From contig KL197714.1 in the NCBI GenBank assembly GCA_000697665.1, positions 993,132 to 1,057,131 on the forward strand: DNA of 64,000 nucleotides. The letters are read 5' to 3'. The stretch comes from Jaapia argillacea MUCL 33604. Taxonomy: Eukaryota; Basidiomycota; Agaricomycetes; Jaapiales; Jaapiaceae. Position numbers and translations under genes: made by a program. Under the pieces are notes generated by a model. It did no database searches and was not told where the DNA came from. It saw nothing but the letters and a program-made list of their open reading frames with translations. Below are positions 1 to 64,000 of the stretch, piece after piece. Every line of letters starts with the position of its first letter. The first letter of the stretch is position 1.

Positions 1-1199
1 AGTCTCTCAAGCATTTCAGACGGAAGCAGAGCATTTACTCTATCAGTCTGTCGCATTGTCCAAAATCTCCGAAAGCAGCCGCTTGCTCTCGTGGTGCAAT
101 GCGGTTGCCCACTGTGAAAGACGAGCAGCGAGAGTTAACACTCTCCGATTCCCCACGGTTTTCAAACTACCCCCTCAGGAGACCTCGACAGATCTCACGC
201 ATACATCCATCTCCCAGGCATTCAAAGCCATGGTGAATTTGAAGGCCCTTTACGTCGAATCCGCGGAAAGAGGCGTCGAATTCCATCCTTCACTCCGTCC
301 TTCCACATTCGACAACTGTGAATTTCGCCTCGTGGAACTGGTCGGGGATCTTCCTGGCTTTACAGTTGACGAAATTTGGACCCTCCTATCTTCCCAACCC
401 GACATACACTATTGGGTTCCTGGGCAGGCCTTCACGATGTCCCTTGACGTCTCCTCGTTTCCTCCCGATGTCCTTCCCCAACTTCGTGACCTCCTCTTTA
501 TTCGCCCCGGGTTGACCAAACACCTTGCGGGTCGACCAATCAGACGCCTTTCATGGTTGTTCTATCTTCAGGAGACGCAAATTATTGGTCTACCACAGTC
601 CATTAGCATCGCACAGGCGACCATCCCAGATCTTCGGCTCTTCCGTGACACACTAAGCGAGTTGTATATTATGAATCATCTAGAAGAAGGGTTCTCGGTC
701 CTGGAAGTTGTTGCATTGGTGGCAGAGTACGCACCGAGACTCCGAACGTTGACTATACGTTCTGAAGGCTCGGATTGCGCTGTGAGTACCTGCAAGGCTT
801 GCGTTCCAAAGCTCCCTCCTCGAACTTACATGTTTTTGTAAACTTCAGATTCCGGAGGTTGAACATTCCCAATTAGTTCAAGCTATTTCTTCATTCAAAC
901 AGCTCGACACCCTTGCTCTGGAAGTGGAAATGCTGGTGCTCCATCTCTTCAATAACACTCCCATCAGTTCTGATGATCCCTTGGAGCAAGATCCCTTTTG
1001 GTCGGGGCTTTCGCCTGTCCACTGCCGCGAAGTCGCCACGTCGCTGATGGTTTCATGCCCATCACTGCGTACCGTCTCCTTTCCACTGCAGAACCCCTCG
1101 GGGACCTCAAAGAATCCCTGTTACACTAGGACTGTGAATGGCGAGGCAAAATTGGTGGGCTTCGATCTTGTTGACACTACAAGTTGGTGGATGAAATGA
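1..1199 (+). CDS. F-box-like protein, tandem copy 1 (5' end outside window)
   Basis: Exons are <1..781 and 849..1199, reading in the frame that starts at base 2; a 67-nt phase-0 intron (donor GTGAGT, acceptor TTCAG) separates them. The protein is colinear with the genes at 3879 and 5572. By comparison, about 25 codons carrying the F-box start lie before the window. F-box proteins bridge SKP1 of an SCF ubiquitin ligase to a substrate; the leucine-rich remainder would bind the target, which is unknown. The second exon ends in a conserved SWWMK tail shared by all three copies. The reading frame is open throughout the visible part, so this copy looks functional. F-box identity is inferred from the full-length sister copies. 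Confidence 0.8.
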
Positions 1200-1809
1200 T
1201 TCGATATGTTTCCGTTGTTCATATTCATACGATTGTTGTACGATTGCCAGAAATTATGACACAGTACGCGATGTGCGTTTTGTTAGACGTCAAATGCCAT
1301 TCCCTGATTTCCCAAGCTTTACATACAGCGTTGGTTGTTTTCACTTCAGCGAAGTCGAACCAAACCTTCCTCAAAGCCCCGGTTCGCAGGTATGTACAGA
1401 TGGTCGCAGATTGAAACGGACAGATGACATTTAGTCGGCCCTTCGAATCAAGAACTATTCAGTGCCCCCCCGAGTAGGATGTTTATATTGAGAAATGGAT
1501 GGTTACAGGAACAGTTTTCGGAAACATGGATAATCGTGCGAGCGTTGTATTCCCTATTTCATTGGATTCTTTGTGAGATTGGCTTAGCTGGTACTTTCGA
1601 ACTATCTTGTAAAGGTCATGCTGTAAAGAACCTGGCACCTTGATTTGGATCACTCTGTCAGTCTTCGAGACTGCACACAAGCGACCGAAGCGTCTGCAAG
1701 GATGAAATCATTAATCGCAAGAAGCGAATATGACGGGCGGCCTAATCAAACGAGTCAGCGGGTATGTAGGATGTCAATAACGACAGTAACCTTACGAGGA
1801 TTCGAAGGG
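1200..1809. other. Intergenic, 3' flank of F-box copy 1
   Basis: No gene is seen. The first 120 bases (to about 1320) resemble the 3' flanks of copies 2 and 3: all three keep a short block with TTAGACGYCA followed by CCATTC and CTRATTT. The duplicated unit therefore extends past the stop codon. The remainder up to the minus-strand pseudogene shows no recognisable feature. Confidence 0.5.
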
Positions 1810-2847
1810 CTAATGATGACCCACCCAGCAACCCGGACCCCCAATAATCCTGTCAAGCCAAAAATCTTTGGCATCCTGGTCCAACTCATCCCCACATGGG
1901 TCCGGCTGAGAATCCAACAAGACTGTCATACGATGGGTATCGTTGCGCACCGCCGTCATCAGCTCCGCCATCACCCGGCCATGGCGACCAGCTGCGTTGC
2001 CGCAACCCCATCGTAACGGCGGTCGAGGTTGAATGAGGATCTGCTGAGGGACCAGCGTTGTCGTCGATGACGAAGACATGGATGCATGACATGACTGAGT
2101 CATTTTTCGAGCGTGAAGTTTTGCAACTACAGTTTGGATGATGGAAGGGAGAAAAAATGCCTGCTCCAATTTGGATAGACGCAGATGTGTCAAGTTTGGG
2201 GTGAGGTCTACCATGGTTGGGACACTCTCCTGACAAACATACCCTTCGAGGTGGAGTCTTTGGAGGGAAGGGAGGATGTGCCATGGGAGTCACTCCCAAA
2301 AATATACATCGTGAGCCCCATAGAGGGTCAATTCCACGAGATTTGGCAGAGGGACAGGACTGAGTGGGAACGATCTGCAGTCAATTACGACGAGGGTGAG
2401 AGTTTTTAGAGTTTCTGATACTACGGTGAGCACTCTGGTCAGCAACTCGTTGATGCCATCAACACATTGCCAAGCCTCATCGGTTCTTCTTTGTGACTCC
2501 TGCAGCTGGAGGCTCTGGGGCGAACCTAAATTACTCTAAGAAAAGAATGGCACATAGAGTACTTGGCACATACCAATCCCCTTGCCCTCAGCCTCTATTG
2601 GGGGAGGATCACGATACGAGATGTAAAGGTGTCGGACGCGACGAAGGGCATGTGGGGTAGATTCGAGAGTTGCTGCAAAAGCGCGCATTCGAGAGAGCCC
2701 GTGCAACGCGACGGACTGGTATCGCACCTCGGCCGAAACGCGGTTGAAATCACGGGAGACGGAGGAGAGTGAGGCGCCAGTCCGACCTCCATCAATACAT
2801 GCTTGGTTGAAAATACGTAGCCAGATCTCTGGGGGGCATTGTTCCAT
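1810..2847 (-). pseudogene. Broken F-box/LRR gene, unrelated to its flanking tandem copies
   Basis: On the minus strand, exon 1 (2847..2574) begins MEQCPPEIWLRIFNQ, a typical F-box start, and ends at a GTATGT donor. Exon 2 begins at 2525 after a TTTAG acceptor and continues in LRR-like sequence. The frame is interrupted by an in-frame TGA at 2292..2290; immediately after it the same frame resumes as leucine-rich sequence (LPSLQRLHLEG, then LTPNLTHLRLS). Near 2090-1990 a second frame briefly looks better (VFVIDDNAGPSAD), hinting at a frameshift. The last part (FWLDRIIGGPGCW) resembles a common C-terminus of agaricomycete F-box proteins. A small intron removing the TGA would break the frame, so I read it as a decayed gene; a sequencing error or a very unusual splice is the alternative. 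Confidence 0.6.
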
Positions 2848-2904
2848 ATTTATTACAATCGTCGGTTGGCAACTGCTGTATCTTTGAAGAATGAATTGAA
2901 GTTC

Positions 2905-3435
2905 CTGATAGATCGTCAAGGGAGTCGTCAACAATGGGTTCGTTCTGCTATCGTGAGACGCTGTGTCCGGACGCAAGCTCGTGTTGCGGCTGTGAAATTA
3001 ATTTCTAGCTTGGTACTTGTTCCCTCCTTGTCTGTGTGCTTGTATTTCGAGAGAGGTGAGTGCTTAAGCTTGAGCGCTCGAGCGTCGTATCCTGCCTAGC
3101 CTCACATTATTTACATTGTCACCTCCGACACAACCATTCCAGATTTGATATTAATATTACGCGCATTGAATGACAAAGTCCCTGATAGGTTGTCAAGGGA
3201 GTCGTCAATATTCTATCGTGAGATGGTGTGTGCGGGACGCTCAACGAGCTTATGTTGGGGCTAAGCTTCTCTTAGCTCAGTGGTGCTCGTGCCATCTTTG
3301 TCTGCTCTTAAACTTGTGTTCAAGAGAGTGATGAGCGCTCAGTACTCAGTGCTGAGCGTCGTAACGTGCCCAGCCTCGCAATATTAACTTCATTGTCACC
3401 TCCCACAACCATTCCTAATTTGAAGCTTTACGTAC
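2905..3435 (+). repeat. Imperfect direct repeat, two units of about 260 bp
   Basis: Unit A (about 2905-3170) and unit B (about 3176-3435) share, in the same order, CCTGATAG..GTCAAGGGAGTCGTCAA, TATCGTGAGA, the GAGCG..TCGTA segment, CAYATTGTCACCTCC-type sequence and ACAACCATTCC. They carry substitutions and small indels. A third, shorter relative starts near 5245, upstream of F-box copy 3. Neither unit has a long conserved reading frame. They look like duplicated F-box promoter or upstream sequence, not a transposon; no terminal repeats or target-site duplications were seen. Confidence 0.6.
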
Positions 3436-3878
3436 GCGTATCTTGCCTTGTACCGCTTTCCTCGACTACTTAAGTACGACCGTTCTGAACAACCTGGTCG
3501 CTCATGACCTTGGGCTTTGGTTCTGTGTTCAAATCGCGTGGTCACCCAACACTTCTATTCATATCTTCCCGTCCATCACTCATTCTGTTCGAAAGGCCAC
3601 TCACAAACCTCCAGTACGTCTTATCCGACTGTTCGACCAATTACCGCAACGCCACTGACTTCTTCGCCAGTTCGAGGATTCAAATAGTGAGCGTCCTTCC
3701 CCTACGCACTGTCGCCCTTAGGTCCCGAATTATTGGCCCTCGGTTTCAGTGTGCTTCATATTCAGGTGTTCTCGCCGTACGTCTTGCATTCGCTCCGAAA
3801 TTGGAGCAGTTTTGACTGAACAGCTCGATAGGAAAAGTGAAATTCAGAAACCAACAAATATCCGACCCCCCGCCAACC

Positions 3879-5153
3879 ATGGCTGAACTTCCAGTTGAAC
3901 TCTACGCGCGGATTTTCCGACTCGTCGGGGCCAATGACTTGACGTCGCTCTCCAGAGTCACTCAAGCATTTCAGACGGAAGCTGAGCATTTGCTCTATCA
4001 GTCTGTCGCATTGTCCAAAGTCTCCGAAAGCAGCCGCTTGCTCTCGTGGTGCAATGCGGTCGCGGACTGCGAAAGACGAGCAGCGAGAGTTAACACTCTC
4101 CGATTCCCCACGTATTTCAAACTATCCCCCCAGGAGACCTCGGCAGATTCCATACAGACGTCCATCGCTCGGGCATTCAAAGCCATGGTGAATTTGAAGG
4201 CCCTTTACGTTGAATCCGCGGAAAGAGGCGTCGAATTCCACCCTTCACTCCGTCCTTCCACATTCGAAAACTGTGAATTTCGCCTCGTTGAACTGCTGGG
4301 AAATCTTCCCGGGTTTACCGTTGATGAAGTTTGGACCCTCCTATCTTCCCAACCCGATATATGCTATTGGGTTCCTGGTACTGGCTTCACGATGTCCCTT
4401 GACGTCTCCTCTTTTCCTCCCGATATCCTTCCCCAACTTCGTGACCTCCTCTTTATTCGCCCCGAGTTGACCAAACACCTTGCGAGTCGACCAATCAGAC
4501 GCCTTTCATGGTTGTTCTATCGTGAGGAGCCGGAAAAGATTAGTCTTCCACAAGCCATTGGCATAGCACAGTCGACCATCCCAGATCTTCAGCTTTTTCG
4601 CGACACGCTAAGCGAGCTGTATATTATGAACACTCTTGGGAAAGATTTCTCAGCCGTTGAAGTTGTTGCATTGGTGGCACGGTACGCACCGACACTACGA
4701 ATCTTCACTATATGTTCTCGAGGCTCAGATTGTGCTGTGAGTACATTGGAGGCTTACATTCTAAAACCACCACCTCGAACTTACTTCCTTGTTTGACTTC
4801 AGATTCCGGCAAATGAACATCCCCAATTAGTTCAAGCTATCTCTTCATTCCAAGACCTCGATACCCTTCTCCTTGAAGTGGATATGCCGGTCTTGCATCT
4901 TCCCAACGACACTTGCATCGCTCCTGATGGTCCCTTGGAGCAAGACCCCTTTTGGTCGGGGCTTTCACCTGTCCAGTGCCGCCAAATCGCCACGTCGTTG
5001 ATGGTTTCATGCCCATCACTGCGTACCATCTCCTTCCCGCTGCAGAATCCCTCGGGGATCTCAAAAAATCCCTGTTACTCCAGGACTGCGAATGGCGAGG
5101 CGAAATTGGTTGGCTTCGATCTCGTTGACACTTCAAGTTGGTGGATGAAATGA
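3879..5153 (+). CDS. F-box-like protein, tandem copy 2
   Basis: Exons 3879..4736 and 4803..5153 (66-nt phase-0 intron) encode 402 residues. The start is the ATG in GCCAACCATGGCTG; an in-frame GTG 14 codons upstream is a less likely start. Residues 1-45 are an F-box (MAELPVELYARIFRLVG, then LTSLSRV and LLYQSVAL), followed by a leucine-rich region without sharp repeat units. The likely role is SCF substrate adaptor. About 190 bases upstream, including the sequence around the start, are nearly identical to the same region of copy 3, so promoter and gene were duplicated together. The substrate cannot be inferred. Confidence 0.88.
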
Positions 5154-5571
5154 TTCGGTATGATTCGGTTGTTTATATTCCATACGATTGCGAGAAATTG
5201 TGATACAGTACTTTTAGACGCCAGACACCATTCCCTAATTTCCTATAGGAGTTGTCAACAATGATATGCTTAGTCTGAGTTTGTCCGCGACGCGAGCTCA
5301 TGTTGCGGCTGTGCTTTTTTTAGCTTGGTGCTTGAGTGTCGTAACATTGCTAAGTAGCCCGGCATGATGCACGTTGTCACCTCCAACGTCCTTGCTCTAC
5401 ACACTGTCGCTATCAGGCCCGGAATTATTGGTTATTGTGTTCGGTTTGCTTCGTATGTAGGTGCTCTCGACGTCGTCTTACGTTCGCTCCGAAATTGGAG
5501 TAGTTTGACTGAACAGCTTGATAGGCAAAGTGAAATCTGGAAACCAACAAATATCTGACCCCCCGCCAACC
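5154..5571 (+). repeat. Duplicated upstream block of F-box copy 3
   Basis: This spacer has no gene. About 5245-5395 is a shortened relative of the direct repeat at 2905-3435 (GAGTTGTCAACAATG, GACGCGAGCTCATGTTGCGGCTGTG, TTGTCACCTCC). About 5386-5571 aligns with about 3690-3878 upstream of copy 2, including CGAATTATTGG-like, CGCTCCGAAATTGGAG and ACCCCCCGCCAACC segments. It is therefore the presumed promoter of copy 3. No TATA box is obvious. Confidence 0.6.
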
Positions 5572-6840
5572 ATGCCTGAACTCCCAGTTGAACTTCACGC
5601 GCGAATTTTCCGACTCGTCGGGGCCAACGACTTGACGTCGCTCTCCAGAGTCTCTCAAGCATTTCAGACAGAAGCTGAGCATCTGCTCTATCAGTCTGTC
5701 ACATTGTCCAAAAACTGCGACTGTAGCTGCTTGCTCTCGTGGTGCAATGCGATTGTGCACTGCGAAAGACGAGCAGCGAGGGTGAACACTCTCCGATTCC
5801 CCACATATTTCAAACTACCCCTCCAAGAGACCTCGGCAGATCTCATGCAGACATCCATCGCCCAGGCATTCAAAGCCATGGTGAATTTGAAGACCCTTCG
5901 CCTTGAATGGCAGGAAAGAAGCGTCGAATCCCACCCTTCACTACGTCCTTCCACGTTCGACAACTGTGGATTTCGCCTCGTTGAATTGCTGGGGAATCTT
6001 CCCGGCTTTACTCTTGGTGAAATTTGCACCCTCCTATCTTCCCAGTCCGAGATACGATATTGGGCTCCTGGCATCGGCTTCACGAAGTCGCTGGCCCTCT
6101 CCTCTTTTCCTCCCAATATCCTACCCCAACTTTGCGACCTATTATTCAATCGTCCCGAGTTGACTAAACATTTTGCGGGTCGACCAATCAGACGTCTTTC
6201 GTGGTTCTTCTATCGTGACTGCAAGGAGCGGAAAACAATTGGTCTACCACAGTCCATTGGCATCGCACGGGCGGCCATCCCAGATCTTCAACTTTTTCGC
6301 AACACGCTAAGGGAGCTGTACATTACGAACGCTCTGGGAAAAGGTTTCTCGGCCGTGGAAATTGCTGCATTGGTGGCACGGTACGCACCGAGACTCCAAA
6401 TCTTGACTATTTGTTCTCTAGACTCAGATTGCCCTGTGAGTACCTTGAAGGCTTGAATTTCAAAGCTTTCACCTCGGACTTACTTGTTTGCCTGACTTCA
6501 GATTCAGACGACTGAACACTCCCAAATAGTTCGAATTATCTCTTCATTCCAGCAGCTCAACACCCTTGCCCTGGAAGTGGATATCCCCAATGACACTCCC
6601 GGCATCGCTCCTGATGATCCCTTGGAGCAAGAGCCCTTTTGGTCTGGGCTTTCACCTGTCCAGTGTCGCCAATTCGCCAGGTCGCTGATGGTTTCATGCC
6701 CATCACTGCGTACCATCTCCTTCCCACTACGGAATGCCTCGGGGACCACAAAGAATCCCTGTTACTCCAGGGCAGCGAATGGGGAGGCGGAATTGGTTGG
6801 CTTCGATCTCTTCGACACTTCAAGTTGGTGGATGAAATGA
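5572..6840 (+). CDS. F-box-like protein, tandem copy 3
   Basis: Exons 5572..6435 and 6502..6840 (66-nt phase-0 intron in the same place as in the other copies) encode 400 residues. The F-box at residues 1-45 (MPELPVELHARIFRLVG) is almost unchanged from copy 2. Divergence is concentrated in the leucine-rich body, for example a short charged insertion near residue 220 (DCKERKTIG) and a small deletion early in exon 2. This pattern suits a conserved SKP1 contact with a changing target-binding surface. Copies 2 and 3 are offset by 1,693 bases, copies 1 and 2 by about 3,955; the difference is the block holding the pseudogene and the direct repeats. Confidence 0.88.
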
Positions 6841-7310
6841 TTCGATATAATTCGGTTGTTCACATCTTATTGCGAGGAATTGTGATATGTGAAGTGTGTT
6901 TTGTTAGACGTCAAATGCCATTCTCTGATTTTACCCCCAGCGGTCCTCTCGATAACTTGTGTGCCGGCGGCCTTAGGGTTTCTACAATACACTGTAGATG
7001 AGTCGTGGCGACTACTTAGAGCCCGTGAAACATGCTTTTCACCCAGGACCTGTTAGGCATGGCGAATCACGCGAACGAGTGACGATTTGCTTGCCAACGA
7101 CTCTGAGACTACCAGGGTTGACCCCTGACGGAGTGACGTTGCTCGACATGTATCTGGCACTTTTCCGCTCCTCTCGCTAGTCAACAAACAAGCAATCGCT
7201 TGGTAAACAGCACCAATAGCATCATGTCTCTGTCATATCAACTTCCGGTGTTCCCGCGTCGCCAACCACTCCGCTCAATCTCCGCCCAACGAGTCTTCAG
7301 AAGAATCCGA
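6841..7310. other. Intergenic between F-box copy 3 and snurportin 3' end
   Basis: The first 90 bases repeat the 3' flank seen after copy 1 (GTTTTGTTAGACGTCAAATGCC). The rest holds no supported gene or RNA; it includes the 3' side of the snurportin gene on the other strand. Confidence 0.5.
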
Positions 7311-8877
7311 TCAGCGTCGAAAAGAATTGTCAACCTCGGAAAAAACACACCTTTCGAAGGTATCCAGAGGTCTTTCTGGCTGCTTGTGGGCATGTCCGGG
7401 GACCCCTGGGCCGGGGTGGGACTCCTCATCGTGATATCCGATGATGGGAATCCAGTTGCTCAATGGACTGATTCCTGGTTCGAAGCTCGCTTGAGCGACG
7501 TAAAGAAGCAAACCGTCTGGCTTGACTTCGCATGAGATCGACGCGAGTTCACCTTTTCCGGTCAGAAGGGAAGAGTGTGATGACGCGTGGTCGACATCCA
7601 TACTCGGTTCTTCGCTCGAATTGGAGGAGGACAGAGGAAAAGAGAATGGAGCAGGGATGTCAATTGAGATGAAACGGGAAGATCGGGCCAGAGAGATAAT
7701 AGTAGATGATAGAGATAAGATGGACGTGTCAAGGTGGTAGGGTATCGGGGCGAAAGAGGTGGGATACGGGAACCGGTATGTCGAACCAGAGTTTTGTGCG
7801 TGTCCAGGAAGAGAGGGGAACGGTTGGAATGGGGATTCTGACGAAGGGTCAGCCGTGGGCGGGGGCGGCAGAGGCGTTAGCTCAGATAATCGCGTGTCTC
7901 TCCACCAGAATCTGCGTGAAGCATTAGAGCTCAACACATTTATGCCGATGATAGACACGGACCTGAATGCAGTCTCACAATCTCCGAGATCTTGGCTCTT
8001 CCACTTGACAACATCCAGGACGTGCAGAATCCCGTTGTATCGCCAATTGGGATCCAGGATACAATCGAGGATGGTGTCAGGCGGAAGACACGAAGGAAAG
8101 GGCGGGAGTAGAGACTTTCCGAGGACACGAGAGCGAAGCGTTGTGTTCGGAGCTGATGGATAGTTCAAAGACAAAACCCTAACAGCGAATATGGAGGACT
8201 TACCAATACCAGCCAGGCCCGCTGCATGGTGAGTAACCGCAAGGCAACGCTTTCCGACAGGAACAGGGGCCACGGCGACCCATCCAGTCTCCAAATCATG
8301 AGGAAGGCCATCCGTCCATGGATCATCCTCCTTCATCTCCAAAAGCTCCGCATACATGCATTTATCCGCCCATTTGTTCGGCTTCCGTGATGTTTGACCT
8401 TTAGGTTTTCCCTTTCGTTTCTTCCCTTTCTTCTTTCCCTGGATGTGTGCTCGAGGGATGGTCTGATCAGGAGGGGAAATTGCGGCACTGGCAGCGACGC
8501 TGGTAGACGCAAAGGAGTCTGGGAGCATAGAAACAAATCGGCCAACTCCCTCCCTCACGACCGTTTCCTCGATTTCATCTTCATCTCCTTCATCATCGAG
8601 ATTGAGATCAGCAAATAAGTCGAGCTGTCTGGTGGCATCTACGCGCTGGGCACGCCTCTGTACCAGAATATTGTCAGCAAGTACTAAATAGAAGAAAGGG
8701 AAGAGAAACACACACGCGTTTTTGTTCTTCTAATGCCTATACGCCAAGGCCTGGTGAACAGGGTCGCCAACTCAAACGAACTGGACGTACCTTTGCACGA
8801 CGAGCTTGTTGAGAAAAGTGGGGGTCTATGATCGCACTTGGGGGCACTTTATACGAGGCTTTGCGATCTTGAAACAT
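7311..8877 (-). CDS. Snurportin-1-like m3G-cap snRNP import adaptor
   Basis: Minus-strand exons are 8877..8791, 8736..8716, 8657..8204 and 8152..7311, giving 467 residues. Residues about 1-55 form a basic importin-beta-binding type region (SQQARRAKALEEQKR, RRAQRVD), followed by an acidic patch and a Lys-rich stretch (KKKGKKRKGK). The cap-binding domain starts near residue 130 (WTDGLPHD, then GWVAVAPVPVGKRCLAV) and continues with TILDCIL and VLDVVKWKSQDLGDCE, the core of the snurportin m3G-cap pocket. Family role: it binds the trimethylguanosine cap of U snRNAs and, with importin beta, carries snRNPs into the nucleus. The 51-nt intron 8203..8153 is a multiple of three, so a read-through reading frame also exists. 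The C-terminal 150 residues are less conserved and Ser/Pro-rich. Confidence 0.85.
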
Positions 8878-9116
8878 CGCTACAAGCTGGCCAGATGTAC
8901 GTCAGATAAGGAGAGATGGTGGTATCAAGTCGAACATGTTGAGGGAAATGTACCCTTCAAAATGCCGTATATTTACCTTTGGTTTTCCTCACAGCTGTGG
9001 CTAGGTTGCATTTCCTTGCATAATTTAACAATACCAATTAACTTCTACCTCCCGCCTCTTTTCTCGACCACAACCTCCGCCAACACCTCCAGCCGACTGC
9101 TCAGCTTCACCTCCGC
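8878..9116. promoter_or_regulatory. Short divergent promoter region
   Basis: Only 239 bases separate the start codons of snurportin (minus) and the gene at 9117 (plus), so the two promoters must overlap. The plus-strand side is pyrimidine-rich (CCTCTTTTCTCGACC), common upstream of fungal start codons. No clear TATA box was found. Confidence 0.5.
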
Positions 9117-9912
9117 ATGAATTTGTTGCAAGGAATGAGGCCATGGGCGCCGGGCCCAACCCCTGAGGCCCTCAGGATTGTTCGGGCTGTTTTTGAGTCG
9201 GCATCAGGTCCACTCAAAACCAAGGATATCTACAAATTGGCTGGTCAACAGGCCCATGAAGCCGTTGTTCCACCTCCAACAACCCCGGGCACTGTGAAAA
9301 AGATTGCGGGTGGCAGGAGGTTGACTACCCCTCTGCCTCCTCGTCCTACCCATCCCGTGCGATCTCTCAGGTGCGCTATTGTCGACTCGTCACTTGCAGG
9401 ATGTTCAAATTTCGAAACACCTTAGTTACCTCAAGCAGACCCTCCTGCCAGCATTGGTCACCCAGAACGTTATTGAAAAGTTCCACACCAAATCCACCCT
9501 CTCCGAAGATGAAATCAAACGCCGACTTTCTCAATTGACCAAAGCAGCGCGTAAGGCGAAATCCGCCCAGCTCCATGGACAAATTGACACATGGCTATGG
9601 AAGCTGAAGCCTCCGCAATCCGTTCCCACAACACCGACAGCAGACAAGGAAAAACCGGTATTCGGGCATGAAATTGGTGTAGGAGCAGATTGGTCGCATT
9701 TGAATAAGAGAAGACTGAGAGCAAGGGAGGAGAAGATTGGGAGAGACTTGAAGTGGCTGAAGATGTTGAAGAGGGCGCAATACGTCATGACGAAGGAGGA
9801 GGAGGCGGCGAAGGCAGCGCTTGAGGTCGAGCAGAGTGTGGAGCGGAAGAGGCTGAGGCGTGAACGAAGGGCGGAGCGGGCGAAGGAAACTGCCACGCAG
9901 GCGAATGCGTGA
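9117..9912 (+). CDS. Unrecognised basic protein, possibly helix-turn-helix-like N-terminus
   Basis: Exons 9117..9370 and 9426..9912 give 246 residues. The 55-nt phase-2 intron was chosen because it joins HPVRSL to SYLKQTLLPAL without breaking the pattern; a second possible acceptor at 9399 gives the wrong frame. Residues 15-45 (PEALRIVRAVFESASGPLKT) look like a helical winged-helix type start, and the C-terminal third is a highly charged Arg/Lys/Glu helix (ERKRLRRERRAERAKE) likely to be coiled. Such basic proteins are often ribosomal or RNA-associated; a mitochondrial ribosome-associated role is only a guess. I do not recognise the family. It shares a promoter with snurportin. Confidence 0.7.
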
Positions 9913-11148
9913 TGGATTTGCAAGTATCTTTACTCTCAACTATTAGTGCTGCCAGTTCGTTTGCAGAAGGACTATCGCGTGATTCTGCCTGAATTTACAC
10001 CTGGCCTCCTCGTACTTGGATGAGACGTTCATCCATCTGCATCTGCAAAGACCCTTTTCTGACGAGCTGATCCTCTTCTGATCCCTTTAAGTTTCTCGAT
10101 CCCCACGAAGTTTATGACGTGACACTCGCCCAAGCACTCTTGACACACCATTCCACCCAGCGATTACCCAGCGATTACCCATCTTTGTCCCTCAACGTTC
10201 AACCGCCAGCATCACATTGAGAACTCGCCTCCTGCTGATGACAAGACACTTGACTTGTGCAGACGTCAAGGTGCCTTGGCGCTTCTCTTGTACGCAAATA
10301 TTCGCCTGAAGATCTGACAGAGACCTTCCTGTCTTGCTTTGGTATACCTACAACTGCTGCAATACCTTTGCGACCGCACTCCTGCCGAGTAGTACCTCAA
10401 TAGTACATTCTCAGTCTTATTTCCTCAGAATCACATCTGATGGCGAAGATGGGCCTAACAGGGCCTAACGTATGAAAGTCTACAACGTTGCTCGTCAGCG
10501 TTCCAATGGAGATGCGATAGAAAAGGTGTCTACTGATATGGAACGAGCACCCAACTAATGCCCAGCATATTGGAATCCATTTGCCATCTTTGTCCTGCTC
10601 TCGACTTACATCGACACATTCGCCATATAAGTCGGGGTTTTGCACCATAGTAAAGACGGGATATTCGCCATTTCAATGCAGGTACGACAGTATCCCTGTA
10701 AGTCATTACCCACCGCTCTTGTACCATCGTTGAACATTTGACCCCGACGACAGGCCATCGAGGGTCCAAGCATTCATTCCAAGCCTTCTTACCCCAGAAC
10801 TGAGGCCTTGAGCACGACATCGCCGTCCTATAACCTACTCGCATCCCTCAATTCTCATCTAGCCACCGAAGCTGCGAGAGAAGATCAGGGCATCTTGGAA
10901 GCAATCGACACTCTTGGCGCTGCTCCTACCGGAGATCTCATGGCCTTCACAGTTTCTCACCCAGGGAATTCTCTGGTCGAAACGGGTACCCAGGTCGGCA
11001 AGGAGGTCCGAAGTGGGCAAGCCATAGAGTATAAGAGAGGGTCAAAAAAGCAGGGAATGAACAGGCCACTCTTCACTTACCCATCGTCCAACAGCAACAA
11101 CATCTCATCGCCCTTCAATCTCATACCTATCTCCCTTCAACAAACACC
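9913..11148. other. Intergenic, including lectin promoter
   Basis: No gene could be supported. A frame at about 10808-11050 is open but lacks recognisable motifs and runs into the lectin leader, so it is not annotated. A small perfect direct repeat (CCCAGCGATTA twice) sits near 10157-10180. The last 120 bases carry a TATA-like box and a pyrimidine-rich leader in front of the lectin start. Confidence 0.5.
11030..11037 (+). promoter_or_regulatory. TATA-like box of lectin gene
   Basis: TATAAGAG lies 112 bases before the lectin ATG and is followed by a CT-rich, AAC-containing leader (CAACAACATCTCATCGCCC). Position and sequence fit a strong fungal core promoter; this is an inference from sequence only. 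Confidence 0.5.
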
Positions 11149-11979
11149 ATGGCATCCACCCTCGCTACGATTCAAACTCGTCTCGTCGGCGGTACTGACG
11201 GTTCCCACTTCGATGACGGTAGTTCCGGTATGTTCCTAGCCTCCCACTCATCGCTTCGATGGGGATTAATGGGCTGGCATTAAATCTCGTGTCGTGCAGT
11301 CGGCGGATGGCCAAGCACTCAAAAGATCAACTTGACCCACCCCATCCAACAAATCGAAATCTTCTCTGGCTGGGTTGTGAGTTCCCTGTCTCCATCACTT
11401 CGAATCGCTTTGAGATGATTGATGTCTTGCAAGATTGACGGTCTCACCGTGACTTACCAACTCGACGGTGGAGGAACCACCAAAGTTGTCCACGGTAGCC
11501 CTGGCGGCGGGCACACTGTCAAATTGAGCCGTAAGAACTCCTTTCAGTTTTCCATGTGAAGGGTCTGCCCACCATGTTCCTACAGAGAATGAAGCCCTCC
11601 TCGCTATCGTCGGACGTGCCGGTCAACACACCTACTACAAGAGGTCTTTAGTCACCCAGATCTCATTCGTGATCCTCGATACGTCCAACTCCAAGATTCG
11701 CACTGAAGGAGTAAGTCCCTTGTTCCTTTCCGGTGATATAACCACTCACTTTGTACTCGTTGATTCGTTTGTGGTGTAGCCTTTCGGCAACGGCGACCAG
11801 AGCAACCAAGGAGAAGTCTTCCAAGTCTCTGGCCCCCTTGCTTTGGCCGGATATGCCAAGGACACCGATCAATGTGAGTGACTAGCTTCACCTTATCATC
11901 CAGAGATCCTGACCCGAGGGGAAATATTACAGTGGGCCTGTCTGGACTTTCCTTCATCAAGGCCTCTACCTTCGAGTAG
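11149..11979 (+). CDS. Jacalin-related (mannose-binding type) lectin
   Basis: Six short exons (11149..11227, 11300..11376, 11434..11530, 11586..11710, 11780..11873, 11933..11979) encode 172 residues; all introns are 50-75 nt with matching phase. The whole protein is one jacalin-like beta-prism domain. Visible markers are GGTDGSHFDDG near the start, QQIEIFSGWVIDGLTVTY in the middle and GPFGNGDQSNQGEVFQVSG with the final LGLSGLSFIKA segment. There is no signal peptide or membrane helix, so the protein is cytosolic or released by a non-classical route, as is usual for mushroom lectins. The family binds glycans; fungal members are often expressed in fruiting bodies and linked to defence, but sugar specificity cannot be read here. 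The TATA-like promoter suggests strong regulated expression. Confidence 0.85.
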
Positions 11980-12499
11980 ATTCGGCATGCCTGTTGTACC
12001 TGTGAACGTGAATGTTGTATGTACAGTGAATCGCACCGCGCGGCTCAGAGTGAATGAATATTTCTTGATTCATATTGGGGTCAATATTTTGAAGGGATCG
12101 AGAAATAACTTCCCTTTCTAAATAAAGGTGGACGAGGAGAATTCAACCCAGGTACTGAGACTCCATACCGCACGTCCGCGGCGGCGATGGATCCTGGTAA
12201 TTAGTTTTCAAGCTGGCCGTCCGAGTCACTGAATTGATGGGGAGCGACATAAGTAGCCATTGATAGAGAGCGGCGGATAAATTCTGGGAACCGCAGAGAA
12301 TCCATTACAATAATCGCAGACGAGTACCACGCCAAGTTGGAGTCAAGGAACCTGATCTTGGCTCGACATACGCCGACAATCACAAGTCGCGTGTTGGTCA
12401 CGTGCTATCCTCCTCCACTACTACCACGACTACCGCACAACAAAAAGCGTTCACTTGTCCTGCCATTTATCGGCGAGGATATTCTCCAAGACTTGCGGC
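11980..12499. other. Intergenic; E-box before F-box gene
   Basis: No gene is seen. CACGTG at 12399-12404 lies about 95 bases before the F-box start at 12500 and is a possible bHLH or bZIP site. The proximal part is rich in CCTCC/CTACCACGAC motifs typical of leaders. Confidence 0.45.
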
Positions 12500-14118
12500 A
12501 TGCACAAGTGTTTGTGCATCCCCGAAATCCTGACCCTCATCGCCGAATTCGCGCACAAAGATGCTGACCATCTCTCCGTTGCCTCCATGGCCATGACGTG
12601 CCAAACGTTCGCCGGGCCAGCCTTAGATATACTCTGGCACTATCAGGAAAGTGTAGTGCCTCTCATTCGTACTCTACCCTCGAGTTTGTTGGAAGAGACC
12701 GAGGAAGCTGTAACCGGCCATCTGGTAATGGTGAGCGAGATTCATTCCGTCCATTCAAAAGAGTGAAACCCTGACAGATCGTGCGCTACTTCTCCTTTCA
12801 GTCATTCAAACGGCCAATGAAGCCTTCTGACTGGAGCCGATTCGTTGTGTATGCACCCCGGGTGAAAATGCTGAGGCTTGGGTTGTGGTACAAGGGCCGT
12901 TCACACAGTTTGGAGGGAGTTCTATCCAAGTTGGACTTGGATACATATCGGGGAGTTGCACCCATTGAGACCACAGCGCTCCTACCAAATCTTCAGCTCA
13001 TCACCATCGACCCCCCGCATTGGTACATTTTTCCACACATACCCCTCCTTTTCGGGCCCAGGACGGTTACTGTCACCCTTGCCTTCGCCCCCAACCAAAC
13101 ACAAGACACTCTACGAGATGTCCTCAACGCCATCCGACACAAATCTCCACATATCGGGGCATTACAAGTTACCGAATGCGATTTTATGAATGATGACGAA
13201 TTGGCGGAATATTCTAATTTCATTTGTGGAATGTCCGACCTTCGACTGCTCGCCTTTGAGCCAGAGCTGCCCCACCGTGTTTGGGCCCATCTGGCGTCCG
13301 TCCCTTTCTCGGTGATCAAATTGACCCTACCACCTGCCCACCTGGGCCTCCTTTCGACATCGCTCCCATCCACCCCATTCTCTGCGTTGGGCATGATCAC
13401 CCTAACGATTTCAGACAGCGGGTCTTGGACAGACTTCACAAGCTGTCTATCGTCTCCATTAGAAATCCTGAACCTTGACCTCAAATTTGTCCCGACGGTT
13501 GCGGATTTGAGATCCTGTTTCAGCACAGTGGAACGATTCTCTCCCACCTTGTCCATCTTCACTTTCCGTCAGGTCTCGATGGAGCTGTTTGTCTCAGAGT
13601 CCGATATTCCGCTTCCAAATGACACGCTCATCCCTCTACTCAAGTTACACAAACTACAGAAACTGCGTCTAAACTTCGCCCCGTTCCCCGATATTGACGA
13701 CGCATTTATGAACGAAATGGCGCGCTCATGGCCGGAGATTTGGTCTCTGGATTTGACGTCCTGCCCTGTGTGGGGAGGTCACTCAAATATTACGCTGAAC
13801 GGACTGGTGCCATTTGCGCGGTATTGCCCCGAGCTGACATCCATCGGAATCGCTATCGATGCTGGTGGAGAGCTCCCGGACCCTCCAGACAATCTGTGTC
13901 ATAAAAACCTCAAGGAGATCAGAGTTGCCGTCGAGTCCGAGATCGAGGACCCAGAAGGAGTCGCAGCTTTCTTGACTTCACTATTTTCAAGCTTGGCGAT
14001 CGTCACCACGGACGAAGATGATAACCAACACTCCATCGACCTGTGGTCCGACGTTGAGAACAGACTTCAAAACTCCATTTTGTTTTCATCCTGGGATTCC
14101 ATTGGAGAGACGTTATAG
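12500..14118 (+). CDS. F-box/LRR-like protein
   Basis: Exons 12500..12730 and 12778..14118 (47-nt phase-0 intron) encode 523 residues. The start MHKCLCIPEILTLIAEFAHK is a shortened F-box, followed by SVASMAMTCQTFAGPALDILWH, a pattern common in basidiomycete F-box proteins. The body contains repeated leucine-rich strand-helix units (LEILNLDLKFVP, LQKLRLNFAPFP, IWSLDLTSCPVW) typical of degenerate LRRs. Role is inferred as SCF substrate recognition. It is not closely similar to the tandem copies at the start of the window. Another in-frame start 15 codons upstream uses TTG and was not chosen. Confidence 0.82.
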
Positions 14119-14587
14119 ACATGTGAGGAGTCTTTGTCGGGTTTTCGTCGACTGAGTGGTCGCACAGAAGGCAGCATATTGAAACCGTTCAACACCTCGA
14201 GGAAGGCGCTGGCTGGCCTGTGTGTCGGACATCGAAGGGGAAGGTCTAGGGTTGACTAGAGGCACTAGTCAAGCAGGGACGCCGTTTCAGATATCTTGGA
14301 GTGTGTGGACGGTATAGTTGGAAGGAATATCTCAACTACTGATATTGCGACGACCAAAATGCACGAGGGAGTGGTGGATACACTGGGATTGTAACACGAC
14401 AATGCGGGTGTAGGAACAGAGAAAGCAATGATTGTAGGCAAACGCGAGAGTGGCACTAGGGTGTGGGAACCGATACAAAAGTGTTGCAACAGGGGGATAG
14501 ATGTCATTGAGAAGATAGCACGGGAGATGGTGAATTCTAGGCCGAAGAATGGTCATGAAAAGTTGTCGTTACAGCTGTTGCTGGCAA
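14119..14587. other. Intergenic, convergent 3' ends
   Basis: This stretch lies between the stop codons of the plus-strand F-box gene and minus-strand DCP1. No gene, RNA or repeat is recognised. Confidence 0.5.
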
Positions 14588-17500
14588 TCATCGAGCAGAG
14601 CGTGTCTCATAATCTTGATACAACTGATCTACAAAAGTCTTGTCGGTCTACGCATCCAAGTCAGTTTGAAGTAAACAGCCACGGATCGAAAAAGACTTAC
14701 ATGCAAAAGGGTCAAGAGTTCAGTAACGAACTCTTTCCTCTCCAACCCTTTGGGCCTACCGATCTTCGCGCTGGAGAACAGTGAATTCAGCAAGGCATCT
14801 TTGGCTGCCTCGCGATCAATGGGCGAGGATACGCCATTGGTCGCGGGATGTGAGCCTTTCGGAGTCACCCTACCAGTGCCATTAGCTAGGACGTTCCGAC
14901 CTGGCTGTTTCCCCTTCCCATTCAGCGCCTGGAATGGGGAGTGCGCCGGAGATGGCGTAGAAACAAGTTCCCTCATAGGAGTCGAAGGTTTGTGAACCAA
15001 CGTCGTGGTATGCACTTGACCCTTGACAGGATCATCCCACCCCTTCTCAATCTCCTCCTTCTCCCTCTCCTTCTCCGCCATCCTCTCCTTCCTCCCCATC
15101 CTGTGGTTCTTCCCCTTGTCCTTGCCTCCATCCTTACCACCCTGAATCTTCTTCGAAGCTAACCTCTTCGAAAACACTTCTGGGTCGCTCAAAGCACTTG
15201 TATCCTCAAAATCGAGTTCGACCACATCATCCACTTGATCATAGGAACGATCATCAAGGGGTGCACGTGGATAGGGCCAAAGATCGGACGCACTCTCGAA
15301 CGGCACCAGTGAGCGTTGTACTTGTTCCGTTTGCGATTGAACCTGGGAAGGCGATTGTGATTGTTGCCCGAAGGATGGACGAACAGTGGACGTCGACGAG
15401 GTACTCGTCATAGTAATCGTCCTGGACGCCGGAGCCAACAACTCCCTCCTCTCTCCTCTTAGACCTCCTTGTAAGACCGAACCTGGTGGCGACCTAGTGA
15501 CCTGCCCCCGATCCCTCGCAACAGATGGTGGCGTAGCAGTCGGCATGCCCTTGAATGGTGGACGAGGCGTGACATCCCCATTTACACCAACCTCTCCTTC
15601 CGATGACAGCCCATTATGTGGCAACAACTGATGTTGAGGATGGGAGAGGTACTGGGGGTGGGGAGGCAAGGATAAAGAGTAAGCACCAGTATCCATATCC
15701 CTCTGCATCTGGTGTACTTGTGCCGCCATTTCCTGCACATAAACCGCCAAATCACCCAAATCGCGTGTGGCAGCAGGCCCATGGTGGGAAGTGGTGGGCC
15801 CAAGGGTAGGATCGGGATCCAAGACGGTACTACTCTCCGAAAACTCGACTTCGGAGTCCGCGTGTCCTTCACTGCCCTCGTTATCACCTTCGTAACGATA
15901 GTGGGTAGAAGGGGCTGACGCTGATCCACTCGCGGAGGAACTTCTCGAAGCTCCGCCACTCACTCGCGTAGAGGTAGGAGAAGGAGGAATACCGAGTAGA
16001 GAAGACATGACGCTCTGATTCAAAAGAGGAGGGAGTGTACTGGAGGTGGGCTTTGGAGAGAGGATTTCTGGATTATGTTGTTGGCGGTTGGTGGGCGGTG
16101 AGGGCTGAGTTTGAGGCTGGTAGAGACCCGTTCCATTAAGATTGAGGGTGAGCGATGGATTATGACGAGAAGTGGTGGAAACGGGCGGTGATGGTGTGGC
16201 GGAAGCGAATATGGTGTTCAGGAGTGCCAGACCACGGTGAGGGGCGGCTGGGGGAGCTTCGGGCACTACTGGCGCTTGTGGCACCGGGGCCTTGCTCAGA
16301 CCTGGAGCAGTAGGGCCGAGGAGGGAAGCAAAAAGGCTGTCGACAGTCATGGCTGACGCAGAGCTAGTCGGGGACGATTCCTCGACTACTACATCTTTCG
16401 AGGGTTGAGGCGGAGGCGGAGGCTGTAACTTTGCGAAAAGTTTGTCAAGTTCGGAGGGTTGGCAGGGTTGTCCTTGTTGTGCTGGGTGGGACTGACTGAG
16501 ATGCGCCTGGTGGGATTGTGCGGGAGGACGATGTGAGGAAGTTGGAGGAATGGGCGAAGCGGTGTGAGTGTTGTAGTTGACTCGATTTATGGCCTTCGAT
16601 TTTGAAGAGCTACTGGCAGCTGTAACGGAATCCAATCAGTCAATGTCATGAGTTGGACGCAAGGAAAAAGACGAACCCTGGGGTGTCGGCTCGGGAGACG
16701 ATTGGTTCGATGGTCTGAGATGAGGATTCGGAGGAGGGGGGCGATCAGGTCCGTATTTGAACTTTTCGGGATATGGTTGGTTTTGTGAAATATATTTATG
16801 AAGTCTGCCATCGTCATCGTTCCGTTAGTCCATGTCACATCCCGAAAGACAAACAAACGAAGACCAGGGATGCACTCACCGAATCATAACATCTGTCAGA
16901 GGCTCCCTCGAATCAGTAGCAAACATCCACAATCCCACAGTCAAGCTTCTTCCCTTCTTGCTGTCCCCCTCCCCTCCATTCGCTTCGTCTTCCTCGCCCT
17001 CTTCCTGTCCGCTCGAATAATCCTCAGACGTGGTACGAAGGGTGGAAGCGGGTATCCCGAGCCGACGGGCGGTGAAGTCTGGGTAGGAACGATAGAGAAG
17101 GTAAGAGCCTTGTGCTTCTACGTCGTCTTCGGGGTACATTGGTTGGATGTAATCTTCCATACCCATTCGATTAAGGATGTAGAAACCATAGAGAGGATAG
17201 GCTTCTCTAAAATTGCATAAAATAGATCAGATATTAGCAGTAGGCGGAGGAGAAGAGATCCAACGAAGACAAAACGTCGAGTGAGCAACTTGGCAGGCCA
17301 GTCCATTGCCAATGAGACTAGCGCAGAGAAAGTCTCCGCTAGTGTCCACAAATAACCAAGCCCATCCTCTCCATCGAAGAAACCGGTCTTGAAATCTCAG
17401 CCAATAAACTCACCTCTCGAATAAGAACATACTCCCCTCAAACCCCTTCTTCTCCCACTTCTTCCCATTATGATGATACAAACATACATGACTAAACTGA

Positions 17501-17712
17501 TCAAAAATCGAGACGATCGAAGGATCTCTTCTCCTCAGGACCTTGAGGTTATGAGCATAACGAGCTTCGGGTGACATGCCCAGATTTGGAGGTTGCGTGG
17601 GTGGACGAGAGGGAGGATCATGTTGGGGATGTTGTTGTTGTTGCTGTTGTTGGCGTTTCTGAATTTCTGTGGGTTGTGCTTGCGAGAATGGACGAGCACG
17701 ACGAGGAGGCAT
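14588..17712 (-). CDS. DCP1: mRNA-decapping enzyme subunit DCP1, long basidiomycete form
   Basis: Minus-strand exons 17712..17414, 17206..16880, 16804..16677, 16619..14701 and 14647..14588 give 910 residues. A Gln/Pro-rich start is followed by the EVH1-like DCP1 domain (residues about 47-200): HNLKVLRRRDPSIVSIFDQ, KKWEKKGFEGSMFLFER, then YPLYGFYILNRMGMEDY across the first splice. A 600-residue Ser/Pro/Gln-rich disordered linker follows. The last exon completes a C-terminal helical segment (FVTELLTLLH joined to TDKTFVDQLYQDY) that matches the trimerisation helix of metazoan-type DCP1 and is missing in budding yeast DCP1. DCP1 activates the DCP2 decapping enzyme in cytoplasmic P-bodies. The linker probably carries short motifs for P-body partners. 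Confidence 0.9.
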
Positions 17713-17968
17713 TGTACAGCGGCGATGTGATGGTCAAAAAAAGGAGGCAGGAATGGTTCAGTGTCTCGGGCAGGCATCTCTGTCGTGCCACGTGGCATTC
17801 CTTTCTTGGGCGACTGTGGCACCTGCAATTGCAGGTGCGAAAACGAACATGGGAATAATAAGGAACTTGGATAGTAGCCAAAGAATTTCCATTGCGGAGT
17901 CGCATTCACAACATCGATTAAAAGATAAGTTACCGAGGTACGGTAGAAGCAGAAATTTCGAACACAGA

Positions 17969-18808
17969 TCAGAAACCTCTTCGCGACACAAAACTCTGTC
18001 GGGCAGGGAGCACTTAGTCGCAGGAACATGAGTACTCGAAAGCAAGGGAAGGCATACCTCCAAATCTTGAGGTGTTGCGACCCCAAGCACGAACTTTCTC
18101 TCATAATCCGTCACTGTAAAATGATCATAGGTCAAGAATCAAGTCGATGGCAATCAACAATGCTACCAACCCAAAGCAAACAAGTTGTCCTGGAGGAAAG
18201 CTTCGAGCTCGGCGAGAGGTGTTGACGGCGTGATCAACTTGTACGGTTCTCCCGCCACTCGTCTGAATTTTGTAACATAGTTCACTAGTTTATCGCTCTG
18301 TGGATGAGTCGGTGGGATCAGCAAAGGCGAAAACGGAAACGGATGAGATCAAAGTCGACGAACCGGGTTTGCAACTCCTTCTTCCCACTTCGTCTTGAGT
18401 TTCGCAACATCCAGGTAACCAAGTGGTTTCCGATTGCGATCCAAGACACTACATCAAAAGAACCTCATATCAGATATTCTGAGATCGTGCGGAGCGAGTG
18501 GTTCTCACGGAATATAAGAAAAGTCACGTTCATACGCCAACTCAATAGCCCTAGAGACAGCTTCATCTGAGGGTAAAGCAAAGGCAGGCGGGAGTTGGAG
18601 GTCCTGTGGCGAGATATTGAGAAGAGTCGATGGGTAACGGTATCAGGGAGTTCAAAGTCAGAGCAGGCATTAGATTTGGCGCTAATTGAACATGGATGGC
18701 AAGATTAACCTCCACCACCGCCCCACGATACTTGTCTCCAGTTCTGAGGGGAACATGACCGCTGGGGAGAGATGCTCCTCCTGGTTTGATTGTAGCAGAT
18801 GTGGCCAT
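17969..18808 (-). CDS. Small CBS-domain protein
   Basis: Six exons (18808..18710, 18603..18509, 18448..18364, 18297..18171, 18113..18058, 17995..17969) encode 162 residues; the last exon is only 27 nt (SFVSRRGF and stop). Residues about 35-85 form one CBS motif (LPSDEAVSRAIELAYERDFSYIPVLD split over a splice, then PLGYLDV) and residues about 105-155 a second (LITPSTPLAELEAFLQ, FALVTDYERKFVLGVAT, DLE). A CBS pair commonly binds adenine nucleotides and senses energy state. No catalytic domain is attached, so it may regulate a partner protein. It lies 256 bases upstream of DCP1 on the same strand and shares a promoter region with MLH1 on the other side. Confidence 0.82.
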
Positions 18809-19161
18809 TGGAGAGTGTGGCAATCAGTGATGAGGGTAAGCGCTGTTGGGAGGTGAAGAACAACGGGCGGTGAATCAAGGAGGCCCGAAGGATGTGTGGT
18901 TTGAGAACTGAAATGTCGAGGTTTTGGTGAAGGTAGATTAGTAGTCTTCACAGTCTGTCAGTCTTGAGGACAAATGAAAGCGGCAAATGAATTCCGCGTG
19001 ACATGGACGCGCTTGGCTTGTAGCAGTCTCCATCCTCACACCACGACCACATTCCAATAAGTCACTGGTCGTTGACACTTGACAGTCGCAGCTTATTATT
19101 GAGCCCTTGAACCTCGGTGTATCGAGAGGCGTAAACAAGCAACCATTCGGTCAAGTCAGGC
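18809..19161. promoter_or_regulatory. Divergent promoter of CBS gene and MLH1
   Basis: The 353 bases between the two start codons must hold both promoters. No TATA box is evident; a GTCACTGGTCGTTGACA segment near 19061 contains inverted GTCA/TGAC half-sites. Co-regulation is possible but not shown. Confidence 0.45.
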
Positions 19162-22156
19162 ATGTCAGGCAGGTCTCCAAGTCCACCGCCTCCTGGTCCG
19201 CTTCCAATTCGCCGTCTGCAGGAGGCTGTCATCAACCGCATCGCTGCCGGAGAGGTGGGCATCGTGCTATACCCCAACCGATGCCTACTAATACGACAAC
19301 GTCACCCTTAGATTATCCACAGACCTGCATCAGCACTGAAGGAACTGATCGAGAACAGCTTGGATGCACGTTCCACTTCTATTCGTGTCACCATCAAGGA
19401 TGGTGGCATGAAGCTACTCCAAATCCAAGACAATGGTTGTGGCATTCGCGTACGTTTCTCGCCCTTCGACTCTGTAGCATCAGGACTAACATTCGGTGCT
19501 ATGCGGTTCATGTAGAAAGATGACCTCGCTATCTTGGCCGAACGCTTCACAACATCCAAGCTATCCACCTTCTCTGACCTGTCACATTTGACCACGTACG
19601 GTTTCAGAGGGGAAGCTCTGGCCTCAATGTCTCACGTTGCGCACCTATCAGTCGTGACGAAAACCAAGGCCGACACATGTGCTTGGAAGTACGTCTCGTC
19701 TACATCGTGTCCCCGGCTTATTTTGACAACTCTCAGAGCTTGTTATGAGGATGGAAAACTCGTCCCGCCAAAAACTGGCCTTACGGTGGATCCAAAAGCA
19801 TGCGCCGGTAATGATGGTACCACAATCACTGTTCGTTCTTCACTCTTTCTCGGAATCTGAAAATCGTTCTCGAAGTTAATTGGCATTGGTAGGTAGACGA
19901 CTTATTCTACAACACTCCAACGCGGTTATCAGCTCTGCGCAGCTCTTCCGAAGAGTACGCTAGGATACTTGACGTCATGACAAAGTATGCCATCCACAAC
20001 CCCAGGATATCTTTCGTCTGCAAGAAGGTTTGACGATCTATCTGTTGCCGTTCGATTTCCTCGCTGATACATTTCACTCTAGGCCGGCTCGTCAACGCCA
20101 GACCTCTCGACTCCATCCTCTTCCACAACCCCTCAAGCTATCCGACTTTTATACGGTCACTCCATAGCAAAGGAACTCATCCACGCCGAAGTATCATCGG
20201 TATCAACCAACAAAAAACGAAGACGTCCCCAAGATGACGAAGATGAAGAGATGGACGTGGTCTCGGATGATCCAGAGTCTTGGTCTGCAGACGCCTATTT
20301 CACCAATGCCAATTTTCAGGCCAAAAAGACGGCTCTACTTCTGTTTATAAACCGTCTGTCTCATTTCTGTCAGAGTTGCATGCATCATTGACATTGGGGA
20401 TATTGCAGACCGGTTGGTCGAATCAACTCGTATCAAGCGAGCGTTGGAAGCGGTATACAGTGGCATCCTACCCAAAGGCGCCTGTCCTTTCATATATCTC
20501 AGGTCAGTCCCCCACTCCCATGAATGATTATCCGAACATTAACCTCGTCAACTACAGCTTGCAACTTGATCCCCGCTCAGTCGACGTAAATGTCCATCCT
20601 ACCAAGCGAGAAGTTCATTTCTTGAACGAAGATGCCATCGTCGAACGAATTGCGGATAAGTTGCAAGAAGCTCTCGCATCCCAGAGTCAATCACGGACTT
20701 TTGAGTATCAAGTAAATACCAACTCAGGAATCTATTGACCGTGGAGAGAGGCTCATGAAACTTTAGACTCTGTTAACTGGTGGCATCGCGGAAAATCCTT
20801 CAAATGGAAGCGAGAGGAACGGGAAGGAAAATGGCAAAGAGCGTCAAGTTGGTAACCGACCTCAGGAGAGCGCCACTTCATCGTCATCCACACGTACGTT
20901 TCCTCCCTTCTTTATCTTGCATGGATCCCCGTGGCCTGACTCCTACCGCTATCTATTGAGCAGCTACAGAACCAAAGAAAGCGCCCGTCTACTCCTATCA
21001 TAAGGTCCGCACTTCGACGAAAGATCGAACCCTGGATTCGATGTTCCCAGTTGTCGACTCGTTACGACAAGTTCCTGCGTCTGGTTCAGAGCAAGGCCCG
21101 AGTATGGGAAAGGGCAAGAACAAAGCGAACGACGACGGGAGCCCGGTACCTCCCATTGTCTGGAAAATCAAGGAGATTAAGGAGAGCGAGTGTTACTTAC
21201 ACTCTATCGCCACCCTAAGAGAGGCTGTAGAGACGGGGAAACATAAACGTAATCATTCCTTTGCATACTTTCCAAACTTTTCCTCACGAAGCTCTTAGAC
21301 TTGATGGAAATTCTGGAGAAACATACGTTCGTCGGGATCGTCGATATGAACAGATGTCTATCACTCTTACAACATTCAACGAGACTGTACCTAGTCAATC
21401 ACGGGGCTCTAGCGTATGCGTTCCCCCGTATTCCGTCTTATTCTTCTGACTGACGAGAACATGAAGAGAAGAGTTGTTCTATCAGTTAGGCCTCCGCCAA
21501 TTCGGTAATTTCAGCAAGATGAGGCTGGACCCACCGCCACCATTGCAAAGGCTTGTTGAACTCGCTGTTGATGCTGAAGAAGGCATCAAACAAAGTCGCT
21601 TCACTAAAGCACAGATCGTCGACGTGAGGGCACTATCTCTGCGAGTTGCATTTCTTCTCATTATCCCCAAAGATGATCGTTAATACGGTGATGAGTCGTC
21701 GGGAAATGCTCCTGGAGTATTTTTCGCTCAGCATTACCCCTGATGGTATGGTTGAGAGCTTGCCTCTCCTGCTTCGTGGATATACCCCCAATTTGGACAA
21801 GCTCCCACTATTTCTGATGCGATTGGGTCCACAAGTCAGGTCACCCCCCGTTTACTCCATACTTCTGCGTTTGACAAGACTCTGATTAGATTGACTGGAC
21901 GGAAGAAATGCAATGTTTTGAAGCTTTTCTACGGGAGTTGGCCTATTTCCACGTACCTGGACCAGTAGCCTCAGATCCTGCATCGGTGGACTCAGACTCG
22001 CATCACAACCAAGAGAAATCCGAACGTTGGCAAATCGAACACGTTATTTTTCCAAGTATGCGTCGGTACTTCAGCCCACCCAAATCTTTGCTGGATCGGG
22101 ACGTTGTTGAAGTTGCAAACCTACCAGACTTATATCGTGTTTTCGAGCGATGCTAG
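19162..22156 (+). CDS. MLH1: DNA mismatch repair protein MLH1 (MutL homologue)
   Basis: Fourteen exons: 19162..19254, 19312..19449, 19516..19688, 19737..19830, 19893..20027, 20083..20353, 20409..20502, 20558..20711, 20767..20893, 20964..21248, 21299..21413, 21467..21623, 21673..21834 and 21890..22156, for 754 residues. The N-terminal GHKL ATPase is complete: [42 protein letters not shown], then FYNTPTR and [15 protein letters not shown] disordered linker follows, then the C-terminal dimerisation domain, ending exactly in VFERC. That invariant MLH1 tail contributes to the metal site of the PMS1 endonuclease in MutL-alpha. It acts in the nucleus with MSH2 complexes in mismatch correction and, through MLH3, in meiotic crossing-over. 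No break is visible. The 3' end faces TAO3 with a 153-base gap. Confidence 0.95.
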
Positions 22157-22309
22157 TAGGTGCCGAGCTCTATTATTGACAATGACAGAATACTGTACGA
22201 CAGACTAATGCAACAAAAGATAATGATACATGGTGTTATGACGTTGTGAGTGGGTACCGTAACAAATATGATGGATAAATATGCCAAAAGGAAAGCAGTG
22301 AAAAGGACA

Positions 22310-25300
22310 TCAATAATGCTGAAAACTACTAGGAGAGCTACGAAGCGGGATGGGGGCGATATCAAGGGAGTCGAATATGAATGCATCGGAATCGGAATCA
22401 GTCCCGTCATCATCAGAATCATCGAAGTTATCTCCATTACCGACATGGAATGCATCTACGAAAGGAGTTTGAGGAGTATCGGATATCGCGTCTGTCGACT
22501 TGGCTAAGATAGCAGCCACTCGTGCTTCCAGTTGTCTAGATGGAGGAGGGAAGGGGTTTCGGGAAGCCTTGGGAAGGCTGTCGTCCTCTCGGAAGAACGT
22601 ACTGAGATCATGCAGGTTCTGCACGAGGTCACCGAGGCTGTGGTCACCGGAAGAGTCTGCTAATGCGTCGAGATCGTCTGGTTCGAAGTCGATACGCGAC
22701 GGACGTGTCGGGACCTGGCAAGTATCGAAGACCGCGATGACGTTAGCTCGACACAACTGTCGAGCTGCGTCTGGGTGAGCGACACACCATCCCGACTCTT
22801 CAGGTACCCCAAACAAGTCAGGAGAGGACTCTGCGGTCTTTGACAGAGTTTGAATATTCATACTCAGCCGAAGGATGTGTTTCGCCGCAAGTCCTCCTGA
22901 GATTGTCATGGGTTCGTCAAGGACGCCAAGGGCTTCCGGAGCCAGATCTGTTTCGAGTAAACGAAGCAAGGGCATGAGGAGTTCAGAGCAGGGGAGTTCG
23001 ACAGGGTTCAGTTGCTGGAACAACATTTTAAGGATTTGCATTGTCGACGTTCGTAACCATCGCTCCTTGTTCAACATAAAGCCCAGAAGGAGTGTCACAA
23101 CGTCTGTCCAATGTTCCCGCGCGTAGTGCTCCCGGATGCTCGAGATAGACTGTCGAAGGAAGTCATCTGTTGTTCGGAATTTACGATGTATGAATGAATC
23201 GAGGATCCGATTGATGCTTGCTCTGCCTTCTTTCGCAGCTAGCTGGGATAGATTACGGGCGAACTCCAGCAGGGATTCTTCGTAGGTCTCGTCGGATTTG
23301 GCCCGAAGACACCAGGGGAGAGATGCAATGTACAGGTCCCGGAGACGGTCCTCGGTCTGGTCGATCAGAGACACAGTGTCGACTTTCGCCAGATGCTGGA
23401 GGACTTTGAATGTTTTCTGGTATGTATTGGAAGATCGCAAACCGACGAGGAGGGACGATTGAAGTGATTTTGATTCTGTCCAGGTGGAAGGACGCTGCAA
23501 AATGAGGCCTTCGACAGTGTCGGGATCGTTGAGATCGAATCGCACAAGGAGTGATTCGAGCAAGGAGAGGATCTGAGTGAACTCTTGTTCGATGGTAGTA
23601 TTCAAGCAAGCACAAGAGCACCAGAATATCTGTGGAAGGAGAGCTGGGTCAAGGTTTCTAGAGGTTGTTAGAGCCTCCAAAGTGAGGATAATCTCAACCG
23701 TGAAGTTCTGAATGTGTTCGTCTTGATCGGCGGCCACAGTGCTAGACAGGCGGCCCAACAACAGCGCCAAGTCGGATTGGGTCACCTTCGGCATCAAAGC
23801 ACGAAACACCTGCATTGAGCGGAATGCAATAGCTCGGATGGAACAACTCGTCCCCCAGGCTAGCGCCAACGAGCCCCACTTTTCGGACAACTTTGGGAAA
23901 AGAGGTTCCAGGAGATCGAGAACCTTTGTACACAATTGGTGCATTTTGGGCTCCGCTTCAGCACTGGCATCTTCGTCTTTCCAGAATAGCGCGTCGGCTT
24001 CACGCTCGAGATTAGCGATAGTTGCCTTCAAAGTAAGACGATGGGGATATGAGGATCGGTCTGCCAGATCGTCATACCCAGCCATCCAGGAACGTAAGAG
24101 CTGGAAAAGCATGCGTCGGGCTCGATGTCGAACGAAAGGGATGCGGTGATCTACGTGGACAAATAGTGCATGGAGTAACACGGGTAGCTGAGCCTGTTGT
24201 TCCCATTGGTTGTCCAAAGCGACGTCTGCGAGAAATAGCAAGGCGAATTGGGCGGTTGCTAGTGATTGGCGTGGCTGCTCGGAGAACAAAGCGTCCAAAT
24301 CAGACCAGAGTTCAATGTCTTCTGCGTCCGGTATCTGTAATTTGTGTTCGATGGTGGGCAGCATTCGAGCAGGCTCTATTAGGCTGCTAAGGTCCTGGAA
24401 TACTTGGCGACCAACGGTACTTTGGGATAGGCAAGCCACAATTCGGGATGCACAGTCGATGAATACAGTGCTGCCAACCTTGTGCGACTGCTCCAAGAGG
24501 AACCTAACGGTGGCGTGACCATTGTGTTGGTGCGGGGAATCGACCAAGCGAGTCCACAAGGTCAAGATTTGCTCTGCGTGGCTATCGGCGTAACGCAGGG
24601 TGAGAGCGATCAAATTATACAGGGCAACACAACCACGCTGGGAAAGCTGGGTCCTGTCTTCTGACATAAGATCGATATTTGACACCCAGTATTCAAGACT
24701 CTGTAGCAGCAACAGATGGGTTTTGCCGGACTGGTTATCGACCGTTCGAGGCATCCAGTCCACAAACTGTGTGAGAACGCTGAATGACTGGTGAGGATGT
24801 TCGCCAGCGATCATATCAGAAATAAGCCTGTGGGCTTGGAGGTACGTTCCAGGTGCGGAACTACCCATGGCAGCCTCAAAGCGTGCCACTGAAAGTATCC
24901 CTGCTGATTCGACGTGTACTTTCTCAAGCATATTGAAGGCGAGACGGCGGATTTCGATGAGGTGGTGGGATAGGTTCGACAGGCCAAGGCAGACAATCTG
25001 GCTGAAGGAGAAGCCATGGTTATCTGTGGAGAGGATAACATCGGCGACCACCTCAAAGAATCGACTGTTGCTTGTATCGAGATCCTTCGAAGTGACAAAT
25101 GCTCGGCGCAAGGCTTCCTCCAGGAGAGTGGCATCGTGTCGTGGATGTCCTAGTAATGATCGTAAAGCTTTCCTGCCAAAGTACGTGAGACGATGAACTC
25201 AGTTAAGGTATGACCCACGAACCTAGCGTGGCCTTGCGTCCCAGAGTCGTAAGAGGCAAGTATTGAGTTCCATCGATCGAGTGTTGATGAAGGATCAAGG

Positions 25301-28300
25301 GATCGGATCGGGCCTTGGCCTATGTTATCCATTGGCGATCCCGAAGACACATCTGGAGGAAAATAAGCCTTTGGCTATGGATTCCTGGAGTTAATGTTGA
25401 TCGCAGGGACGAAAACGAAATGAAGACTAACGCATAAGGCTGCCATAGCCCCCACAGCGGATTTAGAGAGCTTCTTTGTCTCATTCATGAAACGCTCTAT
25501 ACCTTCACCTTTCTTGTGAGGGTCGGTGACATCGCCGGCCGATGATTGCATAAATATGAGTCGGTCTTGTACGGGCTTTGATTGGGCTCCGCATTGGCAC
25601 CATTCTTCACAAAGACGGTAGAGTGATAGATGCATATTTGGGGGTATAAAGCGATCAGAGTCTTTAAGAGTCGCCATCCCGTCAAATAGTCTCTCGACCG
25701 CGCCACAAAAGTATCGGCGCAAACGCTGCAGCATATACTTGTCCCGTGTCTCGTCAGAGGTCAGAAAGGCTTGAGTGTGGCGCACAAATTTTAGGACGTG
25801 GGCTAGCGCTGCCTGGCGTCCAGCCACGCGCTGGTCGCTGATGCAATGAGCTGTCAAATAATAGATGCGCGCAACTGCAGCATAGAAGCGTTCTTGTCTC
25901 CGTGTGCGAGAAGGAATAGAGGGCATATTTTGTTTCGAGCGAGATTCGTCAAAGAATTGGCGAGCTGCGAGAAGATTCAAGTCCTCCAGTAGTTGAGGAT
26001 AACCGTTCGAGGGGAAGGAGCTGATGCACAGGACTGCGGCGTCTCGAAAGATGGTGTGTTCAGAGTCAAGGAAGGGAGCAAGACATCTGAAGAGCCCGCG
26101 GGTTGTCGCCATCCTTTCACGCTCGAAGTTACCTTCCGATGGACCCCTCGAGTGTTCCCGAGTGTTCAACCCTGTCCGAATATCGGAAGCAGCGGTGGCA
26201 CAAATGACTCTCATCCACATACGCCACTGCCTGATGTATGTCATATTGTCAGATACCATCCTCGCACCATCCTTCTCACCCCCAGAAGGATTTCGGGACG
26301 GTAGGCCCGCTGGGGCACGGAAATTGATCCCTGCAATGGCAGCCATAAATGGATGGTATCTGGATGCAGCCGCCACCACCGTCTCCCTAAATCGAAAAAG
26401 ATCTCGAATTTGGCGTTCGACGCTGGTCTGCACGATTGACGGGAAAATCTGCTCCCACACCGCATAATCTCGAGTGTCGTTACTATCAGCGATGCGGAGA
26501 GGCACGTCGGCACGGGTAGACTGTTGCCATTGCTTAAGTCGTTCGAGTTCCTCTTGTCTCTTGATAAGCTCCTCGTGACCCTGAACGAATGACAACCCGA
26601 GAAGCTTCCCGCGAAGGAGTTCGGAGGTGCGCAAGGGTAATCCTGGGGTGTCGGCCGCGGGTGACGTAGCTTCTGGAAGCACATACGCAAGGAGTAAAGC
26701 CAGACTACGGAGTACTTGAACACCGGTGCTTCGCACTTTTCGTTCGATATGGGTGATGAGAAAGAGAGCTCCAGATTCAACTTCCCCTAGACGTTCAAAG
26801 ATGCCGTCCTTGTCCTCCTCCATCAACGATCCACGAGGTCGCCTGAGAATCTCCTGGATCCAACTGTCGACTAGGGTAGCCCATACACTCAACAACCGTC
26901 CGTGTTCAAACACGAACTTGATGCCGGACCCCTCTTGTGAGACGTGTTTGGGATCAAACATGAACGATGTGTACCGTAGAATGACCATCGATGCGTGGTC
27001 AGGTTGTGCTAAGAATCGACGGAGGGCTTGAAAAGCGGCCTCTGCGACCTTCGGCTCGACATGTAGAACGCCGCGGACGAGGGCGTCTACTGTATCCCCA
27101 ACTGAGAGGTTGGGGTGGAGACATCGAGGCCAGGATTGGAAGCATGTATGGAGCATATTGATTTGCGGGACGAGCTGGCTCGGATAAGCGACAATGCCTT
27201 CGGGGTGTCTTCTGAAGACGAAATTGTGTGTTTCCTCGTAGGATTGGCTCATCCGCGAAGCAGCCCATTGGTCATCCATAACGGACATGTGACCAACAGA
27301 GTTTGCACATGAGACAGCTACAGCGGCGAGGACGGAACCACAGCGCTCCAGGAGGTCTTCCATCCCAGCTTTCGCTGTCACTTCAGGAGTCACATAATCG
27401 GCGGATGAAGCGTAATCCTCCCGCGGTGGTATGATGGAAAAGTCTGTGTTTGATGGCCACGCGGGTCGAAATTTATCCTGCTCACAGCCATGAGCAGAGA
27501 GCAAAATGGCCTGGACGCCGACAGAAAGCCTCTCGTGGGACATGAGGTTCGAAACATTTGGGGATGTCGCTGAATGGACCAGGGATTCCTGGATAAGCTC
27601 CAGACAAAGATCTCGACCATAATCAAAGTGCCGTGATAGGACGAAATGAACGATGTAGATGAATGGCTCGAAATGGTCTTCATTTGGATAGAGGTTTTGT
27701 CGATTGGAGGGGAAGAAATGTTTCAACAGAGCATCCAATTTCGCGGTGGTCGTCGATCCAGGTTCGTGACATCGATACAGATATGTCCAAAGCAATCTCA
27801 TCATGCCGTTCATAATGTGGATACGGAAAACCTTGTCCTGTTCGAAAAACTAGTGAGACTTATTCGAGAAGACGAGTTAGCCCCCAATCACCTTGAGCTT
27901 GCCCAGCCCGTTTTCGAAACAGGTAGTCCAATTGCGCAAGAAATATTCGTGCGGCGCTACACATAAACTAGTGACTGCGAGAGGGTATGCGACCTGCCAG
28001 TATCGCGGCTTCGTCATCATATCTCGGGCTCTTGGGTGAATGATTTCGATGGCTTTCGCCCAGTCAGGGTGGTTAACCTCCGCTTGGGCTGTCTTCAGGG
28101 CCGTGGTCGTCAATGGGCGCAAATATCAAATCGCAAAAGACAAGCATACCTTTCCAATCGGATGCAGCATCTGAGTAAGTGTTTCTGCAAACGCCGTTTT
28201 TAAACGGAATCCGTGGGCATTCCCAAAAGACTTTGACAGCGATTCCATAAACTCTGCTCCTTGGTCAAAAAATTCTGGGGGCCAAACCTACGTGACTTCG

Positions 28301-30000
28301 TCAGGTTGGTGGGGTTTGATGAGAAACATGACCGCACCTTGATCTGTATGTGCCTGAGCCCTCTCACAAGGTGTTCATATTTCATGTCAGAATCCTTCGG
28401 GACTTGACCCGCCGACACTGGTTGGAGCTCCCTCAAGAACCGATCGGTAACACTCTCAAACCTGGAAGGAGAGGGTGAGTAAACCGTCGTCGCCACTCTG
28501 AATAGGTGAAAACTACCTGAAATTGGCCAAGAGACCAAGAAGAGAAGCATAAAGGTCGGCATTGGTCCGATGGTTGGCGGATTGAGCCAATAACTTCAGA
28601 TTCGGAGACCTGAATTGCTCAAAAGTCCTATCCTCCAACTCATATCCAACCATTTCTGCAAGAGCATCCTTTGATAGGGATTGCATGACGACAATCAGGG
28701 CACGACACATCACATAGATGCAAGCGAGGGATTTCCGCTCAATGAGCAACGAGCGTTCGTCTTGGGGCTTAGTCGAACGATTGGCCGACGGAGATCGGGA
28801 CATGTGAAGTCGAATGATACCGTTGTCAACTTCCCCATTCTGACTTCTACGCCAACGCATGATGGAATCTATCACGGGTTTTGCGTTCTTCTGGGCAATT
28901 CGACCGAGGGATTGAAGAATATCATCTAGCTTGGAGTCCACTCCAGGGCCCATCGAGTCGGTTAAGGGTGGGTCCCGATCCTGTATGCAAGATCGTGTCA
29001 GCTTCAAGGAAACATAGTAACAACACCATGCTCACTAATGGATGCCGCAAAAAATTATCAATGTGCGACTCCGCAGTGCTGACAAAACGCATGAAAACTG
29101 CATGAAGCGCATACTCTGAGGATGTCCGCGGATCCATCACAATCCTGTCATCAAAATCCTGTGGTGGAGGCGTCTCGTCTCTCAATCCCGATCCAGAGTA
29201 TTCATCAGGCATTCGAGGTACGGGTGGTGGTGATGAAGACAGAGGATATCCATGTCCGAGATCGCTCCCAGTATCCGAACTGTGGAAAATCGAACCTGTG
29301 TGAGAGTGCTGCGACCTTGCATAGACGTGACCCTTGGTCTTAACAGGCGTACCGCGACCAAATTTGAAGTCGTTTGCGGGTGTTGGAGGCCGAGGAGGGC
29401 TAGCAGTAACAGTCGGCCGACGCGATGAAGCAGTTGTGTAAGCGAGGGAGGACGTAGAGCGATTGAATGGGTTTTTCAGGACTGGATACGCGTCTCGATC
29501 GAGGGGAGGCACTGGTGGTGGATCATTGGACTTCCCACTCTTGAACGCATTTCGAAACGATGCGAATGAAGTCTTCTTTGCGAAAGGTGAACTGGTCGTC
29601 GGTGCGGTTCCAAAAGATGAAGAGGATGAATGTGCGAAGGGGAGAGAGACCTTGCTGCTGTTGGCATTACGAGTCGTGACGGACGTGTATGTTGTCGTGA
29701 AGGAGTCGACGGATGTTTCGGACGCCGCCGAGTCGTTCCTTGAGTGAAAATAACCTCTGTCGGCATTCTTGTCTGGCTGTGCTAGTGGTGTACCGCCAGT
29801 TGGAGATTCCTGACCTGAGCCTGCGCTCCCACCTCCTGAACCAAAACCAAAACTTCCTCCGGGTGCGCGTCCAAAGGGTATGGGTGCAGCGTACAGTTCC
29901 TCCTCGTCAAACTCTGCATCTTTAGCGTTGAGTATGTACAGAAACAGAATTGAATAGAATGAAACACACCAGGTATCGTTATTTGAAACCCATCGCTCAT
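22310..30000 (-). CDS. TAO3: Cell morphogenesis scaffold, TAO3/MOR2/Furry family
   Basis: Nine minus-strand exons: 30000..29970, 29919..29036, 28980..28517, 28461..28338, 28287..28150, 28092..27892, 27837..25432, 25368..25223 and 25172..22310, for 2,418 residues, close to the size of yeast Tao3. The first 290 residues are disordered and Ser/Pro-rich with a Gly-rich stretch. Conserved Furry/Mor2 signatures follow: KPVIDSIMRWRRSQ near residue 330, VWPPEFFDQGAEFMESLSKS near 502, AEVNHPDWAKAIEII near 550, and MNGMMRLLWTYLYRC near 625. The long HEAT-like remainder ends in an acidic Ser/Asp-rich tail. The family scaffolds the NDR kinase of the RAM/MOR network (Cbk1/Orb6) and directs polarised growth and septation. 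The 31-nt first exon and the 50-nt intron 25222..25173 were set by phase and by continuity of GHAR-KALRSLLGHPRHD. Confidence 0.92.
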
Positions 30001-30824
30001 CCTAACGGCTCTCCCACCAGACTAGCTGATGAATTGCCAACGGTTTTGGAGATTGAATATATTGAACCAGCAAATAACTCGATTTCAGAATTGGAAGCAA
30101 AGAAGAAAGCAGCCAGAACAGCAAGGAAATAAACGTGAAGAACAGAGAGGAACACAAGAAGAACCGCAGAGCCTGTTGTGAAGTGTTACATACGCGAATT
30201 TGCCTTGTATTTTCTTCGACCTTTTACATCATATAGGCCACAACATTGCATTGACTTCCTGTTATGAATCTCCTCACAGAAGTGGGCCTCGAAGCCGTAA
30301 ACTATGAAGCCCTGAGACGACATTGGCAGGCAGGGCTTCCAAGATTGGCAGCCACGACATCCCGTAGGTCCTGAGAGGCGATCACACCACACAGGCTCAG
30401 CCCTCGGGAAGGAAGACTCGGATGTCTGACGGGAGACTACGATAATACTGTATCCCCCCTCATTCGAAGAAATACACTTTTGCATTCAACAAATACATAA
30501 GGGTCATTACACTCATGAACACAACCTTGCAACAACGAAAACGAGACGAAACACGAAAGCGACATCACAGCAATTTCCAGCAAAGAGATACGAACGATGG
30601 CATGGTTGAGAGGGAAGGGGAAACGAGAAAAAAAGTCGAGTGTCCGTAGCGCGAAAATTCCGAAACTCCAGAAGCGAGCAAGAAATGCATGTATACAGAG
30701 GAGAAAGAGAAAATATAATGAACATAGGTATCCCATCCATCCGGAGGTTACTTACAGCCCTGATCACACCAGGAGATCAGAACATTCTAAGGGGAGTCAT
30801 TACGACGAGGGACGGCGACGATGA
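30001..30824. other. Intergenic: TAO3 promoter and 3' side of the RING/RRM gene
   Basis: No coding region is supported. The minus-strand TAO3 promoter must lie here, together with the 3' untranslated part of the upstream RING/RRM gene. No TATA box or known motif stands out. Confidence 0.5.
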
Positions 30825-33800
30825 TCAACACATAGCAGAAAGCCTCTGAGCAAGCGCCTCCACCAAGTCTGGCTGCACGCCAAACTCTCTAGCAATAGCA
30901 CTGAAGGGGTCGACCTGCATACCTTGCATCTGCATAGACATCTGCATGGGTATCTGGTTCGAACCCCTGTGATTCATCAACTGGTGCTGGTGCTGGGACG
31001 CGTACTGCTGTTGATGGTTCAGGAATCTCGGATCGAGGCCGAGGCCAATGTCATGAGAGGGGCGCATAAACTGGGCAGGGTGCTGTGGTCCAAGCAGTTG
31101 ATGGTGATGAAGGTGTTGGCGGTACGTATCGGGCGCATGGACGTGGGCGGGAGTAGTCATGGGTGCGGGGAGAGGCGCAACAATGGGTGCTTGGATAGAG
31201 TGATGAGCGTTGGGAGGTGGAGAAGGTATCCGGATGGGTAATGAAGGGACAGTGTCCGCAAGTTCAGCAAACGAGGCGGCTTGTTGAGGCGTGAATGCTA
31301 GAAACGGAGCCATATCAGTACGCCGAAGGGTAAGCTTCGGGCACACCACTCACCTCGACACGCTAGTGCGACTTCGAATAATTCGACCAATAATTCTTCA
31401 TTTCCTTCTTCAACAGAAGGGTTCTTGTTCTCTTGCAAGCGCGAGAGAAGGACCTGCAATGCAGCTACACGACAGACGAAATGTTAAAATCACATACACC
31501 GTTGTCGCGTAATCGACGAGATGATTCACTCACAATAGGTAACATCTAGACGGCAAAAACAAATCTGTTAACAAATCTAAAATAGAAGTATCGGAGGAAA
31601 GTACATACCATATAACAAATCCCTCACATCACTCCTCTTCGCAACAGTCATCGCATCGACATCGGTCGGGAATTTCGCCAAGATACTAACGAGTGAGTAG
31701 AAAGGGAGCGATGGCACTTTCAAAAAGTGACTCTGTAAAGTTGCATAAATCAGGATGGCTGAATGGGGCGAATGATCAGGAGACCGAAAATACCCACATC
31801 TGGAGCCCTGATCAACCTAACCAACCCTTCCAATTCCTCCCTTCCGATAGAGCTCGCCCCCATTCCTGCATCACCTTTCCCACCCTCAGTATCCTTGCCA
31901 AATACACCAGCCTTCAACTCCCCCTCCCAACTCCTCGTCACAGTGACACCCCGTGCCCTTCTTCCCTTTCCAAGAACCCTGTTCCCGACACTCCTCAGAG
32001 CCGCCTTGGTAGCTTCTTCATCTTCCATCTCGACGAACGCGTGAGAGAGTGTTTTACCCTTCCTGTCAAGAAGGACATGCGCCCGATGAACGGCGTGAGG
32101 AGACAGGAATGTAATAATGGCTGGGGGCGTGATATCCTATACAACAGGGGGAGGTAAGTAAGGAGTTCGATGAAATGAAACCAAGGACACGAACCCAGGG
32201 AACGTTATCAATCCTCAAAACGGGGTGGTCGCCATTTGTCTTCGACCCACCACCTGCAGACTTGGCAGGCGAATTGCCCACAGGAGTAGAAGCTCCCTGG
32301 GCTCGGTTAAAAAACGCCTCGACTCCGGCGTCATCGTCACCAAACTGACTATCAGCTTCAAATGCACTCATCAACCCTTCCTCTCCTCCAAGCTTCGTGT
32401 CCAGCGAAGACGAGAGCGACGCGTCGAGTCCTTCCTTCAATTTCCTTTCGGCCGAAGGGGAGCTGATTGAGGAGTCACGCTCGACAGCAGCCAACTTGAA
32501 GTCTTCGACTCCCCTCTTGCAAACGGCACATCTCATGTCCTTCTCCCCAACGATATTCAGTGCGCTCGTCAAACACGCTGAACAAAGCGGGTGTCCACAA
32601 GGTTCCAGAACCGCCAGCGATGATGGCGAACGCTCGCATACCGAGCATGAAGACTTGTCAATGGTTGACTGCTTGCACTGCTGGCCCGCGAGTTGTGGAA
32701 GGGAACGATGCGGAGAGGATGACATTTGTGCGGGGAGCGAGGTATTACTCAGATGGCAGGTCTGAGTCTGATTTTGGAGGAACGCAAGAGGAAGCGATCG
32801 GCCCAACGCCCCAAAGTCAGGGCCAAGGTCAAACTCAACCTCTTCATCGCATCCATAGTTGTAATGGAAAGCAGCTTCATCAATGGGGGAGAGTGACCTG
32901 GCATAGAAAGGATCCGTCAAGCTCAGGTTGGGGTTCAAATTCAGCTTGGGGAGTGGAGTCGGGACATGTCCTTGAAGTCGATTAGGAGCAGGCGATGACG
33001 TGAATGTCTGCGGGTAAGGTGCATGGGAGTACTCGTCTTCGTCGATGTCGAAAAGCTCTGCTGTGGGCTAAGATGGTGCAAAAGTCATCAACGCCATGAG
33101 CCAAGGCGTGTCTGAGAAAGTTGGTACAATCTCACCTGGCCAAAAATGGGTCTCCGCCTCGTGTAGGCAGGGTCTGTCAAACTACCTTTCAACTTCAATC
33201 GATTCACATCATTCGCCTTCGGGGGCGGAGTGTTCAGATCTGCCAAGGTCCTGCGGTGGTCAGGTGTGTAATTGAAAGAAGATTTGGACGCTCGATCCGG
33301 TGTGTTTGCGTAAGTCAAGTTGGGATTGCCGAGATCGGATGGATAGGAGACGTGACAGTCGGGCGTGTACGAAAGGCGGTCGGGTGTATGAGAGAGGCGG
33401 TCTGCCCTGGGAAGAATGTTGCGATCGGGAGTGTAAGGAACTTGCGACACGTTGACGGCGGTTTGCTGAGTTGGGAGGCTAGACTGAGAATAAGCGCGGG
33501 AGCGACGTTGGGACGAGACGAAGGCTGGCGGCAGGAGCGCTGAAGACAGGTGAGCTTGGCAAATATGAAATTGATAATGAAATGCACCTTGGTCGTTATT
33601 GTTAGAAAAGTGCAAAGAAGAGTCAGCAAACGTATTTTCGGTAGCTACATGCGCATATAGCCAGAAGGTAATCAAATCAAAACGTCAGAGAGGATTCCAT
33701 TGTAAAGGTAGAACCGCATATATGCACCTAGAAACCCAGGTTGAGAACTATGCATTCCAAAGCTTTGCCAAAGAGAAGCCATCTCACCTTCGTCGTCATC

Positions 33801-34286
33801 CACATACCTAGGCTCGCGTTGACTTGTAGGAGGAGCGACGCGAATCCCATTCTCCTTTGCTCTCGTCCTCCAATTCCCCGCCACATCCGCGATACTGTTA
33901 TTTGCCTTCTCCCCACCCTTTCGAATCTCCGGAGACAGAGACAGGCTCATGCGCCTGCCAACCTTTCCGACAGACAAAGGAGTAGCCATTGCAGACGATG
34001 CATCGGAAGATGCAAAAGAGCGCAGGCTGGGAGGGGTGTAGGGAGTAGATGCGGTACTAGCTGGTGTAATTGGGGAGCTGAATTGATGACGATGTCCACG
34101 GATGGCGCGCTGGGGAGTTACTGGCGAAAGCGCTTGTCGCTCCGATTTGTTCGCTCTGTCCTTGTTGGGGTTCGAGTTGATATTGCTGTGAGCGCGTTCG
34201 CGAGAGGGTTGGGCAGGCGTCGTGGGAGCCGAAGCTGGCATATTGAGAATTGCGGCGAAGGAATGTTTTGAAGTTGTGCTTGCCAT
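30825..34286 (-). CDS. RING-finger plus RRM protein, probable RNA-binding ubiquitin ligase
   Basis: Nine minus-strand exons: 34286..33788, 33644..33588, 33539..33136, 33067..32195, 32136..31798, 31732..31609, 31545..31534, 31464..31354 and 31297..30825, for 963 residues. Residues 1-330 are disordered and contain a repeated YTPDR/HTPDR/YTPDH motif. A canonical C3HC4 RING occupies residues about 461-503 (CSVC, CGH, CSAC, CAVC). An RRM follows at about 602-690 (LRIDNVPW, then HAFVEMED). A conserved helical segment (SHFLKVPSLPFYSLVSILAK) comes next, and the C-terminus is rich in Gln, His and Met. RING suggests E2-dependent ubiquitin transfer and RRM suggests RNA binding; order and spacing differ from Not4/CNOT4, where the RING is N-terminal. 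Exon 7 is a 12-nt microexon. I do not know a named homologue. Confidence 0.82.
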
Positions 34287-35070
34287 GGTCAACGAGCTAT
34301 TTTCTATGAAACAGAATGATATTATTGAAGACGATACTTGATGCGGGGTTGTTTGAATTTATGGGCGACGCGATTGAAGACAGAGCGAGTGATTGTCGTG
34401 GAGTCTTTATGGTAGTATCACAGGTGTACCACAGTGTATGGGCTTGGATGTCGTCGCAAATCGCGGAATGGCCAAAGAGAAGGCGACGGTTGGAAGGAAC
34501 CTCATCAACCGTGAGAACATCCTTATAAGGACAGTCGCGTCAATCACGTGCCCGCGTTTAGTCACGTGGGCGACGCGTTATTCCTAGCTCCCCTTCCTGA
34601 GCTCCTTCAAGGGTTCGTCGAGGTTTGGTCAGGCGCAGTACCGCACACACTCTGCATTCATCAGAAAATATCCCATTGAACCCATAAGGACGACAATTCC
34701 AGTTGTAAATATTCCGTGCAAGTACTATAACCATTGTACGACGAATGCCCGATAATGATAAGATGAATGAACAAGTGCTAGGGATGAAAACAGAAGGAGG
34801 TTCGAACGAAAATAAAGCCACTGTCTGATCAACAAAATAATCGATAAGGTATAACTTTAGAATGAGTGTGATAGTGTACGCTGTACAATGCCAATGCTAT
34901 AAGATGATGATGATAACGATGACAGGGAGAGATGCATGCGTGAGGCGCGGAATAGGAATGATGAAGAGAGGAGTAGGATAGATGAAAAAAACTGATTGTT
35001 GAGCATCCTCACATTGATTGATTGGTTTGACGTTCTTCGGCCCCAGGTAGGCAGATACTTCAGGCGTCAT
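34287..35070. other. Intergenic: promoter of the RING/RRM gene
   Basis: The left 280 bases are the upstream region of the minus-strand RING/RRM gene and contain the CArG-like box and two E-boxes annotated separately. The right part is AT-richer with repeated ATGATGATGATAACGATGA-like sequence near 34905-34923 and is probably the 3' untranslated region of the next gene. No coding region is supported. Confidence 0.5.
34521..34568. promoter_or_regulatory. CArG-like box with two CACGTG E-boxes
   Basis: CCTTATAAGG (34521-34530) is a perfect palindrome matching the MADS-box CArG consensus CC(A/T)6GG. CACGTG occurs at 34545-34550 and 34563-34568, 18 bases apart. They lie 235-280 bases upstream of the RING/RRM start codon, which is transcribed leftwards. 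In fungi CArG-type sites bind Mcm1/SRF-like factors and CACGTG binds bHLH factors; use here is inferred. Confidence 0.5.
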
Positions 35071-37110
35071 TTATGACCGACCAGCAGTCCACTGAGCCCA
35101 AGCCCCGGGAAGGCCACCTCTCCGCTTCGACCCATCTTCACCCCTCGTTCCCCTCATCTTCCCAAAAGTCCTCTGCCACTCTGGGTGCTCCTCGCCCTCG
35201 CCCTCCCTAACGACCTCTTCACGATCATACCCGTCATCATCGTACTCCCCGCTTCTCCTTCTCCTCCCACTGACTCGAACATCACCACTCCAATTCCTGC
35301 TTGGCTGCCTTCGCACATGATGATGAGGGCTTCCGACCGCAAACGAGTGCCCGACTCTCTTCCTTGAATGGTCGTCCAAATGCAAGTGCTTCCTCAAGCT
35401 CTTGATCGAATGTTGCCTCTTTGGCGGGACTAAGATCCTGGCCAAATCCAACTCCTCATCCTCCGTACTCTCATCCTCATACGCAGCATCCTCATGGGAG
35501 TCATCGTCATCGGTGATAAAGTTATGCCCTCCGCCACCCATACCCCAACCACCCATGTATCTCCCACCAATATCTGCATCCAGATGCTTCCCAGCAATCT
35601 TCTTCCTCTCCTTCCCCCTCGCCTTTTCCTTCTCCCTCCTCCTTGTCTGCCTCTCCCTCTCACTCCAAACATCACCTTCAACCTTCGTACTCGCCAGACT
35701 GGGCACCCTCACACCTTCCTTCCCTTTCCTCTTACCTTTACCCTTGCCACTGCTCTTCCTCGAAATACTCCCACTTCGACTGGAATCTCTCGATCCAGGT
35801 GCACTCCTACAAATCACCCTCGTAGTACTGACAGCACCCTGACTCGGACCAGGGGAAGCACCCGCGCGACTCAGCAACATTGGAGTCAAGAACGACGAAA
35901 GTTCTCTCGCTGGTCGTCGACCTCGGTCAAGGCTAGCTTGATCAGGAGTGGGACCCAGGGTTGTTTGAGATTGGGTGAGACGCGATCGCTTGGAATAGGC
36001 ACGTGAGAGAGTCGAAGTGGCGGAATATGCAGATTGATTGGGATAAGGACGACCAACACGGGCGTCCAATCCCAACCCTGATACAGCTTTGGTGACGGAT
36101 TCCAGCCACGACGGGGGCAAGGGTTCCTCGTCACCCCATAATTTTCGACTGTTACTGCTGCCAGTGACAACTTGCTCGTCGTTCAGGCTGAGGACCATGG
36201 AAGATTGGCGAGTATGACTTGGTCGTCTGGGAACAGAGTCGGCAGTGTGAGGTCTTGGAATATTGGGCGCAGAAGCCATATGCCGGAGATACGCTTTTGC
36301 GCGAGACGGATTAGGTTCAAGCGCAGATGATATATGCGAGGGAGGCGGTAGTTTGGGTGTAGGGCGAGAACGGGCATGAGGGAGTTGCTGTTGAAGAAAC
36401 TGGAGTTGCTGCGAACTAGCGCTTGGAGGTTCTCTGAGTGACGGGAGGGACGAGCGCATATGCTCGTAGTCGGATGATGAATATGATGTGGAGGAAGGTG
36501 CGATGGAGTCTGAGCGGGTGTTCTTTCGGAGTGGCTTCGAACGCCGATTTCTATGCTCGAGTGGTGATGGAGGTGGAGACCAGTGATGAGACGAGGGACG
36601 GCCGTGCGCATCACGCTCGCTTCTCCTTGACCTTGGCTCACTCCTCGTCTCCGCGGCATCCGAGCTTGGTTGGTCAACATTCCCGCTCGTACTCCCCGTC
36701 CGTACCAACCCCGCAAAAAAACCCACAAAAGCGCCAACACCACCTCTAACTCCCGCTTTCGACTTCCCCTTCCCTTCCTTTCCCTCACCTTCTGGCGTGA
36801 ATATTCTCGTTTCCTTATATCCCGCCTCCTTCAACAAATCGTCTAGCGTCTCGTATGTCCGAGAAGTTCCTCGCCTGTGAAGGGGGACTCGTGTAGCACC
36901 ACCTCCGGTAGGGTCGCGTGCTAAATTCAACGGATATCGGGAAGGTAAGCGGCCTCTGTTGGGTGGGGGTGTGGCAGGAGGAGAAGGCAGAGACTGGGCA
37001 GGAAGTTGGCTCCTTGAATTTCTCGCTGCTGTGAGGGGTGCCAATGGTGGTGGTGGAGCCATAGTGAGACGCGAATCCGATGGACCTTGATCGTGTCCAC
37101 CCGAAATCAT
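35071..37110 (-). CDS. Unrecognised, largely disordered protein
   Basis: A single 2,040-base exon encodes 679 residues, unusual beside intron-rich neighbours. The start at 37110 was taken because it is the first ATG; a second at 37062 (MAPPPPLAPL) is equally possible. The sequence is dominated by Ser, Pro, Arg and Gly. The only ordered-looking part is at residues about 85-110 (TYETLDDLLKEAGYKETRIF), followed by a small hydrophobic stretch (GVGAFVGFFAGLV). Later come Lys/Arg-rich blocks (KGKGKRKGKEG, RRREKEKARGKERKK) and acidic runs (DDDDSHEDAAYEDESTEDEELD). These could be nuclear localisation or nucleic-acid contact regions. No domain is recognised and no function is proposed. Confidence 0.72.
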   Translation of the reverse strand: MISGGHDQGPSDSRLTMAPPPPLAPLTAARNSRSQLPAQSLPSPPATPPPNRGRLPSRYPLNLARDPTGGGATRVPLHRRGTSRTYETLDDLLKEAGYKETRIFTPEGEGKEGKGKSKAGVRGGVGAFVGFFAGLVRTGSTSGNVDQPSSDAAETRSEPRSRRSERDAHGRPSSHHWSPPPSPLEHRNRRSKPLRKNTRSDSIAPSSTSYSSSDYEHMRSSLPSLREPPSASSQQLQFLQQQLPHARSRPTPKLPPPSHISSALEPNPSRAKAYLRHMASAPNIPRPHTADSVPRRPSHTRQSSMVLSLNDEQVVTGSSNSRKLWGDEEPLPPSWLESVTKAVSGLGLDARVGRPYPNQSAYSATSTLSRAYSKRSRLTQSQTTLGPTPDQASLDRGRRPARELSSFLTPMLLSRAGASPGPSQGAVSTTRVICRSAPGSRDSSRSGSISRKSSGKGKGKRKGKEGVRVPSLASTKVEGDVWSERERQTRRREKEKARGKERKKIAGKHLDADIGGRYMGGWGMGGGGHNFITDDDDSHEDAAYEDESTEDEELDLARILVPPKRQHSIKSLRKHLHLDDHSRKRVGHSFAVGSPHHHVRRQPSRNWSGDVRVSGRRRRSGEYDDDGYDREEVVREGEGEEHPEWQRTFGKMRGTRGEDGSKRRGGLPGAWAQWTAGRS

Positions 37111-37614
37111 TATACTTTGTAAGATGCAGGAGAAAGTCGGGTCAGGAGATGCGTTGAACGCAGCACATTAAGCTTTTGCTTCTACAAATGTAAGGCAAAC
37201 GTGAAATGATGGGTCAGATATTGGATCTAGCTTAAAAGTCGGAGCGAGGAGGATGAACATGCCTGCAGTGTAGTGTATCAGGCCATAGGGAAGCTGAGAA
37301 AACGTTGTGTTGTGGCTGGGAACTGGGCCAATAAGCATGCCAATCATGGGACCGCGTCCGGATATCCGCAAGGTCCCGGGCGAGTCCCAAGACCTCGACC
37401 GGACACAACCATGTGGCTGGTCACCTTCTTCACCTCACCCCCTTTACAACGAGCGCGTGCAATGGCCTGCAGGCGGTACAATCAACGATAATAAAATTCA
37501 TATCACACGCTGACGCTTATATACGGACAGGGGTGACCGAGCAAAGTTCATTGGATGCCATGTAGGTTCGTCGTCCTCGTCACCAACTGGGGCAACGGTT
37601 GTAAGTAATCCCCG
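37111..37614. promoter_or_regulatory. Divergent promoter region with TATA-like box
   Basis: This 504-base spacer separates the minus-strand gene at 35071 and the plus-strand gene at 37615. A TATATA at about 37518-37523 lies roughly 95 bases before the plus-strand ATG. No other element is clear. Confidence 0.45.
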
Positions 37615-38358
37615 ATGTGTTCAGGACCATCCGCGATCCGAGGTTGCAGCAAGGATTGTTGTCCGTACCCAGACACTCCTCAAGCCCTCATCACAAACGA
37701 GAGATACGATTATCTAGACTCGTCCCAATTCAAATGGGACGACCCCGTGTTTGCACCTAACCGTGATCCTACGCAACCTTCATACATATTCCGACCATGC
37801 CGGAACCCCTACCGCCCTAAATATGTCTGCTTAGACTGCCGGAAGAGTTTCAAGCTCACTTGGGTGGGAGGGAAGGAGTACAGGAGAATGGCGGGGTTTG
37901 CACAACCATGGGAGTGTCGACCTGCGAGAGACAGCAAGGAGATGATCGAGGTTGGACGAAATCGGCAAAGGCTGAGCTGGAATGCGTTCGCCAGTATACA
38001 GGCTGAGTACAATGCCAAGAAAGCCGACGGGACGTTGACGGAGGAAGATAAACGGGAGGCCAAGCGGTGCGATGCGGACCTGTGGTGGATTCCACTCGAT
38101 CGTCTGCGATGTCCTGGATGTGGAAAGGACGGTATTCCAGTCGGCCCAACTTTCAAGGCACCGAAAATGGACGACGACAAGGGTTGGGTTCAGGTAAGGA
38201 AAATGTTGGATGAGGGGGAGGAGTTCAGCTATTGTGTGACGGTCGAGGAGGAGAATGAAGCGAAACTTGAAGCTGGTAGATTCTTGGCGAGGCAAAAGAA
38301 TGCTGACAGATGGGAGGTGGAGAAGAGAAGAAGGGCTGAAGCACTCAAGATGGGGTGA
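37615..38358 (+). CDS. Orphan protein with paired Cys motifs (possible zinc ribbon)
   Basis: A single exon of 247 codons plus stop. Two CxxC pairs are far apart: CLDC near residue 74 (YVCLDCRKSFKLTWVGG) and CPGC near residue 165 (RLRCPGCGKDGIP); together they could bind one zinc ion. The N-terminus is also Cys-rich (GCSKDCCPYP). The middle and C-terminus are charged and helical (KADGTLTEEDKREAKRC, DRWEVEKRRRAEALKM). There is no signal peptide or membrane segment. The Trp- and Tyr-rich spacing between the Cys pairs looks folded, not disordered. I do not recognise the family. Confidence 0.72.
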   Translation: MCSGPSAIRGCSKDCCPYPDTPQALITNERYDYLDSSQFKWDDPVFAPNRDPTQPSYIFRPCRNPYRPKYVCLDCRKSFKLTWVGGKEYRRMAGFAQPWECRPARDSKEMIEVGRNRQRLSWNAFASIQAEYNAKKADGTLTEEDKREAKRCDADLWWIPLDRLRCPGCGKDGIPVGPTFKAPKMDDDKGWVQVRKMLDEGEEFSYCVTVEEENEAKLEAGRFLARQKNADRWEVEKRRRAEALKMG

Positions 38359-40164
38359 ACATGGAGTAGATATTTGAAATCGCCACAGAGAGAGGGATAA
38401 TTGGGGTATTTGGGCACTTCTAGTGTCCAAATTTACACGCACCTCACCTTCACTGCTCTTCCCAAACGCGTTCGCATCGGGGGAAGGGAAGGGAAATGAA
38501 TGGCGGCCGGACGAGGACCGGCTACTAGTACGCCAGCCACGGACCCTATATGTGTCGAAACTACCAATCCAAAGGGGGACCCCGATGATAGAAGTGTGAC
38601 GAACTGAGCTTGTCGTCTCGATCTGATACTCAGTTTGTCACCGGTGAACAATAATGTGCGCTATTCAAAACACCCACCATTAATTAACAATTCTTCACTT
38701 CTTGGCAAGAATGGAGCTGATTTGGCGAAGAAAGGAAGCTTCAAGTAAAAGTCACAAATCGGTAAGGAGAATGTATGGGTAGCCCACGAGTCCTTGGAAG
38801 GGGGTAGGCGTGCAGAGAGGCTTGAGGCAACATGGTGAAGGCCGGATATAGCGTGAAAATGAGCTGAAATCCAACTGCAGCCTTTAGTTTTTGTTCATCC
38901 CGAGTGATCTTCTAGGAGAATGCATCATGCAAAGGTTGTCCGTTACCGACTCAAACATTTCCGAGATAATGGAATAACATACCGAGTAGCAATCCGTTAG
39001 GGAAGGGCAGCTTGACAATATATGGCTGAGTTAAGGTTTGCGAACAGCTGGGAGAATGATGGGAACAAAACAGTCTTTGGGATTGCGGGCCGGGATCCCC
39101 AGATATACAGCAGTTCACGGCTGGGTTCGTGGAAGGTGAGAAGCCCCTCGACTCTTTGGTTCCCAAGGGAGCAGGTTGGGATATCGGCGCGTTCGGCTGA
39201 TTACCGCTGGTTACCGCAAATGGTGGCGGGGGTGCGAGATTGACGCAATGACGATGTGCAAAGAAGGTGGTTACTGCACCCGAGTGGCTCAACGTACAAC
39301 AGCTGGTTTGTATCATGCAGCAGAGGCTCTCAGAACTTAGAACCAAGGGTGGGTCGTGATGCGTGCAGCTGACTGCAGCTGATTGGGAGAGGAGATAGAG
39401 GCTGCCGACTAGAAGTCTCCAGAAGGCTCGGCGATGTGTTATCGAGGAGTGGCGATTCTGCAATCATATGCCCGAGGTAGAGGAGTTACGGGGCAAGCAC
39501 TTACGCTAAGCTCTGCACAGGAGGATGGGAGACTCCGAGGGGCGAGGAGAAGGTTCAACCTACGTGACAAGACGTGACAGTCACGTCAGAACACTCTGAC
39601 GCCACATTGTTGGGTCGCTTGTTCACGGTTTATCGCTGGTCAGCTTTTCGTTGCCTTTACACCGTGTCTTGCATCAGTATCTTGTCTCATTACGCGAGTG
39701 AGCCCTGTTCTCTTGCGCTGCGGGGAGGCAAACATATCAAATTGTCGTACTGGCTGGCGGCCTCTACGCATTTGCTCCTCAGCCGCTCCAGGACCTGCGT
39801 CACTTCCTGGCTTTGATACCCCAGTCCTTCAATAGTGGGATCTCCTTTTTCTCAGCGACCAAGCGTTCTTCACAACTCCTCACACGTCGTTTGATATTGA
39901 AAGCGAGGACGCAGAGGAGTCAATATGGGTGTGAACTAGCGACCCCAAAACAAGTAAGCACTGCCATTGGTCATCCTCATTTAAACGTGCAGGTGAGCAT
40001 CCCTGTCCTTTCATCAGCCCTCCAGTACTTACTTCAGACTTTACGCTTAGGCAAACCAGACATACACGATTCTGGATTTTGCCAAGGTACAGTCTATTTT
40101 CCCCCCTTCCAGACCCTTGGCTTTCGCTGACCCCACATGCCTTCTTTCCCTGTCTCGATCAGTC
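38359..40164. other. Long intergenic region
   Basis: No gene is supported in 1.8 kb. Open frames on both strands lack motifs and overlap each other. The only distinct element is the palindrome at 39571-39587. The last 300 bases are the presumed promoter and leader of the F-box gene at 40165. Confidence 0.5.
39571..39587. promoter_or_regulatory. 17-bp palindrome with ACGT cores
   Basis: GACGTGAC-A-GTCACGTC is a perfect 8+1+8 inverted repeat. A further TACGTGAC copy sits nine bases upstream. ACGT cores are typical bZIP (ATF/CREB-like) sites. It lies about 580 bases before the F-box ATG at 40165, so its target is uncertain. Confidence 0.4.
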
Positions 40165-41694
40165 ATGATGGCTGGTATGAACCTTCTGGATCTCAATGGG
40201 GATGTCTTCGCCTACATTCTTCCTCTCCTTTCCACGGCCACCCTCCGAGATCTCTCGGAGACTTGTCACGATGCACATAACCTTACAACCCCACACCTAA
40301 TCTCTTCGGTGATTCTCAATCGTGACCGGGGACAAGTTTCCAGCTTCTGTCGCTTTATGCTCGCCAACTCACCGCTACGCATCCCTCTGCTCCACTCCCT
40401 CACCATCGCCGATGGAGCTTGTACGATATTGTACCCGGAAGCCGATCAACTCGTTGTCGATGTGTCGTTCGCATCACTTGTCGCCGATGTGGTTTCTCAA
40501 GCAAGCAACCTCATCCACCTATCCATTTCGCACACAGAAGATATGATACGTGTCGACTCGCGCATTGTCCAATCCCTTATTCATTCCTGTCCTCGCCTTA
40601 CCAGTGTATCATTTCGACGGATGGGTCCCTACTCTGTCCAAATGATGCGTCGACTGCACAGCCTTCGTTCCGCTACCCTCGACCTATCGGGCGATTTTTC
40701 TCCAGTTCTCCGCCCCTTCCATTTGACCCTCCAAAATTTGGCCATCACTGGAAACAGCCGCAATCAGGAGTTTCTTGATCTCGACCTCACTTGGCCCCAT
40801 GTTCGCACCTTGTCCATCATGCGTGTGTTCACGAGTAGGGCGAGGTTGGCACGGTCCTTTCCCAATATCTCCCGACTAGAGATTCACGCGGAGACTTTGG
40901 ATGGGTATCGGATGCTCCATCGCAACGTGGAGAACTCTACATCATGGAGTCACCTTGATCACGTGAAGGGGAATTGCATCGCCCTTTATTTCCTGGGCAT
41001 CTCCTGTCCAATTCGTCACCTCGAGTTGACCGATCGTCTATATTCTATTCCTGTTGGTGAAACATCACCCTGGGAGCCCGTGTTGCACATGGAAGAGAAG
41101 TACCTAGTTGTCATTCAAGCGACTTCACCTTCTGTGTTGTCCTTCAACGCAGAGGCATCTTTGAACACGCACTTCTACACGCAGCTCGTTCCTCTTGTAC
41201 CCCGTCTGAGGTTTCTTCACCTCAATATTGAAGAGATCGATCGTAATAATGAAACTGTCACAGTCCTTGTGAGTTTCGCATATCGTGAATCTCTCTCCCC
41301 TTCTTAATTCGTTTCTTGCCACATCCTCCAGAACAAATTGCCGAGCATTCTGGCGCAGCTCCCCGTTGTCTATCTTTCTCTCCATTGCCAGGGCCAGCTG
41401 GCTCCATTCCAACTGAGCGACCTTGACTTCCAAAAACGCCTGATTGTCGCATTTGTCAGGCTCGTCTCTTCACTGCAGTTTATCGAACTGGCATGGGAGC
41501 AGGCCGGTTGGAAGTGTTCTTGGTGGGAGAGTATCTCTCGACATGATAGCCAGGGACGAGAGATGGTGGAGATTTCTGAATACATGGGTCAGCTTGCCAG
41601 AAAGAAGTGGGCGGCTACTAATGGGTTCGTCCTATATTGGCTTGGAACGCACATGGATACGTCGATTGACCTTCACTCCTTGCCTTCTAGTTAG
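40165..41694 (+). CDS. F-box-like protein
   Basis: Exons 40165..41268 and 41332..41694 (63-nt phase-0 intron) encode 488 residues. The start MMAGMNLLDLNGDVFAYILP followed by LRDLSETCHDAHNL is a recognisable but degenerate F-box. The body has LRR-like units (LTIADGACTIL, NLIHLSISHTED, VRTLSIMRVF, LRFLHLNIEEID). The C-terminal exon is rich in Trp and charged residues. ATG 40165 is followed directly by a second ATG at 40168; either could be used. The role as SCF adaptor is inferred from the family. It does not resemble the tandem copies closely. Confidence 0.78.
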
Positions 41695-42425
41695 TCTCGG
41701 CGCCACGTCGAAATCGAGGCCTCGGATTGTTATGACGGCTATTTTGGGATTCTGGGATAAATTTGGTGTACTTAGCGGGAATCAGGTTTGCTGTCATTGT
41801 GCCAGTCCCCAGGCCATTCAAGCGCAGCAACCTCCTCTTGCTACTGAAGGCTCCTCCCCAGCTTGCTGCTACCTCAAATCCTATGGAGCGTCACTGTTCC
41901 AACGGAAATCTCCGGAATGAGGCACCGTAACTGGCCCATCGAGCATTGACTTCGCCCACCAGTGACCCTTCTTACGGAGGTTTAAGCTCGACATTGGATT
42001 TATGTATGTCGGAGCTCAGCATTTCTCCCAAATTTTGGCAGAAACTCCTCGCAGAAACTTTTCGTGTCCTCCTGGAAGAAGGATGAGAAGGCAGCGGTGC
42101 TCCGTTGAGTGTGCTTCATTCGAACCCAAGGTTGGCATTCGGTGGGTGTGATTTGCACCGGTCGACGAATTCGATCGCTATGTCAGGCACGAGAACTAAG
42201 TTTCATAGCTTCGTTGACGACTCTAACTACTATCACACCTCGTGGAGATGTAATCAGGAACCGGCCTGTAGGTCCAGTTCTGCCGGGAAAGGCACCAACA
42301 GTATCTCCGGTGGTTACTCGGCCTTCCAGCGATATCTCTCATGGAGAGTCCTGCATCGTCGATGTCCAGCGACAGTTAGTCCTGTCGGAGCTTGGCGCTC
42401 AAGGGGTCCCGCCCTCGCAATGCTA
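41695..42425. other. Intergenic, convergent 3' ends
   Basis: This lies between the stops of the F-box gene (plus) and the G-alpha gene (minus). One plus-strand frame near 42240-42428 has protein-like composition but no start, motif or neighbours, so it is not annotated as a gene. No RNA or repeat is seen. Confidence 0.45.
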
Positions 42426-44599
42426 CTAAACCAGATCCATACTCTTTACATTGGCGTGAAGGACCATATCCCGAACTGCAATCAGAAGCGTCAGACGAGT
42501 TTCAACGATATGATTTGGGGGCTTACAATCATCGAGCAGTTCCGCCGTGGATTTAGTGTCCTGTGAGCCAAATTCAGGATAATGTAATCAATGTTGAACA
42601 CGCTCGCTTACCACCAGCGAAGTGAAATGACTATAGAAGGTCCTATTTTCAGGCGAATGATGTTTATGGATATGCGCAAACTTGCGTCGAAGATCTAGTC
42701 AGGTCGCCAGGTCAGGCTGTGACATACAAACTCAAAGTGGAGAGGCCTACACGCTGAGGCGTTCTCAAAATCGTTGGGTCGGTTGCCATATGACACGATG
42801 TATTTCGCGAGCTTTATTCCCGCAGAGAGCTTTTGCCGAAGAATATCACACTTGTTCAAGAACAGGACAATCTCCGTGCGAGCGAGGAGTGGGTTTGAGA
42901 TCACTGTTCGCCACAGTTGTACTGAGTCTTCCTGCGGAGAAGTGAGCTAGGAGCAGGAGTGAAAGGGGAAGACGTCACACCAGACGATTAACAGACGGAT
43001 CCTCTTCCAAGACCTGGTCAAAGCAGCTGATAGGTGCTAAGAAAATGATCGCATCCATATCGTCAAAGTACGGAACCCATGCAGCTATGAGGAACGTATT
43101 CGTATTTCAAAGGGCTTCACTAAAGTCGAAGTTGAACAATTTACCTCGCTAAAAATACGGAGGAAAGGGACATGAGTAATTCTGGGCCTGGGCGATAGTA
43201 AGAAAACTCACCAAAGACCGCTGACCGCCCACGTCATATACTCTCCAATCGCGGGCGAGCATTTTCCCTGCAAGGTAGCCCAATTCAACAAGATACCAGA
43301 GGTCGGGTTACATGATGGCGCACCAGAAGCCATTGTGAATCGGTATTCCATTATGCCCACTGTCTTGATACGTGCCCTCATGATATCCTCTGCCAAAGTG
43401 TAATGGGTAAAATCATGTAATCGGCCAAAAGGCTACCTGGAACGTACCATCCGTAGGCAGATAACCGAGGGCGGTTACTCTTTCCAAATCATTCAAGAAG
43501 AATCCAGGGCTTTCCTCGAGTCTCAATTTTTGGTGATGGCACAAGGTTTTAATCGTCGGATCCTTCCAAAGTCGAACCATGTCTTCCTTACAAGCGAAGA
43601 TGACTTGGGATGGTTCGTCAGGATCGAACATATGCCGAACCATATCTGCGTTGGGCCGGTCATCCTTACGAATGAAGTTGCTGAACTTTGCAGCCCAAGT
43701 AGCTTGGAAGGAAACTTCCTTGCAAGCCTTCCGAGACCGCTCATAGTATGGTAGATTGGTCAATTGTGACAAGGGGGAATCGAATCCAGCTGCGCCGTCC
43801 GGGTCCAGTCGCCTTAGTAGAACATGTTCGACCTCTAGTAGAGGGGCGAGTCTCATCTTGAGCAACCGTTGTTCATGGGTGAGGGCGGGAGTTTCGGATG
43901 ACAGTGAATTGTGAGCGTCGCGCGTCGGGGAGGAACTCAAAGTCATGGATGACCCAGAGGATTTGCGGGAGATTGATTGTGCCTCACTCATGGTGTCGAG
44001 GACGAGGCGAATTGAGCGAACAATATTGAGTTGGATGACAGCCTTCCACGACAGTCGTTCGGACGACAATGACTTGTAACCGGCAAGGTTGAGAAAAGAA
44101 TGATAAGTACGCCATCAGACTTACATTCGGGCAGTTCATTAGCTGAAAATCTACCGGGGAGAGAAAAAAAGATGTTGGATGGAATACGAAAGGGAATGCA
44201 GGGGAACTTGACCCACTTTTCAAGGCTGTTGATTTGCCTGAGACGGATGGCCATTAGACTCTCGATGACCAGAGACTATGTGCATTGCAACATTACCTGA
44301 TTCGCTCTGACCTAGAGGACAATCAGGGCGCAAACGACCTCCTGGGAGCGAGAACGCTTACCCAACAACAAAATTTTGATTGTTTTCGAAGACTTGTACC
44401 TTGCGATTCGGTCCTGGTCGATCTCCCTATCAATGTCTTCGCTGACTCGCTTGGCCTCTGCCTCTGCGAGTAACCTGGCTTGTCGCTGTTCATCCGTCTC
44501 ATTCGGTGGAGGAGCTAGGGCCAGCGTTAAGGGGTCCTGGGGGTTGATAGAGGAATATGGGGGTGGCATGGTGGGAGATTTACGGCGAGAACGACACAT
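42426..44599 (-). CDS. Atypical heterotrimeric G-protein alpha subunit with microexons
   Basis: Thirteen minus-strand exons: 44599..44362, 44311..44297, 44237..44217, 44150..44125, 44072..43448, 43389..43324, 43267..43212, 43148..43145, 43084..42981, 42931..42751, 42694..42612, 42560..42527 and 42475..42426, for 500 residues (usual G-alpha about 350). Motifs in order: G1 GQSESGKST (80-88), switch I RARIKTVG (about 312-319), G3 DVGGQRS with catalytic Gln (about 342), NKCD (about 411), and a G5-like TSLVDTKST. It binds and hydrolyses GTP at the plasma membrane downstream of receptors. Oddities: about 60 extra N-terminal residues without the MGxxxS myristoylation motif, an extra Ser-rich segment in the helical domain, and exons of 15, 21 and 4 nt. 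All three microexons are needed to restore conserved G1 and G3 sequence. A later ATG (44569) is an alternative start. Confidence 0.88.
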
Positions 44600-45765
44600 C
44601 ACGATGGATTAAATGTGGGTGCGCCTCACGACCACCGTGGAAGAGCCACCGAGGGGAATCCGTAAAGCGTTGCGTCAGGTAGACTCGTCCGGACAGGAAG
44701 AGAAGCGTGATCGCAGAATGCTGTGAATATTTTAAAGAGCGAGAAAAGGGGACTTTGTAGGCGTTCCTGGACAGTGCAAACGCCTCACCGGGCTTTCATA
44801 CGCTCGCATTGGAAAGCAGATATCTTGTTCGAGGGCACGTTCTTCAGATAGGACTGGGCATCTCGGCTCGCGCCATCTGCAGGTTACGCTAATCTTGCTC
44901 GTCAGTAACCACAATAGTGATAATGGCGCAAGAAGGTTTGATGGCGCTGGCCCGTGGGGAGTGGACTGGATCTCCTCACCTGCGCAACTCTCACCGATCA
45001 CACCACCCTGTGTAAACCGGCGGAGGAAATCAAGTTCCCTTCACGACATTGGGTGACTTTGTTTCAGCCTCCTCTGTTCCCAACGACCTATATTATGAGA
45101 TGTTTTGCGTCCCTCCAGCTCAGGCCCGTGCGTCGGAAGTCTTCGGACGCCCGTGATTTCAATTTTGAACACAGCAAGTTATCTCTGCCAGGAAGAGAGA
45201 AGCCCAAAAAGGTTGTCTGTGAGAGATATGCGGAGATTGGGTGCGCAAGAAGATCCGATGATCACCCCGAAGACACCACCAGAGTTGAGCTAGATGTTGG
45301 CAAAGAGACTCCGACGACAGCTGGCTATGGCAGATGAGAACACATGTGGTTGTTCAGACAATTGCACCCGTGGCGGTGTGGACTGGCCAGCGTGGAGACT
45401 CCAAGTCCTTGCCAGCATCCTATGGCATCGCTACGACCATACTATACCCAACTATACCTTCACGACGACAGGCTCCACGAGGCCTACTTTCATTTGACTG
45501 CCAATGGTTAATTGCACCAGTCGATGCACTATCACGAGGTCGAATACAGAGCCGGTGTCCTCGAACAAGTCAACGAGCCAAGCTGACAATTGGTGACGGA
45601 GGCCAAGTAGTAGGTTTCAGATGGATATCGAAGCTTCCAGAGAGGGTCCGGGGGTCCGGAATTCCAGTAACTGAGCCGAGAGGCCAAAACCTAGGGTTCG
45701 TCGTCAAAAGTCTGATTCTGGGTATAACGAGAAAATACATTGGTATACAAGGAGCACATGTACAT
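44600..45765. other. Intergenic: G-alpha promoter and 3' side of F-box gene
   Basis: No gene is supported in 1.2 kb. Open frames at about 44954-45337 and 45334-45771 overlap in different frames and have no motifs. The G-alpha promoter is expected next to 44600. Confidence 0.45.
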
Positions 45766-47204
45766 TCATAACTGACGATCGACCACCACCCTTTTCTCCC
45801 CTTCGCTCGTAGCAACCACCTCGCATCCAAGGTCTGCGAGAAGCCCAGTCAGGTTGAGATCGCGACAGTACTCCTGGAGGCGCTGAAGCCGTTCCTCCCT
45901 ATCAAGCAACAGCCCGTCCTTGAACGACATCCCCTCACCCACAGAGGACCATGTTTCGTCGCCTTCGTGCTTGATGGTGAGTGAGACGTCGCTGAGATCT
46001 TTGAAAAACCCCAACTCGGTCATCTCAACCCTAGTCGACAAAAACTCTTCCAATGTTTCGCAAACATCGACCAAATCCTCCTCGTGACATTCGATCGATA
46101 TCTTCTCGACCGGTGAGGTGGAGAAGGATGAAAGTGTTTGGGTAAATCGGGATAATGGAACCAGTGGAGTGAGGCGCAGACGTCGGAGACGCATGGCCGG
46201 AGGGATCGAGGTGATGGAGGTGTTGAGAGTGAACTCGTCCACGGTCGAATATACTTTCGCAAGTATGCATTCGATATACGTTCGGTTCCTCTCGTCTGTT
46301 TCGTGGTAAGAGGAGCCGAGGTCAAGCACCTCTAGGTGACATTGTGGGTCAACGGACTCCCATAAGGGATCACCGAGGTGAGTATCCCTGATGGCGAGTT
46401 TCTTCAAGGTGGGGATGGATAAGAGGGAGGGAAGGGACAGTGCTGAGCCAAGGCGAGGATGGGGAGGAACATCGTCATCGTTGGAGACGAGGGGTATGTA
46501 AGGATAAACGCCGAGGCTCTCGGATGCATGTATCACGGAGCGGGAGATACAGGAGAGAGAGAGGTGTGTCAAGGTCGGACATGAGGCAGCGATTGATACA
46601 GCCAATCTTTCGCTTCTACATTGTCGATAAGAAGTCAATTTCAAACATGGCGAAAATGCGGGATAAGAAACACTAACATTGGTGTCCGTTCCTCGTCGCC
46701 AGCATTATCGATAGTCAAGGACCTGAGATTGTGGAGCATCTCAAAGTACGGAATGATAGTATTCGCCAATGACCCCATAAGCAGCAGGGACAATTCTTCC
46801 AACCGAGCGCAATGAGCGATAAGAGCGATCAATGCGTCCGTTCGAGGGTGAGGTGAGGGGTTGTCGGTAGTCGCATGAGTGAAGAACACTCCTTGCGCGT
46901 TGTTATCTTTGGTCGATTTGGTGCAAAGACTGAGACGTCGGATGCATTGATAATAATCGCGAGGGACTTCATCCAAGAAGTTTAGAAGATCCTCGTAGCT
47001 CTTCACATTAACTGACTATGAATAGACGATAGGATGAGTATGCTAACGGGAGAAGCAAGACGTGCAAGCACGTACCTTAAACACGAATGGAACGCAGAGA
47101 CTCCGTGTCTCACTGTCAATGGAAGCGAGGGCCTTGATCTGTTCAACCTCGAGAAGGTCAATGACGTTAAGCTTGATTTCTGGAGGCAAGCTCGACCAAG
47201 CCAT
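45766..47204 (-). CDS. F-box/LRR-like protein
   Basis: Minus-strand exons 47204..47076, 47015..46678 and 46615..45766 encode 438 residues; introns are 60-62 nt. MAWSSLPPEIKLNVIDLLEV followed by IKALASIDSETRSLCVPFVF is a clear F-box. LRR-like units follow (CIRRLSLCTKS, RLEELSLLLMGSL, LRSLTIDNAGD, LTHLSLSCISR, LEVLDLGSSYHE). The last 60 residues are charged. The start was chosen because the F-box begins immediately; an open frame extends 28 codons upstream but without a better ATG context. The substrate is unknown. Confidence 0.84.
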
Positions 47205-50200
47205 TGTCAACGAAGTTATGATAAAGGAGGTAGGTAGGATTTTCGCTGTTTTGAAGGGGGGAGCGCGAGGAAAACGGGAGGCATGCACGAGTTTTTAAAC
47301 TACACGAACCGTGGCTTTGGGGACGCCACGCGCTGGCCTATAAGAAGTTTTCGAGCCCTGATAGGCTGAGACGTCATGTCCATCCTCGTCGGGATAGACA
47401 AGAAGGAGGATCGAGATTCCAAAGTTAAACTTGAACGTTTTCCCGATACTCAAGGCAGATAGTGAGAGATCCGTTGTTCGTCGGAGGAAGGCAGCAGTGG
47501 GAGCCCAACCATGTGGCTCCGCACGCTATTCTTTCCAAAAACAGCTCTGCACTGCAAGCCTGTCCTGAACTCTGATCACTGTCTCCGGCTTAGCCTTTGA
47601 CGAATCCCTGACAGCTGGCGTATTTGGGTGGAAAGCGCAGCCTGCGTCCCGCCAATATCGCATTGATGGTCCACACCCGACCTAGGACCTTCTACAGCAC
47701 CCCACATTGTCTCCGAACTGACCGGACTTCGATGATGAACCCTTTCCACTTTGGCTTCGACCAAGTGATATTTTCCATCACGTATATTGGGAGGACTGGT
47801 CCGACTGGATAGACCCAGGCATTCTCGATATCGTCACTGCGGCTGGGCACTTCAAGAGCATCGGGGCAACCGATACTCGGACGGTATACATAGGACAGGT
47901 GCGCACGGGCTTTTCCCGATGGCCTCGGAGTCATGAATGTTCATCGCCGCCAGGGTGATAGCTGGTTGCGAACTGTATGTCGTCCATTTCTCCTACCATG
48001 TGGGCTTCCTCGTATTTCTTCCGGCTTTCGGGGATGGCGGACGCGAGTATGGAGGCGTTGTCCTTTGCCAGATGACTGGATTTCTACGTCACTGAATTAT
48101 TTCAATATTTGAAGAATGAATGGTTTTTTATCTCACGCGCCTCTGCGCCCGTCAACTGATGGCGATACTTGACATGTTGCCCCTGTCTCGCCCTCTTTGT
48201 TCTTTCAAATGTGCCATTTTCGTTGACTTTGTCTCACTCCAATATCCTTTGATTTCTGACCCTGCAGGAAATTGTGATATCCGGTGGTCGCATATCTGTA
48301 CGTGAAGCCATCGGCCTTTTCCACGCATCAACAATGCCCGGTGGATACTTACCCACCTCCCTCCTCTGTCCTAGCCCCATTTCTTTTCTTTTCTCTTCTT
48401 TTTTGTCCCTCCGGCAACCTCCCACTGGACGTTCATGCAATCTAATCTGCACTGCAATTTCGTAACTCTCGGCGACTATCCTCTCCTCCGACGTTAATGC
48501 TTGTATCAACTATCCCGGGATGATCACCGGTATCTTGCCCCACCATAGCGCAGTGTATCTGGGTGCACATCTCGGCACCCAGACCATATCTCTTGATTCC
48601 CCAGCGAGATGCTTCATAATTGTGCCGCCCTCGCTCCGACGGATATCGCAGGTCAGAGACGGTTCCGCGGTGCGCTCAAAGGGGCTCATGACATCGGAAT
48701 GCTCAGTCCCATACCCTGGCTGACTCAAGCACGAAACCGGCTGTATCCAGTAGGCATGGCATTCCAGATTCAAGAATGACGAAAGCTCCTTATTCCATTT
48801 CAAAGCTCTCACAGAACCGTTAGCGTATTGCCTCTAGTGATTCCGCCGGCCACTAAGTACCTGTCTTCCATTCCTTAGACTCAGCCCGGGCTCAATGCTT
48901 TCTTTACGACACTCCCAGTAATCGGACTTTCTCCTTGGTTCCGCGGTACCTTTCCAGGTCGATGACTTCCCAGACTCTTGCATCTGATGGTGAGGTCGAT
49001 GGAAGATGTAGTGTATTCGCAACCTGATCGTACACAATGATTCTAGCATCAATGCCGACATCGCATCCTGTATCGGGCCCTTTCGCAGCCCTGCGCAATC
49101 ATCCTCTAATCCATGATTCCCCAACCCTGCCTCCTATCATGTCGCGTTCCCCACCGGAGTTCCCCCTCCGAGCTGAGCTCGACACCGAGCCCCTCGAGAA
49201 CCTGGAAATCTCCATTGCATTGGCCCATTTCAGAGGTGGCATTTTTAGACCACCACCGCGAACCACGGCTTCTACATTCCTCGGTCAAAACCCATTGATC
49301 TCCTGGCACGCGGGGCCAAGGTGACCCACCACATAATTAAACGCCTTTTCACTGCTTGACAAGCTTCTTAGGAGATACCGGTACTCCGATAATCATCTTG
49401 CGAGGCTCTGAAATCACGTGTGTTGGGGGGGTGCGCCTCACTTCGTGTCGGACCGTCCGGGCAGTGGTTGAAGCTGTGGTACTTTGCGGCTCTTGGATCG
49501 TTGGGTGTCAGAATGGGACCTTTACCATTCAGCATACGATTGGACACCTTTAACACACGGAGATGCTCAAAGGACGATGCAAGCATTGCCACCGTTCTCG
49601 TACTTCGGCCATCTCCAAGAACCTTTCCAGCAGCCACATCTCGCTCCTGCATAAATAGTACTAAAATTTACATAGAGGGGTACTTAGAGGTGGACCTGGG
49701 CCAGAAGAGCCGGTGTTTTCCTCGATAACTCTCGGAGGTTCCCTGACATCTTTTTGGAAAGGAAATGTGCTGATCAGCGCTTCAGTACTCAGATACACGC
49801 AATCGAGGAGGGCCCGATGTCGTTGATTAGATGAGGAGATGGTAGAATGTCTAGTTGTTGATTGACGAGCTCATCTTGTTTTGGTTCCTCAGCTGCAGTT
49901 CCTCTTCGTTTTCTAGGCCGTGTAGCGGGTCTGCGTTCCCTTGGGCCCACCGAACGACCATGATAGTGTGATCGGGCAGCGGCGCCAGCACCAAGTCCTC
50001 GACTCGCTCTGTACCCTCCACGGGAGATCGTGGTGATCTACAACCCAATCACTTGCACGCCACACCACCAGCCCCACTCTACTACCACCAGAACATATGT
50101 ATCTTCTCTTCCCGCAAAAAGGAGGTCCTTGGCCTGATGTAGGCCTTTTGCGTGGATACGGGGTCTCGAAAGACCTTGAAGAAGGAGTGGGTCTTGCGAA

Positions 50201-51762
50201 AAGAGCACTCGCCTTGGTGATGCCTCTTGGCAGTTTGCTGCCCTCTCTCCGCAGCCCCTCTGACCCGTTCTGGAGCAGTTTGCTGTGCTTGGGCACTTCT
50301 CTGTCGTCAGGGTTCTCCCTTTAGTATCCCATACCTCCTAGTCGTGGGCGTGAGCCTGCGGTCCTACCCTGCCTCCCTCCTACACCCCTCTGCCTCCTAC
50401 TCGGACTTGCCTCGTCGCCCTGGGGATGCTCCGAACCCCTTCGCCCCGAAAATATGGCGATTTCTACGTGATACTCGCAGCCTGAATTAACCGTAACGTA
50501 CAGCGAACGTGCTAATTCTACTTAAGTACTTAGTCCCCTCCACGGCCACGCGACCGACGGCAGTACTAGTCTCGGCGGGCTATCTACGTTTCGGTGTCCA
50601 GCACTCTGTATGCTTGCTTTGCCCTGGCTGCCGTTGGAATCGTACATGCAAGTCCCAAAGGGAAAGACCGGTTCTCCCCCAGCCATGAGTGGGGGGATTT
50701 GCTTTTCCAAGGGTTTTTACATTTCCCCTTGGTTTTGTATCCCCATCGCTTGAAGGAAGCCCAATTGTTGTACCCTGGTGTAAGAGGACTCATCAACCCC
50801 CTGATAAAGGTTTGTGTGCTCCGTAGACATATTGGTGGGATGTCGTTACCTACTTGTATAGCGTACAGTAAACTGATCGTTCCAATTATGGGACCTTGTC
50901 AGTATAACACACTCCTCCTCCATATCCAACGTAAGTATGTAGGGGTGCGAGACGCTGCGAGCCTTGCTGTTTGACCTGGAGCCACCATACTTACGGGGAA
51001 AAGCTGATGCAGCGTAGTGTCTTACCCAAATTCTCAGGCGATATTGTTTTGGTACGTCTGCTGTACACAAAGACCCTTTCCTCGCCGGTGAGGGTCGGGG
51101 AAGTATGCCCCTACAGCCCGGGGCATCGACTATACACTCCATACGCATCGTCACAACGACTGAACCACCTGTCTCGCTCGGTAGTTTTCAGAACTGTCGA
51201 TCTACAACCCTTGGTAATAGTAGGCGGAAGTCGACGAGCGCGTGTCCCCAAAATCAATCAAGGTGAGGACTAGAAAGAGGATGACTATCATTGTGGGCAG
51301 GTTGAAGACGTGGCGTATGCATGGGATGTACCGGAAATACGGAACGCATCAGTTTGTACAGTTTGGCTGATCCCCAATTGTCACGAAGAACAACTAGGGT
51401 GGATCGAGGGATGACAAAAGAGTGAGAATGGTTTCGACGGTCTAACAGGTGGTGGATAGGATTGTGTGGGATAGTTGGTAGCATACAGTCATGGCTTGCT
51501 CGGTCATTTGCGAACGACATGATGATTGTGCTCACTGTCTTGTGTGGCGGCCGGAGATGTCATCACGTCATTTCCCATCCCATGGAAGCTACCTATGGCC
51601 ATTCATTGCTCAGTTATGTGTCCTTCACCCACGTACGACCAGAGGAAGGCTTAGACGCTGGACTCACCTGGAGTCTAGTCGAATCAGACCGGCCAACATA
51701 GGCTACAAGGTGCAAGTTGAGAGTCCATGTCATTGTGTCATGCGAATAGCGACATAATACCA
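47205..51762. other. Gene-poor 4.6-kb region with coding-like fragments
   Basis: No complete gene could be built. Short stretches with protein-like composition occur, mostly on the minus strand, separated by stops and frame changes (see the pseudogene entry for 47692-49098). Another lies at about 50031-49851 minus (LVLAPLPDHTIMVVRWAQGN). No terminal inverted repeats, reverse transcriptase, transposase or RNA gene motifs were recognised. The region may be a graveyard of old F-box-like or orphan genes. Confidence 0.4.
47692..49098 (-). pseudogene. Possible decayed gene of unknown family
   Basis: On the minus strand, 49098..48904 reads GCDVGIDARIIVYDQVANTL and VWEVIDLERYRGTKEKV; 48812..48510 reads HLAGESRDMVWVPRCAPRYT, ending in a TAG directly followed in frame by LIQALTSEERIVAESYEIAV; 47934..47692 reads LSYVYRPSIGCPDALEV and PIYVMENITWSKPKWKGFII. 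These pieces share strand and order, as expected of one broken gene or a multi-exon gene I could not splice. The plus strand at 47722-47958 is also open with plausible codons (HVYWEDWSDWIDPGILDIV), so even the strand of that piece is uncertain. No family is recognised. Confidence 0.25.
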
Positions 51763-52521
51763 TCATATAGCGGGATCAGGTATCGGTAAGGGGTCATCCT
51801 GGAGTGTTGCCCCAACCGTACCCTCAGCCGGAGTCCAACTATTCAGTCGACGACCTTGGAACCACAGCCCAGGTCTTCCCATACCACTCGGCGAACGTTC
51901 CCAACGGATTTCGATCTGGCCCTGAAGTAAACCCCGTTCTCCAGACAGCGCAGGGTTCCATACAGCCATTCCGATGTCGCTTTGTGCGGGGTCCTGAGGG
52001 AGGGGGCCAGGTTCTACGACGGGGAGGTGAAGGAGGAAGAAGGGGACGGGTGAGGACAGGGCTCGTAGGAGGGTTGAGGAAGTGAAAGGAGATTGGGAGA
52101 TGAGGAGAGCGACTAGGGGATATGGAGATGCGGGTGGGTGAGATAAGGACTCGGCTTGTGGGGTGGGATCTTCTGCTGGGTGTACGGCGCCCTGCGTGAG
52201 GTATCGATATAGAACGCCTTCCATCTCGCGGACGAAATTTGGACTGAATTTTTTCTTTTCGGCCTTGCATTGTCCCAAGACGCGGATTCGTCTTCGTGGG
52301 GGTTCCTCTCCGTTTGGAACACAGGGAGACAGGGAGGTGGAGGTATGGGGAAGCCACCACCATCCGAGCAAGTCTATTCCGCCGTCTGACTTGCCACCTA
52401 CTCTGCGGAGAGACATGGAGAGGTGTGTTTGCAAGACGCGGCGCGAACGTTCTTCAAAGGCTGTTCCTCTGTGTACGGTGGACAGTTGGACTGCGTTCAT
52501 CTGGGCTGGGGTGACGCGCAT
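51763..52521 (-). CDS. RRG7: RRG7-like protein (restriction-endonuclease-like fold)
   Basis: A single exon of 252 residues from the first ATG at 52521. The signature HRGTAFEERSRRVLQTHLSM followed by SLRRVGGKSDGGIDLLGWW and VLGQCKAEKKK matches the family of yeast Rrg7 (DUF2034), needed for respiratory growth and located in mitochondria. The Glu, Asp and Gln-x-Lys pattern (FEERS, GGIDL, QCKAE) looks like a PD-(D/E)xK nuclease core; activity is not established for the family as far as I know. The part before the motif is only about 15 residues, with no clear mitochondrial presequence, so an upstream exon may be missing. The C-terminal third is Pro-rich and less conserved. It diverges from OLE1 across a 528-base promoter region. 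Confidence 0.82.
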   Translation of the reverse strand: MRVTPAQMNAVQLSTVHRGTAFEERSRRVLQTHLSMSLRRVGGKSDGGIDLLGWWWLPHTSTSLSPCVPNGEEPPRRRIRVLGQCKAEKKKFSPNFVREMEGVLYRYLTQGAVHPAEDPTPQAESLSHPPASPYPLVALLISQSPFTSSTLLRALSSPVPFFLLHLPVVEPGPLPQDPAQSDIGMAVWNPALSGERGLLQGQIEIRWERSPSGMGRPGLWFQGRRLNSWTPAEGTVGATLQDDPLPIPDPAI

Positions 52522-53049
52522 TGGGGATGACGATAGGGCTAGCAAAGTGGCGACCGCAGTTCTAAGTTATGCTATCCTCGCAGTTATGGTATACGCGCAG
52601 CTAGGTTAGACTGTGATATCGCTGTTGTTGGGGTGGCTTGGAACTGAGAATCCACGGAAGCAGATGGCTGGTGAACTGTCCCACGCCACCATTCCCCAAA
52701 AGTTGATTGTTGCCCGAGATGGTCGCCCGTTTTCGCTCGTCTTCGGAGGAGCTGCTGGCGTTGAACAGACCACTTTCGAAGACGATAAAGGACAGAGTGT
52801 TCAAATACGCCGTCGAGGTCGCTCCAGACGATATAATTTTGAATATTCGATGGGGATTTGAAGGGAATGATGCAACCCAGTGTAAATACGAAGTAACGGC
52901 GTGGCGCGTCAATCAATTCCGCTGCCCCAACGAAAATGACCCCAGTTCTCATATAAAACCTCTCCGTCCTTTCTCGAGCCGACATAACGACTCTTTCCCT
53001 TTTCCTTCCTCTCGTCCCCCCCAGTCGTTCATTCTTTACGTTCGACGCC
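52522..53049. promoter_or_regulatory. Divergent promoter of RRG7-like gene and OLE1, with TATA box
   Basis: TATAAAA at 52952-52958 lies 92 bases before the OLE1 ATG and is followed by a long CT-rich tract (CTTTCCCTTTTCCTTCCTCT), the classic layout of a strongly expressed fungal gene. The RRG7 side shows no TATA box. Open frames inside this region are not supported. Confidence 0.6.
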
Positions 53050-54754
53050 ATGTCTTCCGTCTACCCTTCTAGAAAGACGCCTCCTCCAGACATGGCTGTC
53101 TTTACCCCGCCAGTCTCCCCTCCCCAGCATGCCGCCAAACTTAATGCCAGCGACCCTGTTCCTATCGACTTGCACCTTCCAGATAACTACGTTCAGCATA
53201 CGTTGAAGACCCAAAAGGAGCTTCCTCCAATCACCTGGACCAACTGGTGGCGCGAGCTCAACTACATTAGTCTGGCCGTTTTGACTATCACTCCATCAAT
53301 CGCTCTCTATGGCGTGTTTAATGTCCCGCTTTGCTGGGAGACTGCCGCGTTCAGCGTTTTCTACTACTTTGTCACTGGCCTGGGTGAGTTTCCGATATTC
53401 CTCTTTTCTCGTCGCGGCGGTTCAATGCTGATACTTCGGCGCGTAACTAGGCATTACTGCGGGCTATCATCGCCTCTGGGCCCATCGCTCATACAACGCC
53501 TCCAAGGGCCTTCAGTACTTACTCGCGTTGGCCGGCGCCGGTGCAGTCGAAGGTTCAATCAAGTGGTGGTCACGCGGTCATCGTGCTCACCATCGTTACA
53601 CCGACACCGAGCTTGACCCTTACAACGCGCACAAGGGATTCTGGTGGTCGCATATTGGATGGATGTTGGTCAAACCTCGTCGCAAGCCCGGTGTCGCTGA
53701 CGTTAGTGATTTGAGCAAGAGTCCTGTTGTGAGGTGGCAGCATCGGTGGTATATTCCCCTGATCTTGGCCATGGGTTGGGCAGTGCCGACTGCTATCCCC
53801 GGGCTGTTCTGGGGTGATTGGGTTGGCGGTTTCTTTTATGCTGGCGCCGCTAGGCTGTGCTTCGTCCATCATGTGAGTATCTTGGGTTTGCGCCGCCTAC
53901 GTGATATTAACTCTCAGCGTTTCAGTCGACTTTCTGCGTCAACTCCCTTGCTCATTGGCTCGGAGAGACACCTTTCGATGACAAGCATACACCCAAGGAT
54001 CATATGATTACCGCTTTCGTCACCGTTGGCGAAGGTTACCACAACTTCCACCATCAATTCCCCATGGATTACCGAAACGCCATCAAGTGGTATCAGTACG
54101 ACCCGACCAAGTGGTTCATCGCCGTCTGCTCGTTCTTGGGGTTCGCGTCTCACCTCAAGACTTTCCCTGACAACGAGATCCGCAAGGGTCAGTTGACCAT
54201 GCAGTTGAAGCGTTTGAGGGAGACTCAGGATGGCATCATCTGGCCTGGTGACGCCCATGACATGCCAATTGTTAGCTGGGATAGCTGTGAGTTATTCCAC
54301 CCTGCATCGATGGATGTGTTGAATCTAAAGAAATTTATTTGTTGTAGTCCAAGAGCAATCGGCGAAACGCCCACTAATTCTCGTTGCCGGTTTCATTCAC
54401 GACGTTTCCACCTTCCTCGATGAGCATCCTGGTGGTCGCCATCTGCTTGTCAAGTATATCGGCAAGGACGCCACTACTGCCTTCTTCGGCGGTGTCTATG
54501 ACCATTCCAATGCCGCTCACAACGTTAGTCTATCTTTTGTTGACATCCTTGCTTTATTTGACCCTGTTCCATAGTTATTATCAATGCACCGAGTTGGAAT
54601 CCTACAACACGGATACCGACAGGGTCTGGATGACAAGACTATCCCTCCATCGCAACGTCTGCGTATCGCCAAGTACAGCGAGCTATCGTCGACGGCTGTT
54701 TCGGAGACGGAGACTCTGGTCGGTGAGCATGGTGATAAAGAGGATACTAGGTAG
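53050..54754 (+). CDS. OLE1: Acyl-CoA delta-9 desaturase (OLE1 type) with cytochrome b5 domain
   Basis: Exons 53050..53383, 53451..53872, 53926..54286, 54348..54523 and 54575..54754 encode 490 residues, the normal OLE1 size. Membrane segments flank the di-iron histidine boxes HRLWAH (118-123), HRAHH (155-159) and HNFHH (291-295), with an additional NSLAHW motif at about 258. The C-terminal cytochrome b5 domain carries the haem-binding HPGG at 399-402. The enzyme sits in the endoplasmic reticulum and inserts a double bond at C9 of palmitoyl- and stearoyl-CoA, taking electrons through its own b5 domain. All catalytic histidines are present. The promoter has a TATA box and a CT tract, consistent with high expression. 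The start ATG follows a GACGCC context. Confidence 0.95.
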
Positions 54755-55974
54755 AGCCTGAGGCCTTATTTCGGTGTTCGTCTTGGTGTGGATTTGCACG
54801 ATCGGTTCTGTCTAGAAGAAGGATTCTTTCATGCGTCACGGTGGCTAGTTTTGTTATTCCGTTTTATGATTGATTGTTCGTTTCGTCAGCGCTTTGTCCT
54901 GGCAGGAAGTTGTAGATTAGACGAAAAAGAGGGGACTTGTGGAATGAAAAGAGTCTTTGTGCAGTTTTACGGTTTGCTGTCTGTTGAGGTCCTTGGAAGG
55001 CAATTCCGCGAGGATGCGCGTACATATGATCAGTCGCGTCCAAGTCGCGTCATGCACGTGACGTCCTGATGTATGTAAATCGAATGTAAATGTAGATCAT
55101 CAGCCTCTTGGATTAGACTTGTGAACCCAGCACTTTGGCTAATTGGCTTGTTTAGCACCTTGTTCGAAACCTCATCTTGCGTCCAGTTGCCGCATCGCTC
55201 TCGTTGTTTGTATCCTGGAACTCGCATGTCGATAGCACCACCTCTTCGTCTCCTTGAATAAGCTGCTCGTCTCGTTCTTGTCTGTTGTAACTTGGTTGTT
55301 GTCGTATCTTTCGAACCTTGTGTCTCTGTGTCTTGTGTTTCTCGAACCTCGTGTCTCCATAATCTTGTGTCTTGAACCCCCCGTCGTTGATCGTCGCACC
55401 GCGACTTGTTGAATCGATTGTTTGTAAAAGGTATATTTGATACCCAATGGATATCACAGGTCAGTGTCATGCTCACTTTCACCCTTGATTTCCTTTATTG
55501 ATAGAATTATCTTTGGTGGTGTATAGCATGTGCCAATAGTGGACCCCAGAGTGTCGCTGCAGAGCAGACGGCAAACTTATCTTTCTCCCAGGTATGGAGG
55601 TCCGCTCTGTTGAGGAGGTGTTTCACGTAGCGCACAGGCTACCAATGTTATAGCAGGGGTTGGTTGTTCTTTGATTGTCTGACTTCTCGAGGAAGATGAA
55701 CTTGCAGTTACTCCTTAAGGGAGCTGGTGAGATATCGACGGTCGACGCCGGCCAATTCGACCGACGGAGTTGCTGCTCTTTGCGCTTTGCGTGGGTTGCA
55801 CGAAGGTGTTCGGCTTGCTGTGCTTTGTTTGATACTGATTCATCACTTACTTTTCAGTCCTCCGACAAGTTCTACGAGGGGCTCTCCCCTCTACCCGACT
55901 ATCATGATCTTCCCGACGACGGTGAGTTCATTTTACCACTACCAGTCTTTAGGCCATTGACATTTTTTTCAGCC
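54755..55974. other. Intergenic between OLE1 and RdRP; possible RdRP leader exon
   Basis: No independent gene is seen. CACGTGACGTC at 55055-55065 combines an E-box and a bZIP-like core. About 55309-55380 holds degenerate repeats of a TCTTGTGTCTCGAACC-like unit. At 55922..55972 a very good intron (donor GTGAGT, acceptor TTTTTTCAG) ends just before the RdRP ATG; the exon before it (about 55858..55921) is open in the same frame, so it is either leader or an upstream coding exon. Confidence 0.5.
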
Positions 55975-58900
55975 ATGGATGAGTCGGACACTACACCAAC
56001 CGCCACCATACCCCGCACAGGCTCTAACCCCTCCTCAGGATCTTCCACCAAGACCGAACGTACCCCCGCTCGTTTCTCCGACGATTTCCCATTTTTCGGT
56101 TCTTCCTCAACTCTCGTTTCGCGCGATTCGAGTAAGACTCTTACGCCTCCAAAGTCCGGTGGACCGAAATTCAAACCGGCGGCTATGACATTGTCTTCGT
56201 CGTTCCGGTCGGTTTCTATGGTCCCTGGTGGCTCTCGTGCCCCTGAGACCCCTACACCACTCACACGAAATGTACAATCGACCGCACGTACACCGCCTTC
56301 CATCACAACTCGTGCTCGTCCCTTGCCCCGTTCTGCGCCAGACATTCGCACAAGTCTTGGGACCAAAAAACCTGTTTCGACGTCTCCCTCCGCGACCCGT
56401 CAGTCGAAGCGGCTTCCCACTACTATTCAGTCTGCTAGCGCCGGACCCAGCTCGGCACAACCTACCGCCCCCGCCCACGTCCCCTCGATAGCTAGGGTAG
56501 TACCTCACACGTCGCCCACTGCTAACCCTCGTGGTGCAGTCAAGCAACCAACTTCGCGCCCTCCGGCTGCCAGTTATAAATTGGGCCAGGCGCAGTCACC
56601 ATCTGCGTCTACCAAGGTCGACCAGCCCAACACAAATAAGAAGCGAGCGGCGCCATCTGATATAGCTACCCCCAACCATATACAAGCGAAACGTGCACGA
56701 ACCTCACCACCTAGCCTGACTATCCAACCGGGAGCCCACGCCAGTCGTGTTGGTGGTTCAGGGGCCGCTGGTAATCCTAGTATCCCGCAACAGCAATCAA
56801 AATGGCGTGAACCCATCATCATCGTAAGCGCTCTCTTACCCTCATTGTCCTTTTATTCACTCATGGACCCTATGAGCAGGCTCACAACGATAACTTCCAG
56901 AAGGCATTTAACGATAAAGGATTCTCGTACATCAAACAATGGGAAATCGCCCGAGTCTGCTCACTTCCCCAGATTTCTTTACAAGCAGAATGGATTGATG
57001 AACTTGCGTCGATCAAAGCTGAAGACGTTGCTCATTATCTGCTCAAGAAGGCAGGTATCCCGGTTGAGTCCAAGCTTTCGGACTCCAAGTACTCGTCAGC
57101 GTTTGCGGGGGAGTATGCAGCACAGGTAAGACCTTGTCCTCTTCCGTGTCTGATCGCACTCTTATGTGACGTTCTCCGCAGGCGCCTTGGGCAGAGTTTG
57201 AACGAGAAGAGCGAGAACTAGCCAAAAATCCGAATGGCGGACTTGGTTGCGATATGGACGACAACCTCCTTTGTGAGGATGGTTGGTACGGCGGTAATAT
57301 CCACTTCACAGGGAGGTTGAAGGAGCTCACGTCGGATGAGAATGTTTATCTCCGACTGGGGGGCAAGGGTTATTCCATTCAGCTTGACCGGCCTCGTCTC
57401 GGCACATCCTGCCGATTCATGCGCAAGTACGGGTCGAAACGGTTTTTGAAGATCAAGGTCAACGATGCACAGTACGGCTATGGCCAACAGCTCGCAAATG
57501 ACTTCTTCAAGCGGCCATTTGTCGTTTCTGGCTGTGTCTTTCGTTCGTTTTATTTCAGGGATGGTACCGTTTTCATGGTTCAGGTGAACGAGCGACTCGG
57601 TCGCTCTGAGGACGGGAGGCGTCAGGTCACCCCTCGGTTAACTTCTTCCCCGGACTCTCCACCATACTTTTTTCAATTTACCGACGGTCACAATCCGATG
57701 AGGCTCAATTCGGACCAGGTAAGTATGACATGTTTGTGTCGGTTCTCTTTATACTCAATAAGACTTTCTGTATTTGCGGCAGACTATGATGAAGTATGTG
57801 TCACGGATTGCCCTAGGTCTCTCGAACTCGGTTCCGGGGATCGCCATACGCAAAGAGAATATCCAGATAATTGACGATATCAGTACGGAATCCCATTCCT
57901 TGATGATTTTGACACCTGTTGACCAACAGCTTTGGTCCAGTTTCTTCACAATGGGAGGAATTCCAACGAAACCATCCGGAAGTCACGAAACCGCCCAGCG
58001 AGATGGAAATGACGGATGGATGTGGACTTATCAATCATTCCGGCTTGCGAAGCATCGCCACCAGGCTTGGTTGGGACACCGTCCCTACTGCAATTCAGTG
58101 TAGAGTAATGGGTGCCAAAGTGATTCCCACATCCACTTATCGCCGATATCACACTTATTCATGGTCGTTAGGGATTACTCTTGTGTTGTCCTCCGACGAT
58201 GGAGGGGAGTATGGACGATGAACCAAGGATCTGGCTCCGGAAGTCTCAAGTTAAGATCAAATACGGCGACGACAATGCAGATCCCGCGAACTTCATAATC
58301 GATGTTCTTCGCAAGTCTCACATGACAGTTCAAGGACGACTGTCTACCGAGACTATCATGAACCTCGCCCAGAATAACGTACCTCACAAAGTCTTGATAG
58401 ACTTGATGCACGATGGGATCATGAACACCGCGAAGAGTCTGACTTCTTGCGCGGGTCCAGATGGTGACATACAGCTGTGGCTCAATGTTGCTCGTGCAGA
58501 TGGTATTTTCCCCGCTCGGTTGGCTCGGCTAGTACAAGGGAAAGCACGAGCAATGGGGTATGTGTTTGAGGTGGATGATGATGGACAAGAGGACGAGGAC
58601 GGGATTGATGGTGTTCTTGGTGAAGGATCAGTAGCCTGGAGGCCCGATGAGATCAGTGGATGTCCGTCGACCCTTGGGGAGACTGCCATGGGGCTACTCG
58701 ATTCTGGCTTCACTCCCGATTCCTGCCACAACCTCCACGACAAGTTGGCCGCTGTCCGGGACAAGGCGGTCAAGAGCATAGTGTCGCGGTACCAGGTTCA
58801 CCTCACCATGTGTACGACAGCATGGATTGTGCCTGGTTTGTTGCTTTAGCTGCTGGATAATAATTGTTCATCTCACATCTCTCAACCCTCAGATCCTCAT

Positions 58901-60376
58901 GGTGTCCTGAAGCCAGGAGAAATCCATTTTCGCAGCTCAAGCCGAAACTTCATGACACCAAATGGTCTCACCGACACAGTGGAGGGGGGTGTTCTGGTAT
59001 GTCATCACTTTCTTGCTTTGTGTTTCCACTATTTATAATCTCCCCATAGCTGGCACGTCACCCCTGCAAAGTCGCGAGTGATATACAAAAGGTTTGTTAT
59101 ATTGTTGATTCTACGTCAGATATTGACGCTCATTGCGATAACAGGCCCTAGCCGTTTATCACCCCCTACTTCGGAACTACGTTGATGTGATTGTGTTCAA
59201 CACCACCGATTATCGGTCTCTTGCGTCCCGACTCGCCGGAGGTGCTTGGTATTCATACGTCCCACCAGGATTAGATTAATACTGAATCGATTTGTGCAGG
59301 GGACTACGACGGAGATAAGTGTCAAGTAATATGGGAACCGACCATTGTTGACACCTTCACCAACGCCGACGAAAACATCTGCTCCAAGCCATCGAATCTC
59401 CGCGACAACTTCCTTAAAGATGTTACCTCCGTGGCTGAATTTCTCCGCAACTACGAGTCCTCGAACCATGATCTTTGCAGTAGCGGCATCCAAGACTTTC
59501 TTCTCGCTCCATTGACGAGTGCATCCCTAGTGGGGAAATACTCCACATTCCACAGCAATGCCGTCTATCGGCTGGGTTACAATGACCCTTCGACTGTGCG
59601 ACTTGCCCACATGTATGTGATGAGCCCTTGCAGGTACCACTCTACTTATTCATCTCACAAGGTTCTGTGAAATCCTTGACGGCTCAAAATCTGGGTTGAA
59701 GGTTCGCAATGACATCTACCGACGGGACAAGGGTACCTGGGATGTCCGGGGTCCCGTTTGGAGAGAGTCGGAAGAAACACGCAAAAGGGTCGCCTCAGGG
59801 CCTCAACTCAACCTCAAACGTGCCATTCGTGAAGAATTTATTATGGATAAGTTGTTCAAGCTCGGGGAGAAGATTATCGTCCAGATCAAGACAGAAGCAC
59901 CAGTTCCATCCACACTCCCCGACTACCATCTCACAAAGCCCTGGCTGGACTACAAGCAGCAGGCTCAAAAGGTGCTCATGGCTGGTTGGGAGGGCAAGTG
60001 GAATGATGTCCAGAGGATTGAGGAGCACGTCAAGCAGATGAAGGACAAGCGCTCCCAGACCTATGCCGAACAGGGGAGGAGCTTTACAGAACTTCGAATC
60101 GAGAGACGGCAAGATATATTGCGCAATCTGTCATTGGAATTCACCTCGAAGCCATCAATCTCGAGCTTCGAAGACCTTCACGACGCTGCCTACATTGCAA
60201 GACTCAAGGCATCGTGTGCCTACCACTTGGAGCCTACAAAACGCTTTCCGTGGGACGTCGCATTCCGGGAACTCTGCGCAATCAAAGCACAGGCTCTCGG
60301 CTCAAGCCACACTGTAACTGCGAAGTTCTATGACCGGTTCGTCGTCAAGGAATCGTCGATCCGAAAAGCTATATGA
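55975..60376 (+). CDS. Cellular RNA-dependent RNA polymerase (QDE-1/RDR family)
   Basis: Exons 55975..56823, 56880..57125, 57182..57718, 57783..57882, 57941..58119, 58172..58835, 58893..58996, 59050..59091, 59145..59241, 59300..59612 and 59662..60376 encode 1,281 residues from this ATG; an upstream coding exon is possible. Residues 1-285 are disordered (Ser, Thr, Pro). The RdRP domain follows, with VMGAKGLLL, EPRIWLRKSQVKI, WIVPDPHGVLKPGEIHF, VLLARHPCKVASDIQK and the catalytic DYDGD at about 941-945 (RLAGGDYDGDKC). The three Asp residues coordinate magnesium. The family copies single-stranded RNA into double-stranded RNA, feeding Dicer and Argonaute in quelling or meiotic silencing. All key residues are present and no frame break was needed. 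The 3' end faces the ABCD gene at 255 bases. Confidence 0.93.
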
Positions 60377-60631
60377 AAGCACTACCCTGTATGTCAACCA
60401 TCTCGTTACTTGTATCTTGTGCTCAGCCCCTCACTAGTCTTCAACCCTTGGAGCCGACATGATTAGTATTGTTCACCATTGTAGTCAGTTTTGTATTTGG
60501 TTCGTTTCTATAGAACTTCAACGGCATAGGATCGACCCACAGGTGAGAACGATGGGTAGTTGAGTATGATCCATCATCCTGCGGAACTAGCCAGTGAACA
60601 ACATCAACTACTAGTGATCCACCGGTATAGG

Positions 60632-63600
60632 TTACATGATCTCCCGAGCGCTGAGCAACTTGTCGAGTTCCTTTACGCGTTTCTCTACGGCTGCCACCTC
60701 ACTCAATTTCGTCTCCAACATCAATATTTCACGATCAATACCCATCCTCTCTTCAGCTGTCCCAAGACGAGAAAGGGTCCAACCACCAGTTCCGTCGCCC
60801 TTCAGCGTCAAAAGCTGGGTGTGGTACTTCATAAGTGAAGGGCTAGTGACTTTACGGTGAGGAAACATCGGCATGCTAGCAGGTGATAACGCTTACCGCA
60901 GTGAGATCGTAATTAGGGTTATCCCAAGAGACTTTGCGTGCTCATACATTCTACCTTCAACGTCGCTTGATACCGCGCTGGTGCATTCTGGGTCGAGCTT
61001 AGTATCAACTGCGACGGGATCAAGTAAATGCAGGATACTCACCATCGAGAACAGCGAATTTGGGCATATGGTAAAACACGCGAGCCATTCCCATCTAGGT
61101 AACGGCCAAAATATTAACAACCGACAGTCGAAAGGTGAAGAAAAGTCAAACCCGTTGCTTCTCCCCTCCACTCAACACATCTCTCCATTCTTTCCTCGTG
61201 AACCACCCACCCTCTCTAGCAGGCAAGTACTCCAGATGAACGGCTCGTAAAATCTCCATGAGCTCTTCCTCTTTCTTGCCCGATTCCACGAATTGCGTAT
61301 ACGAATGTGGGTATATGATTCTTTCCCAGAAGCCATCAGGATACGACGAAACCACAGGGAAGACGTCGAAATCACTCACTGATCCAATAGACTGCCAACA
61401 ACCATGTACGCTCTCTGAGGGACCACAAACACATCCTTCCTCCCAGGTCTCAGTACCCTCCCATCACCCTGAGCAGCCCAAAGTCCAGCCAACACTCTGG
61501 CAACAGCAGTCTTTCCCACCCCATTACTCCCCGTAATCATCAAATGTTCGCCGGCATGCAACGTCAGCGTCAAGTCCTTCACCAGCGGTGCATCCTTCTC
61601 GATCCCAGGAGACGAAGGGGAAGAAAAGGCGAGCGGTGGAATGCCAACATCGACGTGGGAGAGGGAAATGAAGGATTCGGTCGTAGTAGTGTTAGTGGGA
61701 GATGAAGTCGGGGGAAGGGGTGGGAGGTTGTGTAAAGTCGACAGGAGGGTATAGAGGCGAGTCGTTATACCCGCCAACTCCGAGAGGTCCTTGTATGCGT
61801 ACATCAACCTGCCGCCAGCATCTGCCAGAGATAGCAGCAGCCGGCGGGATGAGATGTAATCTGAAATCCAATACTTGATGTTAGTGTCGATAGCAGAAAA
61901 ACGGACAAGAGATTTACCTTCTGTTCGACTCGCGACAGCATCATCTGGCCGTTCATCCTCGGCCCGTTCACTCCTTTGCCTCGTTTGCACCCCAACATCT
62001 CTTGATCGGTGTAACAGCACTGGGATGGATATCAGACCGTACCCAGCTGCCGACCAGAGGTACTTGATAACGTAGTCTTCTGTCCATTCATACGCAATTC
62101 GGATCTGTGCGTGGACAACTTATCAGGGCCTAAACAACGACAGCGCATACAATCCATACTTGCCTTGTAAATCGAGTTGACATGCTTGATCAATCTCAGA
62201 TACGCCCGCCGAAGAATCGACCATTCCCGCTTCCCACCATCGTAGAACCTACACAACCCAAGAACAAATGCGCCATTACGTACGGACGACGAAACTGAGA
62301 CCAAATCGAAAAGAAACACTCACGCAATCTCCTCTCCCTCTCTTCCAACTCTACCAACCCCCATCCTATATTCTCCTTCCAACCTAGCTTCAACAGCCGC
62401 CAATCTCCCAAAGGCGGGTGTTACGGCTCGTAGAATCGAGGCGGTGACGTAGTAGTTGATGAATAAGAGGGCAGTGCCTCGGTAGCCGAGCGAACGGGAG
62501 AGTTGGAGGGTGAAGAGGAGGAGGTCGAAGGAGGGTTTGAGAATATTGCCGCTGGAAGGTGGAGGGAAGTTGGGGGTTTAGTGAGTTGAAACGAGATGGG
62601 AGTAAGGGAGGGACCTACTAGAGTCCGGCAAGGGAGTCGCAAAACGACGCAATGTCGGACGTGATGTATTGGTCGACGCCTTCCAGGCCGCCTATATGCC
62701 GGAGTATGAGTCAGAATATCCAGATGAGATTACACGAGACTGACCTTCGAGCCCAACTCGATAATATCGGAGGTAGGGGAATGCGGATAGATAAAGGTCA
62801 TGGGTGTATCGTGTAAGTCGTGTTCGCATATTGAGGGAAAGGCTTGATTGCAAGTGTCGTATCTTCATATTCATGATCAGAAAGTCATATTCACAAACCG
62901 CCCAAGAATCAAGAGATGATCGGCTCACCATGGAATTCGTATAAGTACTGGGAATAGCCAACAAGAACCACAATCCCAACCCCTTCGCAAACCCCTTTCC
63001 ATTGGCGCTAACCAAATCCCTGACGATCCTCCCATCTAATTTCGCGACTCCGACACTGAGGACAGTGCGTAGCACAAGGAAGAACGAATGGAGGATAACG
63101 ATCCCGAATTCTTTGGATTTGAGTGAGGGGAATACGATGCGGAGGATAGCCGTGAGTTGGCGGAGGAAGGTTTTGTCGACGTTGGGTTTGTGTGATGGAG
63201 GGATTAGAGGGAAGTGAGGGGTATTTGAGGCGAGGGTTTGTGGTGATGTTGGTTGGATGTTCACCTATGATATAGCGTGTATGATCAGCCTGGGGAATTC
63301 GTGTGTGAAGCACAAAGAGAAGGAAACAAGAAGGAAGGAAATCCCTGGACAGAGCATACAGTATCAAGAGGCGCCTGGGCTTATAGAGAGCCTAAGCCAA
63401 GGTGTACCCTCACTCCCATTCACGCAACTTCCGAAGCCAATTCCCCGACCACTGCGCCGCGCTCGAACAATGAAACCAGTAGACACTCAAGTTTCAACAC
63501 ACCTTGGAAATCCTATCACCGGACGGAACCAACAACGTCTTACTCCCATCCGGTTCATCCAGGTAAACCTGCTGCAGCGCATCTTGGATCTCTTGCGGAG

Positions 63601-63760
63601 AAGCACGTTTTCGCAGGGCTACATCTCTAAGCCTCTCGATAGCTGCTTGTGGCACCGATACGATACGATAACGAAACAGCAATATGGTAGCAATGAGAAT
63701 AAGTAGAGGCTTCCGCGAGGCTTGAGGAAGATTGTGGAGGGGCCTGGATAAGAGAGGCAT
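60632..63760 (-). CDS. Peroxisomal ABCD half-transporter (PXA1/PXA2 type)
   Basis: Twelve minus-strand exons: 63760..63503, 63264..62929, 62862..62745, 62691..62619, 62551..62324, 62248..62164, 62104..61918, 61860..61380, 61320..61152, 61094..61043, 60987..60897 and 60842..60632, for 762 residues. An N-terminal membrane region contains the ABCD motifs NSMIRHLQSSLSLNMRTRL and EEIAFYDGGKRE. The nucleotide-binding domain has Walker A GSNGVGKT (539-546), signature LSGGEKQR (638-645) and Walker B FAVLDE (Asp662, Glu663), with CTSAVS following. Two half-transporters assemble in the peroxisomal membrane to import long-chain acyl-CoA for beta-oxidation. A charged coiled-coil-like tail ends the protein. 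Intron 62163..62105 uses a GC donor (AAG|GCAAGT). Whether it corresponds to Pxa1 or Pxa2 is not decided. Confidence 0.92.
62105..62163 (-). other. GC-AG intron in the ABCD gene
   Basis: The exon ends KHVNSIYK at AAG followed by GCAAGTATG, and the next exon begins after CGCACAG with IRIAYEWTEDYV. Both sides are conserved ABCD sequence in phase 0 and no GT donor keeps the frame, so a GC donor with otherwise perfect consensus is used. Confidence 0.8.
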
Positions 63761-63967
63761 AGCAGCGACAGAGAGTCAGGCCTGATTGAAAGGCGCTAGC
63801 AGGCCGTGTTGAGCAAGTCACTCAGCAAGCACTCAAGCCCAGTGAAAAGTCGGTCTGGCAGAATCGAGCTGGATCTTGCCAAAAAGTGACCAACGAGCTG
63901 AATCGATCCAGAATGGCTGAGAAGGTGGTTCCAGGAACGGTTAACTGAGTTTACTGAACAACTTGAT

Positions 63968-63973
63968 CACGTG
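63968..63973. promoter_or_regulatory. E-box upstream of ABCD gene
   Basis: CACGTG lies 208 bases upstream of the ABCD start codon at 63760, at the window edge. It is a possible bHLH site; the role is inferred only from position. Confidence 0.35.
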
Positions 63974-64000
63974 GCCCACAACTCATCTCAACATCCTACC

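Follow-up and report, generated by a model that had tools for sequence, protein, structure and literature searches.

Does a G-alpha gene of the fungus Jaapia argillacea contain internal exons of 15, 21 and 4 nucleotides, and what would have brought exons this small into the coding regions of its P-loop and switch II? The gene lies in the window, the whole stretch of 64,000 nucleotides that was analysed, where a sequence-only reading had proposed the three exons and had suggested that their splicing could act as a switch. The explanation that we regard as very probable is that the gene encodes an intact, large G-alpha, and that the 15-, 21- and 4-nt exons are real, are constitutively spliced and arose as by-products when introns were gained and lost in the gene family.

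Gene structure, predicted protein and the microexons

The gene extends over 44569..42426 on the minus strand and was modelled with our own spliced aligner, which applies a simple splice-site score; the queries were proteins predicted from nine large paralogous loci of the same genome. Thirteen exons comprise a frame of 490 amino acids without a frameshift or internal stop, and all 12 introns are of the GT-AG type, with lengths of 49-66 nt. Exon 1 (208 nt, 44362..44569), for which the start codon was picked by likeness to paralog N-termini, encodes the N-terminus and KILLLG. It is followed by exon 2 (15 nt, 44297..44311, phase 1 to 1), which spliced alignment places in the P-loop as QSES, by exon 3 (21 nt, 44217..44237, also phase 1 to 1), which spliced alignment and intron comparison place there as GKSTALK, and by exon 4 (26 nt, 44125..44150; NFQLMNCPN), again from spliced alignment. 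Exon 5 (625 nt, 43448..44072) holds the helical domain and a variable insert, exon 6 (66 nt, 43324..43389) holds switch I with MRARIKTVG, and exon 7 (56 nt, 43212..43267) reads DWRVYDVGGQRSL. Within switch II there follow intron 7 (63 nt, 43149..43211, GTGAGT..TAG, phase 0; site e), the 4-nt exon 8 (43145..43148), in which CGAG provides the codon for R340 and the first base of the codon for A341, and intron 8 (60 nt, 43085..43144, GTAAAT..TAG, phase 1; site f). The predicted spliced order around exon 8 is TCTTTG, then CGAG, then CTGCATGG. Exon 9 (104 nt, 42981..43084) encodes AAWVPYFDD...NRL and exon 10 (181 nt, 42751..42931) contains LFLNKCD; exons 11 (83 nt, 42612..42694), 12 (34 nt, 42527..42560; DTKSTAELLDD) and 13 (50 nt, 42426..42475) complete the frame, the last of them ending with the stop codon. 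All of these features are on the minus strand. If a microexon is taken as an internal exon that is flanked by splice-site dinucleotides and is no longer than 30 nt (15 nt on the strictest definition), then the predicted 4-, 15-, 21- and 26-nt exons, each between GT-AG introns, fall within that size class. The positions of the three smallest exons agree exactly with those first proposed from the sequence, as do the 63- and 60-nt introns that flank the 4-nt exon. Assembly of the P-loop GQSESGKST had been thought to need four exons; exons 1, 2 and 3 are indeed required, but the 26-nt exon is not, as it comes after the motif. Elsewhere in the window, the minus strand carries a cell-morphogenesis protein of the MOR2/PAG1 family, spread over two long frames (22310-27813), and a Snurportin-1 m3G-cap-binding domain (7311-8711).

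The predicted protein matches PF00503 at 330.9 bits, against a curated cut-off of 48.8, over the whole profile (1-333 of 333), which bears out the first identification of the gene as a G-alpha. Like heterotrimeric G-alphas it keeps the P-loop GQSESGKST, the switch-I Arg and Thr, DVGGQ with its catalytic Gln, and NKCD; it differs from them in its length of 490 residues, which includes a long insert. Identity is 39-47% to the nine large paralogs and 27-34% to five canonical-type G-alphas of the same genome, four of which are partial or poor models. By sequence, this is an intact gene for a putative G-alpha of the large, non-canonical type, which occurs in many copies in the genome. The catalytic Gln of DVGGQ, present in the window gene, is S, A or T in the nine other large G-alphas, and its replacement suggests that GTP hydrolysis may be changed in those nine.

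Residue R340 is arginine in 15 of 15 aligned G-alpha models. It appears to match R208 of human G-alpha-i, the arginine of the Gly-Arg-Glu triad, an equivalence that we take from the alignment together with motif counting in the human numbering. The acidic partner of the triad is an aspartate in the window protein and in the other nine large members. A preprint attributes the stability of GTP-bound G-alpha to this triad, and a passage of the same source finds pH-dependent stability unaltered by a change at R208 (PMC11092800).

How well are exons of this size held by the alignments? The 15-, 21- and 4-nt exons were each recovered exactly when any one of the nine paralog proteins was used as the sole query. 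Of two canonical G-alpha queries, locus L009 returns the full set of three exons and L014, whose partial model lacks the P-loop, just the 4-nt exon. All nine paralog queries keep the 15- and 21-nt exons across intron penalties from 6 to 18; the 4-nt exon is kept by nine of nine at penalties of 6, 9 and 12, by eight at 15 and by three at 18, and the queries that drop it all take the same single-intron path, considered below. The paralog models were initially built with the window protein as query and so are not fully independent of the window gene. It should also be noted that the aligner can place spurious tiny exons in the badly conserved insert, as in L028 and L018 (one or two of nine queries), and reliance was placed on splice sites backed by most queries. 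By our own simple score, the donor of intron 8 (GTAAAT) is middling and that of intron 2 (GTAATG) is weak.

For the switch-II tract, from DVGGQ.. to ..WVPYFDD, 11 routes that use GT or GC donors and AG acceptors are in frame and free of stops. The route through the 4-nt exon ranks at the top with 81.6 (mean score over nine paralog segments), ahead of 73.7 and 72.4 for the next two, and all ten other in-frame bridges score below it. Removal of one segment with any edges yields 617 in-frame products, the best of which reaches 73.6 against the 81.6 of the 4-nt route, and in the 12 best shown of these 617 the arginine is lost every time. The 127-nt tract was also shuffled with its dinucleotides preserved and its first 6 and last 4 bases fixed, joins being allowed where the donor scored at least as high as GTAAAT, the intron was at least 42 nt and the exon at most 30 nt; none of 5000 shuffles reached the observed score of the 4-nt route, and one of 5000 reached 77. 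These results uphold the view that conserved switch-II sequence requires the CGAG exon, and the PF00503 score falls from 330.9 bits with that exon to 155.2 when it is skipped. At the level of DNA, the three predicted exons can be considered confirmed.

Intron positions across the G-alpha family

The comparison covered the window's own genome, in which 45 matches were grouped into 20 loci including the window; one more weak match lies beyond these (C1, E 0.002). Locus L027 looks Arf-like and was dropped from the G-alpha set. The remaining 19 loci divide into 11 of the large type (the window gene, L011, L012, L013, L017, L018, L019, L020, which was refetched as L028, L023, L024 and L025) and eight that are canonical or divergent (L009, L010, L014, L015, L016, L021, L022 and L026). 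The broken L024 was used neither as a query nor in the alignment or tree, and the 15-row alignment omits L016, L022 and L026; the models of L010, L014, L015 and L021 are partial or poor, and L018 entered the intron-position alignment with its first model. L024 (G000:C37:159500-164500) lies about 10 kb from L023 and is a broken near-copy that has a stop, an interrupted frame and an altered P-loop region; it is probably a decaying duplicate of L023. L022 and L026 (G000:C40) are divergent G-alpha relatives in which DVGGQ is unrecognisable and the neighbouring segments align.

The codon and phase of each intron were compared across the alignment of 15 G-alpha models. Eleven of the 12 introns of the window gene match two or more of the nine large paralogs in both respects; intron 4, downstream of the 26-nt exon, is the sole one absent from all nine. 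Two or more paralogs share the codon and phase of each intron that bounds one of the three microexons, and nine of nine queries support these bounding sites in the paralog models. In switch II, five paralogs (L011, L012, L013, L023 and L025) have the phase-0 intron that precedes R340 (site e), two (L018 and L028) have the phase-1 intron 4 nt past it (site f), and only the window gene, among the ten large members, has both. A similar arrangement is seen in the P-loop, where an intron in G70 occurs in L018 and L023, one in G75 occurs in L011, L012, L013 and L028, and, again among the ten, the window gene alone has the two together. The 21-nt exon 3 is found also in L011, L012, L013 and L028, and a 36-nt exon of L023 equals the 15 plus 21 nt of the window gene; no large paralog among the nine has the 15-nt or the 4-nt cassette.

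Switch II has a third intron position, 27 nt farther along, which L018, L028 and L023 share and which L025 has in its first model. For this last L025 site (after DD), the first model, with an intron of 214 nt, was used because the second run limited introns to 150 nt; that run put a doubtful 27-nt exon there (eight of nine queries). L025 (G000:C16:273500-278500) has in addition a 9-nt exon, CGAGGCCAA (RGQ), just before the switch-II arginine; recovered by nine of nine queries between introns of 81 and 88 nt, it gives the family another microexon in this stretch. None of the five canonical-type models in the alignment uses any of the switch-II positions, and in L009, the sole usable canonical comparison at the P-loop, the intron is located elsewhere. 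The switch-II stretch is cut by introns at several very close sites, and the window gene happens to hold a pair that are 4 nt apart; it appears to have its tiny 4-nt exon because both neighbouring positions, single in the sister genes, co-occur here. On this model the spacing between adjacent introns would be 4 nt in switch II and 15 and 21 nt in the P-loop; at two of these three pairs, every modelled sister gene has one intron or none.

Among the ten large members all four combinations of presence and absence of the neighbouring introns occur, both in switch II and around the 15-nt P-loop exon, which means that one site or more has undergone repeated change, or that genes have exchanged segments. 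The family tree has 11 rows, with ultrafast bootstrap values of 53-67% for five of its eight inner branches and 93-100 for three. On the best tree, with these weak branches, parsimony gives three changes each for sites e and f and two each for the P-loop sites a and b, and a Dollo single-gain reading gives three and two losses for e and f and one each for a and b. A single gain with later losses is possible on that tree, five weak branches included, at each of the six sites tested, and, with the same weakly supported branching, would put the 4-nt exon in the ancestor of seven of the ten large members. We lean toward an intron-dense ancestor with paired introns rather than independent gain. A recent spread of the switch-II introns as repeats was considered and rejected, in that a 171-base query over both matched only itself in the genome, a search in which missing matches do not prove rarity.

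Splicing of the microexons and competing explanations

Splicing of the microexons is likely to be constitutive. According to part of a review (PMC8624252), recognition of small introns is believed to take place across the intron itself, with an efficiency that tracks the length of the intron and not of the exon; the proposal that a 4-nt exon is "near the physical limit of exon definition" was probably set in the wrong frame. Most likely, each small intron of the window gene would be recognised across itself and the introns removed one after the other. Once the first switch-II intron was out, the 4-nt exon would become the edge of a larger exon, and the other intron could then be removed; the exon would maintain the frame and supply the invariant switch-II arginine. 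The CGAG exon ends in GAG before GTAAAT, so it could provide the exon side of its own donor site. Plant microexons are described, in a section of PMC8831610, as too small for simultaneous assembly of both flanking introns, which compete, and one of which may be detained. Intron-wise recognition combined with such competition (PMC8624252, PMC8831610) leads to the expectation that one switch-II intron would go first, and the competition also pulls against calling the exon-size limit irrelevant.

Could the 4-nt exon instead have been retained for control? A very intron-dense ancestor of the family may have had 4- and 27-nt exons in switch II and 15- and 21-nt exons in the P-loop, the window copy keeping the 4-nt exon, with its frameshift as a splicing-coupled off-control of one G-alpha; the exon carries the triad arginine, and its non-inclusion would remove the protein by frameshift. 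We consider this unlikely. A broader proposal, that skipping or retention around any of the microexons is regulated to turn the G protein off, is distinctly unlikely; regulation as such is possible and is given low weight. Exons 2 and 3 are symmetric, so that skipping would retain the frame (485 and 483 aa, respectively, and 478 aa when both are skipped), but the predicted proteins that lack exon 2 or exon 3 have a broken P-loop, in keeping with the earlier expectation that loss of either exon harms the nucleotide-binding motif. Were the 4-nt exon skipped, the frame would shift and reach a stop after 354 codons, upstream of four further introns, and an intron-retained form that stays open (512 aa) is predicted for intron 3, although retention of intron 7 or 8 would bring a stop after 359 or 352 codons. 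Intron 3 itself (44151-44216, minus strand, 66 nt) has no in-frame stop, and its retention would add 22 residues just past the P-loop. A microexon regulated by glucose is reported in Trichoderma (PMC11121469), and retention is described as commoner than skipping for plant microexons in part of PMC8831610, a point against the switch. Against regulation in general, the introns that bound the microexons are ordinary family introns that recur in paralogs, the majority of which lack a microexon at these sites, and neither the 15-nt nor the 4-nt cassette occurs in any of the nine large ones; the suggestion of a splicing switch found no support.

A different possibility is that there is no 4-nt exon, and that a single intron of 123 nt (43207..43085) joins the tract as DVGGQRSL-VT-AWVPYFDD. 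This path is in frame, gives a protein of equal length and needs one splice fewer; its PF00503 score is just 5 bits less (325.9 against 330.9), and at intron penalties of 18 and 15 it is favoured by six and one of the nine queries, respectively. Its rank is third of the 11 routes (72.4 against 81.6), and its donor, GTTTTC, scores -1.5 by our own score, below all donors in the gene (0.6 to 3.6). The intron would be about twice as long as any other in the gene and would exceed each of 84 supported paralog introns, a list compiled by hand from introns with at least six of nine queries, minus a doubtful pair in L025 (145 and 48 nt); introns with low support, among them some with lengths of 123-144 nt, are not in that list, nor is the final switch-II intron of L025 (214 or 145 nt by model). 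The single intron would further swap R-A for V-T at a position where arginine is found in 15 of 15 aligned G-alphas, and it does not explain why both inner junctions match true paralog intron positions. It is disfavoured, and on these comparisons we judge it very unlikely. A stwintron, in which an inner intron interrupts a splice signal and leaves no exon in between, resembles the present case in having two introns close together; the difference is that the window gene needs 4 nt between its introns for the frame and for R340. Direct joining of 43212 to 43084 shifts the frame, with a stop after 354 codons, and the best of the 617 in-frame single removals falls short (73.6 against 81.6), so that this structure, which is described as removed in two reactions in a passage of PMC9024468, was rejected. 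That the gene is decaying or bears a sequencing error, with tiny exons as an accident of alignment, is scarcely credible, for although the genome does contain a broken relative (L024), the entire frame is open, all examined GTPase motifs are kept and the shuffle control speaks against it.

Relation to known microexons and significance

Constitutive by-products of intron gain and loss, as preferred here, can be set beside microexon systems described elsewhere. P450 genes of Phanerochaete chrysosporium have microexons down to 6 bp and introns of 45-55 bp, according to a passage of PMC1184071, and 1-nt exons have been validated in plants (APC11 and VPS55), with sister copies that lack the exon (part of PMC8831610). 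The likeness is in tiny exons between small introns within multigene families; the window exon differs in being 4 nt, in a G-alpha, and predicted from DNA, and in that its two bounding introns occur singly in paralogs. Codon-sized microexons of about 3 nt are reported for NACHT-ankyrin genes of Tuber melanosporum (Iotti 2012, as cited in passages of PMC4986451 and PMC3689799), where alternative splicing diversifies the proteins, whereas the DNA of the window gene gives no sign of alternative use. The Xlr2 gene of Trichoderma virens likewise has a microexon in a filamentous fungus, and its inclusion changes with glucose; nothing in the window DNA points to such regulation. The authors of that work state, in the portion drawn on here, that functional microexons were previously undescribed in filamentous fungi and that microexons had been experimentally tested earlier only in fission yeast (PMC11121469). 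Among the matches listed from open-licence literature, a microexon in a fungal G-alpha was not found. Nor was an expansion of large G-alphas in mushroom-type fungi found among the literature matches listed, which marks the limit of the search and is not proof of absence.

In fungal G-alpha genes, automatic annotation could miss the arginine of the switch region or the remainder of the protein. The window gene also lends itself to testing how a 4-nt exon is spliced when small introns lie on either side. Here two intron positions four bases apart, each of which stands alone elsewhere, are joined in one gene, and, if cDNA confirms the junctions, the origin of an ultra-short exon would be readable from sister genes within one genome.
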